A stretch of 38,503 bases of DNA. Origin: Candidatus Bathyarchaeota archaeon. Lineage in GTDB: Archaea; Thermoproteota; Bathyarchaeia; Bathyarchaeales; Bathyarchaeaceae. The notes beneath the pieces were generated by a model. It made no database searches, was not told the origin of the DNA, and was given only the letters and a program-made list of their open reading frames with translations. Location of the stretch: NCBI GenBank assembly GCA_030608565.1, contig JAUWDY010000019.1, positions 1 through 38,503 on the forward strand. The letters run 5' to 3'. Each line of letters starts with the position of its first letter. Within the stretch, counting starts at the first letter, position 1. Both the position numbers and the translations under genes were made by a program. Positions 1-38,503 of the stretch are shown here, one piece after another.

Positions 1-39
1 ATAAGAAACTATACCAATAACTTAACTTTTCCAACATGG

Positions 40-270
40 ATGGGCTCGCTTACTCAGAGAAGAAAGAAACTGCTGTATCTCAGCATTTTCGAACTTGGTG
101 CACTATCAATCCTCATTGGATTCTATTTGATTTCAAGTTTGTATGTATTTGGGTTGTGGCTATTTATTTCTCTACTCATTTTGTATACGGTCATCACAGT
201 TGGTCCAATTGCTAATCTAAAGAAAACCATAAAAGAAAACCCAGAAGTTTTTTCCAAATTCAAAAAGTAA
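40..270 (+). CDS. Small two-helix membrane protein, unknown function
   Basis: I do not recognise this 76-residue protein. Residues about 10-31 and 33-55 form two hydrophobic segments separated by a very short turn. Each end is basic: the N-terminus carries QRRKK and the C-terminus is Lys/Glu-rich. The predicted form is therefore a small hairpin in the cytoplasmic membrane with both ends inside. An out-of-frame ATG lies four bases upstream of the chosen ATG. No operon partner is visible, because the next gene downstream is on the opposite strand. That it is translated is inferred from its membrane-protein composition only. Confidence 0.5.
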   Translation: MGSLTQRRKKLLYLSIFELGALSILIGFYLISSLYVFGLWLFISLLILYTVITVGPIANLKKTIKENPEVFSKFKK

Positions 271-431
271 CGAATCCTTAATTGACCTAGAAACGCCCTT
301 ACCTCATCCAGACAATTATTCTGAGACAAGGCTCTAAAATTTTCTGATACATACCTCTTCTTCTATACATAATGATTAGTTCATTATTGAGAAGCAATAA
401 TAGTCAGAAATCATAATCCTCATAGTCTGGA

Positions 432-644
432 TCAATAGACTGAGAATTTCCTTTTCTGGATTCTTATCAATTCTTTTGGTTCTGCTATTATCTTACCACA
501 TTTCTCACATTTGGTGAGTTCTAATGGTTCATACATGGGAATTAGAACTGTGACTTTAGGCTCTATCGGATTAGCTTCTTCTATGAAAATCTTGTTTACT
601 GAAACTCTATTCCAATAACCTTCTTTTTTTGCTTCTATGACCAC
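432..644 (-). CDS. Small CxxC protein downstream of the sensor kinase
   Basis: This 70-residue protein is unrecognised. It begins with GTG four bases after the stop of the histidine kinase on the same strand, so the two are probably co-transcribed. Its only obvious motif is one CxxC pair (CEKCGK, about residues 46-51) followed by a basic tail. One CxxC could form half of a zinc knuckle, complete in a dimer. No transmembrane segment is seen. Its position suggests an accessory or output role for the kinase, but that is guesswork. Confidence 0.45.
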   Translation of the reverse strand: MVIEAKKEGYWNRVSVNKIFIEEANPIEPKVTVLIPMYEPLELTKCEKCGKIIAEPKELIRIQKRKFSVY

Positions 645-648
645 TGAG

Positions 649-2904
649 CTAATGAAGTCGATAGGCTATTTTCCCACTTTCGTTCATTTTTGGTATAGTT
701 ATGGTGAATTGGACTCCTTTGCCTACTTTACCTGTTTCTTTGATAGTCCAACCATATACTTCGCACATTTGCCATATTAACCATAATCCGTAGCCTGTGC
801 CTTTCCCATATCCTTTCTCGAAAATCGTCTCTTTCTCAGCCTTGGGTATTCCCACACCATCATCTTCGTAGACCAGTCTCATTTGGTCCTTGCCAACTTC
901 ATAGAATATCCTAATTTGACTGACTCTTTCACCATGCCTTAGCGAGTTGTCAATCAGATTGTAGAAGAGTTGTCTCAGTAGTGAATCTGCCAAGAGTTTC
1001 AATCCTTTACAGTCACTCATGACTTTTACTCCTTTCAAATCTGAAGAGAGTGATACTGCATCTTCAACGCTTTTCTCCACATCTATGTAAATTAGTTCTT
1101 CAACTCCCAACTTCTCATAGTTTGAAGTGAAATCAAGTATCCTTTCCATCTGCCCGCAGGATGAGTTAACGTCTTCCAAATACTCCGAAGTTTTACTGTC
1201 ACCTGTTAGCGTCTGTCTAGCCAAGTAAACATTGTTTGTGATTGTGGAGAGTTTGTTTCGCACATCATGCCGAGTCAACTTGCCAACAACGCCCAACTTT
1301 TCGTTAAGAATCTTCAATTTCTCCAGTGTCTTCTTTCGTTCAGTGACATCACGGGCAATACCTAAAACCAGAGTTTGACCATTGATTTTCACTGGAAACG
1401 TCCTTATTTCCACTGATGCTTGAGCACCGTCTTTTCGATTCAAAACAAACTCGTCTGGTCCAGTGGGTTTCCCAAGGGCATTTTTGGCCAAAAGCTTGGC
1501 TGCTTTCGGGATCTGCCTTCGACGCAGTAACCCCAACTTTAGGAAAGTCTTTCTGACTAATTCACTTCTGTTATAACCAGTTAATTCTTCTGCAGCTTTG
1601 TTGCCGTCTACGAAATTACCTGCCAAGTCATTCAGATAATAGGCGTCAGGTGCAAATTCAAACAGTATTTTTAGCCGCTCCTCTGAGCTTCTTAGTTTTT
1701 CCTCTGCCTTCTTGCGTTCGGTAATATCCAGCAACTGAGCTACAGTCTGCATCATACCTCTGCTATCACGCATGACGGTAGATTTGATTTCAACATCTCT
1801 TTCCTGTCCGTCCTTCCGAACAACCTTAAACTCGTAAGTTGAAGTTACTCTTTCTCCTTTCTGTCTACGCAGATAGCGATCTTTAACAAGATTTTTGCTC
1901 TCTTCAGAAAGAAACTTCATGAAACTGTGTCCAACTATTTCCTCTTTTGAGTAGCCAATAATGTGACTTGTCTCATCATTTGCATAGGCAATCATGAATT
2001 TGTTATCTATCATTACAATGCCGTCATGGGAATTTTCCACAATGGAGCGAAAACGCTCCTCACTTTCCAGCAGCCTCTCTTCTGCTTTCCTGCGTTCCGT
2101 GATGTCTCTGGCTACACCTACAAAACCTATCGGGTTACCCGAGGAGTCTTTGAGAACGCTTGCGGAAAGTTCTCCAGTGTATTTTTCTCCATCTTTTTTT
2201 AGGAAAGTGTATTTTACGTTTCTTATTGTTCCTTTTTCGAATGTTTTCTTGAGGTTTTTCAAGGCTCTTTTACGGTCTTTCTCTGCAATAAACTCGAAAC
2301 TACTCTTGCCAAGCAGTTCTTCCTTTGACGTGAAACCAGTCAGCTTCCATGCTGCTTCGTTACAGTCAACTATCTTTCCTTCCAAATCGCTTACTGTTAC
2401 ACTGTCTGGAGAAGAAGAAAATATAGCACTTAGCCTCTGTTCTCTTGTCCATACTTCCTTGGTTGCTCTTTTTCTCTTTACCGTTTGACGTATGCCATGA
2501 GCTAATTCATAGTAGACTGTTTCTGGTTTTCCAATTTTGTTGACGTATTGGTCGGCTCCCAGGTTCAATGCCCTAATGGCTACTATTTCCCTGCCTTTTC
2601 CAGTGAAAATGATAAACGGAATGTTGTTCTCGCTTTCTCGCAGTTCCTTCAAGAATTGCAGACCGTGTTTTCCCGACATAATATAGTCAGAAACGATCAC
2701 ATCAAACTCTTTTTCCTTCATTTTTTCCATGGCTTCTTCAACAGAGGAGGCAGTTTCTACCTCGAATGCGCCTTGCATTTCCAAGATTTGCTTCGCAGTT
2801 TTCAAAAAGTCAAGCTCATCATCAACATGTAAAACACGTATCGGCGCTTCCTCAGTTAAGTCAACAACAGCCTTCGATAAAAACTCAACAGTAGATTCAA
2901 CCAT
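649..2904 (-). CDS. Receiver-PAS-PAS-PAS histidine kinase
   Basis: This is a cytoplasmic 751-residue signalling kinase with no transmembrane segment. A receiver domain comes first: acidic pair D28/D29, phospho-acceptor D73 in VSDYIMSGKHG, T101, and K123 in VNKIGKP. Three PAS domains follow (about 150-270, 275-395 and 400-515), each ending in a DITERRKAEE-like PAC linker. The dimerisation/phospho-acceptor helix has H546 in the context LTRHDVRNKLS, a form common in archaeal kinases. The ATPase domain shows an N-box (NLIDNSLRHG, about 649-658), G1 (DDGVGIP, about 681) and a glycine-rich GKGTGYGL loop. The receiver lies N-terminal to the sensor modules, so the protein may take phosphate from another kinase or modulate its own activity. 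No separate response regulator is adjacent; the small CxxC gene follows. Confidence 0.9.
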   Translation of the reverse strand: MVESTVEFLSKAVVDLTEEAPIRVLHVDDELDFLKTAKQILEMQGAFEVETASSVEEAMEKMKEKEFDVIVSDYIMSGKHGLQFLKELRESENNIPFIIFTGKGREIVAIRALNLGADQYVNKIGKPETVYYELAHGIRQTVKRKRATKEVWTREQRLSAIFSSSPDSVTVSDLEGKIVDCNEAAWKLTGFTSKEELLGKSSFEFIAEKDRKRALKNLKKTFEKGTIRNVKYTFLKKDGEKYTGELSASVLKDSSGNPIGFVGVARDITERRKAEERLLESEERFRSIVENSHDGIVMIDNKFMIAYANDETSHIIGYSKEEIVGHSFMKFLSEESKNLVKDRYLRRQKGERVTSTYEFKVVRKDGQERDVEIKSTVMRDSRGMMQTVAQLLDITERKKAEEKLRSSEERLKILFEFAPDAYYLNDLAGNFVDGNKAAEELTGYNRSELVRKTFLKLGLLRRRQIPKAAKLLAKNALGKPTGPDEFVLNRKDGAQASVEIRTFPVKINGQTLVLGIARDVTERKKTLEKLKILNEKLGVVGKLTRHDVRNKLSTITNNVYLARQTLTGDSKTSEYLEDVNSSCGQMERILDFTSNYEKLGVEELIYIDVEKSVEDAVSLSSDLKGVKVMSDCKGLKLLADSLLRQLFYNLIDNSLRHGERVSQIRIFYEVGKDQMRLVYEDDGVGIPKAEKETIFEKGYGKGTGYGLWLIWQMCEVYGWTIKETGKVGKGVQFTITIPKMNESGKIAYRLH

Positions 2905-3064
2905 CTAAACCAACTTCCTACGGCTACGTCCATGAACATTGAACTTTCCACTCTGAAGTTTTATGCCTAAAGGCTAAAAGAGTTATGAAGTCAGCATATG
3001 AATTGTCAATTATCAACAAACAGAAACCATTGAACTCAGAAAGGTAAAGCCAGAAAGTTAGGTG

Positions 3065-3322
3065 TTATTTCTTCTTAAGCAAATATACTCCTTTTTCACT
3101 TCGATATTTTACTTGTAAGTCCTTAAGTTCCCTAACTTTAATTCTTTGTCTTAGACCAATAGATACTATTGAATCTTTTGTACCTTCATAGGTAATCCTT
3201 GCACTACTAACGTCTGCTTCTAAGAAATCATCTATTACTGCATCATACTTTGAGCCTTTCCTTCCTAACTTCTTCATCTTTGGTACTTTCTCAGGGATAA
3301 TTTCGTATTTCTTTTCACTCAT
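3065..3322 (-). CDS. Small basic protein of the integrated element, unknown
   Basis: This 85-residue protein is not recognised. It is strongly charged, with Lys-rich ends and a central stretch KYDAVIDDFLEAD followed by a predicted helix-strand region. The ATG is preceded by a good ribosome-binding sequence (AGAGGGAA), and further upstream a TATA-like box (GATTTATATTTAC on the coding strand, about 3361-3373) gives it its own promoter. It shares strand and AT-rich composition with the ParB-like genes, so I place it in the same element. The combination of size, charge and setting suits a DNA- or protein-binding accessory factor, but nothing specific can be claimed. Confidence 0.6.
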   Translation of the reverse strand: MSEKKYEIIPEKVPKMKKLGRKGSKYDAVIDDFLEADVSSARITYEGTKDSIVSIGLRQRIKVRELKDLQVKYRSEKGVYLLKKK

Positions 3323-3489
3323 TTTTGTATTCCCTCTGATACGCTCAAATCTTTTCGTAAATATAAATCCCTATTAAAACTAATTTGTTAATAGTTTAAT
3401 GTTTACATGCTTATCAATATTATAATTTCTTTTAAAGTATCTCATTCTTGTTCCCTTTAGGAATTGTGCTTTTCTCCATGAAGTCATTA

Positions 3490-4461
3490 TTAATTCCCTT
3501 TCTCCATTAAAACACTTGGTATAGGTATTTTCATATTAGGAAACAATTCTTCCTCTATCTCCTTATCTGTCATATTCCAATTATACATAGCATATCCATC
3601 TTTACTAATCCTCTTATACTTAATCCATATAGGCTTTAACTCCTCTAATATCCTTAAGTAGTTTTCAAGTATCCATTTATTCTCACTCTTCTTAGTTGGA
3701 TTATCACCTAATGCTTTGCAAGAATGATACTTTATATTATCAGTAAACTCTTTCTCCATATATTCATCCATCATTAAACCTAAGTCTATCCACTTCTTAC
3801 CCACTTTAAGCTTTGAATATCCAAATGTCTTAATACCAAATTGATTAAGATATTCCATTAGAGGCTTAATTGTTTTAAGAGACATACCTCTTTTCTTTAT
3901 CTCTCTGTATAGTTTCAATTGAGTATCAGGAATATTCTTTAAACTCATTAGTTCATCTACAATCTTCTCTGTTAGGAAAAAGTTTGCTGTCGCACTTTTT
4001 CCTCTTTCTTCCTCTATTATCTGAGGATGTAAATTCTCAAGTCTCCTTAGAATCTGAGAAACTCTACTTTTACTTATTGCATACTTTTCTCCTATCTGAA
4101 TATTTGTTAATCCTTTCTTTCTATCCTCATCTAAGAATAATGCTTTCTTGATAGGATTAGAACGCCCTTTAATGTTATTACTCCATAAATCTCTTTTAGC
4201 CTCTTCCTCTGTTAAGTTCTGAATATCAATATACTTATTTGGTATTTCAGAAATACCTAAGTCTTTACAGATACTAAATTTCTGATGTCCGTCTATTAAC
4301 TCATATAATCCATTATCTAAAGATCTAATTACTATCATTTTAGTAAACCATTTCTGTTTATTCTTAATTCTGTTATTTACATCATTCTTTAAAGCATTAT
4401 ATTTCTCTAAGGTTAAGACATTAAAGTTAAATGGATTTTCCCTAATCTTTTCAATTCTCAT
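3490..4461 (-). CDS. ParB-like protein with degenerate CTP motif
   Basis: This 323-residue protein has a ParB/sulfiredoxin-type N-terminal domain (about 1-80). The segment VIRSLDNGLYELIDGHQKF matches the strand-turn layout of ParB, but the usual GxRR motif reads GHQK (58-61). The second motif is NNIKGRSNPIKKA (about 95-107) where ENxxRxxLxPxEEA is usual. A helix-turn-helix follows (NIQIGEKYAISKSRVSQIL, about 120-138), as in ParB/Noc proteins. CTP binding and clamp formation are therefore doubtful, while DNA binding is plausible. The ATG has a GGGGAGAAG ribosome-binding site and lies 21 bases after the stop of the small ribbon-helix-helix gene, so the two form an operon. No ParA ATPase is present in the block. 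Confidence 0.75.
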   Translation of the reverse strand: MRIEKIRENPFNFNVLTLEKYNALKNDVNNRIKNKQKWFTKMIVIRSLDNGLYELIDGHQKFSICKDLGISEIPNKYIDIQNLTEEEAKRDLWSNNIKGRSNPIKKALFLDEDRKKGLTNIQIGEKYAISKSRVSQILRRLENLHPQIIEEERGKSATANFFLTEKIVDELMSLKNIPDTQLKLYREIKKRGMSLKTIKPLMEYLNQFGIKTFGYSKLKVGKKWIDLGLMMDEYMEKEFTDNIKYHSCKALGDNPTKKSENKWILENYLRILEELKPIWIKYKRISKDGYAMYNWNMTDKEIEEELFPNMKIPIPSVLMEKGN

Positions 4462-4482
4462 TCTTCTCCCCCTCTCTTTATT

Positions 4483-4617
4483 TTATTCTTCTAATTTCTT
4501 ATACTTCTCTCTGAGCTTCTTTATTGCATCTCTAACAAAACTACCTAAGTTGATATGGTGTTTCCTTAGCCATTCAATGTCTTCCTGTTCTATAAGAATT
4601 GTAGTTCTTCTCTTCAT
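4483..4617 (-). CDS. Ribbon-helix-helix regulator, 44 residues
   Basis: This gene is easily missed because of its size. The protein begins MKRRTTILIEQEDIEWL. That is a short basic beta strand followed by a helix, a turn containing N-L-G-S-F, and a second helix VRDAIKKLREKY, the plan of CopG/MetJ-type ribbon-helix-helix DNA-binding proteins. These act as dimers in which the N-terminal strands enter the major groove. An in-frame ATG four codons upstream (position 4629) is possible, but the TATA box at 4648-4660 places transcription start close to it, so I prefer the shorter form. It is the first gene of the operon with the ParB-like gene at 3490-4461. Autoregulation of the intergenic region, or binding to the dyads at 4798-4832, would be the obvious role, by inference. 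Confidence 0.75.
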   Translation of the reverse strand: MKRRTTILIEQEDIEWLRKHHINLGSFVRDAIKKLREKYKKLEE

Positions 4618-4647
4618 ACATATTACCATATTCTAAAAGCATATACA

Positions 4648-4660
4648 TATTTATAAATAT
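4648..4660 (-). promoter_or_regulatory. TATA box for the RHH-parB-like operon
   Basis: The coding strand reads ATATTTATAAAT about 30-40 bases before the ATG of the ribbon-helix-helix gene. That spacing would start transcription very close to the start codon, as is normal for leaderless or short-leader archaeal mRNAs. Confidence 0.5.
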
Positions 4661-4787
4661 ATTATTTGACAATCGAATATTTGTATGTTAATAATTATTT
4701 GTCTGATGCATGCTACATTCTGCATATCTATTTTTAATTGTTATGTGAGAGTTGTAGTTTAGAGGATAGAGCATAGAATATTTAATT

Positions 4788-4832
4788 GTCTTATTCTTGT
4801 CTTATTGTAAGACACTGTCTAACTGTTAGACA
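4788..4832. repeat. Tandem perfect dyads TGTCTWA-N3-TWAGACA
   Basis: Two adjacent perfect inverted repeats are present: TGTCTTA-TTG-TAAGACA (4798-4814) and, one base later, TGTCTAA-CTG-TTAGACA (4816-4832). A further half-site TGTCTTATT begins at 4788. Each dyad has 7-base arms and a 3-base centre. The array sits just beyond the 3' end of one ParB-like gene (4861-5808) and about 170 bases upstream of the promoter of the next operon. It looks like a multi-copy protein-binding site such as an operator or partition site. The binding protein is not known. Confidence 0.6.
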
Positions 4833-4860
4833 AGACTTTACTTCTCTCAATCTTCATCCT

Positions 4861-5808
4861 TCACTCCTCGCTCCATTTATTTCTAATTTCCTCTGGCGAC
4901 CTGGGTACAATATAGACTCGCCAATACTCTACCTTTTCTACTACTTCTCCATGTTTCTCTCTTGCATATTCCTCTATCTTCTCTTCTGGATAGTCTTCAA
5001 CAGGAAGATATTGAGTTATTCTAGGAGGGTTACCGCTCCTAATGCTTATTTCCTCTTCCATATCTTCAAATGAACCTTTTTCGTATCTTAAAGGCAACCA
5101 GAACTCTCTTAGATCTTCAGCCAATTCTGGATGAGTAGCTTCTAGAATATCTAGACTAGCAAACATCTTGTTAGCATTCGTTATCATTTTTCCTAATTCT
5201 TTAGTTGTTAACCCTTTATCTGTTATCATGTCAGCTAGTTTTCTCTGTTCTTTTTCATCTCGTATCCGTAATAATGCTCTTCCTTTCTCTGATGTAATTG
5301 TACGTTTGAGTTCATCTTGTGTTTTACCTTTTAATGTAGAGAGCCTTGGAATTGATAACCCTATATCACTAGGTAAGTTTGATATCTGTAACCTATTCTT
5401 GACATAATCTATACTTCCATTAGCAAGTTCTAGAGCTAAATCCTTAGTAGATATTCCTTTGACTATTGCTACTTTAAACAAAGATCCTTCTTCATAAGGT
5501 AAATATTCTTTTCTCAATAGGTTCTCCTTCAGTTGTTCCATAGGAGTTGTTTCTTCAAATATACATGGAATGGTCTCTAACCCTATATTCTTACATGCTG
5601 TAAGTCTTCTGTATCCTATCTGAAGTTCATATGTATCATTTTCTAATCGCTTTACTATGATAGGCTGTAATAGAGACCTCTTACCATCTTCAATTCTTCT
5701 CTTTATTGATAGTTCCATAGAATGCAAATCAGCTAAGTCTCTCTTTCTCCCTTCGGGAGTACGAATCTTATCTATAGGTATCTCCTTTACCTCTTCCTTC
5801 TCACTCAT
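4861..5808 (-). CDS. ParB-like partition protein
   Basis: This 315-residue protein keeps the key ParB motifs better than its neighbour. The N-terminal PIDKI segment is present, then PIIVKRLENDTYELQIGYRR with G65-Y-R-R68 at the GxRR nucleotide motif. ENLLRKEYLPYEEG (95-108) matches the ENxxRxxLxPxEEA motif. A helix-turn-helix-like region follows (GISTKDLALELANGSIDYVKNRL, about 115-138, given as a loose match), then a longer C-terminal half I do not recognise. In ParB proteins these motifs bind CTP and drive sliding on DNA from a parS site. The upstream region carries a dyad (5862-5875) and the GGTAG array, which are candidate sites. The ATG has no strong ribosome-binding site. No ParA homologue is seen nearby. 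Confidence 0.8.
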   Translation of the reverse strand: MSEKEEVKEIPIDKIRTPEGRKRDLADLHSMELSIKRRIEDGKRSLLQPIIVKRLENDTYELQIGYRRLTACKNIGLETIPCIFEETTPMEQLKENLLRKEYLPYEEGSLFKVAIVKGISTKDLALELANGSIDYVKNRLQISNLPSDIGLSIPRLSTLKGKTQDELKRTITSEKGRALLRIRDEKEQRKLADMITDKGLTTKELGKMITNANKMFASLDILEATHPELAEDLREFWLPLRYEKGSFEDMEEEISIRSGNPPRITQYLPVEDYPEEKIEEYAREKHGEVVEKVEYWRVYIVPRSPEEIRNKWSEE

Positions 5809-5861
5809 TCCTTCTACTTTCCTTTTTCTTCTTGAAATAGATCCTTCATGTTCTCTGTTCA

Positions 5862-5875
5862 GAGTGTTGACACTC
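5862..5875. promoter_or_regulatory. Dyad GAGTGT-TG-ACACTC upstream of parB-like gene
   Basis: A perfect 6-base inverted repeat with a 2-base centre lies about 55-65 bases before the start of the ParB-like gene. It is close to an AT-rich TATA-like stretch (AAAATTAAATAG on the minus strand, about 5897-5908). The placement fits an operator. Confidence 0.35.
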
Positions 5876-5886
5876 GATTTTAGTTC

Positions 5887-6023
5887 TCTACCAATCTCTA
5901 TTTAATTTTAGGTAGGATTTTGGTAGATTCGAGGTAGGAGTTAGGTGGAACCAGTCACATCTAATTCAGGTTTTTTCTACCTTAGGCTTCTATCCTCCTA
6001 TGGGGAAGAGTATCTACCAATCT
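5887..6023. repeat. Phased GGTAG repeats in a non-coding region (candidate iterons)
   Basis: GGTAGG starts at 5911, GGTAGA at 5922, GGTAGG at 5933 and a weaker AGGTGG at 5943. That is a step of 11, 11 and 10 bases, so all copies face the same side of the helix. The reverse complement TCTACC occurs at 5887, 5976 and 6013, and the first and last of these are both within the 11-base string TCTACCAATCT. The 800 bases from 5809 to 6609 hold no convincing large gene. This array, together with the palindromes downstream, could be an origin or a centromere of the element. Confidence 0.5.
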
Positions 6024-6117
6024 ATAGAAATTCTTTAAGAACTTCTATTTCATTTCTTAATCATTTTCATATTTCTTTTAGATAAGAAATACCTAGAAAT
6101 AGTTTAAGAAGAAGGCT

Positions 6118-6154
6118 ATATAGAATACCCATATGAATATTCATATAGAGTACC
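6118..6154. repeat. 16-base perfect palindrome flanked by 12-base direct repeats
   Basis: ATATGAATATTCATAT at 6131-6146 is a perfect palindrome. It is bracketed by ATATAGAATACC (6118-6129) and ATATAGAGTACC (6143-6154, overlapping the palindrome end), which are direct repeats 25 bases apart with one mismatch. A second hairpin, CTCTCC-TTAGA-GGAGAG, follows near 6202-6218. Together they mark 6.1-6.2 kb as a probable protein-binding region in the non-coding part of the element. Confidence 0.4.
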
Positions 6155-6421
6155 ACTCTACTAATTCGAGTTGTATGTAGTTTTTATTTTTCCTCAAACT
6201 CTCCTTAGAGGAGAGAACTACCCTTACACTTCAGCATCCACATTCACTCTGAAGGTTCAAGTGTTCTTCCGATGCTATTCATAGTATCTCTAAAAAGAGA
6301 TACAGAGATGATTAGTCTCAATTATGATATAGTAAAAGCATCTATTTAAATAATAATTATGTCCTAAGTGTCCTACTTTTATTCCTCATTAGTTTATAAT
6401 GCCATATTTTGAATCTAAGAC

Positions 6422-6568
6422 TTATAATAATATATTACCTTCTTCTATGCTTGTAATTACTATATCCATATTTCTAAGAATACTCAAATGTTCATAACAT
6501 CTTAAAATTCTGATTGTCGAATATTTCTCTCTATGTAGATATCCCACTGTGGGATATACATGCATCAT
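6422..6568 (-). CDS. Possible 48-residue protein downstream of the integrase
   Basis: An open frame begins with two ATG codons 41 bases after the integrase stop on the same strand and encodes 48 residues. Its middle (GYLHREKYSTIRILRCYEHL) is helical and basic, loosely like one helix-turn-helix repeat. There is no clear ribosome-binding site, and the region also contains an inverted repeat. I list it because it could be a small regulator co-transcribed with the recombinase; it may equally be chance. Confidence 0.25.
   Translation of the reverse strand: MMHVYPTVGYLHREKYSTIRILRCYEHLSILRNMDIVITSIEEGNILL
6539..6557. repeat. Inverted repeat ATATCCCA-CTG-TGGGATAT
   Basis: A perfect 8-base inverted repeat with a 3-base centre lies about 50-70 bases beyond the 3' end of the integrase gene. 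It has no T-run on the integrase strand, so it is more likely a protein-binding site (for example near the attachment site) than a terminator. Confidence 0.4.
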
Positions 6569-6609
6569 AAAAAAAGAAGGATATGGAGACATAAAAGGAT
6601 AGAGGGAAT

Positions 6610-7779
6610 TTAAGGGAATAGTGTTAGTTCTGTTTTGGTTCGTTTAGGATTAGATAGCTCTGTTGTTTTAGCGTTATTGAATGCTCTCTGTATCTCTTTA
6701 TTGACTATTTCTGATATTGCTTCCTTACCCTCTTCTGTATTGAGGAAATTTACCAAATCCTCTTTGCTCATTACTTTTTTATAGACTACCTGAGATTCAA
6801 AAATCCTCACTTGAGGTAACACAAACTTTCTGTATCTCTCTCTATGAACTTCCACTGTATCCTTGTCGAAATAGTGTTCATCATTATTCTTTAGCTTGTG
6901 TCCCATCCAAAAATGAACATAGTCCAATCCACTACTTGAGGCTCTGTTCCTAAAGTATTTTCTCAAACAGTATAATCTAAGTTTGTTAGGTTTACCTTTA
7001 GTTCCCTTTGCTTGTAGCTTAAGTTTCATAGCTGTCTTCTGAAATGCTTGACTATAATTTTTAGGGTTTGAGTGTTCACTTTTATTTGCTTTAGTTCCTC
7101 TGATCTGAATGATATAACATTCATCATTCAATATTCCACTAGTCTCTCTCGTTTTAAGCATCCTGTGCAATAGGTTTACTGTCTCTTGTCCTACAAAGGT
7201 GTAGTAGTTTGCGTATTTACCTTTAGCTATCTCCTTTCTAACCACTATTCTCAGAGGAATTGTGTTAGCTTCATAATCTTCTTTAATATCCTTATACTTC
7301 AATCGTGCAATAGTGTGAGGTCTAAGTCCTCCCTGTAGCATAAGGTAATATGCTAAAGAATTCCTTAGGTTGCTCTGTCCCAATATTGCCTCTATCTCAT
7401 GCTTCTCTATAGGTCGATTATGATATGTTACTGTAGCTTGAGGTAGTATAGCTCTAATATTAGCTTCTAAGTATCTGTTGAAGAATGAATATATCGGAAC
7501 TAACTTAGCGCCAATAGTCGCCTTAGTATAATCTTGTTTCTCTAAGTATGTCTGAAACACCCTAAGCAGTTTTCTCACTTTCTTTCCAAAAACTTTCTCT
7601 TTTCCGTATGTGTGTATACTGTTCCACTCATTAGCTATATCAGATAGACTAACTTTCGTAACATCACAAAATTGAATAATATTTCTCTCATAGTTGTCTC
7701 TTGTCTTTTTACTATCACTATTTTCTAGAGATATTTGATTTATCCACTCATCTAATATTTCCATATCTTTTGTATTCAT
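6610..7779 (-). CDS. Tyrosine recombinase (integrase), intact
   Basis: This 389-residue protein catalyses site-specific recombination. An N-terminal helical DNA-binding domain occupies about 1-120. The catalytic domain shows R153 in GGLRPHTIARL, a beta-hairpin lysine (K186 or K188 in EIAKGKYA), Y280-x-x-R283 in RLYCLRKYFR (Tyr replaces the usual His), H304 in WMGHKL and the nucleophile Y313 in EHYF. Replacement of the HxxR histidine occurs in several archaeal integrases. The gene is full length and is not split, so this is not an SSV-type integrase disrupted by its own integration. The ATG is preceded by TAGGAGTG at suitable spacing. It sits at the right edge of the AT-rich block, next to the host ECF genes, as expected of an integrase near an element end. 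Confidence 0.88.
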   Translation of the reverse strand: MNTKDMEILDEWINQISLENSDSKKTRDNYERNIIQFCDVTKVSLSDIANEWNSIHTYGKEKVFGKKVRKLLRVFQTYLEKQDYTKATIGAKLVPIYSFFNRYLEANIRAILPQATVTYHNRPIEKHEIEAILGQSNLRNSLAYYLMLQGGLRPHTIARLKYKDIKEDYEANTIPLRIVVRKEIAKGKYANYYTFVGQETVNLLHRMLKTRETSGILNDECYIIQIRGTKANKSEHSNPKNYSQAFQKTAMKLKLQAKGTKGKPNKLRLYCLRKYFRNRASSSGLDYVHFWMGHKLKNNDEHYFDKDTVEVHRERYRKFVLPQVRIFESQVVYKKVMSKEDLVNFLNTEEGKEAISEIVNKEIQRAFNNAKTTELSNPKRTKTELTLFP

Positions 7780-7915
7780 TTCTTTTTATCACACTCCTAT
7801 TATAATAATTTATAAAAACATCTTTATAACTAAGGTTATCACAATAGCTACACTTTTTTAAGTAGCTACTCTTAAGTGAAACGGCTATTTGGCAAATAGA
7901 TAGGCGCGCGAAGAC
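7780..7915. promoter_or_regulatory. Divergent promoter region between integrase and ECF genes
   Basis: AT-rich TATA-like strings (TTTATAAA, about 7810-7816, and CTTTATAAC, 7822-7830) can serve the integrase on the minus strand and the ECF operon on the plus strand. A 6-base inverted repeat CTATTT-GGC-AAATAG at 7885-7899 lies just before the first ECF ATG and could be an operator. I could not find a riboswitch here. The right junction of the integrated element probably falls in this interval. Confidence 0.4.
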
Positions 7916-8770
7916 ATGGCGATCATTGAAACAACAGACCTAACGTACACATATCCAGCTGGGACAAAATTGTCTCTTCAAGACGTGTCTATAACAGTTG
8001 AACAAGGAGAATTTGTGGTTCTCACGGGTCCCAGCGGTGGTGGGAAGACAACTTTATGCCGATGTTTTAACGGACTTGTTCCTCATTTTTATGGTGGAAA
8101 ACTTGAAGGAAACGTGGTAGTCACAGGTCTCAAGGTGGGTGAACATTCAATCTATGAGCTTGCTCGGCATATTGGCCTCGTTTTTCAGAACCCAGAAAAC
8201 CAGCTCTTCGCATTATCTGTTGAAAAAGACGTGGCTTTTGGACTTGAAAACCTCGGGATACCCAGAGGTGATATTAGAAAACAAGTTGACTGGGCTCTTG
8301 AAATAACAGGTATAACTGACCTTCGAGAGAGACCGCCGCACGAGCTTTCTGGAGGACAGCAGCAGCGTGTAGCCATCGCATGTGTACTTGCGATGCAGCC
8401 AAACGTAATGATTCTTGATGAACCAACATCTTTTATCGATCCAGTGGGTGCCCAAAAAATCTTCGACGTGATCAATGAGCTGAACAAAAAACTGGGCATC
8501 ACAGTCATCCTCGTTGAACACCGATTGGATTTGGCTTCAAAATATGCAAATCATGTTATAGTGATGGATGAAGGAAAGGTGGTGTTAGACGGTGAGCCTC
8601 GAGAGGTGTTTAACTCTGATAGCGCCCGTTTGATCGGCGTTGGGATTCCTAAAGCAACCAGACTTTACCAGATTCTCAAAGAAAAGGGAATATCCCTCAA
8701 GAAGGTACCGGTAAATTCGGAGGAAGCATCTCAACTCTTACGGGAGGTCTTGACGCATGATCGCGGTTAA
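7916..8770 (+). CDS. ecfA1: ECF transporter ATP-binding protein, first copy
   Basis: This 284-residue ABC ATPase belongs to an energy-coupling factor vitamin or metal importer. It has Walker A GPSGGGKTT (about 40-48), the ECF-type Q-loop VFQNPENQLF (about 92-101), the signature LSGGQQQRVAIA (about 143-154), Walker B VMILDEPTS and the switch histidine in VEHRLD. The Q-loop form and the pairing with a second ATPase and EcfT place it in the ECF family rather than among general ABC importers. Its 3' end overlaps the start of the next gene by 14 bases, so translation is coupled. No substrate-binding S component lies in the window. The gene symbol reflects order only. Confidence 0.9.
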   Translation: MAIIETTDLTYTYPAGTKLSLQDVSITVEQGEFVVLTGPSGGGKTTLCRCFNGLVPHFYGGKLEGNVVVTGLKVGEHSIYELARHIGLVFQNPENQLFALSVEKDVAFGLENLGIPRGDIRKQVDWALEITGITDLRERPPHELSGGQQQRVAIACVLAMQPNVMILDEPTSFIDPVGAQKIFDVINELNKKLGITVILVEHRLDLASKYANHVIVMDEGKVVLDGEPREVFNSDSARLIGVGIPKATRLYQILKEKGISLKKVPVNSEEASQLLREVLTHDRG

Positions 8771-9578
8771 GGATGTTTATTTCACCTATCCAAACGGCGT
8801 TGAAGCTTTAAGCGGTGTTTCTCTTGCAATTCGAGACGGAGAGTTCATTGCGATTATGGGCCAGAATGGTGCGGGAAAAACAACCCTAGTGAAGCATATT
8901 AACGGATTGTTGAAGCCGACGAAAGGAGAGGTTGCCGTTGATGGAGTTAGCACTCGGAAGGTGAGCGTGGCCAAACTTTCACGAAAGGTAGGATTCGTGT
9001 TTCAAAATCCAGATCATCAGCTTTTCTGCGAGACTGTTGAAGATGAGGTTGCCTTCGCTCTTCGAAACTTCGGCTTTAAGGAACAGCTCATAAAAAAACG
9101 GGTAACGTGGGCTTTAAGTCTTTTAAATTTGACACGGTATCGTCAAACGTCTCCTTTCATGCTTAGTGGGGGTGAGAGAAAAAGGGTTGCCCTAGCTTCG
9201 GTTCTTGCATGGAATCCTGACATTGTGATACTTGATGAACCAACGATTGGTCAGGATTATCAGCAAAAAGAGAAGTTGAGACAGTTTATTGTTCAATTGA
9301 ACACGCAGGGAAAGACTGTGATCATTGTCACCCATGATGTTGAATTTGTGGCCGAATGTAATCCTCACGTAATTTTGATGGCTCAAGGAAAGATAGTGGC
9401 TGAGGGCGGCGCTAAGGAAACTTTAACCAACCGTGACTTAGTTACGCAGGCGTTTATTGTGCCTCCGCAGGTTTCACAGATATTCTTTGAGCTTTCAGAT
9501 TTGAAGTTGCCCACCAACGTGATTGATGTCTATGATGCAAGAAAAGTTCTGCTTGATCGTTTAGAGGTCTCCTCATGA
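8757..9578 (+). CDS. ecfA2: ECF transporter ATP-binding protein, second copy
   Basis: This is a 273-residue partner ATPase that forms the heterodimeric motor with the preceding protein. It shows Walker A GQNGAGKTTLVKHINGLLKP, the Q-loop VFQNPDHQLF, the signature LSGGERKRVALASVL, Walker B DIVILDEPT and the switch histidine in VTHDVEF. It begins inside the 3' end of the first ATPase gene, and its TGA overlaps the ATG of ecfT (ATGA), so the three genes are tightly coupled. The C-terminal 50 residues are the usual dimerisation extension of ECF ATPases. Confidence 0.9.
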   Translation: MIAVKDVYFTYPNGVEALSGVSLAIRDGEFIAIMGQNGAGKTTLVKHINGLLKPTKGEVAVDGVSTRKVSVAKLSRKVGFVFQNPDHQLFCETVEDEVAFALRNFGFKEQLIKKRVTWALSLLNLTRYRQTSPFMLSGGERKRVALASVLAWNPDIVILDEPTIGQDYQQKEKLRQFIVQLNTQGKTVIIVTHDVEFVAECNPHVILMAQGKIVAEGGAKETLTNRDLVTQAFIVPPQVSQIFFELSDLKLPTNVIDVYDARKVLLDRLEVSS

Positions 9579-10402
9579 GCGTTTTTGACGGCTTCAAGTT
9601 TAGAAGAGTCTATTCTCCGATTCACCAGCTGGATCCACGAGTCAAATTCTTCTATGTTTTGGTGATGTTCGTGATTGCGATCATGTTTAATCAGTTGCTA
9701 CCTCTCATTCTGTTGTTTTTCATTCAATTGCCATTTGTGTTTGTGGCTGGTGTTCAGCGGGAGTGGGTTCGATCTCTAAGAGGGGCTTTATTCTTTGCGA
9801 TCATGATTTTTCTGTTCAACTTTGTTTTTCAGTATTTCTGGACTGAATATCCTCTACCTCCGTCCCCATCTCTGTTGGAATATTCTATCGCCATGACCCT
9901 TCGTTTCATCGTATTAATTGAATCCTTCTCTATGTTCTTTCTCACAACCTCCCCAGACCATTTAGGATTAGCATTAGAGCAAAGTCATGTACCATACGAG
10001 TTTTGCTTCGCCTTCACCACCGCCGTTCGCTTCGTTCCAGTTTTGGCTGAGGAAGCTCAAACAATTATGGATGCTCAGAAGGCTAGAGGGCTGGAACTTG
10101 AACGCGGGAACTTCATTAAAAAAGTGAAAAACTACATTCCCATTCTCATTCCACTCATCGTTAGCGCAATCCGTAGAAGCTTGGAGCTTGCTGAAGCGAT
10201 GGAATCTCGAGCTTGGGGCGCAACTGAAAAGCGCACGAACCTCTACGTGCTTAGGGTGAAAAGAGGAGATTACCTCCTAGCCCTCATTTCTGTCTTGATA
10301 CTAATCTTTGCTGTCTACGTTTGGATTTTCCATCGTGAACAGATTCCACTGCTAACCAACTTCTTGGCTCCCTTAGAATTGACTGTGACCAAAATATCCT
10401 AA
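9575..10402 (+). CDS. ecfT: ECF transporter transmembrane coupling protein EcfT
   Basis: This 275-residue integral membrane protein joins the ATPases to a substrate-specific S component. After a short cytoplasmic start, four hydrophobic segments are seen at about 25-60, 68-88, 105-130 and 235-255. The two coupling-helix signatures of the family are present: AQKARGLELE (the A-R-G motif) and AMESRAWGA (the second, A-R-A-W-G form). Length and motif spacing are typical. It is the last gene of the operon. With no S component encoded nearby, the module is probably shared among S components elsewhere in the genome (group II arrangement), which I infer from absence. Confidence 0.9.
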   Translation: MSVFDGFKFRRVYSPIHQLDPRVKFFYVLVMFVIAIMFNQLLPLILLFFIQLPFVFVAGVQREWVRSLRGALFFAIMIFLFNFVFQYFWTEYPLPPSPSLLEYSIAMTLRFIVLIESFSMFFLTTSPDHLGLALEQSHVPYEFCFAFTTAVRFVPVLAEEAQTIMDAQKARGLELERGNFIKKVKNYIPILIPLIVSAIRRSLELAEAMESRAWGATEKRTNLYVLRVKRGDYLLALISVLILIFAVYVWIFHREQIPLLTNFLAPLELTVTKIS

Positions 10403-10469
10403 AAGCCCTAAGATCACAACTCCAAGGAACGCTGAAAATAAACCAACTTTCTTGCAGGGGTTCATGGGT

Positions 10470-10562
10470 CTATTTTTTTCTCCGCCTTCTTTGCTTACTT
10501 ACCCTACGCTGTTTTTTCTTTTTGGTTTTCCCAGTCATACCGTGGTGCCTTTTACTTCCCAT
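10470..10562 (-). CDS. Possible 30-residue Lys/Arg-rich peptide
   Basis: The frame begins MGSKRHHGMTGKT and continues with an almost wholly basic tail of K, R and Q. Its ATG overlaps the last codons and stop of the 37-residue helix-turn-helix frame upstream on the same strand, a geometry that allows coupled translation. Such peptides can be ribosome- or nucleic-acid-binding, but basic low-complexity frames also arise by chance, and no ribosome-binding site is obvious. I do not assign a family. Confidence 0.3.
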   Translation of the reverse strand: MGSKRHHGMTGKTKKKKQRRVSKQRRRRKK

Positions 10563-10665
10563 CGCTAACAAACCCTTTACTCTGTGAATATCTCAATTCA
10601 ATCGACACTGTTCCTTCAGATAATCCGATATATTTAGCTATCTCAAGTACTGTAAACGTTTCCAT
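10552..10665 (-). CDS. Possible 37-residue helix-turn-helix fragment
   Basis: The frame encodes FTVLEIAKYIGLSEGTVSIE near its start, a good match to a helix-turn-helix (helix, Gly turn, recognition helix with S-E-G-T-V-S). It stops after 37 residues, which is too short for a stable domain alone. It is either a remnant of a longer regulator, a microprotein, or a chance frame. It overlaps the promoter expected for the opposing eL41-like gene, so probably not all three tiny frames in this interval are used. Confidence 0.3.
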   Translation of the reverse strand: METFTVLEIAKYIGLSEGTVSIELRYSQSKGFVSDGK

Positions 10666-10705
10666 AACAGGTCATATGATACGTAACATAGTATCAGGCA
10701 AAACA

Positions 10706-10804
10706 ATGCTCCGCAAGCATATGTACGCACGCAAAAAGTGGAAAAAGAAGGAGGTGCGTCGTGAAAAACGGAAGAGGAAGCGTCGACATAAGAGGTATAA
10801 GTAA
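10706..10804 (+). CDS. Candidate ribosomal protein eL41-like micropeptide
   Basis: The 32-residue frame ends in a 27-residue stretch beginning MYARKKWKKKEV. Ribosomal protein eL41 is a 25-residue, Arg/Lys-rich single helix with one conserved Trp near the start followed by basic residues to a C-terminal Lys. Aligned at the Trp, this peptide has the same 21-residue length to the end, and I count 12 of 21 positions identical to the eL41 sequence I remember. In-frame ATG codons exist at 10676, 10706 and 10721; I chose 10706 because an AGG lies seven bases before it. A TATA-like GATATATTT (about 10627-10635) is upstream. Any Lys/Arg-rich peptide aligns partly with eL41, so confidence is moderate. 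Confidence 0.5.
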   Translation: MLRKHMYARKKWKKKEVRREKRKRKRRHKRYK

Positions 10805-10887
10805 GCATATCTTTGTTATCCAACTGTTGACCAAAAGTCGTGAGAAGCATCGAAAAAAGGCGTTTGTGACTACTTGTTTCTGAGGGG

Positions 10888-12045
10888 ATGAGGCGGATTA
10901 GGGATAAAATCTGTGAAATAGGCTATGTCAACAAGATTAGAGATAACATCTTCGACATGAAAAAAGACAGCCTCATTTCCCTGTATGAAGCTTTGAGATC
11001 CGCAGATTGTGTGGTTTGTGGCGGTTCTGGGAGATCCCTATATTCATTAAACGCGGCTATGAGTCAAATAGCCACGATGAAGGATTTCAAGGTTATAATC
11101 ACTCCAGACGATCCAGGTTTTCCAGGGAAAGATATGTATGACGCGGCTGGTGAACTGGAGAAAAGATATCAAAACATCTTGTTATTAATCAATTCTGGAA
11201 GCGGAGAATCGAAGGATCCGAAAGCACTTGCAGAAGAACTCGCGAGATACATTGAAGATACAGGCAGCAAGAGATTTACCCTGGGGTTGATAACCTCTCA
11301 CCCAGCTTCTCCCATAGCAAATATCGTTCGGAAATATGGGAAAGTTGTTGAGATAAAGGGAAGGGCTAGAGAAGAGAGACCGACCGAGGAGTACAGCGAA
11401 ACCGGTATAATGGGTGACGTATTCGAACTTGAAAGCCTCTTTGTTCTCCACATGTTGACTGAGATTTTATTCCGCAATAGCACTGTAGAGGAAGGTTTCG
11501 AACTGTTTGAAGATGAATTCCAGGTTCTCGGAGAAATGATTAATTCCAACGTTGACTCGAAAGTTTATGACTCACTTATTGACATAATGGAAAGACGAAG
11601 CGACGTATTCTTGGGTGGAAAGGGCACGGCTGATGAGGTGGTCAAGATGACCGTGATAAGGTTAGCTCACATCAAAAAGTTTCTGGGGGACAATGTCTAT
11701 ATCGTAAGAGGTGTGAACACTCCTCGCCCTAGAGCTGGGGATCTTGAAATTCTAGTGTCTTATTCTGGAGAAACAAAATCTGTGGTTAATTGGTGCAACA
11801 TTTTCCGAGACTTGAAAGGAGTCGTTTTTTCGGTGACTGGAACCAAAGGTTCGTCGTTAGATAGGAAATCTGATTATAAGATAATGCTTGAAGAGAAGGT
11901 TAGGCCGGGACAGCCAAGAAGGTTTTACATGAGAGCTGCGTTTGTGTTGAGCCCGCTTCCCGTGAAGTTGGTGGAAAGATTAAGAGAAAAAGGGCTTATT
12001 CTGCCAGAGTACATAATAGATTGGTACCACTCCCTGTTCGGATAA
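10888..12045 (+). CDS. Tandem SIS-domain protein, sugar isomerase-like
   Basis: This 385-residue protein is built from two SIS (sugar isomerase) phosphosugar-binding domains. The first has CVVCGGSGRSLYSLNAAMSQ (about 41-60) and the SIS Ser-rich loop LLINSGSGES. The second has DVFLGGKGTADEV and ILVSYSGETKSVVNW. SIS domains bind phosphosugars and occur in isomerases such as 6-phospho-3-hexuloisomerase and in GlmS. Which substrate is used cannot be told, as the catalytic His/Glu sites of known isomerases are not obvious. It may be a variant of the archaeal ribulose monophosphate pathway isomerase or a phosphosugar sensor. The ATG follows a GAGGGG almost without spacing. T-runs follow the stop. 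Confidence 0.75.
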   Translation: MRRIRDKICEIGYVNKIRDNIFDMKKDSLISLYEALRSADCVVCGGSGRSLYSLNAAMSQIATMKDFKVIITPDDPGFPGKDMYDAAGELEKRYQNILLLINSGSGESKDPKALAEELARYIEDTGSKRFTLGLITSHPASPIANIVRKYGKVVEIKGRAREERPTEEYSETGIMGDVFELESLFVLHMLTEILFRNSTVEEGFELFEDEFQVLGEMINSNVDSKVYDSLIDIMERRSDVFLGGKGTADEVVKMTVIRLAHIKKFLGDNVYIVRGVNTPRPRAGDLEILVSYSGETKSVVNWCNIFRDLKGVVFSVTGTKGSSLDRKSDYKIMLEEKVRPGQPRRFYMRAAFVLSPLPVKLVERLREKGLILPEYIIDWYHSLFG

Positions 12046-12056
12046 CTAGACTCGCA

Positions 12057-12091
12057 TTTTTTTCATGCAAACATAACCTTTGGACTTTTTT
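12057..12091 (+). terminator. T-run terminator after the SIS gene
   Basis: Runs of seven T (12057-12063) and six T (12086-12091) lie 12-46 bases past the stop. The first is bracketed by GCAT and ATGC. Poly-U tracts without strong hairpins are the normal archaeal intrinsic termination signal. Confidence 0.5.
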
Positions 12092-12265
12092 GAGAAGTGG
12101 AGGCGCACTTACAGGTTCGCGGTCTAAGTGTCAATCCTTTGAAATATGCAGATATGCACATGCATTAACTATCATTGAGTAGAACATATTTCCACAAACT
12201 TCTTATCACACATTTAGACACTATAAGCTGAAGCTAAAATCAAAAAGAGGAAGGAATGGACAAAC

Positions 12266-13642
12266 TTGAAGAGAAAGTTATTTGCACCAATCGCAATTGC
12301 ACTACTACTGATAAGCATCTTCACTGCACTGCCCTTAGTTACAGCACACGCACCAGTGATACTAACAGTTGGAGACATTCGCGCCGCCCCTGTCAGCGTA
12401 CGAGCAGAGAGCCAGTTTAGAATCAATGGAGCTTACCCACCAGGCCAATGGTATACAGACTATGCAGGTGGGATGGTCGCATTTGACATGGACATGATAG
12501 ACGTAGAACAGCTCACCCACGAACAGAACAAATGGTATGGCAAAGGCATCCACGTAGCAGTGTTGGACACTGGAATGCTGCCAAACTGGAACTACTTCTT
12601 CCCCAAGTCACGGATAGACGCCGACCTAGGCATCGGATTTGTACAAGACCTCGAAACTGGCGAAATCACAACCGTCCCATGGGACGATGCTGTAAGTGGG
12701 CATGGAACCCACGTGGCTAGCACGATAATTGGCTACAACTATCATGGATATCCGATCACAGGCGTTGCTCCATTGGCAAAAATCATTCCAGTCAAAGTGT
12801 TATCATTCTATGACTATGATGAATGGTCTGCTTGGGGCACATCCGGAATGGTTGCAGCAGGCATCGACTACATCACATCGCTGGTTGAAGATGGAACTCT
12901 TGAAGCTGGAAAGATAATCATTAACTTGAGCTTGGGCAGTTCTGTGCCATCGTCTGATATCGAAGGAGCCATTGACCTAGCAATTGCTGCTGGGGTCATC
13001 GTGGTCGCATCTGCAGGCAACAATGGTCCCGGTGGCATGGGCTATCCAGGTGGCTATCCACAAGTCATTTCCGCCGCTGCAGCTGGCTGGACCGGACAAT
13101 GGTATCCAAGTGGCAACTATGGCTTCTGGCTTGAAGATGTACCAGAAGACCTGATGACGCCTGCGCCATTATCTATCTACTTCGGTCCTTATGCTGGCAC
13201 ACAAACATACATCACCTACTTCAGCGCTTGGGAACTTGAGGGGCAAGACCTTGACGTTGCAGCACCAGGAAGCTGGTGTGTTGGACCTTACTGGGATCCA
13301 TCCGCTGGACCTTTGCCAGAAGATCCAGAGGACTGCTACTGGTTTGTTGGTGGAACTAGCATGGCAGCTCCACACGTAGCCGGAACCGCAGCGCTCATGG
13401 CTGAGAAGAAAGGACGAAAACTGGTTCAAAGCGAAGTGGAAGACATACTTGAAAGCACTGCAGACATAGCTCCTCTGACATTTGTGAACGGCGGATGGCT
13501 AGGCCCACTTCCATACATGGCGGTCTATGAACTCTACAACGGCTTATACTATTGGACAGAATGGGATGACCCTGCGGTTGGCGCAGGTCTCCTACAGACA
13601 GATGCGGCTGTCGCAGCAGTTGCGGCACTCGGACCCCACTAA
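12266..13642 (+). CDS. Secreted subtilisin-like serine protease (S8 family)
   Basis: This 458-residue extracellular protease has a Sec signal peptide at about 1-29 (basic MKRKLF, hydrophobic core, cleavage near TAHA). The catalytic residues are D101 in VAVLDTGM, H146 in SGHGTHVAS and S365 in GGTSMAAPHVAG, with the oxyanion asparagine N252 in SAGNNG. The region between the signal peptide and the catalytic domain is only about 60 residues, a short pro-segment. The insert at about 280-325 with many aromatic residues is unusual in size. The TTG start is chosen because AGGAAGGA lies upstream at suitable spacing and the nearby ATG is out of frame. The next gene is also secreted and may be a partner or substrate. 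Confidence 0.92.
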   Translation: MKRKLFAPIAIALLLISIFTALPLVTAHAPVILTVGDIRAAPVSVRAESQFRINGAYPPGQWYTDYAGGMVAFDMDMIDVEQLTHEQNKWYGKGIHVAVLDTGMLPNWNYFFPKSRIDADLGIGFVQDLETGEITTVPWDDAVSGHGTHVASTIIGYNYHGYPITGVAPLAKIIPVKVLSFYDYDEWSAWGTSGMVAAGIDYITSLVEDGTLEAGKIIINLSLGSSVPSSDIEGAIDLAIAAGVIVVASAGNNGPGGMGYPGGYPQVISAAAAGWTGQWYPSGNYGFWLEDVPEDLMTPAPLSIYFGPYAGTQTYITYFSAWELEGQDLDVAAPGSWCVGPYWDPSAGPLPEDPEDCYWFVGGTSMAAPHVAGTAALMAEKKGRKLVQSEVEDILESTADIAPLTFVNGGWLGPLPYMAVYELYNGLYYWTEWDDPAVGAGLLQTDAAVAAVAALGPH

Positions 13643-13723
13643 TAGCTGAATCCTACAAACGGAACAAGCAACCACACCCCCTTTTTTGTTTACCCGAATT
13701 GAACAGTCAATCAGGGGAATGGA

Positions 13724-16369
13724 TTGGACATGAAAGCGACAAGTTCTCTTTCTACAAAAAAACTCCTGTATATCCTACTCATAATGTTGATGTTTCATTT
13801 GGCCACAGCAGGCGTGCGACTGGCTTCCAGTCAAACCATGGGAACAATAAACGGCAGAATAATCGACTTGAATACTGGGCTGGGAATAGCTGGAGCAACG
13901 GTGTCCGCAAGCGGTCCATCCCAACAGGTCAACACGACGGACTCCAATGGATATTACACAATTTCTGATATAGCTCCGGGACCGTATGTGATTGTTGCCT
14001 CTGCTTCTGGATATCTCAGTCAGACATACAAGCTGTTTTTGCGTGAAACTGCAAATCCCCCTCTTCCTGATTTCAGGTTACACCTGCTATCGATAATAGG
14101 CAGAGTTTACGATTTGTCAACACCCAGTATTGGAATAGCCGAAGCCAACGTTACAATAGGCGGTCATTTCGTCTTCACCAACTCCACCGGATACTACGAG
14201 GTGCTCGATCTATCAGACGGATCATATACAGTTGCTGCCACAGCGCCCGGTTACACTAACGAAACTCAGCAAGTCACCGTGTCTACAGGAATATCCGCTG
14301 TGGCGGACTTCGAGATAAGCCAAGTTGCATCTGGCTCAATTTCTGGAACAGTCACGGACTCCTCAACTAGGCAAGCTCTCTACCAAGCCACCGTGAGAGT
14401 TGGCAGAGGATCATTTGAAAAGCTAGGCGTAACTGATCAAAATGGGGAATACATAATCGAGAATGTGCCGGCGTGGCCCTTCTGGACAATCGATGCCTAC
14501 AAGACGGGATACGTGGCTCAGTCCACAACAACTGAGGTGCAACCTGGAGGAGTGCCTATACTTGACTTTGCATTAACTCCATTCGGAATAATCAACGGAA
14601 CGGTGAAAGATCAAGCTACAGATCAGCCCATTGCAGGGGCACTTGTCAAAGTGGATTCAGCATTCCTCGGCACCACAGACTCTAACGGACACTACACCAT
14701 GTTTGTGCTTGCGGGAAGATACACAGTCACGGCTTCAGCCCCAGGATACGCCAGCGAGTCACAGTCGAATGTTAGGGTTTCTGAAGGAGAAACCACCACT
14801 CAAAATTTTGCACTGGAAACAATTCCCCCCGGAAGCATCATCGGTAACGTGACAGATGTCAAAACAGGTCGTGGAATAGTTGGAGCCACCGTGACGGCTG
14901 ACGGCCACACTAATACTACCGACGTGAATGGCAACTATATTCTCTCCAGCTTGCCGTCCTGGACCTACAATGTAACCGTCTCAGCCTCGGGATACGCAAG
15001 TGATAGCACCAAAAGAACTGTGCCTTCGGGCGGATCGATAACTGCTGACTTCATGTTAGCCTCGTACACCAGAGTTCACTTGAAGCCTTACTCAAATACT
15101 GGAAACCTCGGGCAGTCTTTCAACTTGAACATAAACATCTCAGAGGCTAGGTTCGTGTATAGGTGGGAGGTTTACCTATGGTGGGATCCAGCACTCCTTG
15201 ATGTTGTAGACGTGGTTGAAGGAGACTTTCTTAAGGGTCCTTTTGGCAACCGAACCACTGAACTCAGTTTTGAAACATACCCGAATGAAGGGGTAATCCA
15301 TGTGGAAGGATGGTCAACGCTAGCCACGCCTGACGATGGTGTGAACGGCAACGGAACGCTGGCAACCATAACTTTCAAGATCATGACAAAAGGTGCCTGC
15401 AACATAGACCTCACCAACGCCATGCTGTGGGATCCAAACGGATTTCCAATGTTCCCAAGCGCAATAGAAGGCGCCCTTTTCGAAACGCGCGTGCACGGGG
15501 GTTGCCCCTTTGTTTACGTGTGGAATGGGACCCAATATGTGATCGATAACAATCTTTTGCCTGCCTCTGAGGCGAGTGAAGGAGCTGACGTAGAAGACTA
15601 CTATAGGCTGGAACAGACGCTTGTTCCACAAAAGGGAAAGTTTTCGTTGATGATCAAGGAGTTTGAGCAGGAACACTCGTACTTCGATCAAGTTAAGCTG
15701 ATCGCAGTTGATCATGATTCTGATGTGCATGTGGCTGTGAGCTCCACAGGAGAAATCCTAACCTATAGAAATCCTCACGTACCCTTCTTGGCTATCGATG
15801 GAGACGGAAACAGTTGTTTAGACCTCCTAACCGAGATAGACGGTGAATACTATGAAGGACACGATGGTGACCACCTCGCTCTAGACTTCGCAGACTTGGA
15901 TGTTTCTGATGGGGCAAAACTTGTCTTGGTAACAGATTTTCCACCACTGATGATGAAATGGTCAATACACATTCAAACTCACAACTCAGAAGGAGGGTGG
16001 ATGACAGTCGCTGAGGTTCATCCAAGGGTGAACTGGGCAACCCAGATCGTTGACCTATCCGATTATCTGCCAGATGCCGACGAAGAATTGAAAGTCAGAC
16101 TCTACTTCACCGCAAATCACAAGATTGATTATGTGGGCTTGGACCTAAGCAAGCAAGCTGACACAAAAGTGCGATACGCCACACTAGTCTCATCAACCCA
16201 CTCAAAAGAGGGAAGCATGAAGTTGCAGCTGTTGAGAAGCGATGGTGTTTGTGCTGAACTACTACCAGGCGAACAAATACGACTCGCATTTACGCTTCCG
16301 AAAAATCCAAAAGACGCAAGAATTTTCATCATCTACGTGAAGGGGCGCTACCACAGAAGCCAGAATTAG
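13724..16369 (+). CDS. Large secreted protein: carboxypeptidase-regulatory-like repeats, cohesin-like domain, C-terminal domain
   Basis: This 881-residue secreted protein starts with a signal peptide (hydrophobic stretch about 12-35). About five repeats follow at about 42-450, each with the pattern G-x-I/V-x-D-x-x-T-x-x-P/G-I-x-x-A-x-V ending in T-D-x-N-G-x-Y and a YTVTASAPGY-like strand. This is the carboxypeptidase-D regulatory-like beta sandwich common on archaeal surface proteins. Residues about 455-580 look cohesin-type (WDPALLDVVDV, ATITFKI). The C-terminal third begins with CPFVYVWNGTQYVIDNN and ends without a membrane anchor that I can see. The TTG at 13724 has an AGGGGAA ribosome-binding site; ATG at 13730 is an alternative. 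It is probably expressed with the adjacent protease. Confidence 0.8.
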   Translation: MDMKATSSLSTKKLLYILLIMLMFHLATAGVRLASSQTMGTINGRIIDLNTGLGIAGATVSASGPSQQVNTTDSNGYYTISDIAPGPYVIVASASGYLSQTYKLFLRETANPPLPDFRLHLLSIIGRVYDLSTPSIGIAEANVTIGGHFVFTNSTGYYEVLDLSDGSYTVAATAPGYTNETQQVTVSTGISAVADFEISQVASGSISGTVTDSSTRQALYQATVRVGRGSFEKLGVTDQNGEYIIENVPAWPFWTIDAYKTGYVAQSTTTEVQPGGVPILDFALTPFGIINGTVKDQATDQPIAGALVKVDSAFLGTTDSNGHYTMFVLAGRYTVTASAPGYASESQSNVRVSEGETTTQNFALETIPPGSIIGNVTDVKTGRGIVGATVTADGHTNTTDVNGNYILSSLPSWTYNVTVSASGYASDSTKRTVPSGGSITADFMLASYTRVHLKPYSNTGNLGQSFNLNINISEARFVYRWEVYLWWDPALLDVVDVVEGDFLKGPFGNRTTELSFETYPNEGVIHVEGWSTLATPDDGVNGNGTLATITFKIMTKGACNIDLTNAMLWDPNGFPMFPSAIEGALFETRVHGGCPFVYVWNGTQYVIDNNLLPASEASEGADVEDYYRLEQTLVPQKGKFSLMIKEFEQEHSYFDQVKLIAVDHDSDVHVAVSSTGEILTYRNPHVPFLAIDGDGNSCLDLLTEIDGEYYEGHDGDHLALDFADLDVSDGAKLVLVTDFPPLMMKWSIHIQTHNSEGGWMTVAEVHPRVNWATQIVDLSDYLPDADEELKVRLYFTANHKIDYVGLDLSKQADTKVRYATLVSSTHSKEGSMKLQLLRSDGVCAELLPGEQIRLAFTLPKNPKDARIFIIYVKGRYHRSQN

Positions 16370-16459
16370 ACTCATTTCATGTGCATGCATGCTGCATAGA
16401 TACACATTCTTTTTAATAGCGGAAATATTTCTATTACGGGCAAATAGAGGCTTGCTTGA

Positions 16460-18505
16460 ATGCTGATTCGAGAAGTCATCCTCGAAAATTTCATGTCTTA
16501 CGAATATGCTAGGATACCCTTTAAACCAGGCGTCAATATCGCTTGCGGACCTAATGGCTCAGGCAAATCGTCCATACTACTTGGGATTTCAGTTGCGCTA
16601 GGTCAATCCTACACCGAGCGATCTAAAAAGTTAAGCGATCTCATTCGATGGGGTAAAGACCAAGCACGCGTCACGTTAGTTTTGGACAACTCTCGAAAAA
16701 GCGGGCGTCGACCAGTTCCAAAAATCAACAAAGACTACATTTTTTTGACAAGAATGTTGAGGCGTGACGGAAAATACTGGTGCGAATTAGAAAATACGGC
16801 TGCAAACAAGAGAGATGTCGAAAGGCTTCTCTCAAAACTCGGAGTTGACCCAGACAACATGCTAATTATTATGCACCAAAACATGGTGGAACAGTTCACA
16901 GTGCTCCAGTCTCAAGAAAAGCTCAAGATGGTGGAAGCAGCAGTGGGGTTCGAATCCTACCGCCAAAACGTTTCTAAGGCTCAACGAAAGCTTAGTCGTA
17001 TTCTAAGCCAAGAAGAGTCGGTGGGCAAGCTCCTCGAATCTGCTGAACAGACGCTAGGCTATTGGAGAGAACAGTACGACAGGTACCAACGGAAAAAACA
17101 GCTAAGAATGAAGCGGAAATTCCTTGAACGAGAATCGGCATGGGCCGGAGTTTCAAGGCGTGAGAAAACGGTCACTGAACTGAGAAATCAGGTTCGAGAA
17201 AAAGAAAGTGAAATCTCACATATCGAGAATGAAACAGAAATCATTGGCGATCAATTGAACACGCTTCAGGTGAGGCTGGAACAAGCGAAGACAGAATGGC
17301 AAAACCTTGCTCAAAAACGATTGAAACTGGAATACGAAAAGGCAAAGCACGAAGTAGGCGTTTCACTGACCAATCAAACCATAGAAAAAACACAATCTTG
17401 GTCAGAAATTCGACAGAAAGGAATGAAGGATTGCCTAGACAAAATAACCCAGCTAGAGACGACGTTTCATAAGATTGTAAACCCCATAGATACCAAAACT
17501 CGATTTGCAGAACTCAAAGAAACCTGCGAAAATTTTGAAAACACATGGACTCAGCAACTAAACCTTAGAAATGAAAGTTTGAAAGCCTCTATTGAAAACT
17601 CCTACGAGCAACTCGAAAAGTTGCGTGTCCAAATCTCGGACGTTGAAGCAAGGGGGGGTCACCTGAATTTCGAGATCGAAGGTACCAACGGGCAACTTTT
17701 GGATCGTAAGATTAACCTGGCTTTACTGCAGTATCAAAAAGAAATCGCCACAAAGACTCTCGAAAAACTGAAAAAACAGCTTAAAGTCTCGCTTGCTGAT
17801 CTTGACGAAACAGTAGAAAAGGCTGAGGCGATAGGTTCACGGATCGTGCCCACGAAAAATATCGCAGAGGTCTTAGACGAAATTCGAGTGACAGATGGGC
17901 ACCTCGCCGCCCTTGCCGACGTTTCCGAAGACATCGAACGTATGTACGAATCCTACTCTAAGCTTTACTTAGAACTGAAGGAAAAGGCTCAGTTGGTTGC
18001 GGAAAACCGTGAAAAAGTCTTGGAAGAAGTAAAGACGAGGATGACAGCGTGGAGAATGGTTATTGAAGACCTCCTAAAGGTTGTCAACCTCCGATACGAG
18101 GGAATCCTTTCACAAGCTCAAGCGATTGGAGAGGTTAATTTGGTCAATGAACATGATATTGAAGATGCCGGTCTCGAAATACTCGTGGGTTTCAAGGGAG
18201 GAAAACCTGTTCCTCTTAACTCCTACACGCAGAGCGGAGGGGAAAGAAGCATTGCAACCATAAGTTTTCTCCTCGCGTTGCAGCAGCACGTTCGATCTCC
18301 GTTCAGAGCTGTTGACGAATATGATGTTCACATGGACCCCAAAAACAGAGAGATTATCGCTAATCTACTTGTTTCCTCGATTAAGGGACGGGATGCCCAA
18401 TACTTAGCAATCACGCCTAGCCAGATGACGTTCACGGGAAAAGATGTTCACATTATCACAGTTCAAAACGTTGAGGGGACTTCGTTGATTAAAGAGGTAG
18501 TCTAA
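16460..18505 (+). CDS. Short SMC5/6-like ATPase
   Basis: This 681-residue protein resembles the SMC/Rad50 family, and its head most resembles eukaryotic SMC5/SMC6. The N-terminal head starts IREVILENFMSYEYARIPF, then PGVNIACGPNGSGKSSILLG with Walker A at 30-38, LGQSYTERSKKLSDLIRWG, and LIIMHQNMVEQF (the Q-loop region). The C-terminal head has the ABC signature SGGERS at 592-597 and Walker B with PFRAVDEYDVHMDPKNRE (614-631), close to the SMC6-type LDEFDVxMD pattern. Between them, about 160-520 is charged coiled coil. I see no globular Gly-rich hinge. It is much shorter than a standard SMC (about 1,100 residues). TTTTTAATA (about 16410) is a likely TATA box. It is the first gene of a three-gene operon. 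Confidence 0.85.
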   Translation: MLIREVILENFMSYEYARIPFKPGVNIACGPNGSGKSSILLGISVALGQSYTERSKKLSDLIRWGKDQARVTLVLDNSRKSGRRPVPKINKDYIFLTRMLRRDGKYWCELENTAANKRDVERLLSKLGVDPDNMLIIMHQNMVEQFTVLQSQEKLKMVEAAVGFESYRQNVSKAQRKLSRILSQEESVGKLLESAEQTLGYWREQYDRYQRKKQLRMKRKFLERESAWAGVSRREKTVTELRNQVREKESEISHIENETEIIGDQLNTLQVRLEQAKTEWQNLAQKRLKLEYEKAKHEVGVSLTNQTIEKTQSWSEIRQKGMKDCLDKITQLETTFHKIVNPIDTKTRFAELKETCENFENTWTQQLNLRNESLKASIENSYEQLEKLRVQISDVEARGGHLNFEIEGTNGQLLDRKINLALLQYQKEIATKTLEKLKKQLKVSLADLDETVEKAEAIGSRIVPTKNIAEVLDEIRVTDGHLAALADVSEDIERMYESYSKLYLELKEKAQLVAENREKVLEEVKTRMTAWRMVIEDLLKVVNLRYEGILSQAQAIGEVNLVNEHDIEDAGLEILVGFKGGKPVPLNSYTQSGGERSIATISFLLALQQHVRSPFRAVDEYDVHMDPKNREIIANLLVSSIKGRDAQYLAITPSQMTFTGKDVHIITVQNVEGTSLIKEVV

Positions 18506-19324
18506 TTGTCCGCAAAAAGGCAGAGGAAAAAACTTGGCAGCCAACGTCTTCAACGCGTCATAGCCCTATGCAAATCAATTGAGGAAAGAGGTCTTGATCC
18601 TTTCATCGTGGATGTTGACGACATTCTAACGGTTGTTCGAGAATATTTTCCAGAGTGGGAGCTGCCGGAAGAACTCTGCTTAGACTCCGAAGCTATTCAC
18701 AAACTAGCCTCGGTCATTAAGCTCCAAAGCGACTGGGTGAAGCATCAGTCAACTTCTCTCTACACTGATCCGTTTCTGCTTGAGGAGAAAATACGAAGGC
18801 TAAGCAAAGAAGAGCTTGCTAACCTTTTTCTTGAGATTTGGCATCCTATTGTTGAGTTAGAACAAATATCCCCTCACAGCTTGGCTGAAGCCACCAAATA
18901 CTGGCAAAACCTCCTTCCAATTAGCGAGAGATGGCTAAAAACCTCCCCTCTAGAAACTGAAACTGGAGCCACAACAAGGGAAGAGCTAATCAAGCAGAGA
19001 ATACTCGCTGAAAAAGCTTTCTCAGAAGAGTTAGAAATGTTTTGGGAAGACTTGAAACAGAAGGTCGACGATGCGGGCAAGATTCGATACTGGGATTTTG
19101 TTGGCGCCGACACGTATTCTGAAACGATAAAGCGAGCGTATATGACGAGTTTTCTTGTAACATATGGATATGCAACCTTGGAAGTGCATCGACTAGAGGA
19201 AGAGATTTTCATTAAACCCTTCGAAAAACCAGCGTTTATGATCGGGAAAAAGCAGTTGATCTCTATTCCCGTTTCTGTGAGTGTCGAAGAATGGATGAAG
19301 TGGAAAAGAGGCGAGCAGGATTGA
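18506..19324 (+). CDS. Kleisin-like subunit for the SMC-like ATPase
   Basis: This 272-residue protein starts with TTG directly after the TAA of the SMC-like gene, with no spacing, so translation is coupled. The N-terminus (GLDPFIVDVDDILTVVREYF, about 30-49) is helical, as in the ScpA/kleisin segment that binds the SMC neck. The C-terminal region (about 205-245) has YMTSFLVTYGYATLEVHRLE followed by IFIKPFEKP. This looks like the ScpA winged helix that contacts an SMC head (pattern F-L-x-x-L-E-L then L-x-Q-x-x-x-F). The middle is helical and acidic. Kleisin assignment rests on this pattern plus gene position and is not certain. The gene overlaps the next by 34 bases. Confidence 0.55.
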   Translation: MSAKRQRKKLGSQRLQRVIALCKSIEERGLDPFIVDVDDILTVVREYFPEWELPEELCLDSEAIHKLASVIKLQSDWVKHQSTSLYTDPFLLEEKIRRLSKEELANLFLEIWHPIVELEQISPHSLAEATKYWQNLLPISERWLKTSPLETETGATTREELIKQRILAEKAFSEELEMFWEDLKQKVDDAGKIRYWDFVGADTYSETIKRAYMTSFLVTYGYATLEVHRLEEEIFIKPFEKPAFMIGKKQLISIPVSVSVEEWMKWKRGEQD

Positions 19325-19878
19325 GGCGAAAAGGGTATTACATGAGAAAAATTAAGAGAGCCACGCATCTCCTATTTTACAAGCATCACAGAAAGCCGGG
19401 AGTGAAGGGCTGGGAACTAAGAAGAAGGTTAGGCTCTGACTATCCTAAGGTGCTTGGGATACTGGGCGGTCATTTGGAAAAATTGGATTTACAAGTGAAG
19501 ACAGTTTTTGAAGGGGAAAAACCAGTTGAGAAACCGACTGTTCAGCAGCTGGACAAAGCTCGATTCTATATAACGCTTCGAGGAAGCCTCACGCCAAAAG
19601 AGACTAAAATGATGGGTTGGCGCATTGACGACATCGCGGGGCTAGCTACAGCTATCTCTTGTATAATATCAAAGAAAGGAAAGGCACCAAGAGAAGAGGT
19701 GGAAGACCTTCTGCGGAACAAGCTTCCAGGCTGGAGGGTAGATATGAACATGAATCGTTACATTCGATCTGGCTACCTAGCTGAAGATGAGAACAAACAA
19801 TTATACCTCGACTGGAGAACCCGTGCTGAGATTGATCAGAAAGCATTAGTTGACCTTCTTCTGGGAACAGAAAGCTGA
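19291..19878 (+). CDS. Winged-helix (kite-like) third subunit of the SMC operon
   Basis: This protein is 195 residues from the ATG at 19291, or 178 from ATG 19342, which has an AAAGGG ribosome-binding site and may be the true start. It has two winged-helix-like halves. The first runs about 25-70 (HHRKPGVKGWELRRRL, VLGILGGHLEKLDL). The second runs about 115-180 (DDIAGLATAISCIISKKGKA, then PREEVEDLLRNKLPGW, then a hydrophobic wing). Tandem winged helices are the plan of ScpB and of the Nse1/Nse3 kite subunits that bind kleisins. The position, third after an SMC head and a kleisin-like gene, supports that role. It ends five bases before the stop of the convergent gene. No zinc ring as in Nse1 is present. 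Confidence 0.55.
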   Translation: MDEVEKRRAGLRRKGYYMRKIKRATHLLFYKHHRKPGVKGWELRRRLGSDYPKVLGILGGHLEKLDLQVKTVFEGEKPVEKPTVQQLDKARFYITLRGSLTPKETKMMGWRIDDIAGLATAISCIISKKGKAPREEVEDLLRNKLPGWRVDMNMNRYIRSGYLAEDENKQLYLDWRTRAEIDQKALVDLLLGTES

Positions 19879-19883
19879 AGTTT

Positions 19884-20621
19884 CTACTTCCTAACTTTTC
19901 GATAAAGAAAAACAGCTAAATTCACAACTATCAGTGCGCCAAGGACTAAAAATGGGCTGTTAAGCAAGGAGTCTTCAAAGGATAGTGGAAGTTCGAAAAT
20001 TATCGTGTCCCCTACAGCGTGGATGTTGCTTGCTGTTGTTGGCAATATGAAGTAACACAATGGATCAGAGGAACTCAACTCGGTGTAGTTACAAAAGTAG
20101 GCTCGGTGTATTTTTCCTTCAAGGTCGGTATAATTGAGCATTTGCCATGGGGGCGACGGAGGGGACGGCGGAGCGTGAGATATGGGGCGATCAAAATATT
20201 TGGTAAAGTTTAGTGAAAATCCATTCGTTATGTTAACATAGAATTTTCTCCAGTCTGTCCTCAAGTAGTAGGTTCTATTCATTGACTTTGCGTTAACTGT
20301 AAAGTTCAGGATATCCGAACCGTATAAATGAAATGTCACACGTATTGACTGTGCTGAGTCGTTGAAAACCAGCGGTTCGGTATAACAATATACTTGCGTT
20401 AAATTCTGCTGCCTAAGATTATCTAAGATGATGTTCGGAATGGTTGATTCCACGATCGAATTTTTGGCCTTCTCGTAGATGGTGGCGTTGATTATTCCAA
20501 AATCAAAAGTCACATGGAGGTCTTGGTTTACTGTAGTTTGTATAGTCACAAAGGCGTAGGCTGGCGTTACCAAGGTAACGAGTAAGACAACTAAAAGAGA
20601 GGTTGCGGCTAGTTCTCGCAT
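19884..20621 (-). CDS. Secreted, C-terminally anchored surface protein, unknown
   Basis: This 245-residue protein has a signal peptide (about 1-23, hydrophobic core SLLVVLLVTLVTPAYA) and a C-terminal transmembrane helix (about 220-240, VLGALIVVNLAVFLY) followed by the basic stop RKVRK. The 190-residue ectodomain is Asn/Thr-rich with several N-x-S/T sequons and is probably beta-rich. I do not recognise a family. GGAG lies before the ATG and a TATA box (CCTTATAAATC on the plus strand, about 20659-20669) is at normal distance, so it has its own promoter. It converges on the SMC operon with a gap of only five bases. Confidence 0.65.
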   Translation of the reverse strand: MRELAATSLLVVLLVTLVTPAYAFVTIQTTVNQDLHVTFDFGIINATIYEKAKNSIVESTIPNIILDNLRQQNLTQVYCYTEPLVFNDSAQSIRVTFHLYGSDILNFTVNAKSMNRTYYLRTDWRKFYVNITNGFSLNFTKYFDRPISHAPPSPPSPPWQMLNYTDLEGKIHRAYFCNYTELSSSDPLCYFILPTTASNIHAVGDTIIFELPLSFEDSLLNSPFLVLGALIVVNLAVFLYRKVRK

Positions 20622-20799
20622 TTTTGGCCTTTCTCCAGTTTGTAGATTATATTTGAATCCTTATAAATCATATTCAGATCATATAAAGCCTTGTAACCTC
20701 GCTTCGTTTATAGAAAGGACAAAATCACATCTACGAATAGTACAGTAGCGAAGAGGGATGGTGCCACCGTTAATAAGATCAAAAGGAGAAACCTAATCC

Positions 20800-20982
20800 T
20801 TAAATGTTTAGAACATTGGTAAGCTCTGCTCTCTTCATCAGATAAAAGAGCCCAGCGAGGTTCATGATTATGGTCGGGAGCAAGATGAGTACGCTGAAGA
20901 TGATCCACACGTGAGTTGAGAGCCCGCCGAAGACGAAGGCTTGAATCCATAATGCAAACGCTGAACCAATCTTCACAAACAT
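20800..20982 (-). CDS. Small membrane protein, possibly frameshifted
   Basis: The frame encodes 60 residues with two hydrophobic segments (about 5-20 and 26-50) and a basic end. Directly after its stop, another frame shifted by one base continues with a third hydrophobic helix (LLLILLTVAPSLFATVLFVD) ending at 20708. Together the parts would make one protein of about 90 residues with three transmembrane helices. Either a frameshift has broken the gene, or the short form is complete. I cannot name a family. A sequence error would also explain it. Confidence 0.4.
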   Translation of the reverse strand: MFVKIGSAFALWIQAFVFGGLSTHVWIIFSVLILLPTIIMNLAGLFYLMKRAELTNVLNI

Positions 20983-21241
20983 AGACTTGGTATGAGGCTT
21001 AACAGAACGGCTTTCTTAGATGTAGATTATTCCACAATCCCAAACACTAGGCTAGCCAAGCCTCAAACCCCTATTATGAGTGGGAAAATTGGGTCTACGG
21101 TCATGTGATCGTATTCCCTAACTCTGGCTGAATGGTATATCTTGCTTTAGACGGCAAACAAAGTGTAACTTCTTCATTAGTAAAAAAGGAAGGGAATCGT
21201 CAAGTTTTTAGTGCTTATTTCATCTCGCTTGACATTCGTAT

Positions 21242-21637
21242 TCAATTAACAAAGATGAAGAAAAATACAATTATGGCTATAAGCCACAGTATCAAACCGA
21301 TCATTACCATGATTTTTCCTTCTTGTCGATAGCGTTTCCTTTCCTCAGTCGTCAATCTCTTGAAGATAATTCTATGGTCCAGCGAACCTGAACCTGGATA
21401 AGGATACTTTTGATTTATTGTTGAATGACAGTTCTCCTTATAGTAGATGAAAGAGAGAAGAAACTGGACGCCACCCACAAACACCAAAAAAGCCCCCTCG
21501 TACACAAAAATGACGGGAGAAAAAATGTTTGATATCCATAGAATAGGCAAAACGAATAAATTTACAACAGTAACATACCCAAAAACCTTTATCACAAATT
21601 TAATCCAACGTACATTTCGCTCAAAAATAAACCTCAT
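21242..21637 (-). CDS. Membrane protein, unknown
   Basis: This 131-residue protein shows three hydrophobic segments at about 15-37, 42-66 and 108-130, with a polar, basic loop between (GSLDHRIIFKRLTTEERKRY). The positively charged N-terminus suggests it stays inside. I do not recognise it. Its upstream region contains one copy of a 36-base repeat that occurs again at 36.7 kb. Confidence 0.55.
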   Translation of the reverse strand: MRFIFERNVRWIKFVIKVFGYVTVVNLFVLPILWISNIFSPVIFVYEGAFLVFVGGVQFLLSFIYYKENCHSTINQKYPYPGSGSLDHRIIFKRLTTEERKRYRQEGKIMVMIGLILWLIAIIVFFFIFVN

Positions 21638-21725
21638 TCAGTACCCTTGGTAAAAAAAGTGTCAGAACATATAGGCTTTACTCGGGCTAAAAAACCAGTG
21701 ACATTCCTACAGATGCTATCTATTG

Positions 21726-21761
21726 TTTCAAATTGTACTAAAGATTCAAGAAAGAAACTTC
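21726..21761 (+). repeat. 36-base repeat, copy 1
   Basis: The sequence begins TTTCAAATTGTACTAAAGAT and ends AAGAAAGAAACTTC. It matches 36670-36705 at 34 of 36 positions in the same orientation, 15 kb away. It is non-coding and lies about 90-125 bases upstream of the membrane protein gene ending at 21637 on the minus strand. CTAAAGATTCAAG could act as a weak BRE/TATA element on the plus strand, but no plus-strand gene follows. Confidence 0.7.
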
Positions 21762-21804
21762 TACTAGCCATAAACTTCTGTGAGCTGAAAATGGGCGAGG
21801 TCAT

Positions 21805-22233
21805 TTAGAATGGGAACAATAATGCTATCCCTAAGATTATCTCAATAACAAGTAAGAATATTAGACCCATTAATTCGGCACTGAGCGCCCCAAACCAACC
21901 TGAGTCATGGTCTTTAATCAAAGAATACCTGATTGCAACCAGCAAAACAAAGAGAAAGATGCAGAGTGCAATGAAAGGTTGAAGGAAAGCGAAACATAAA
22001 TCAGAAATAATAACCGTCAGAAATGAGATTATAAAAACATTCAGGATGTTCTTAAGTTCTCTCCCAACCACAATGGAGCAGGCTACGTACAAAGCAATTG
22101 TCATCACAACGACATTCACCATAAAAACAAGATTGTAAGCAATGAAACCGCAAATAGCTAGTGCTAAAGCACCAAAAGCATAAGGAATTACTCTTGGATT
22201 AATCCTGTTTACTCCCTTTTTCTTAGTTTGCAT
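21805..22233 (-). CDS. Multi-pass membrane protein, unknown
   Basis: This 142-residue protein is almost entirely hydrophobic, with about five transmembrane helices (about 14-32, 35-52, 60-80, 82-100 and 118-140) and a basic N-terminus (QTKKKGVNRINPR). No motif identifies a transporter or enzyme. It may belong with the other small membrane proteins of 20.8-22.6 kb, but these are not arranged as an operon. Confidence 0.55.
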   Translation of the reverse strand: MQTKKKGVNRINPRVIPYAFGALALAICGFIAYNLVFMVNVVVMTIALYVACSIVVGRELKNILNVFIISFLTVIISDLCFAFLQPFIALCIFLFVLLVAIRYSLIKDHDSGWFGALSAELMGLIFLLVIEIILGIALLFPF

Positions 22234-22310
22234 CTCATTTTAAACTGTGCTAAAAAGGTTTAATAATCTTTATCTCCTTTAATGAATAGCAAGAGAGAAA
22301 GCGTGGTCTC

Positions 22311-22535
22311 ATGTTTCAGTGGCTTAAAGATCTATTGATTATCTACACGTGGAAGGAGTTCTGGATGGTCGTAAGTGTACCAACTATGGTGATGGGCATC
22401 TGGTTTCTCTTCTGTTTCCTACTCACAATCCCCGTCATCATTATCAGAGCCATATCTATCTGGTCACTAATATCCATCTTAACGTTGGGAAGTGCCACAG
22501 TTGATGCGTTAAGGAAACAACAAGGCACGAGATAA
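22311..22535 (+). CDS. Small two-helix membrane protein, unknown
   Basis: This 74-residue protein starts MFQWLKDLLIIYTWKEFW. Two hydrophobic helices at about 19-44 and 46-62 end in a basic tail (RKQQGTR). An AT-rich TATA-like run (TTTAATAATCTTTAT) lies about 40-50 bases upstream, which supports transcription on this strand. Divergent to the gene at 21805-22233. Not recognised. Confidence 0.45.
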   Translation: MFQWLKDLLIIYTWKEFWMVVSVPTMVMGIWFLFCFLLTIPVIIIRAISIWSLISILTLGSATVDALRKQQGTR

Positions 22536-22567
22536 TTGTAGTTACCCTTACTATGTTCTCTCAATCG

Positions 22568-22705
22568 TTACAGTTTATGTGCTTGAAAAATTATAACAGA
22601 ACCAATAGAACCAAACACATCATCTAATAGTTCACTGCGTGTCTGTAAGAAAATCCCTGCGATTATAAAGATCGCTCCCAAAATAGACCACTCAAGTCCA
22701 TACAC
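22568..22705 (-). CDS. Possible 45-residue membrane peptide
   Basis: A GTG-started frame encodes 45 residues with one clear hydrophobic helix (WSILGAIFIIAGIFL) and a second weaker one (VFGSIGSVIIFQ). No good ribosome-binding site is visible. It is the only plausible coding frame I found in the 370-base gap between 22535 and 22908; the rest of that gap is A/C-rich and holds the C-rich element described separately. Confidence 0.3.
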   Translation of the reverse strand: MYGLEWSILGAIFIIAGIFLQTRSELLDDVFGSIGSVIIFQAHKL

Positions 22706-22830
22706 ACTAATTTTTCATGTGGTTCATGTTGGACGCTCATGTAATCAAAGCGTAAACAGAGCCTTTACAAAGCACAGAAGCAAAGCAAAACCCAAGAACA
22801 AACCTGACACAAGCCACTACGCCCTCCGGT

Positions 22831-22870
22831 GTAGGGGGGGGGTATAGGGGGTCTAGAAAGAGAGAGACAC
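22831..22870 (-). other. C-rich 3' element, copy A (downstream of Lsm gene)
   Basis: On the minus strand, the transcribed strand of the Lsm gene, the order is GTGTCTCTCTCTTT, CTAGA, five C, TATA, nine C, then TAC. It begins about 38 bases after the Lsm stop. The same order of blocks follows the SPOUT gene at 25446-25485. C-tracts of this length are rare elsewhere in the window. It may be a termination or RNA-processing signal; the opposite strand carries matching G-tracts. Confidence 0.6.
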
Positions 22871-22907
22871 AGCCAAAAAATGTAACAAACAAACCTAAAT
22901 CCTATTC

Positions 22908-23138
22908 TTACTTTTTCTTAGGAACGTCAGTCCTAATATACAAAACATTATTGCCACGAACCAAAACACGACCATAATTAGCAACCAGCTCATCCTTAAA
23001 CCGCTCAACAGCACCCTCCAACAAAATATTCATATAACCATCACAACGAACAACAGTTCCACGATACTCAGCACCACTCTTCAAAACAATAGCCACATAA
23101 CAATTCAACAGCTTCGCCAAAACATTCAAAGGCTTCAT
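22908..23138 (-). CDS. Lsm (Sm-like) RNA-binding protein
   Basis: This 76-residue protein has the Sm fold. The Sm1 motif contains VAIVLKSGAEYRGTVVRCDG and MNILLEGA (about 15-42). The Sm2 motif is GRVLVRGNNVLYI (about 56-68), with the R-G pair that builds the RNA-binding pocket. Archaeal Lsm proteins form hexa- or heptameric rings that bind U-rich RNA. A longer frame starting at 23204 is possible, but the TATA box at 23181-23190 would then lie inside it. The chosen ATG has GGAG about eight bases upstream, so I use 23138. The C-terminus is basic (PKKK). The following 3' region carries the C-rich element. Confidence 0.88.
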   Translation of the reverse strand: MKPLNVLAKLLNCYVAIVLKSGAEYRGTVVRCDGYMNILLEGAVERFKDELVANYGRVLVRGNNVLYIRTDVPKKK

Positions 23139-23180
23139 ACTCGGCTCCAACACAAACACCAACAATACACACAAACCCAA

Positions 23181-23190
23181 CCATATAAAA
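23181..23190 (-). promoter_or_regulatory. TATA box of the Lsm gene
   Basis: The minus strand reads TTTTATATGG about 43-52 bases before the chosen start codon, placing transcription start near 23157-23160 and leaving a short leader. This placement is what decides the shorter Lsm start. Confidence 0.5.
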
Positions 23191-23291
23191 GCTTTATGAA
23201 ACAAACCACCACCAAAACAAAACCAAACAAAACCCTAATAGAACCATACATTAGATCGGTGTAGAAACTTTCACACACACAACAGAAACCC

Positions 23292-24440
23292 TCACTCAAT
23301 CATCTTTCGAATCTCCCCCTCTAATTTGCCCGCCACATCAAACTTCCTACTCATCTCCCGCTTTATTAGATCAATGGTCTTCACAGGCGCAGGATCTACA
23401 CTTCGCAGAATTGCCAAAAAAACGCTTACAAAGTCTCCCACAAGTAGCACAGAAAACATCTTCGCTAATCTTCCTTTCCCCCTTGCATAGATTTCCAAGA
23501 TTTTTTGAGCTTTATGTAAAGCCAGCATTTTGGTCATCTCAATTCTATGTTTGATTTCCGGCGGCTCGTCATGGTCTCGAATAAGTATTACCGAAAATTT
23601 CTTTGCTAGATCTTCAGAGACTTCCCATCCAACAGCTTCATTGTGGTTGAGCTCTGGGAAAACGTCATATACGCTGAGAAGCTTGCTGTTTTCGTTAAAC
23701 TGCGTTTTCATTCGATGAGCTATTGCTCTAAATTGTCCAAACCCATAAATCGCAGGTATGGTTTCTTTCAACTCCAAAGCTAACGCTTTTGAGATGTTCT
23801 TCTTTGTGGGAATGTGAGGAGAGTTTTCTTCACTCACCTTTTTGAGAACCCGTATGGTTTCTTGAATGTGTTTCTCTGTGTTCGAAAGAATATCCATCTT
23901 CTCTAAGAGGATTGGGAGTGGAAAGAATATGTAGGGAATTGCGGCGCGTGGGGGTCGTCCGTTAGGTATTGTTACGTGTGGTATCTGCAGTTTCTTGGAG
24001 AAGGAGAGGAGGTGTCCTCCTGAGCTTATGGTTATAGCCATGCATTTCCTGTGAACAGCATCGATAAATGCGCTAAGTGTTTCTGCAGTTTCTCCTGAGT
24101 AGCTGATCGCAAAAACGAGCGTGTTTCTGTTTGCGTAAGCGGGTAAAGTGTAGTCTCTGCAAATTTGAATGGGGATGGGAAGCTTGTCTTGCAGCCAATC
24201 TTGGAGTATTTCTCCTCCTATAGCAGAGCCTCCCATGCCTGTGATTATGATGTTTTTGGGTTTCTTATATTTGATTGTGATTTTTTTGGAAACTTTTACC
24301 TCGTTTGGGATTTTAATTTTTTTAGCTCTTTGTATAGCGTCTTGGCAGTGTTCAGAGGTTTTCACGCATAGATTGAGCATGTTGCTTTTGTCGATTTTTT
24401 TTAGTTCTTCTGTTTTGTCTAGACTGGTGGTCTCGTGCAT
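23292..24440 (-). CDS. Bifunctional phosphoglucose/phosphomannose isomerase-like enzyme
   Basis: This 382-residue SIS-domain sugar phosphate isomerase belongs to the archaeal PGI/PMI family, which interconverts glucose-6-phosphate or mannose-6-phosphate and fructose-6-phosphate in the cytoplasm. Signs are IIITGMGGSAIGGEILQDWL (about 64-83), FAISYSGETAETLSAF (about 109-124), the ITISSGG loop and PNGRPPRAAIPY. In the C-terminal half the conserved segments PELNHNEAVGWE and LALHKAQKI are present. The ATG at 24440 is the first good start; another is ATG at residue 21. It is divergent from the SPOUT gene with about 95 bases between them. Confidence 0.85.
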   Translation of the reverse strand: MHETTSLDKTEELKKIDKSNMLNLCVKTSEHCQDAIQRAKKIKIPNEVKVSKKITIKYKKPKNIIITGMGGSAIGGEILQDWLQDKLPIPIQICRDYTLPAYANRNTLVFAISYSGETAETLSAFIDAVHRKCMAITISSGGHLLSFSKKLQIPHVTIPNGRPPRAAIPYIFFPLPILLEKMDILSNTEKHIQETIRVLKKVSEENSPHIPTKKNISKALALELKETIPAIYGFGQFRAIAHRMKTQFNENSKLLSVYDVFPELNHNEAVGWEVSEDLAKKFSVILIRDHDEPPEIKHRIEMTKMLALHKAQKILEIYARGKGRLAKMFSVLLVGDFVSVFLAILRSVDPAPVKTIDLIKREMSRKFDVAGKLEGEIRKMIE

Positions 24441-24535
24441 TTTTTCACCTTGTTATTTCTAATGAGCTTATGATGCTTGATTGTGAAGCTATGGATAAAA
24501 GGCTTTAGAGTGTTGTTTGTATATGTAAAAGGGTT

Positions 24536-25417
24536 GTGGCTGTGATGTGTGCCTCTGTGAAGCGTCGTTGTGAGCTTTCTGTTGCGGTGCCTGCTTCGTT
24601 GGTTTCGGATGTTCCTCATCTTCGGGAGAAGACCTTTAAGATTGGGTTGGTAGGTAGAGCTGTTGCGATTTTTTGTGTAGATGAGGTTATAGTTTTTCCT
24701 GATTTGCCTGGGGTTGATCAAAGCCGAGATACACGGTTGATTGCTGCTGTTTTATCTTATATGGAGACGCCTCAGTATTTGCGTAAGCGTTTGTTTAGGC
24801 TTGTGCCTGAGTTGCGGTATGCTGGTATTCTTCCGCCTTTGCGTACGCCTCATCATCCTGTATTGAATAGGGTTAGAGATTTGGGGTTTGGGGAGTATCG
24901 TGAGGGTGTGGTTGTTTCTTCAACTAATGCTGGGTCGTTTGTTGATGTTGGTGTAGAGCGTTCCGTGTTGGTTTCTGGTGTGCAGCTTTCGGTTAATAGT
25001 CGAGTTACCGTGAAGATTGTTGAGTTGGGGAGGCATTTGAAGGCTGTTTTGGCTAGTCGTGGTGAGGTTGAGGCGTATTGGGGTTATCGTGTGAGGGTTT
25101 CGGATGTGGGGTTTGGGTGTTTAGTGAAAGAGGGGGGTTTTGATTTGGTGGTTGCTACTTCTCGGCGTGGGGTTCGGTTTATGGAGGTTGTTGACAAGTT
25201 GGTTGGGCGTTGGAAGAAGGCGTGTAGGGTTTTGGTTGCTTTTGGTTCTCCGTCTGCGGGGTTGTTTGAGATTTTGGAGCGTGAGGGTTTGAGGTTGGGT
25301 GATGTTGTGGATTTTGTTGTTAATATGGTTCCAAATCAAGGGACTGCGACTGTGAGGACTGTTGAGGCTGTTTACGCGTGTTTGGGTGTTTTGAATTTGT
25401 TTGTTAGCGGTTTGTAA
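24536..25417 (+). CDS. SPOUT-fold RNA methyltransferase (archaeal, PF02598-type)
   Basis: This 293-residue protein fits the family of putative RNA uridine-N3 methyltransferases. The first half has LSVAVPASLVSDVPHLREKT and VDEVIVFPD, then DTRLIAAVLSYMETPQYLRK and LRYAGILPPLRTPHHP, the strongest family signature. An S1-like insert follows (about 115-165), then the C-terminal knot with VLVAFGSPSAGLFEIL and NMVPNQGTATVRTVEA, which binds S-adenosylmethionine. In many archaea this gene stands just before uL3; here about 2.1 kb of small genes separates them. Starts GTG 24536, GTG 24542 and ATG 24545 are all possible. The coding strand is remarkably rich in G and T. Confidence 0.85.
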   Translation: MAVMCASVKRRCELSVAVPASLVSDVPHLREKTFKIGLVGRAVAIFCVDEVIVFPDLPGVDQSRDTRLIAAVLSYMETPQYLRKRLFRLVPELRYAGILPPLRTPHHPVLNRVRDLGFGEYREGVVVSSTNAGSFVDVGVERSVLVSGVQLSVNSRVTVKIVELGRHLKAVLASRGEVEAYWGYRVRVSDVGFGCLVKEGGFDLVVATSRRGVRFMEVVDKLVGRWKKACRVLVAFGSPSAGLFEILEREGLRLGDVVDFVVNMVPNQGTATVRTVEAVYACLGVLNLFVSGL

Positions 25418-25445
25418 GTTGTTTGTGTTTGTCACGTTTTTTGCC

Positions 25446-25485
25446 TGTATCTCTCTTTTATAGACCCCCCTATAGCCCCCCTAAC
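25446..25485 (+). other. C-rich 3' element, copy B (downstream of SPOUT gene)
   Basis: The order is TGTATCTCTCTTTTA, TAGA, six C, TATAG, six C, TAACC. It starts about 30 bases after the SPOUT stop, matching copy A (22831-22870) block for block when both are read in the direction of their genes. Distance from the stop codon is similar in both. Confidence 0.6.
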
Positions 25486-25500
25486 CAAGGGCCATTCTGT

Positions 25501-25553
25501 GGAAAGCCCGTGATCACGGTTTTGAGCTTCTTTGCTTCTTCAATGGGCTTTCT
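25501..25553 (+). ncRNA. Stem-loop region, candidate structured RNA or terminator
   Basis: GAAAGCCC (25502-25509) pairs perfectly with GGGCTTTC (25545-25552), and an outer G-U pair can be added. Inside lies the perfect palindrome CCGTGATCACGG (25508-25519, sharing bases with the outer stem), followed by a pyrimidine-rich loop with TTGA/TCAA pairing. No ORF covers it. It follows directly after the C-rich element of the SPOUT gene. It may be part of that gene's 3' end or a separate small RNA. Confidence 0.35.
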
Positions 25554-25587
25554 CTACCCAATATAGTATCAAAGGAAAGGGGGTCAT

Positions 25588-25701
25588 ATGTTTTCAGACT
25601 GCGTGAACGAGTTGATGTGCGCAAGCATTGTGAAGGGGAAAGACTCTGATGTATGCCGATATAAGAAAGCTTATATGCCAGATCACCCAATAATATATTG
25701 A
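25588..25701 (+). CDS. Possible 37-residue Cys-containing peptide
   Basis: The frame begins MFSDCVNELMCASIVKGKDS and has cysteines at 5, 11 and 23. Its ATG is preceded by AAAGGGGGT at five bases, one of the best ribosome-binding sites in the window, and this is the main reason for listing it. No family is recognised. A TATAG-like element is near 25563. Confidence 0.4.
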   Translation: MFSDCVNELMCASIVKGKDSDVCRYKKAYMPDHPIIY

Positions 25702-25704
25702 ATA

Positions 25705-25730
25705 TGTCTTATTATAGACACATTGTCTAT
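25705..25730. repeat. TGTCT/AGACA dyad similar to the 4.8 kb array
   Basis: TGTCT-TATTAT-AGACA (25705-25720) is a dyad with 5-base arms, followed by another TGTCTA half at 25724. The string TGTCTTATT and its neighbour resemble the tandem dyads at 4788-4832. It lies about 60-80 bases upstream of the 54-residue gene at 25786 and could be its operator. Confidence 0.4.
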
Positions 25731-25785
25731 ACGTATAACGTGAGAACTGTAGAACAAAAATACATAAAACGGAAAAGGAAGAAAC

Positions 25786-25950
25786 TTGCCGAGGAAAATA
25801 GCCATAATGGTGATAAACCTCGTTAAAGAGAGTGTGGAAAAGCTAAACAAGGAAATTGAAGAGGAGATTCTCAAGGAAATTAAAGAGCTGAGAATTCCTT
25901 GGATGGAGAAGGTGGAGAAAGTCACGGTTTTAGAATCAGACAAGGATTAG
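25786..25950 (+). CDS. 54-residue charged helical protein
   Basis: This starts with TTG, with a strong GGAAAAGGAAG ribosome-binding site six bases upstream. The protein begins MPRKIAIMVINLVKES, followed by a Glu/Lys-rich helix (VEKLNKEIEEEILKEIKELR, about 17-36) with leucine/isoleucine spacing of a coiled coil, then IPWMEKVEKV. It is likely a small oligomeric or partner-binding protein. No family recognised. The dyad at 25705-25730 lies in its upstream region. Confidence 0.55.
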   Translation: MPRKIAIMVINLVKESVEKLNKEIEEEILKEIKELRIPWMEKVEKVTVLESDKD

Positions 25951-26068
25951 AAATACTTTCATCTCGTCAGGACATGCGATATCGTGTTACGTTTACTTTC
26001 AATGTTTTCTCCGACTCTCGTGATTTCTTTCTCCATAAAGAATATCGAAGAGTCTACACAAGACGGGG

Positions 26069-26293
26069 TTAAGTGATGTATCTGACTTCCTGAAATTCTC
26101 TGGAAACTGGAGTTTTCACTTCTCCGCTAATGGGGATTTCCTCTTCTCCTTCACAATCTTCTTCGTCTACATACATGTCCTCAACGATCTTCTGGATGAT
26201 GCTCGTCATCTCATTTATCCTATTTCTTAGCACATTCAACTTTTGCTCTAATGTCAAATTTTCCCATTCTTCCTCGTCAACCTTATTCGCCAT
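26069..26293 (-). CDS. 74-residue acidic small protein
   Basis: The ATG is preceded by GAGGTG at eight bases. The N-terminal half is a predicted helix (EEEWENLTLEQKLNVLRNRI, then EMTSIIQKIVEDMY). A very acidic linker follows (about 45-56, DEEDCEGEEE), then a flexible end. It has no membrane segment. Its amphipathic helical first half could pair with another small protein of this group. Not recognised. Confidence 0.55.
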   Translation of the reverse strand: MANKVDEEEWENLTLEQKLNVLRNRINEMTSIIQKIVEDMYVDEEDCEGEEEIPISGEVKTPVSREFQEVRYIT

Positions 26294-26453
26294 TCTTCAG
26301 CACCTCAAGGAAATCGATAACGTGAATTAATAATTGCAGTAGAAAAGGATTTCGATGAAAAGATCCCTTTGACGCTATAATCCTCTAAAGGGTTTGGGCT
26401 CTTAGATTATGGAGTAGACTTTTCTGAAAGCTACCGATTTTAACGTTGAGTAG

Positions 26454-26600
26454 TTATCCTTTAAAGTTCTTTAACGCTTCGTATAACTTCTGTATAGTCG
26501 TTTCCAAGATTACTTTCAAAAGACGCAAAAGGTCTTTTATGTTCACCGGCCGGAAGCCGGCTCCAAATCCACACATCACATAATTTGTAGATTCACTCAT
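26454..26600 (-). CDS. 48-residue small protein with Gly-rich start
   Basis: The frame starts MSESTNYVMCGFGAGFRPVN and continues as an amphipathic helix (DLLRLLKVILETTIQKLYEA, about 23-42) with a basic end. GGTGAT lies before the ATG. A perfect 14-base palindrome and an AT-rich TATA box lie 30-50 bases upstream. This promoter layout makes it more credible than its size suggests. No family recognised. Confidence 0.5.
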   Translation of the reverse strand: MSESTNYVMCGFGAGFRPVNIKDLLRLLKVILETTIQKLYEALKNFKG

Positions 26601-26628
26601 TGTGTATCACCAATGTATTCTGAAATAG

Positions 26629-26642
26629 ATGAGATATCTCAT
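26629..26642. promoter_or_regulatory. Palindromic operator ATGAGATATCTCAT at a TATA box
   Basis: A perfect 14-base palindrome sits 29-42 bases upstream of the 48-residue gene and partly overlaps the TATA-like TAATATAT (about 26641-26648 on the minus strand). A repressor bound here would block TBP/TFB, so this is a good candidate for repression. Confidence 0.5.
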
Positions 26643-26866
26643 ATATTACGAGACACGATTATTTAAACCATTTTGCAGCAAACCTGTAAAACTTTGAAAA
26701 CAGAACACACAAAGCCGAAACTCTCTACTGAATTCACACGCATCCCAATGCGTAATTTTTATAACCGCAGAAATTAGCGATATCCCCCTCAGCGTCAAAC
26801 TGGAGCTTTTTCGGTTCTGAGAAGTTTAAATAAAATGTAGATGCGCATTATACAGCAGTGATCTAG

Positions 26867-27487
26867 ATGTTTGAGCTTAGAGATATACGATTCAGATCTG
26901 TAGAAAAGGGTGATTTGAAGCTTTTGCACAAATGGGAGAACGATTTTGAGCTTATGATGTATTCCAGAAGTAAACCTTTGAATTTTGTAAGTATGGAGCA
27001 GATTGAAAGGCAGTACGATGAGTGGATGAAACAGGATAAGGACATTCGTTTCATCGTTGAACTCGTCGGTATGAATGAGCCTATAGGACTAGCGGTTATA
27101 CGCGGACAGAAGTGGGGCAACGTGAAGGGTGCAGACTTGGGCACTTACATTGGAAAGAAGGATTTGTGAAGTAAAGGCTATGGAAAACAGATCACGGTTG
27201 CCTTGCTTGAAATGTGCTTCATCTTCTTAAACATGGAGCGCTGCCTAGCTTGGAGCATAGAATATAACACTCGCGCCTGCAAAACACTTGAAGCATGCGG
27301 GTTCAAAAAAGGAGGAGTAGTGAGAAACACTTCTCTCGTCAACGGCAGAAAATGGAACTCCCTTCACTTTGACATACTCCACGAAGAATACCTGAACATT
27401 CGAGAAAATCTGCTTAGGAAAACACTAGGAGAAAAATTAGACGAATACCTCAAAAAACACTGTGGCTTAGCTAAAAACTTCGAATAA
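26867..27487 (+). pseudogene. GNAT acetyltransferase gene interrupted by an in-frame TGA
   Basis: Read through, the frame gives about 206 residues of a RimJ/RimL-type N-acetyltransferase. The first part has ELRDIRFRSVEKGDLKLLHK and VELVGMNEPIGLAVI, ending DLGTYIGKKDL. After the TGA (27167-27169) it continues in the same frame SKGYGKQITVALLEMCF (the acetyl-CoA loop), then LAWSIEYNTRACKTLEACGF, the classical end of the fold. The TGA is where GNAT proteins usually have Trp, so one base change from TGG explains it. TGA is used as an ordinary stop elsewhere here (ecfA2, the kleisin-like gene), so recoding is unlikely. Promoter TTTAAATA (about 26825-26832) fits the start. Confidence 0.75.
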
Positions 27488-27506
27488 ATTATTTGAGAAA
27501 GTAACG

Positions 27507-27514
27507 TTTATAAC
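27507..27514 (+). promoter_or_regulatory. Promoter of the uL3 ribosomal cluster
   Basis: TTTATAAC with an A-rich element just upstream lies about 67-74 bases before the uL3 ATG. Transcription would begin near 27540, leaving a leader of about 40 bases with GAAGGA as ribosome-binding site. Confidence 0.55.
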
Positions 27515-27580
27515 TCAACGCTCTTATTGAAACAAAGACGAAACAAAAGATAAGGATAACAAAAAGAAGGATACTAACGT

Positions 27581-28588
27581 ATGGGTCACAGGAAGAAACA
27601 CGCCCCTAGACGCGGCTCATTAGCCTACTTACCTAGAGGGCGCGCTGCAAGCGAAACCGGCAGAATCCGCTACTGGCCTAAGGTGGAGGAGGTCCCCACC
27701 CTACTAGGATTCATGGGCTACAAGGCTGGAATGACCCATGTATTCCTAGTCGAAGATAACGAACGCTCACCAAACTTCGGCAAAGAAACAGCCCACCCAG
27801 CCACAGTAGTAGAGACACCTCCAATCACGCTATTCGCCATCCGGGCATACACACGGGACCCATACGGTTTGCACACATTCACCGAAGCTTGGATGAAAGA
27901 TCCACCCAAACACTTCGACCGTGTTGTAACGTTGCCAGAACACTTTGAACCTGAACAAATCCTAAAGAAAATGGAAGAGAACCTAGACAAAATCTCCGAG
28001 TTCCGCCTCCTAGCAGCCACACAACCCAAAGAAGCTGGAGTCCCAAAGAAAAAACCTGACATCACAGAAATCAAAATCGACGGAGGCCCCATCAAAGAAC
28101 AATTTGAACACGCAAAAAAACTGCTAGGAAAAACGGTTTCCATAACAGAAGTGTTCGAAGAAGGACAATACGTAGACGTAGTCGCGGTAACCAAAGGAAA
28201 AGGCTTCCAAGGCCCTGTGAAGCGCTGGGGCGTCAAAATCCTGCCTCGAAAATCACGTAAAACCAAACGAGGCGTCGCCGTCATAGGACCTTGGCGTCCC
28301 GCCAGAGTCCTATACACCGTCCCCCGAGCAGGCCAAATGGGCTATCACCAAAGAACTGAATACAACAAACGCATACTGAAAATCGGCACAGACGGAAGTG
28401 AAGTAACCCCAAAAGGCGGGTTCTTACGTTACGGCTTGGTTCGAGGGACCTACATCGTAGTAGACGGAAGTTTGCCAGGTCCCGCTAAACGTCTCATACG
28501 ACTACGATACCCCGCCCGCCCCCCAAAGATAACCACAGAAGCCCCACCGAAAATCACCTATATATCCCTTGAATCCCCACAAGGATAA
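27581..28588 (+). CDS. rpl3: Ribosomal protein uL3
   Basis: This 335-residue large-subunit protein near the peptidyl-transferase centre starts MGHRKKHAPRRGSLAYLPRG, the archaeal/eukaryotic form. It carries LLGFMGYKAGMTHV, VVAVTKGKGFQGPVKRWGV and AGQMGYHQRTEYNKRILKIG, all family hallmarks. Length is normal for archaea. It is first in a cluster uL3-uL4-uL23-uL2-uS19. The end overlaps a possible extended start of uL4. Coding-strand composition is rich in A and C, the opposite of the SPOUT gene upstream. Confidence 0.97.
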   Translation: MGHRKKHAPRRGSLAYLPRGRAASETGRIRYWPKVEEVPTLLGFMGYKAGMTHVFLVEDNERSPNFGKETAHPATVVETPPITLFAIRAYTRDPYGLHTFTEAWMKDPPKHFDRVVTLPEHFEPEQILKKMEENLDKISEFRLLAATQPKEAGVPKKKPDITEIKIDGGPIKEQFEHAKKLLGKTVSITEVFEEGQYVDVVAVTKGKGFQGPVKRWGVKILPRKSRKTKRGVAVIGPWRPARVLYTVPRAGQMGYHQRTEYNKRILKIGTDGSEVTPKGGFLRYGLVRGTYIVVDGSLPGPAKRLIRLRYPARPPKITTEAPPKITYISLESPQG

Positions 28589-28604
28589 AGCGAGAGTGAG
28601 ATGG

Positions 28605-29384
28605 ATGGGTAAACTTTCAGCCAAAATTTTCGATCTCAAAGGAAAAGCAACAGGTAAAATCCGTCTCCTCCCCATTTTTAAGACTCCTGCCAGACCTGAC
28701 GTCATAAAACGGGCAGTCATCGCGATTCAGTCCCATCGCTTCCAGCCACAAGGTCGAGACCCTTTCGCCGGAAAACGAACTACCGCAGAGTCTCGGGGAA
28801 CGGGCTTTGGAATAGCGCGTGTTTCAAGGATAAAGGGCAGTCAACGAGCAGCTTTCATACCATTCGCAGTTGGCGGCCGAGCTACTCATCCTCCAATGGT
28901 TGAAAAGAAAATCAAGAAGAAAATTCCACGAAAGGAAATGCGGTTGGCTCTACGTTCAGCAGTTGCAGCTACAGCATCTAAAGAAATCGTGGCTTTCCGA
29001 GGACACGTGATAGATGATATTCCTGATTTTCCACTAGTCGTCGTAGATGATATTGAACGCTTGAAAAAAACTAAGGAAGTTGAAGAAGTATTCATCCAAC
29101 TAGGGGTGTGGCCAGATATCTATCGAGTCAGGGAAAGCCGAAAGGTGAGAGCTGGCAAAGGCAAGAGACGCGGTAGAAGAATGAAACAGGCAGTTGGGCC
29201 TCTATTGGTGGTCACCGAAAATGAAGGAGTCGTTGAAGCAGCCCGCAACATTCCAGGAGTAGATGTGGTTACAATCAACGGTTTGAACGTTGAACTTTTG
29301 GCACCTGGGACCCATCCTGGAAGGCTCGTCATCTGGGCGAACTCAGCTTTTGAAAAAGTAGATGAACTGTTTGGAGGAAGATAG
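28605..29384 (+). CDS. rpl4: Ribosomal protein uL4
   Basis: This 259-residue large-subunit protein lines the exit tunnel. It contains ARPDVIKRAVIAIQSHRFQP, the tunnel-loop region GKRTTAESRGTGFGIARV, GGRATHPPMVEKKI and, at the end, LAPGTHPGRLVIWANSAFEK. The frame is open further upstream to a TTG at 28569, inside uL3, but homologues begin near MGKLSAKIFDLKG, so I start at ATG 28605, with GTG 28596 as an alternative. Spacing to uL23 is two bases. Confidence 0.95.
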   Translation: MGKLSAKIFDLKGKATGKIRLLPIFKTPARPDVIKRAVIAIQSHRFQPQGRDPFAGKRTTAESRGTGFGIARVSRIKGSQRAAFIPFAVGGRATHPPMVEKKIKKKIPRKEMRLALRSAVAATASKEIVAFRGHVIDDIPDFPLVVVDDIERLKKTKEVEEVFIQLGVWPDIYRVRESRKVRAGKGKRRGRRMKQAVGPLLVVTENEGVVEAARNIPGVDVVTINGLNVELLAPGTHPGRLVIWANSAFEKVDELFGGR

Positions 29385-29386
29385 GC

Positions 29387-29647
29387 TTGGACCCATACGA
29401 CGTTATATTACATCCAGTTATGACCGAAGTTACGAGTCGCCTGCTCGAAACCGAGAATAAGCTTGTTTTTATCGTCAGCATCGCAGCCAAAAAGGCAGAC
29501 ATTAAACGAGCCGTGGAGGAACTCTATGAAGTAGAGGTTAAGAGCGTCAATACTGCAATCACGCCTAAAAGCGAGAAAAAAGCCTTTGTGAAGCTTCACC
29601 CCAACTATAAAGCGGTGGATGTAGCGATTAAACTTGGCATCTTATAG
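29387..29647 (+). CDS. rpl23: Ribosomal protein uL23
   Basis: This 86-residue protein docks at the exit tunnel and serves as a contact for signal recognition particle and translocon. It starts with TTG (MDPYDVILHPVMTEVTSRLL). It shows the conserved KLVFIVSIAAKKADIKRAVE and VKSVNTAITPKSEKKAFVKL segments. It follows uL4 with two bases between, so translation is coupled. Length is typical of archaea. Confidence 0.95.
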   Translation: MDPYDVILHPVMTEVTSRLLETENKLVFIVSIAAKKADIKRAVEELYEVEVKSVNTAITPKSEKKAFVKLHPNYKAVDVAIKLGIL

Positions 29648-29660
29648 GGAGATGTAACAC

Positions 29661-30395
29661 GTGGGTAAGAAAATTCGAGTTCAAAGACGCGGCAGAGGGT
29701 CATCCACTTTTCGTGCATCCACTCACAAAAGAATAGCGCCAGTTCGATATCCCTCATTTTCCAAGAAGGAGCAAGAAAGTGTCATTCAGGGTCACATCAT
29801 GAAAATTCTTCATGAACCTGGAAGAGGCTCGCCACTAGCCTCCGTAAAACTTGAAACTGGCGAAACCTACCACACCGTTGTTCCTGAAGGCGTCTATGAA
29901 GGTCAACCAATCCAAATTGGAAGCAGAGCTTCCGTAGACATTGGTAACGTGCTCCCGTTAAGCAGTATTCCCGCTGGCACCATGGTATGTAACATCGAGC
30001 TTTCACCAAGCGACGGAGGAAAAATCTCACGTTCATCTGGATCCTACGCAACGGTAGTGGCGCACACTCCTGAAGGAACTATGATAAAACTTCCGTCAGG
30101 AAAAACTCGCTATATGAATGATCTTTGTCTTGCAACCGTTGGAGTTATTTCTGGGGCAGGTCGTCCTGAAAAACCCTTCCTGAAAGCGGGTGCAAAGTTC
30201 CATTGGATGCGAGCAAAGGGACACAAATACCCTCGAACACGTGGTGTAGCAATGATAGCCGCAGTGCATCCTTATGGAAGTGGTAGGAGGGGAGCACGCA
30301 AGGTTACAACGGTATCACGACATGCTCCACCCGGCAGAAAAGTAGGCTTGATTGCAGCGAGAAGCACGGGTAAACGAAAAAGAAGAAAACGGTAA
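29661..30395 (+). CDS. rpl2: Ribosomal protein uL2
   Basis: This 244-residue large-subunit core protein is needed for subunit association and peptidyl transfer. The GTG start is preceded by GGAGAT. It shows GKKIRVQRRGRGSSTFRAST, GSYATVVAHTPEGTMIKLPS, then the C-terminal catalytic-centre segment RTRGVAMIAAVHPYGSGRRG, which corresponds to the AMNPVDHPHGG region of bacteria in its archaeal form. The basic tail is standard. Confidence 0.97.
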   Translation: MGKKIRVQRRGRGSSTFRASTHKRIAPVRYPSFSKKEQESVIQGHIMKILHEPGRGSPLASVKLETGETYHTVVPEGVYEGQPIQIGSRASVDIGNVLPLSSIPAGTMVCNIELSPSDGGKISRSSGSYATVVAHTPEGTMIKLPSGKTRYMNDLCLATVGVISGAGRPEKPFLKAGAKFHWMRAKGHKYPRTRGVAMIAAVHPYGSGRRGARKVTTVSRHAPPGRKVGLIAARSTGKRKRRKR

Positions 30396-30424
30396 TTTTC
30401 ACCATTAGCAAAACGTTAGAAATG

Positions 30425-30432
30425 TTTAATAA
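30425..30432 (+). promoter_or_regulatory. Possible separate promoter for uS19
   Basis: TTTAATAA lies in the 72-base gap between uL2 and uS19, about 36-43 bases before the uS19 start, with GAGGAGA as ribosome-binding site. uS19 could thus be expressed independently as well as by readthrough. Confidence 0.35.
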
Positions 30433-30467
30433 ATCCCGAGAACCAAAAGAAATGAGGAGATGGCCAG

Positions 30468-30872
30468 TTGCCTAGAGAATTCGCCTACCAAGGTTACACG
30501 CTTGACGGATTACAAGGCATGTCGATGGACGAGTTTATTCGCTTACTGCCATCACGGCAACGGCGGAGCCTACAACGAGGTCTCACACGAGAACAAAGGG
30601 TCCTCCTCGAAAACATTCGAAGCGCCAAAGAAACACCAAAGGAAGGACAGGAAAAAGTCGTTAAAACGCACACCCGTAACATGATTATTCTTCCAGAAAT
30701 GGTCGGCATCACTGTTCTAGTTCATAACGGAAAGGAATTCGTCGCTGTGGAAATAAAGCCTGAAATGATTGGTCATTATTTAGGCGAATTCGCGATTACC
30801 AACAAGATGGTCAGACACGGATCACCCGGCATCGGCGCGTCCAGATCGTCCATGTATGTTCCCTTAAAATAG
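30468..30872 (+). CDS. rps19: Ribosomal protein uS19
   Basis: This 134-residue small-subunit head protein is typical of archaea. It shows [20 protein letters not shown] at the start, [20 protein letters not shown], then the C-terminal core [20 protein letters not shown], then [24 protein letters not shown] start is chosen for its ribosome-binding site GAGGAGA. In most archaea uL22 and uS3 follow; here the cluster ends and the next gene is convergent 35 bases away. Confidence 0.95.
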
Positions 30873-30907
30873 GAAACAATAGCAGTCAAGATGTTTATTC
30901 TACGCGT

Positions 30908-31327
30908 TTAAGCTCGATAGTCTGGTTCAGGTAACTTCTTTTTCTTGGTTGGTGGAATTTTAGGAAGCGGAATAGGAGGGGGAATATTCAAGGTTCGGCT
31001 GATAATCACCGATTCTAGAAATACGACGTTAGAGATGGATTGAACAATAATAGCTGGTGGAGGCTGTTTTTTCGTATATGCATTGTGAATCTTCTCAATT
31101 TCATCTTTTGTACCTTTAACTCGGGCTTTTCCCTTCATGCTGATTTGAGCAACGGCTGGCTGATAATTTATTGTGAAAACAAAGGGAGCCTCTAACCAAT
31201 CTTCATTTTTCTTGTTTATCCCTACAACATTGAGATTAGTAGCTATTCGAACAGGTGGTAAAGGCTTGTCAACATCCCAAAAACGCTCTGCAGAAAGATT
31301 GTGAATAAAAACGTTTACGCGAACCAT
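30908..31327 (-). CDS. Unknown protein at the end of the rpo7-eS31 operon
   Basis: This 139-residue protein starts with ATG 49 bases after the eS31 stop. It has alternating hydrophobic beta-like strands (PFVFTINYQPAVAQISMKGKA, loosely) and a helix with KDEIEKIHNAY. It ends with a Pro- and Lys-rich tail (IPPPIPLPKIPPTKKKKL, about 114-131). The strand-rich core reminds me of SecB-like chaperone folds, a guess only. Its place at the end of a translation/transcription operon suggests a housekeeping role. Confidence 0.6.
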   Translation of the reverse strand: MVRVNVFIHNLSAERFWDVDKPLPPVRIATNLNVVGINKKNEDWLEAPFVFTINYQPAVAQISMKGKARVKGTKDEIEKIHNAYTKKQPPPAIIVQSISNVVFLESVIISRTLNIPPPIPLPKIPPTKKKKLPEPDYRA

Positions 31328-31376
31328 TTACTTCCACTCATCAAACTTATAATAGGTTGCAGGATTTAAACGCGTG

Positions 31377-31646
31377 TCACTTACTCGCTTCGCTGCGTTT
31401 ATATCGTGTGAAGCCACAGTGTCCGCAGGTATAACGGTCGCCGTGGTCTGCCATGAAGTATCCTGATCCACATCTTTCGCAGAAGGGAAGAAGTCTTTCA
31501 AGTCCATTTTCCCCGATCTTATAGTAGGAAAAGACGCCCTTTCTTTTCTTCTTAGCCTTTTCAACTTTCTTTTCTTCAGGTTTTTTTTCAGGTTTTACTT
31601 CGGGTTCCTTGGGTTCTTCTGCTTCTTCTGTTTCTTTCTCAGCCAT
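31377..31646 (-). CDS. Ribosomal protein eS31 (S27ae) with charged N-terminal extension
   Basis: This is 89 residues. The C-terminal core RKGVFSYYKIGENGLERLLP, then a zinc ribbon with two C-x-x-C pairs (CERC at about 56-59 and CGHC at about 74-77) is eS31, the small-subunit protein that in eukaryotes is made as a ubiquitin fusion. Here the N-terminal 35 residues are an unordered Glu/Lys/Pro stretch rather than ubiquitin. Starts four bases after the stop of eS24, so they are co-translated. The extension is longer than I expect for archaeal eS31. Confidence 0.9.
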   Translation of the reverse strand: MAEKETEEAEEPKEPEVKPEKKPEEKKVEKAKKKRKGVFSYYKIGENGLERLLPFCERCGSGYFMADHGDRYTCGHCGFTRYKRSEASK

Positions 31647-31650
31647 TCAG

Positions 31651-32046
31651 CTATCCCTCTTTTTTCTCCTCTTTCTTTTCCGTTGTCTCTACTTTTTCTT
31701 TCTTTTCTGCCGTTTCCGTCTCTTCCAATTTTTCTACAGCCTCTTTCTTTTCTTCAGGTTTTTTCGGTGGCGCGTTCCTAACAAGGATGTGTTTGGACTC
31801 CACTAGTTTGGCCTGTTCAGCTGAATCGTATGCGTTAGCTGTGCCAACGGCGATTCTTGTCCCGGTTTTTGTAATCATTTTCTCAACATACACTAGGTCA
31901 ATATCCATCTTCAGCACTGCTGCAAGTTCTTTCCTCGCTTCCAAACGGGTAGGGGTTCCCCCAGCCTTTTCATGGTTAACCTCGAAGGTTATCTCCTTTC
32001 TTTTGAGCAGTGGATTATATTCTTTGGATGTAATGCTAATTTTCAT
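31651..32046 (-). CDS. rps24e: Ribosomal protein eS24 with charged C-terminal tail
   Basis: This is 131 residues. The core begins MKISITSKEYNPLLKRKEIT, with VNHEKAGGTPTRLEARKELA, then MITKTGTRIAVGTANAYDSA, all eS24 features. Residues about 95-131 are a low-complexity Glu/Lys/Thr tail beyond the normal end. An upstream TTG (32052) is in frame, but the ATG with GGAAG nine bases before it is preferred. Operon: rpo7-spt4-dephospho-CoA kinase-eS24-eS31, an order widely kept in archaea. Confidence 0.92.
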   Translation of the reverse strand: MKISITSKEYNPLLKRKEITFEVNHEKAGGTPTRLEARKELAAVLKMDIDLVYVEKMITKTGTRIAVGTANAYDSAEQAKLVESKHILVRNAPPKKPEEKKEAVEKLEETETAEKKEKVETTEKKEEKKEG

Positions 32047-32109
32047 GGGCAATCTTCCATTGGATTGTTGATTTTTGGAGTGCCTCCCTTACTTTAACTT
32101 TTCGCAATA

Positions 32110-32625
32110 TTATTCCATCTCTTCCACAAGTCGGCGTGCAAGCTTCTTCTTTTGTTCCGTAACCTTAACTGCAACGATTCCTACTTGTGGCTGTCCGTAA
32201 ACCACTAAGGACTTTTCGGGTGCACACAACACCGCTACCAAGGTAAGTAGGTCTTCTTCTCCGTCAACCAACACTCTTGTTGTTTGCCTCTGTTTTAAAG
32301 AATCTTCTATAACGGTCCATGCTTCATCAGCTAATGTTCCCGGAGGATTTTTTATGTGTAAGGTTCGGTTCACGTCTACTAAAATTGGCTTAACTTTTTT
32401 TCTCATAACTCGGTTGTCCACGATCAAAACGTTTGGGGAAATGCCGTTTTTTATCATGCTATTAGAAACAGCGTCACCAACAGAAATGATTCTGGCCGGT
32501 TTTTCTTCTTCGATGAACTTTTTCAGTTGTTTAATTGTTTCATCAACAGAACCTTGGATCAGCAGTCCTAATGGAGACTTCAGTTTTTTACGTAAGGCAG
32601 GTGTAAGAAAACGTATTTTAATCAC
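32110..32625 (-). CDS. GTP-dependent dephospho-CoA kinase (DUF359 family)
   Basis: This 171-residue enzyme phosphorylates dephospho-CoA with GTP, the last step of archaeal coenzyme A synthesis. Marks are the segment GLLIQGSVDETIKQL, the core PARIISVGDAVSNSMIKNGI, then PNVLIVDNRVMRK and VDGEEDLLTLVAV, the acidic catalytic motif, and VYGQPQVGIVAVKV. Its start overlaps the Spt4 stop by four bases, so translation is coupled. Its presence between transcription and ribosome genes is a common archaeal arrangement. Confidence 0.88.
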   Translation of the reverse strand: MIKIRFLTPALRKKLKSPLGLLIQGSVDETIKQLKKFIEEEKPARIISVGDAVSNSMIKNGISPNVLIVDNRVMRKKVKPILVDVNRTLHIKNPPGTLADEAWTVIEDSLKQRQTTRVLVDGEEDLLTLVAVLCAPEKSLVVYGQPQVGIVAVKVTEQKKKLARRLVEEME

Positions 32626-32807
32626 CTTACACGTAGCGCGTAGCGTCCCTTTTCCTCCACTTTCATTGCATGGGCTATGGCTGAGCCTTTCAGGTCAAAG
32701 ATGATGACCAAGCCCGTGAAGTCGTCACTCAGGGTGGCAGTCTTACACTTTGGGCAAGCGGACCCATGGGATATTCGGTGGCATTCTCTACACGCTTTGT
32801 CAGTCAC
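32622..32807 (-). CDS. spt4: Transcription elongation factor Spt4
   Basis: This is a 61-residue zinc protein: CRECHRI and CPKCKT form the two C-x-x-C pairs, and residues 30-45 (FTGLVIIFDLKGSAIAHAMK) form the beta sheet that meets Spt5. It pairs with Spt5 to hold the RNA polymerase clamp closed. Its start overlaps the Rpo7 stop by four bases, and its end overlaps the kinase start likewise. Confidence 0.92.
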   Translation of the reverse strand: MTDKACRECHRISHGSACPKCKTATLSDDFTGLVIIFDLKGSAIAHAMKVEEKGRYALRVR

Positions 32808-33409
32808 GTTTTGGACTCCTTGCTCTTTTCAGGTTCTTTTGGTTTTTCAGCCTTGGGACTCTTCATTTTTTCTAGGTCTTTCCTAATCCACCCGATCTTC
32901 CCCAAGAAAGGCTGCCTCGCGGTTACACCGATTTTTCCAGAGCTTCTACCATGCCCAAGCGAGACCGCTGTTACGCGAACTCGTACGTGGTCTCCTGTCA
33001 CAAGTTTTCTCCTCGTTTCTTTGCCCATGAGTACTCCTTGTTTTTCATCGTATGAGATATAATCATCCATAAGTTGAGACACATGAAGCAGTGCGTCGAT
33101 CGGCCCAACTCGGATAAATGCTCCGAAATCGGCTATTTCAACTACCTCTCCTTCAATTACTTCTTGAATTTTCGGATAGAACGTGAGAAGGGAAAATTCA
33201 GCCTTGTGGTAGGTGGCTCCGTCTCCAGGAATGATCTTTCCAATAGGGGCGACTTTGATGTTAATCACAGCTACGACGTAACCCAGCTCCTCATCAACCA
33301 TACCCTCATATCTCATTTTCAACTGTTCATAACCTACCGTTTCAATGGGCTTTCCAAATTTTTTTGGAGGTATTCGAATGGTATCATCTAAAGTTACAAG
33401 CTTGAACAC
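32804..33409 (-). CDS. rpo7: RNA polymerase subunit Rpo7 (RpoE')
   Basis: This is 201 residues. The N-terminal tip domain starts MFKLVTLDDTIRIPPKKFGK with YEQLKMRYEGMVDEELGYVV and GDGATYHKAEFSLLTFYP. The C-terminal S1/OB domain starts near VIEGEVVEIADFGAFIRVGP. Together with Rpo4 it makes the stalk that binds nascent RNA. The last 25 residues (SPKAEKPKEPEKSKESKT) are a charged tail beyond the usual end. GTG start with GAGGAG as ribosome-binding site. First gene of its operon; an AT-rich TATA-like AAAAATAAT lies near 33450. Confidence 0.93.
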   Translation of the reverse strand: MFKLVTLDDTIRIPPKKFGKPIETVGYEQLKMRYEGMVDEELGYVVAVINIKVAPIGKIIPGDGATYHKAEFSLLTFYPKIQEVIEGEVVEIADFGAFIRVGPIDALLHVSQLMDDYISYDEKQGVLMGKETRRKLVTGDHVRVRVTAVSLGHGRSSGKIGVTARQPFLGKIGWIRKDLEKMKSPKAEKPKEPEKSKESKT

Positions 33410-33645
33410 AACTACTCCTCGCTTCTGACTTTTTTAACGATTAGATGCTCTGCATTATTTTTGCTTCTAAAGGTTAAATGTTGACGATTTAGGGAACCAA
33501 GTAGAGCTTCTGTAGGAAAACAGAGAGAAAGAAAGAATTCTTTCAATTACCTTACCCTATCCCTTTTTAGATGTTAATCTAAGCTTGATAAAGCTTATGC
33601 GTGTAGGGAGACTTTAATACTTTTTTGTGTCAGATGGCAGTCACT

Positions 33646-34137
33646 CTATTGTTTCTCGAATAGCTCTGCTATGTATTTCAGGGAGAAGGGTTTAGCAATG
33701 AAGTCTTTCAGGCTAATGAGATATGTTTCATGTTCTTCTATCTCATCTGCACCTTCTGAGAGTACTGTTGAGATGAACTTGGAATATTCTGTGTAGTTTC
33801 TGTGCAATGAAATAGTTATTCCGTTCTTTCCTCCGCCTTGGCATCTAGCTGAAAATAGGATGTTCGGGCTTGCCATTGTCTTTTCTCTTGCCTTAGCACT
33901 TACTTCCTTACTCACTCTTGTTCTGAAGCAGTTGATTGCCAAGATTTCAAACCCCATTTCTGTAAAGTCTGGTATTACGGTGAACTCTTTTATCACACCT
34001 TCCTTTACAAGTCTGCTTCTTGTTCTAGTTACAGTTGGCTGTGACACTCCAACAAGCTCTGCTAGTTTCCTATCACTCTTCTTGGAATCCTTTAGCAATT
34101 CCACAAGAACCTTTTTCATTATCTTTTTCATCAGCAT
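33646..34137 (-). CDS. Lrp/AsnC-family transcription regulator
   Basis: This is 163 residues. The N-terminal winged helix has SKKSDRKLAELVGVSQPTVT with the recognition helix TRTRSRLVKEGVIKEFTVIP. A RAM-like ligand-binding domain follows (MGFEILAINCFRTRV, then NILFSARCQGGGKNGITISL). The sensing domain departs from the usual pattern, so the ligand cannot be guessed. Starts GTG 34143, ATG 34137 and ATG 34131 are possible. The upstream dyad at 34145-34160, between the start and the TATA-like TTAATTTTATGG, suggests autoregulation. Confidence 0.82.
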   Translation of the reverse strand: MLMKKIMKKVLVELLKDSKKSDRKLAELVGVSQPTVTRTRSRLVKEGVIKEFTVIPDFTEMGFEILAINCFRTRVSKEVSAKAREKTMASPNILFSARCQGGGKNGITISLHRNYTEYSKFISTVLSEGADEIEEHETYLISLKDFIAKPFSLKYIAELFEKQ

Positions 34138-34144
34138 CACCACT

Positions 34145-34160
34145 CAAATGCAAGCATTTG
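34145..34160. promoter_or_regulatory. Operator dyad CAAATGC-AA-GCATTTG
   Basis: A perfect 7-base inverted repeat sits immediately upstream of the Lrp-type gene. A further CAAAT half site lies 10-15 bases on, giving ATTTG-N9-CAAAT spacing. It covers the expected transcription start, as seen for self-repressing Lrp-type regulators. Confidence 0.55.
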
Positions 34161-34400
34161 TATCACTTGCAAATTAATTTTATGGTTTTGACACAGTCTG
34201 CTGATGAAAGAATCTTAAGGATACTCCTTATGCATCAATAGAGTCCTGCTATCAAAGAACTAAGACAAAGGGTATTCAATGCACTAGGAGAACTAGAAAA
34301 GACTCTATCTCCATAACCTCTCTTTCTTGTATACATGTGCCTAGAATACCAATATTTTTTTAAGCGTTTACTGTATAGCCTGAAGTTTGAGGGCTTCATA

Positions 34401-34655
34401 ATGTATGAAAAAGCTAGTAGGTTTGATGTTCTAGCCAAAGAATTCTGCCGTTGCCCGTATTGTGGCAGAGGGGTTCCCCACGTCTCTATTGTCAAGGTTG
34501 AACCAAAAACGAGGGGTGTTGTTAGAAAGAAGCATTACTACAAAATCCGTGCGAAGTGCACACACTATAAATGCTATAACCGAGATTTTGAGGTTGAGGT
34601 TCCTGCATATCAGTACTGGGAAACTTTGAAAAGATACGGGGTGTCCGATGAATAG
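34401..34655 (+). CDS. Zinc-ribbon-type small protein
   Basis: This is 84 residues from ATG 34401. The pattern is C-R-C-P-Y-C-G-R-G (with CPYC as zinc pair, about residues 16-21), 30 residues, then KCTHYKCYNRDF, a second C-x(4)-C pair. The mostly basic beta-rich segment between is VEPKTRGVVRKKHYYKI. Such ribbons bind nucleic acid or protein. An upstream in-frame start at 34335 would put a TATA-like stretch (ATATTTTTTTAAG, about 34350-34362) inside the gene, so I prefer 34401. No family recognised. Confidence 0.6.
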   Translation: MYEKASRFDVLAKEFCRCPYCGRGVPHVSIVKVEPKTRGVVRKKHYYKIRAKCTHYKCYNRDFEVEVPAYQYWETLKRYGVSDE

Positions 34656-35087
34656 TAGAGACTCCCAGAAACAGATTGCTCTCTTTACAAGTTCTGCATG
34701 CATTCCTACGAACCTATGTTTCAAGAAAGACTTAGACAAACAAGCAATGTATGAATTACGTATATCATCACTATTCCTTAGTTAGTATACTATTTTCAGA
34801 GTCTTTATCGTAATTGTTGTGTTTTCCTTAGTTATCTCCTAATTCTCCTCTCTTGTGTCAGAAAAAACCTTAGGATAGAGAGAGCAGAAGAACAACATAG
34901 TATCTACCCATAATCTAACGTCTTTAGTTTCCTTAAGACCACTCTTTCCTTGTAGAATACGTTTGATAGTTTACCAAACCTATTCCACAAGCAGAAAAGG
35001 AATTTCAAAGTGAATACCTTAACTACATTTTCGTAAATTGAGAAAAGGGGACTTGTACTTAGAATGATAAAGGAAGAGATTTAACAG

Positions 35088-35138
35088 ATCCTAGGAGGAA
35101 ACTAAGTATGTAAGGGGGAAATAGCTCCCTCCTAGGAT
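35088..35138 (+). ncRNA. Strong stem-loop 1 in a 660-base gap
   Basis: ATCCTAGGAGG (35088-35098) and CCTCCTAGGAT (35128-35138) are perfect 11-base complements around a 29-base loop that itself holds GGGGG and CTCC. There is no convincing coding frame between 34656 and 35319. The stem may be a structured RNA, a protein-binding site or part of a processed leader. Confidence 0.45.
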
Positions 35139-35151
35139 GTATATGTCTCTC

Positions 35152-35185
35152 CTTTCTCTTTCAGAGACTAGAAGTCTAGAGAAAG
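35152..35185 (+). ncRNA. Strong stem-loop 2 next to stem-loop 1
   Basis: CTTTCTCT (35152-35159) pairs with AGAGAAAG (35178-35185). AGACT (35165-35169) pairs with AGTCT (35173-35177) directly inside, with loop AGA. TTCAG is a one-sided bulge. The 13 base pairs make one continuous bulged hairpin. It lies 13 bases after stem-loop 1 and 135 bases before the gene at 35320. The pair together suggest a non-coding RNA of about 110 bases. Confidence 0.45.
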
Positions 35186-35319
35186 ACAGTTGATGCTTAA
35201 TGAGGTTTGTGAAAGATTCTTCTAGAAGATACTCAGAACTGTTTTATGGGATAAATCAAAATTCTAATTTACAGTGTTTTAATTAGGCAGAAGAGCTAAG
35301 AATAACAAGATGATCAATT

Positions 35320-35544
35320 GTGTTTGAGGGTGAAAAGACTCTAGTTTTTTGGTTTGGTCTAATCATTTTAGGTTTGGCTTCAGTAGGTCTTTTTGGTATA
35401 TTGTGGATGATGGCTGTTTGGAATGGATATTTAGATAGTTTTACAATGTTTAAGCAAGCAGTTCCAGTCATTGTAGGTGGAGTTGTTTTCATACTCATAG
35501 GATTATACATGATGAAGTCTGGTGTGAAGAAGAAAGAAGATTAA
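35320..35544 (+). CDS. Small two-helix membrane protein, unknown
   Basis: This 74-residue protein starts MFEGEKTLVFWFGLIIL. Two hydrophobic helices at about 8-32 and 47-66 are followed by a basic tail (KSGVKKKED). A GTG start is used. No family recognised. Immediately after its stop begins a 30-base sequence that is repeated at 37454-37483. Confidence 0.5.
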   Translation: MFEGEKTLVFWFGLIILGLASVGLFGILWMMAVWNGYLDSFTMFKQAVPVIVGGVVFILIGLYMMKSGVKKKED

Positions 35545-35574
35545 CCACATCGGCATTTGATTTTAGTAAACTGT
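35545..35574 (+). repeat. 30-base direct repeat, left copy
   Basis: The sequence ends CATTTGATTTTAGTAAACTGT. It matches 37454-37483 at 27 of 30 positions in the same orientation. Starts directly after the stop of the gene at 35320-35544. Confidence 0.65.
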
Positions 35575-35581
35575 GACTTCT

Positions 35582-36667
35582 TCATTCTTTGAGTGGAGTA
35601 AATACCTGGTTGAAGTAGTTTCTAATGCTCCTTACTATTTCTGGGTCTTCAGTGTAAATGGCAAATTCTCTATGAGTACCTGTGAGGCTAATAGCATTGA
35701 AGTCCATTGAACCTACTAGTGCTTTGTTATCAACAACCAGAACTCTGAAGTGGCATTCTGGATTCATCGAGATGTTTTTTTTACCCAATAATGATATCAA
35801 TTCACCATGTGCTCTCTCGACATCACGTTTTCCTTGTTTGCCCTTGAGTTCAGGTGACTTATGAGTCATGATTCGTATATTAATTCCTCTCTCCTTAAGC
35901 ACTCTTAGTTTGGGGAGAAGAAGTGTTCCTATCCATCCACAAACCAATACTTCACCTGTAGCACCATTTAGCATTGGTTCTATCTTCTCCAATATATTGT
36001 GAGAAGTTTGATCATTGATTAAGAACTGAGTAGTTATTTGTGGAGGCAATTTCTCCTCCTCTGAAATGAGTGTAGCAGATAATCCTGATTCAAAAATTGT
36101 CCCCAGAAATCTCTTGCATTGTAAATGGGCATTTTGAATCATAAAATTATTCTTTTCGACTTCTATGTCATATCTCAGTTTTTCATAGAGTGAGGGCAAA
36201 CACTCTACCTTGCATAAGCACCCATCTTCTTCTTTACCTACTATAGAAACATGTAAATGATAAGGTATGTCTGTACGTATTGATTCGAGTTTCTCGTAGA
36301 AAGATTCCGCACCCTTCTCATCAAACTCCTTTACTTTCTCTTTTATTAATTCTTTATACTCTTCTGTTTTTCTATCCACTCCCCATGTTTCTCCGTGAAG
36401 GAAGCTGTATTTCAGATTAATAATAAAATGAAAAGACAGTTCATGTTTTTCTAGAATATTCCATCTGAGAATTCCACCCAGTTTTGCCCATTTAATGTTG
36501 AGTTCCTCTTTTATTCTCTTCTCCAACTGAGAACTTTTAATAGGAATGAAGTATGTTTGTCTGGCTATCAATCGATCTAGGTCAATTTTTGACATCATGT
36601 ATCTGGAAAATGAAAGGTTTGTCTGTATTAATGTCTTTCCTACAGTATACATGAAGTATGCATGCAT
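35582..36667 (-). CDS. Phospholipase-D-like domain protein with degenerate HKD
   Basis: This is 361 residues. The C-terminal part (about 225-355) follows the PLD fold: VLVCGWIGTLLLPKLRVLKE, NIRIMTHKSPELKG, then CHFRVLVVDNKALVGSMDFN. Here H306-x-R308-x4-D313 replaces H-x-K-x4-D, and only one such motif is present, so catalysis would need a dimer and the R change makes activity doubtful. The N-terminal 200 residues (LKYSFLHGETWGVDRKTEEY and others) are unrecognised. Later starts are possible: ATG 36652 is favoured by the TATA-like CTTAAATC near 36685. PLD-like proteins occur as nucleases and in defence systems. Divergent from the transglutaminase-like gene. Confidence 0.65.
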   Translation of the reverse strand: MHAYFMYTVGKTLIQTNLSFSRYMMSKIDLDRLIARQTYFIPIKSSQLEKRIKEELNIKWAKLGGILRWNILEKHELSFHFIINLKYSFLHGETWGVDRKTEEYKELIKEKVKEFDEKGAESFYEKLESIRTDIPYHLHVSIVGKEEDGCLCKVECLPSLYEKLRYDIEVEKNNFMIQNAHLQCKRFLGTIFESGLSATLISEEEKLPPQITTQFLINDQTSHNILEKIEPMLNGATGEVLVCGWIGTLLLPKLRVLKERGINIRIMTHKSPELKGKQGKRDVERAHGELISLLGKKNISMNPECHFRVLVVDNKALVGSMDFNAISLTGTHREFAIYTEDPEIVRSIRNYFNQVFTPLKE

Positions 36668-36669
36668 TA

Positions 36670-36705
36670 TTTCAACTTGTACTAAAGATTTAAGAAAGAA
36701 ACTTC
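36670..36705 (+). repeat. 36-base repeat, copy 2
   Basis: Matches 21726-21761 at 34 of 36 positions. It fills most of the 63 bases between the divergent PLD-like and transglutaminase-like genes, and its GATTTAAG core could be a TATA box for either direction. Confidence 0.7.
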
Positions 36706-36730
36706 CATGTCTGTTTGAAGGGTGTTTCTT

Positions 36731-37378
36731 ATGAATAGATTGAAACCAAGAAAATCATTCGTTGTCTTATTGATCGTCTTTTTCTTGCTAGTAGCTTGCT
36801 TGATTACTGGATACACATGGGGATACTTTTCTGGACTTAAAAATGGAAGAACGTCAGTGATTGGAAAGATTGCCTACGCTGAAGGTGTCCTCCTCAACTT
36901 GTCTTCAAGCGATATCTTGACTGAATTGAGACCCAATTTTCCAGAGAAACTGAACTATACTGAACTGCTGACTTGGGAAAGCACCAGATTGAACTATACA
37001 CAAAAACCTATTGAAAACAGAACTACCGACCCTATTGAAATATTGAAGCGTGGTCTAGGAAAATGTGGAGAGTTCTCGATAGTCTACGTATCAATCTGTC
37101 TAGCTAATGACATTCCCGCAAGATTAGTAACCGATTTAGTTATAGATCATATGTGGGCTGAAGCAAACCCATCAAAAGATGGTAGAACTTGGGTTCATGT
37201 TGAACCTACAGATTCGTGTGTTAGAATCCAGAAAGGAAGAAGCATCTATGATACCCCAACAACAGTTGACAACCCCTCATACTATGCCAAAAAGAATTTC
37301 GAGATGGTGTTTTCATTCCAAGTCAGTGAAGAAAGACAAGTTCAAATCGTTGATATAACTTCCTTCTATTCGCCTTGA
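36731..37378 (+). CDS. Membrane-anchored transglutaminase-like protein
   Basis: This is 215 residues. One N-terminal transmembrane anchor (about 9-30) is followed by an extracellular domain with the transglutaminase/cysteine protease triad C112 in GLGKCGEFS, H140 in IDHMWAEA and D161 in WVHVEPTD (E158 also available). Members with this layout act as peptidases or deamidases, or may be inactive. N-x-S/T sequons are frequent. The ATG at 36731 is preferred over GTG 36722 because GAAGGGTG lies six bases before it. The 36-base repeat upstream likely contains the promoter. Confidence 0.78.
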   Translation: MNRLKPRKSFVVLLIVFFLLVACLITGYTWGYFSGLKNGRTSVIGKIAYAEGVLLNLSSSDILTELRPNFPEKLNYTELLTWESTRLNYTQKPIENRTTDPIEILKRGLGKCGEFSIVYVSICLANDIPARLVTDLVIDHMWAEANPSKDGRTWVHVEPTDSCVRIQKGRSIYDTPTTVDNPSYYAKKNFEMVFSFQVSEERQVQIVDITSFYSP

Positions 37379-37453
37379 ATTGAGCAGATAATAACTCATC
37401 TAATAGCTTCATAAACATGGAATACTTCATGGACTAGAACTAAGTTAGTATGC

Positions 37454-37483
37454 CCACATTGACATTTGATTTTAGCAAACTGT
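37454..37483 (+). repeat. 30-base direct repeat, right copy
   Basis: The right partner of 35545-35574 (27 of 30 identical), containing CATTTGATTTTAGCAAACTG. It lies 76 bases after the stop of the transglutaminase-like gene. Confidence 0.65.
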
Positions 37484-37582
37484 AGCATGTATGCAAAGGA
37501 TAGAAAATTTTCAGTCTCATCTCAGAAAAACAAAAATCAAAGAGGCTATGGGGGTCGAAAGTTTTTCTATGGCATAGTGTGA

Positions 37583-38389
37583 TTAACATATAGTTTCTAG
37601 TAGGTATTCAATTGCAGATTTTTTTGCATTATTGAAAAGTATCCTATCAAGACAACTCAAATTAACTCCTATGTCTCTGCAAACTTCACTTAGTCTTTTT
37701 TCCATTGCTATATAGAGTGCCTTATCCGAACCAATTTTATCTCTAATTTTGTTAGATTCTTCAATTTTTTTTCCAGATTTTAGGGTTATACGTAATCCGA
37801 AGAATCTATTCATTAGACCTACTACTCTGGTGTCAAAGGCAATGAATCGTTTCGTTGCACCAATACTAATCATAAAATCTGAGACACTTTTCATTTTTAA
37901 GAAAGGTATTCTTTTGAGTAGAATATTTCTGATTTGGTCTTCGTTAACCGTTTCATTATTCTTTAAATCCTCTAAAAGTATAACTTTTCCTTCTTTAACC
38001 ATATCTTCATTTTCTAGACACTTCAAGATTCGCTTTGCGGTCTTGTTATGAAATCTTGTCGCTTTGAACTCCTTCAGTTGTTCTGAAATATATTTCTCTC
38101 TGTTCGTTCGAATCTTCATTAAGGTCTCAATGCTTAGTTTTGTAACAAATTCAGCATATCTTTTCTTGTCATTCATTAGTTTCTCAATGAGTTGAGCACT
38201 ACCTACCACACAGAATTGACTCAATGTACTTTTCCAAGTCTCTTTAGAAGGCATTCTTTTCCAATATCCATATTCGGGTAAAGGGGGTGTTGTAGATTTC
38301 AGTTTTTGAGCAATACACATAATCTTCTTCTTATCTTCCTCCGTAACTTTAACAGACCATACATTCTTTGAAACTTCTCTTACTTCCAT
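37583..38389 (-). CDS. Helix-hairpin-helix DNA glycosylase-like protein
   Basis: This is 268 residues. Residues about 165-215 match the HhH-GPD plan: RNILLKRIPFLKMKSVSDFM (hairpin region) followed by ISIGATKRFIAFDTRVVGLM with the catalytic-type Asp in AFDTR and a following NRFFGL. This is reminiscent of Ogg/AGOG-type base-excision glycosylases. No iron-sulfur cluster cysteines are present at the end. The N-terminal region is unrecognised. A longer frame to 38470 exists, but a TATA box (TATATTTAAA, 38424-38433) and the spacing favour ATG 38389 (MEVREVSKNVWSV). It would act in base excision, with lesion specificity unknown. Confidence 0.65.
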   Translation of the reverse strand: MEVREVSKNVWSVKVTEEDKKKIMCIAQKLKSTTPPLPEYGYWKRMPSKETWKSTLSQFCVVGSAQLIEKLMNDKKRYAEFVTKLSIETLMKIRTNREKYISEQLKEFKATRFHNKTAKRILKCLENEDMVKEGKVILLEDLKNNETVNEDQIRNILLKRIPFLKMKSVSDFMISIGATKRFIAFDTRVVGLMNRFFGLRITLKSGKKIEESNKIRDKIGSDKALYIAMEKRLSEVCRDIGVNLSCLDRILFNNAKKSAIEYLLETIC

Positions 38390-38423
38390 TATCAGCAACC
38401 CATTAAACTGTTTTTCACAGCAA

Positions 38424-38433
38424 TTTAAATATA
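38424..38433 (-). promoter_or_regulatory. TATA box of the HhH glycosylase-like gene
   Basis: The minus strand reads TATATTTAAA about 35-44 bases before the chosen ATG, putting the transcription start about 10-15 bases before it. This decides the shorter start of the gene. Confidence 0.5.
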
Positions 38434-38503
38434 ACTTGAAATGGGACTCGAAAAGAAGAGAGAGAAGCATAGAGCAAACTTTTATGTAGAGACCTCAACA
38501 TAG

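Follow-up and report, generated by a model that had tools for sequence, protein, structure and literature searches.

A three-gene archaeal operon that probably encodes a minimal SMC5/6-type complex

SMC5/6 protects eukaryotic chromosomes and is the least understood of the eukaryotic SMC complexes, and its origin is open. Yoshinaga and Inagaki are said to have described, in 2021 work on SMC origins, a clade of archaeal SMC proteins related to SMC5/6. The window analysed here, a stretch of 38,503 nucleotides on contig JAUWDY010000019.1 of a Candidatus Bathyarchaeota archaeon, carries an SMC-like gene followed by two small genes, and raises the question of whether the three form an archaeal counterpart of SMC5/6 or belong to another SMC system.

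Three coupled genes

The operon resides in a Bathyarchaeia-type genome and comprises three translationally coupled open reading frames on the plus strand, at 16460-18505 (681 aa), 18506-19324 (272 aa) and 19291-19878 (195 aa), as the first-pass annotation had placed them; the SMC head motifs quoted there are also found in the sequence. The features are as follows.

16460-18505, plus strand: SMC5/6-type SMC ATPase, 681 aa, with N-terminal head (~aa 1-200), hingeless coiled-coil arms without a CXXC hook, and C-terminal head (~aa 530-681); Pfam SMC_N 4.6e-35, best PDB relatives SMC6/SMC5, head tree
16547-16570, plus strand: Walker A motif GPNGSGKS (aa 30-37); 26 homologues show little or no variation at G30-K36 and S37
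18233-18247, plus strand: ABC signature SGGER (aa 592-596), invariant; the surrounding TQSGGERS is SMC5-like and aligns to TQSGGERA of yeast SMC5
18299-18337, plus strand: Walker B motif plus D-loop, PFRAVDEYDVHMD (aa 614-626), like those of SMC6 (PFRCLDEFDVYMD); aligned with human SMC6
18494-18498, plus strand: GAGGT, resembling a Shine-Dalgarno site, 7 nt upstream of the TTG that starts the kleisin gene
18506-19324, plus strand: Nse4-type kleisin, 272 aa, TTG start, with N-terminal helical domain, short linker and C-terminal winged helix; AF2 model, Foldseek, PDB profile, Pfam
19010-19219, plus strand: kleisin C-terminal winged-helix domain (aa 169-238); AF2 secondary structure, Nse4_C match at aa 201-237
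19291-19878, plus strand: Nse1/Nse3-type tandem winged-helix kite, 195 aa by longest open reading frame, probably 185 aa from the TTG at 19321; AF2 model, Foldseek, Pfam in some homologues, start codon analysis
19321-19324, plus strand: TTGA, where the kite gene probably starts, overlapping the stop codon of the kleisin gene; GAGGCGAG lies upstream of it (19308-19315); ATGA/TTGA arrangement in relatives

The tight coupling noted earlier holds at the first junction, where zero bases separate the SMC and kleisin genes. At the second junction, the reported 34-base overlap is present by longest open reading frame only. Kite homologues that lack a long overlap start at an ATGA or TTGA overlapping the kleisin stop, and the window contains such a TTGA with GAGGCGAG as its Shine-Dalgarno site; the long overlap is therefore probably an artefact of a mis-called start, and from the sequence the kleisin and kite genes most likely overlap by 4 bases (TTGA).

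The SMC ATPase

A PDB search with a profile of 26 diverse SMC homologues returned SMC6 (241 bits) and SMC5 (230 bits) ahead of bacterial/archaeal Smc (177), SMC2 (154), SMC3 (147), SMC4 (121), SMC1 (120) and Rad50 (~50). Across these homologues the ATPase residues are invariant, including GPNG.GKS, SGGER, the Walker B DE and the D-loop D. As a control, the canonical SMC of the same genome, a hinge-containing protein of 1182 aa whose gene adjoins its own ScpA at a separate locus, matches Smc and SMC1-4, and SMC5/6 is missing among its 49 hits at 1e-10. The genome has one trio-type SMC gene.

The homologues are 579-699 aa long, and none of the 26 matches SMC_hinge; genome-wide, the canonical SMC is the sole match to the hinge model. 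No CXXC zinc hook occurs in 29 homologues. Neither absence had been mentioned in the first-pass annotation.

The head phylogeny proposed earlier was built from SMC5/6, canonical SMC and Rad50 sequences together with the trio SMC; SMC1-4, for which the profile scores stand in, and the ASRP family were left out of it. The trio SMC and SMC5/6 are joined with support of 100/98, canonical SMC stands apart (100/99), and Rad50 is the outgroup. A topology placing SMC5/6 outside trio plus canonical SMC is rejected (AU p 0.02), and one placing SMC5/6 beside canonical SMC escapes formal rejection (AU p 0.109); SMC5 forms a long branch. Monophyly of the trio SMCs is likewise not rejected (AU p 0.347), so that SMC5/SMC6 may lie inside or beside them. 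Overall, the profile scores, the canonical-SMC control and the tree uphold the SMC5/6-like character first proposed for the head.

These data also bear on whether the ATPase could be a Rad50, Sph or coalescin-like (ASRP) protein whose gene neighbours have no relation to it. It resembles ASRPs in its size and missing hinge and scores 65 bits against the NCBIfam ASRP model, but the cut-off of that model is 300 bits, and most ASRPs carry a zinc hook (PMC9389158), found here in 0 of 29 homologues. For Rad50, 50 bits compare with 241 for SMC6, and the genome has a Rad50 of its own at another locus, next to an Mre11-like gene. Rather than falling inside Rad50/SbcC without a kleisin, the ATPase has Rad50 as its outgroup, and its relatives have a kleisin partner. 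The marks of the Rad50/ASRP group, a CXXC zinc hook and a place in the clade, were not found, in a tree that held Rad50 and no ASRP sequences, and we consider this reading extremely unlikely.

The kleisin and the kite

The second protein had been described as having ScpA/kleisin-like ends. Its kleisin identity stands, and the likeness to ScpA gives way to one with Nse4, which leads in Pfam, PDB profiles and Foldseek. Pfam Nse4_C matches 24 of 29 homologues (best 3.5e-7) and, genome-wide, only the kleisin gene of the trio. In a PDB profile search Nse4 (2.8e-6) and human EID3 (1.1e-5) precede weak matches to ScpA (0.084 to 0.42). The AF2 model reaches moderate confidence (pLDDT 74, pTM 0.37); its top Foldseek match is Nse4 (E 4e-4), and C-terminal domains of ScpA/Scc1 fill most of ranks 3-9. 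An NCBIfam search with the kleisin gave no match. These results support a kleisin nearer to Nse4 than to ScpA.

The third protein, first read as a tandem winged-helix protein, proved to be a kite, with Nse1/Nse3 closest to it among solved structures. Foldseek with its AF2 model (pLDDT 82) places Nse1/Nse3 entries at ranks 1-4, ScpB at rank 6 and MukE at rank 21. Support from sequence is weak: a minority of the homologues match Pfam MAGE (6/29, 2.8e-4) or SMC_Nse1 (4/29, 1.2e-4), and the kite profile matches a MAGE protein at no better than E 0.52, with no certain PDB match. The predicted model thus supports a tie to Nse1/Nse3 at the level of fold. No RING domain was matched in the kite, whose 185-195 aa reach no further than the second winged helix. 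Its residues 1-70 carry a net positive charge in 28 of 29 homologues; the value for the window's kite is +13. The two partners therefore have the folds of a kleisin and a kite, not unrelated ones.

The operon might instead encode a divergent Smc-ScpAB: a regular prokaryotic condensin, ScpA and ScpB included, from which the hinge has been lost. The ScpB at rank 6 and the weak ScpA matches fit such an origin, as does a match of the kleisin profile to the genome's own ScpA at 2e-4. Nse4 nevertheless leads ScpA by four orders of magnitude in the PDB profile search, canonical SMC is separate in the head tree, the genome already holds a hinge SMC beside ScpA, and canonical archaeal Smc-ScpA reportedly has no kites (PMC7055376). 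The locus has neither an SMC of ~1150-1200 aa with a hinge nor an ScpA-type kleisin. We judge this explanation very unlikely.

Distribution, proposed complex and known systems

Of 80 related Bathyarchaeia loci, 79 have all three genes, and in 78 these lie side by side in an unchanged order; 17 of 20 loci picked from distant families share that order, which excludes a chance gene neighbourhood. The gene-order survey suggested in the first-pass annotation thus finds the trio kept in Bathyarchaeia and in distant Thermoproteota. Among 300 sampled genomes, 127 (about four in ten) have the kleisin or the kite, and 124 of these have both; the sample covers archaea of the window's phylum, Thermoproteota, with Asgard archaea outside it, and a scan of named genomes returned almost only loci labelled Bathyarchaeota. 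In ten genomes checked, the trio was the only SMC-kleisin system found. It is absent from the closed relatives G073 and G266, and is therefore dispensable in those two. An Lhr helicase gene adjoins the operon in 12 loci, an adjacency only, in convergent orientation.

Another candidate is an SMC defence system of the Wadjet, MksBEFG or Lamassu type, acting against plasmids or viruses. PMC10586767 ties both SMC5/6 and Wadjet to immunity against foreign or extrachromosomal DNA, and the SMC gives generic matches to the LmuB, AriA and JetC models. Against this, PADLOC has no model that fits the kleisin or the kite, the operon is not flanked by a recurrent nuclease partner of the JetD kind, and the broad distribution, mostly single-copy and at conserved chromosomal sites, is unlike that of a defence island. 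JetA/B/D partners, nuclease included, were not found, and we regard a defence system as very unlikely.

With gene identity, the SMC5/6 affinity of all three proteins, their conserved linkage and the absence of a hinge established, we propose, at a probability of roughly four in five, that this archaeal operon codes for a minimal SMC5/6-type complex. We infer its assembly, stoichiometry, DNA clamping and cellular role as follows. The SMC would form a homodimer, in which one Nse4-like kleisin connects one head, at its neck, to the other, at its cap, and a kite dimer sits on the short kleisin linker. ATP would engage both heads, DNA would rest on top of the engaged pair, and the kleisin-kite module, with the basic N-terminal half of the kite seen in nearly all homologues, would close a clamp around the DNA that ATP hydrolysis reopens. 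Because the arms are short and the hinge is absent, the ring would have to be shut at its apex by coiled-coil contact or not at all, and the complex would more probably clamp or bridge DNA than extrude large loops. It would likely serve genome maintenance in replication or repair, beside canonical Smc-ScpA where both are present.

A broader proposal seems to us finely balanced: that a hingeless homodimeric SMC5/6-type complex, built from one SMC, one Nse4-like kleisin and one kite, is widespread in Thermoproteota, works with a fourth, undescribed family of ~230 aa proteins, is the only SMC-kleisin complex in some lineages, and gave rise to eukaryotic SMC5/6 by duplication of SMC and kite. Being small and usually single-copy, the complex is suited to reconstitution, and an SMC that lacks the hinge but comes with kleisin and kite offers a test of whether DNA clamping or loop extrusion needs a hinge at all.

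An archaeal SMC clade grouping with SMC5 and SMC6 is already published (Yoshinaga et al. 2022, PMC9389158). The trio SMC fits this clade, standing with SMC5/SMC6 apart from canonical SMC in our head tree, and by that description and our tree very probably belongs to the same family. That account concerns the SMC only; kleisin, kite, operon and missing hinge are not described in it. Our literature search, outside which lies the 2024 preprint of van Hooff et al. on the prokaryotic roots of SMC complexes, found no paper describing the kleisin or kite partners.

Canonical archaeal Smc-ScpA, encoded elsewhere in the same genome, also joins an SMC to a kleisin; it differs in its hinge, its 1182-aa SMC, its ScpA-type kleisin and its general lack of a kite (PMC7055376), and the trio kite qualifies the published view of archaeal SMC complexes as kite-free. 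MukBEF and MksBEF/Wadjet have the same SMC-kleisin-kite organisation, with MukE lower in the kite search, whereas the trio partners lack PADLOC matches and a nuclease gene. The ASRPs (coalescin ClsN, Sph) are archaeal, similar in size and hingeless like the trio SMC, but they carry a zinc hook, and their gene neighbourhood is not conserved (PMC9389158).

The eukaryotic SMC5/6 core (SMC5, SMC6, Nse4, Nse1 and Nse3) is closest to all three proteins by profile or fold, and to the SMC by tree as well, with a common plan of SMC, short kleisin and kite. Unlike it, the trio has one SMC gene instead of two heterodimer-forming paralogues, an SMC with short arms and no hinge, and one short RING-less kite in place of Nse1 plus Nse3. 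This complete three-gene counterpart suggests that an SMC, a kleisin of Nse4 type and a kite of Nse1/3 type already occurred together before eukaryotes arose, and that SMC5/SMC6 and Nse1/Nse3 came about by duplication; a compact trio in simple cells makes the origin of SMC5/6 testable.

Layout and conservation of the trio operon

The window lies on contig 45 of an assembly of 1.76 Mb and 98.5% completeness. Its nearest relatives with a name are MAGs carrying the label Candidatus Bathyarchaeota. The three trio genes lie on the forward strand at the coordinates assigned by the first-pass annotation:

16460-18505, + strand, SMC gene (681-aa ORF)
18506-19324, + strand, kleisin gene (272-aa ORF, TTG start)
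19291-19878, + strand, kite gene (195-aa ORF)

The SMC stop codon TAA directly abuts the kleisin TTG, and a GAGGT lies 7 bases 5' of this start. The first-pass annotation also described a 34-base kleisin-kite overlap, which holds only if the kite begins at its first ATG. An overlap of 4 bases is more likely, since relatives start the kite at an ATGA/TTGA and the window has a TTGA at 19321-19324, preceded by GAGGCGAG. Together, the abutting stop and start, the GAGGT and the short overlap point to translational coupling.

Gene order, which the first-pass annotation had proposed surveying, is conserved. All three genes are found in 79 of 80 related loci, adjacent and in order in 78, and the SMC-kleisin-kite order is kept in 17 of 20 loci drawn from 20 distant families; the three exceptions have the SMC gene nearby on the opposite strand or several kilobases away. 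When kleisin and kite profiles were each searched against 300 genomes of the phylum, 126 were kleisin-positive, 125 kite-positive and 124 positive for both. In four related genomes (G307, G314, G330 and G318) the Nse4-like kleisin is present as two copies or pieces, a possible sign of trio duplication. The operon adjoins an apparent RNA polymerase/L30e/NusA gene cluster in many Bathyarchaeia loci (L026, L046 and L061 among them). In the window, two other genes precede it:

12266-13642, subtilase gene
13724-16369, gene for a secreted protein that has repeats of a carboxypeptidase-regulatory-like domain and a Cohesin domain of the cellulosome type (not related to SMC cohesin)

Relationships of the SMC, kleisin and kite proteins

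A PDB search with the single trio SMC sequence ranked SMC6 and SMC5 first. A profile of 26 diverse homologues likewise scored SMC6 (241 bits) and SMC5 (230) highest, followed by Smc (177), SMC2 (154), SMC3 (147), SMC4 (121), SMC1 (120) and Rad50 (50). The genome's own canonical SMC, a long, hinge-bearing protein of 1182 aa that served as the control, instead matches Smc and SMC1-4, with no SMC5/6 chain among its 49 matches at 1e-10. Trio SMC motifs form a mosaic: TQSGGER, the serine/threonine that follows it and an ITP motif are common to SMC5, and FR.(V/L)DE(Y/F)DV.MD to SMC6. In a head tree rooted on Rad50, the trio joins SMC5/6 at 100/98 and canonical SMC is separate at 100/99; the tree draws its eukaryotic sequences, just three in number, from PDB alignments, has SMC5 on a long branch, and gives no settled branching order within the SMC5/6 side. 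AU tests rejected a topology with SMC5/6 outside a group of trio and canonical SMC (p = 0.0197), and did not formally reject SMC5/6 grouped with canonical SMC (p = 0.109). Profile ranking, control and tree thus bear out the SMC5/6-type head proposed initially.

The trio SMC is short, at 579-699 aa versus about 1130-1190 for most canonical SMCs. SMC_hinge matched 0 of 26 homologues, a CXXC hook was found in 0 of 29, and a hinge model search of the window's genome returned the canonical SMC as its sole match. If the head spans about 350 residues, each arm would measure an estimated ~115-165 residues.

The second protein, originally read as kleisin-like, is confirmed as a kleisin and most resembles Nse4. 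In its AlphaFold2 model (pLDDT 74, pTM 0.37), a helical domain at the N-terminus, which includes a long helix, is joined by a poorly ordered linker to a winged helix at the C-terminus. Foldseek placed Nse4 of the Smc5/6 holocomplex first (E 4e-4) and Nse4 again second, with ScpA, Scc1 or Smc5/6 entries at ranks 3-9. A 29-homologue profile matched yeast Nse4 (2.8e-6) and human EID3 (1.1e-5), and ScpA far more weakly (C-terminal domain 0.08 and 0.12, N-terminal part 0.42); it also found the genome's own ScpA (2e-4), as expected for a kleisin. In individual scans, 24 of 29 homologues matched Pfam Nse4_C (best 3.5e-7), and each other listed family matched at most one. Genome-wide, the trio kleisin is the sole Nse4_C match (E 0.03).

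The kite model (pLDDT 82, pTM 0.65) has the tandem winged-helix fold anticipated for it. Foldseek ranks 1-4 are Nse1-MAGE or Nse1-Nse3-Nse4 chains (E 8.5e-5 to 1.9e-4); ScpB follows at rank 6 and MukE at rank 21. Sequence support is weaker than that of the fold: of 29 homologues, 6 match MAGE and 4 match SMC_Nse1. Net charge over residues 1-70 is +13 in the window's kite and positive in 28 of the 29 homologues. This is consistent with DNA clamping of the kind ascribed to Nse3 of Smc5/6 (PMC10512200).

Other SMC systems and neighboring genes

The window's genome also encodes a separate canonical SMC, with an ScpA gene directly 3', and a Rad50 gene adjoining an Mre11-like gene. Across the 300 genomes the trio shows no association with hinge SMC (54 genomes have both, 73 the trio alone and 68 hinge SMC alone). 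Because hinge counts underestimate canonical SMC, we rechecked 19 genomes with SMC_N; 10 of these (completeness 91-99%) had no SMC of about 1100-1200 aa detected besides that of the trio (G004, G014, G022, G030, G008, G062, G109, G115, G218 and G242). The trio may be the only SMC-kleisin system of these ten near-complete Thermoproteota genomes. Two closed genomes (G073 and G266) have canonical SMC and no trio. At two loci (L188 in G015, L189 in G091), the canonical SMC is 1285-1305 aa long, with a Walker A of GRNGSGKC or GPNGQGKC followed by extra sequence, and looks like it carries an intein inserted at the P-loop.

Two gene families recur beside the trio; their members include:

Locus L055 4926-5615, - strand, ~230-aa family gene
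G000:C36 (contig 36 of the window's genome) 6244-6921, ~230-aa family gene
Locus L134 11210-14065, - strand, Lhr-type DNA helicase, about 950 aa

The ~230-aa family is conserved and has no convincing match in Pfam, NCBIfam or PDB. It adjoins the trio in 34 loci, with seven distant families among them, is mostly upstream and divergent, and in many lineages neighbors the SMC gene of the trio. It co-occurs with the trio in 111 of 300 genomes (16 trio only, 14 family alone, 159 neither; Fisher 8e-48, odds ratio about 79, statistics that ignore relatedness of genomes). Where the SMC gene lies away from kleisin and kite (genomes G085, G194 and G218), the ~230-aa gene remains beside SMC. It is a candidate fourth component or regulator. 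In 12 loci, nine of them from distant families, the helicase lies downstream and convergent to the kite (also L123, L126, L128, L129, L132, L133, L135 and others). Both families are leads pointing to a role in genome maintenance, not proof of it.

Comparison with known SMC complexes

Yoshinaga and colleagues named an archaeal "SMC5/6-related" SMC clade (PMC9389158), and archaeal Smc-ScpA reportedly lacks kites (PMC7055376). Kite complexes as reviewed comprise Smc-ScpAB, MukBEF/MksBEF/Wadjet and Smc5/6 (PMC10512200). Among the papers we could read, we found no report of an archaeal Nse4-like kleisin and kite in an operon with an SMC of this type; a 2024 preprint on prokaryotic roots of SMC complexes may contain one, and we claim novelty with that reservation.

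The initial finding is correct, and stronger than its sequence-only basis could tell, since the nearest relatives of the SMC, the kleisin and the kite, each taken independently, all belong to the SMC5/6 core. The trio falls outside the eukaryotic SMC5/6 complex as defined, because it lacks that complex's SMC heterodimer, hinge and RING kite. Rather, homology to the SMC5/6 core is probable, and the three proteins would assemble and probably work in a similar way.
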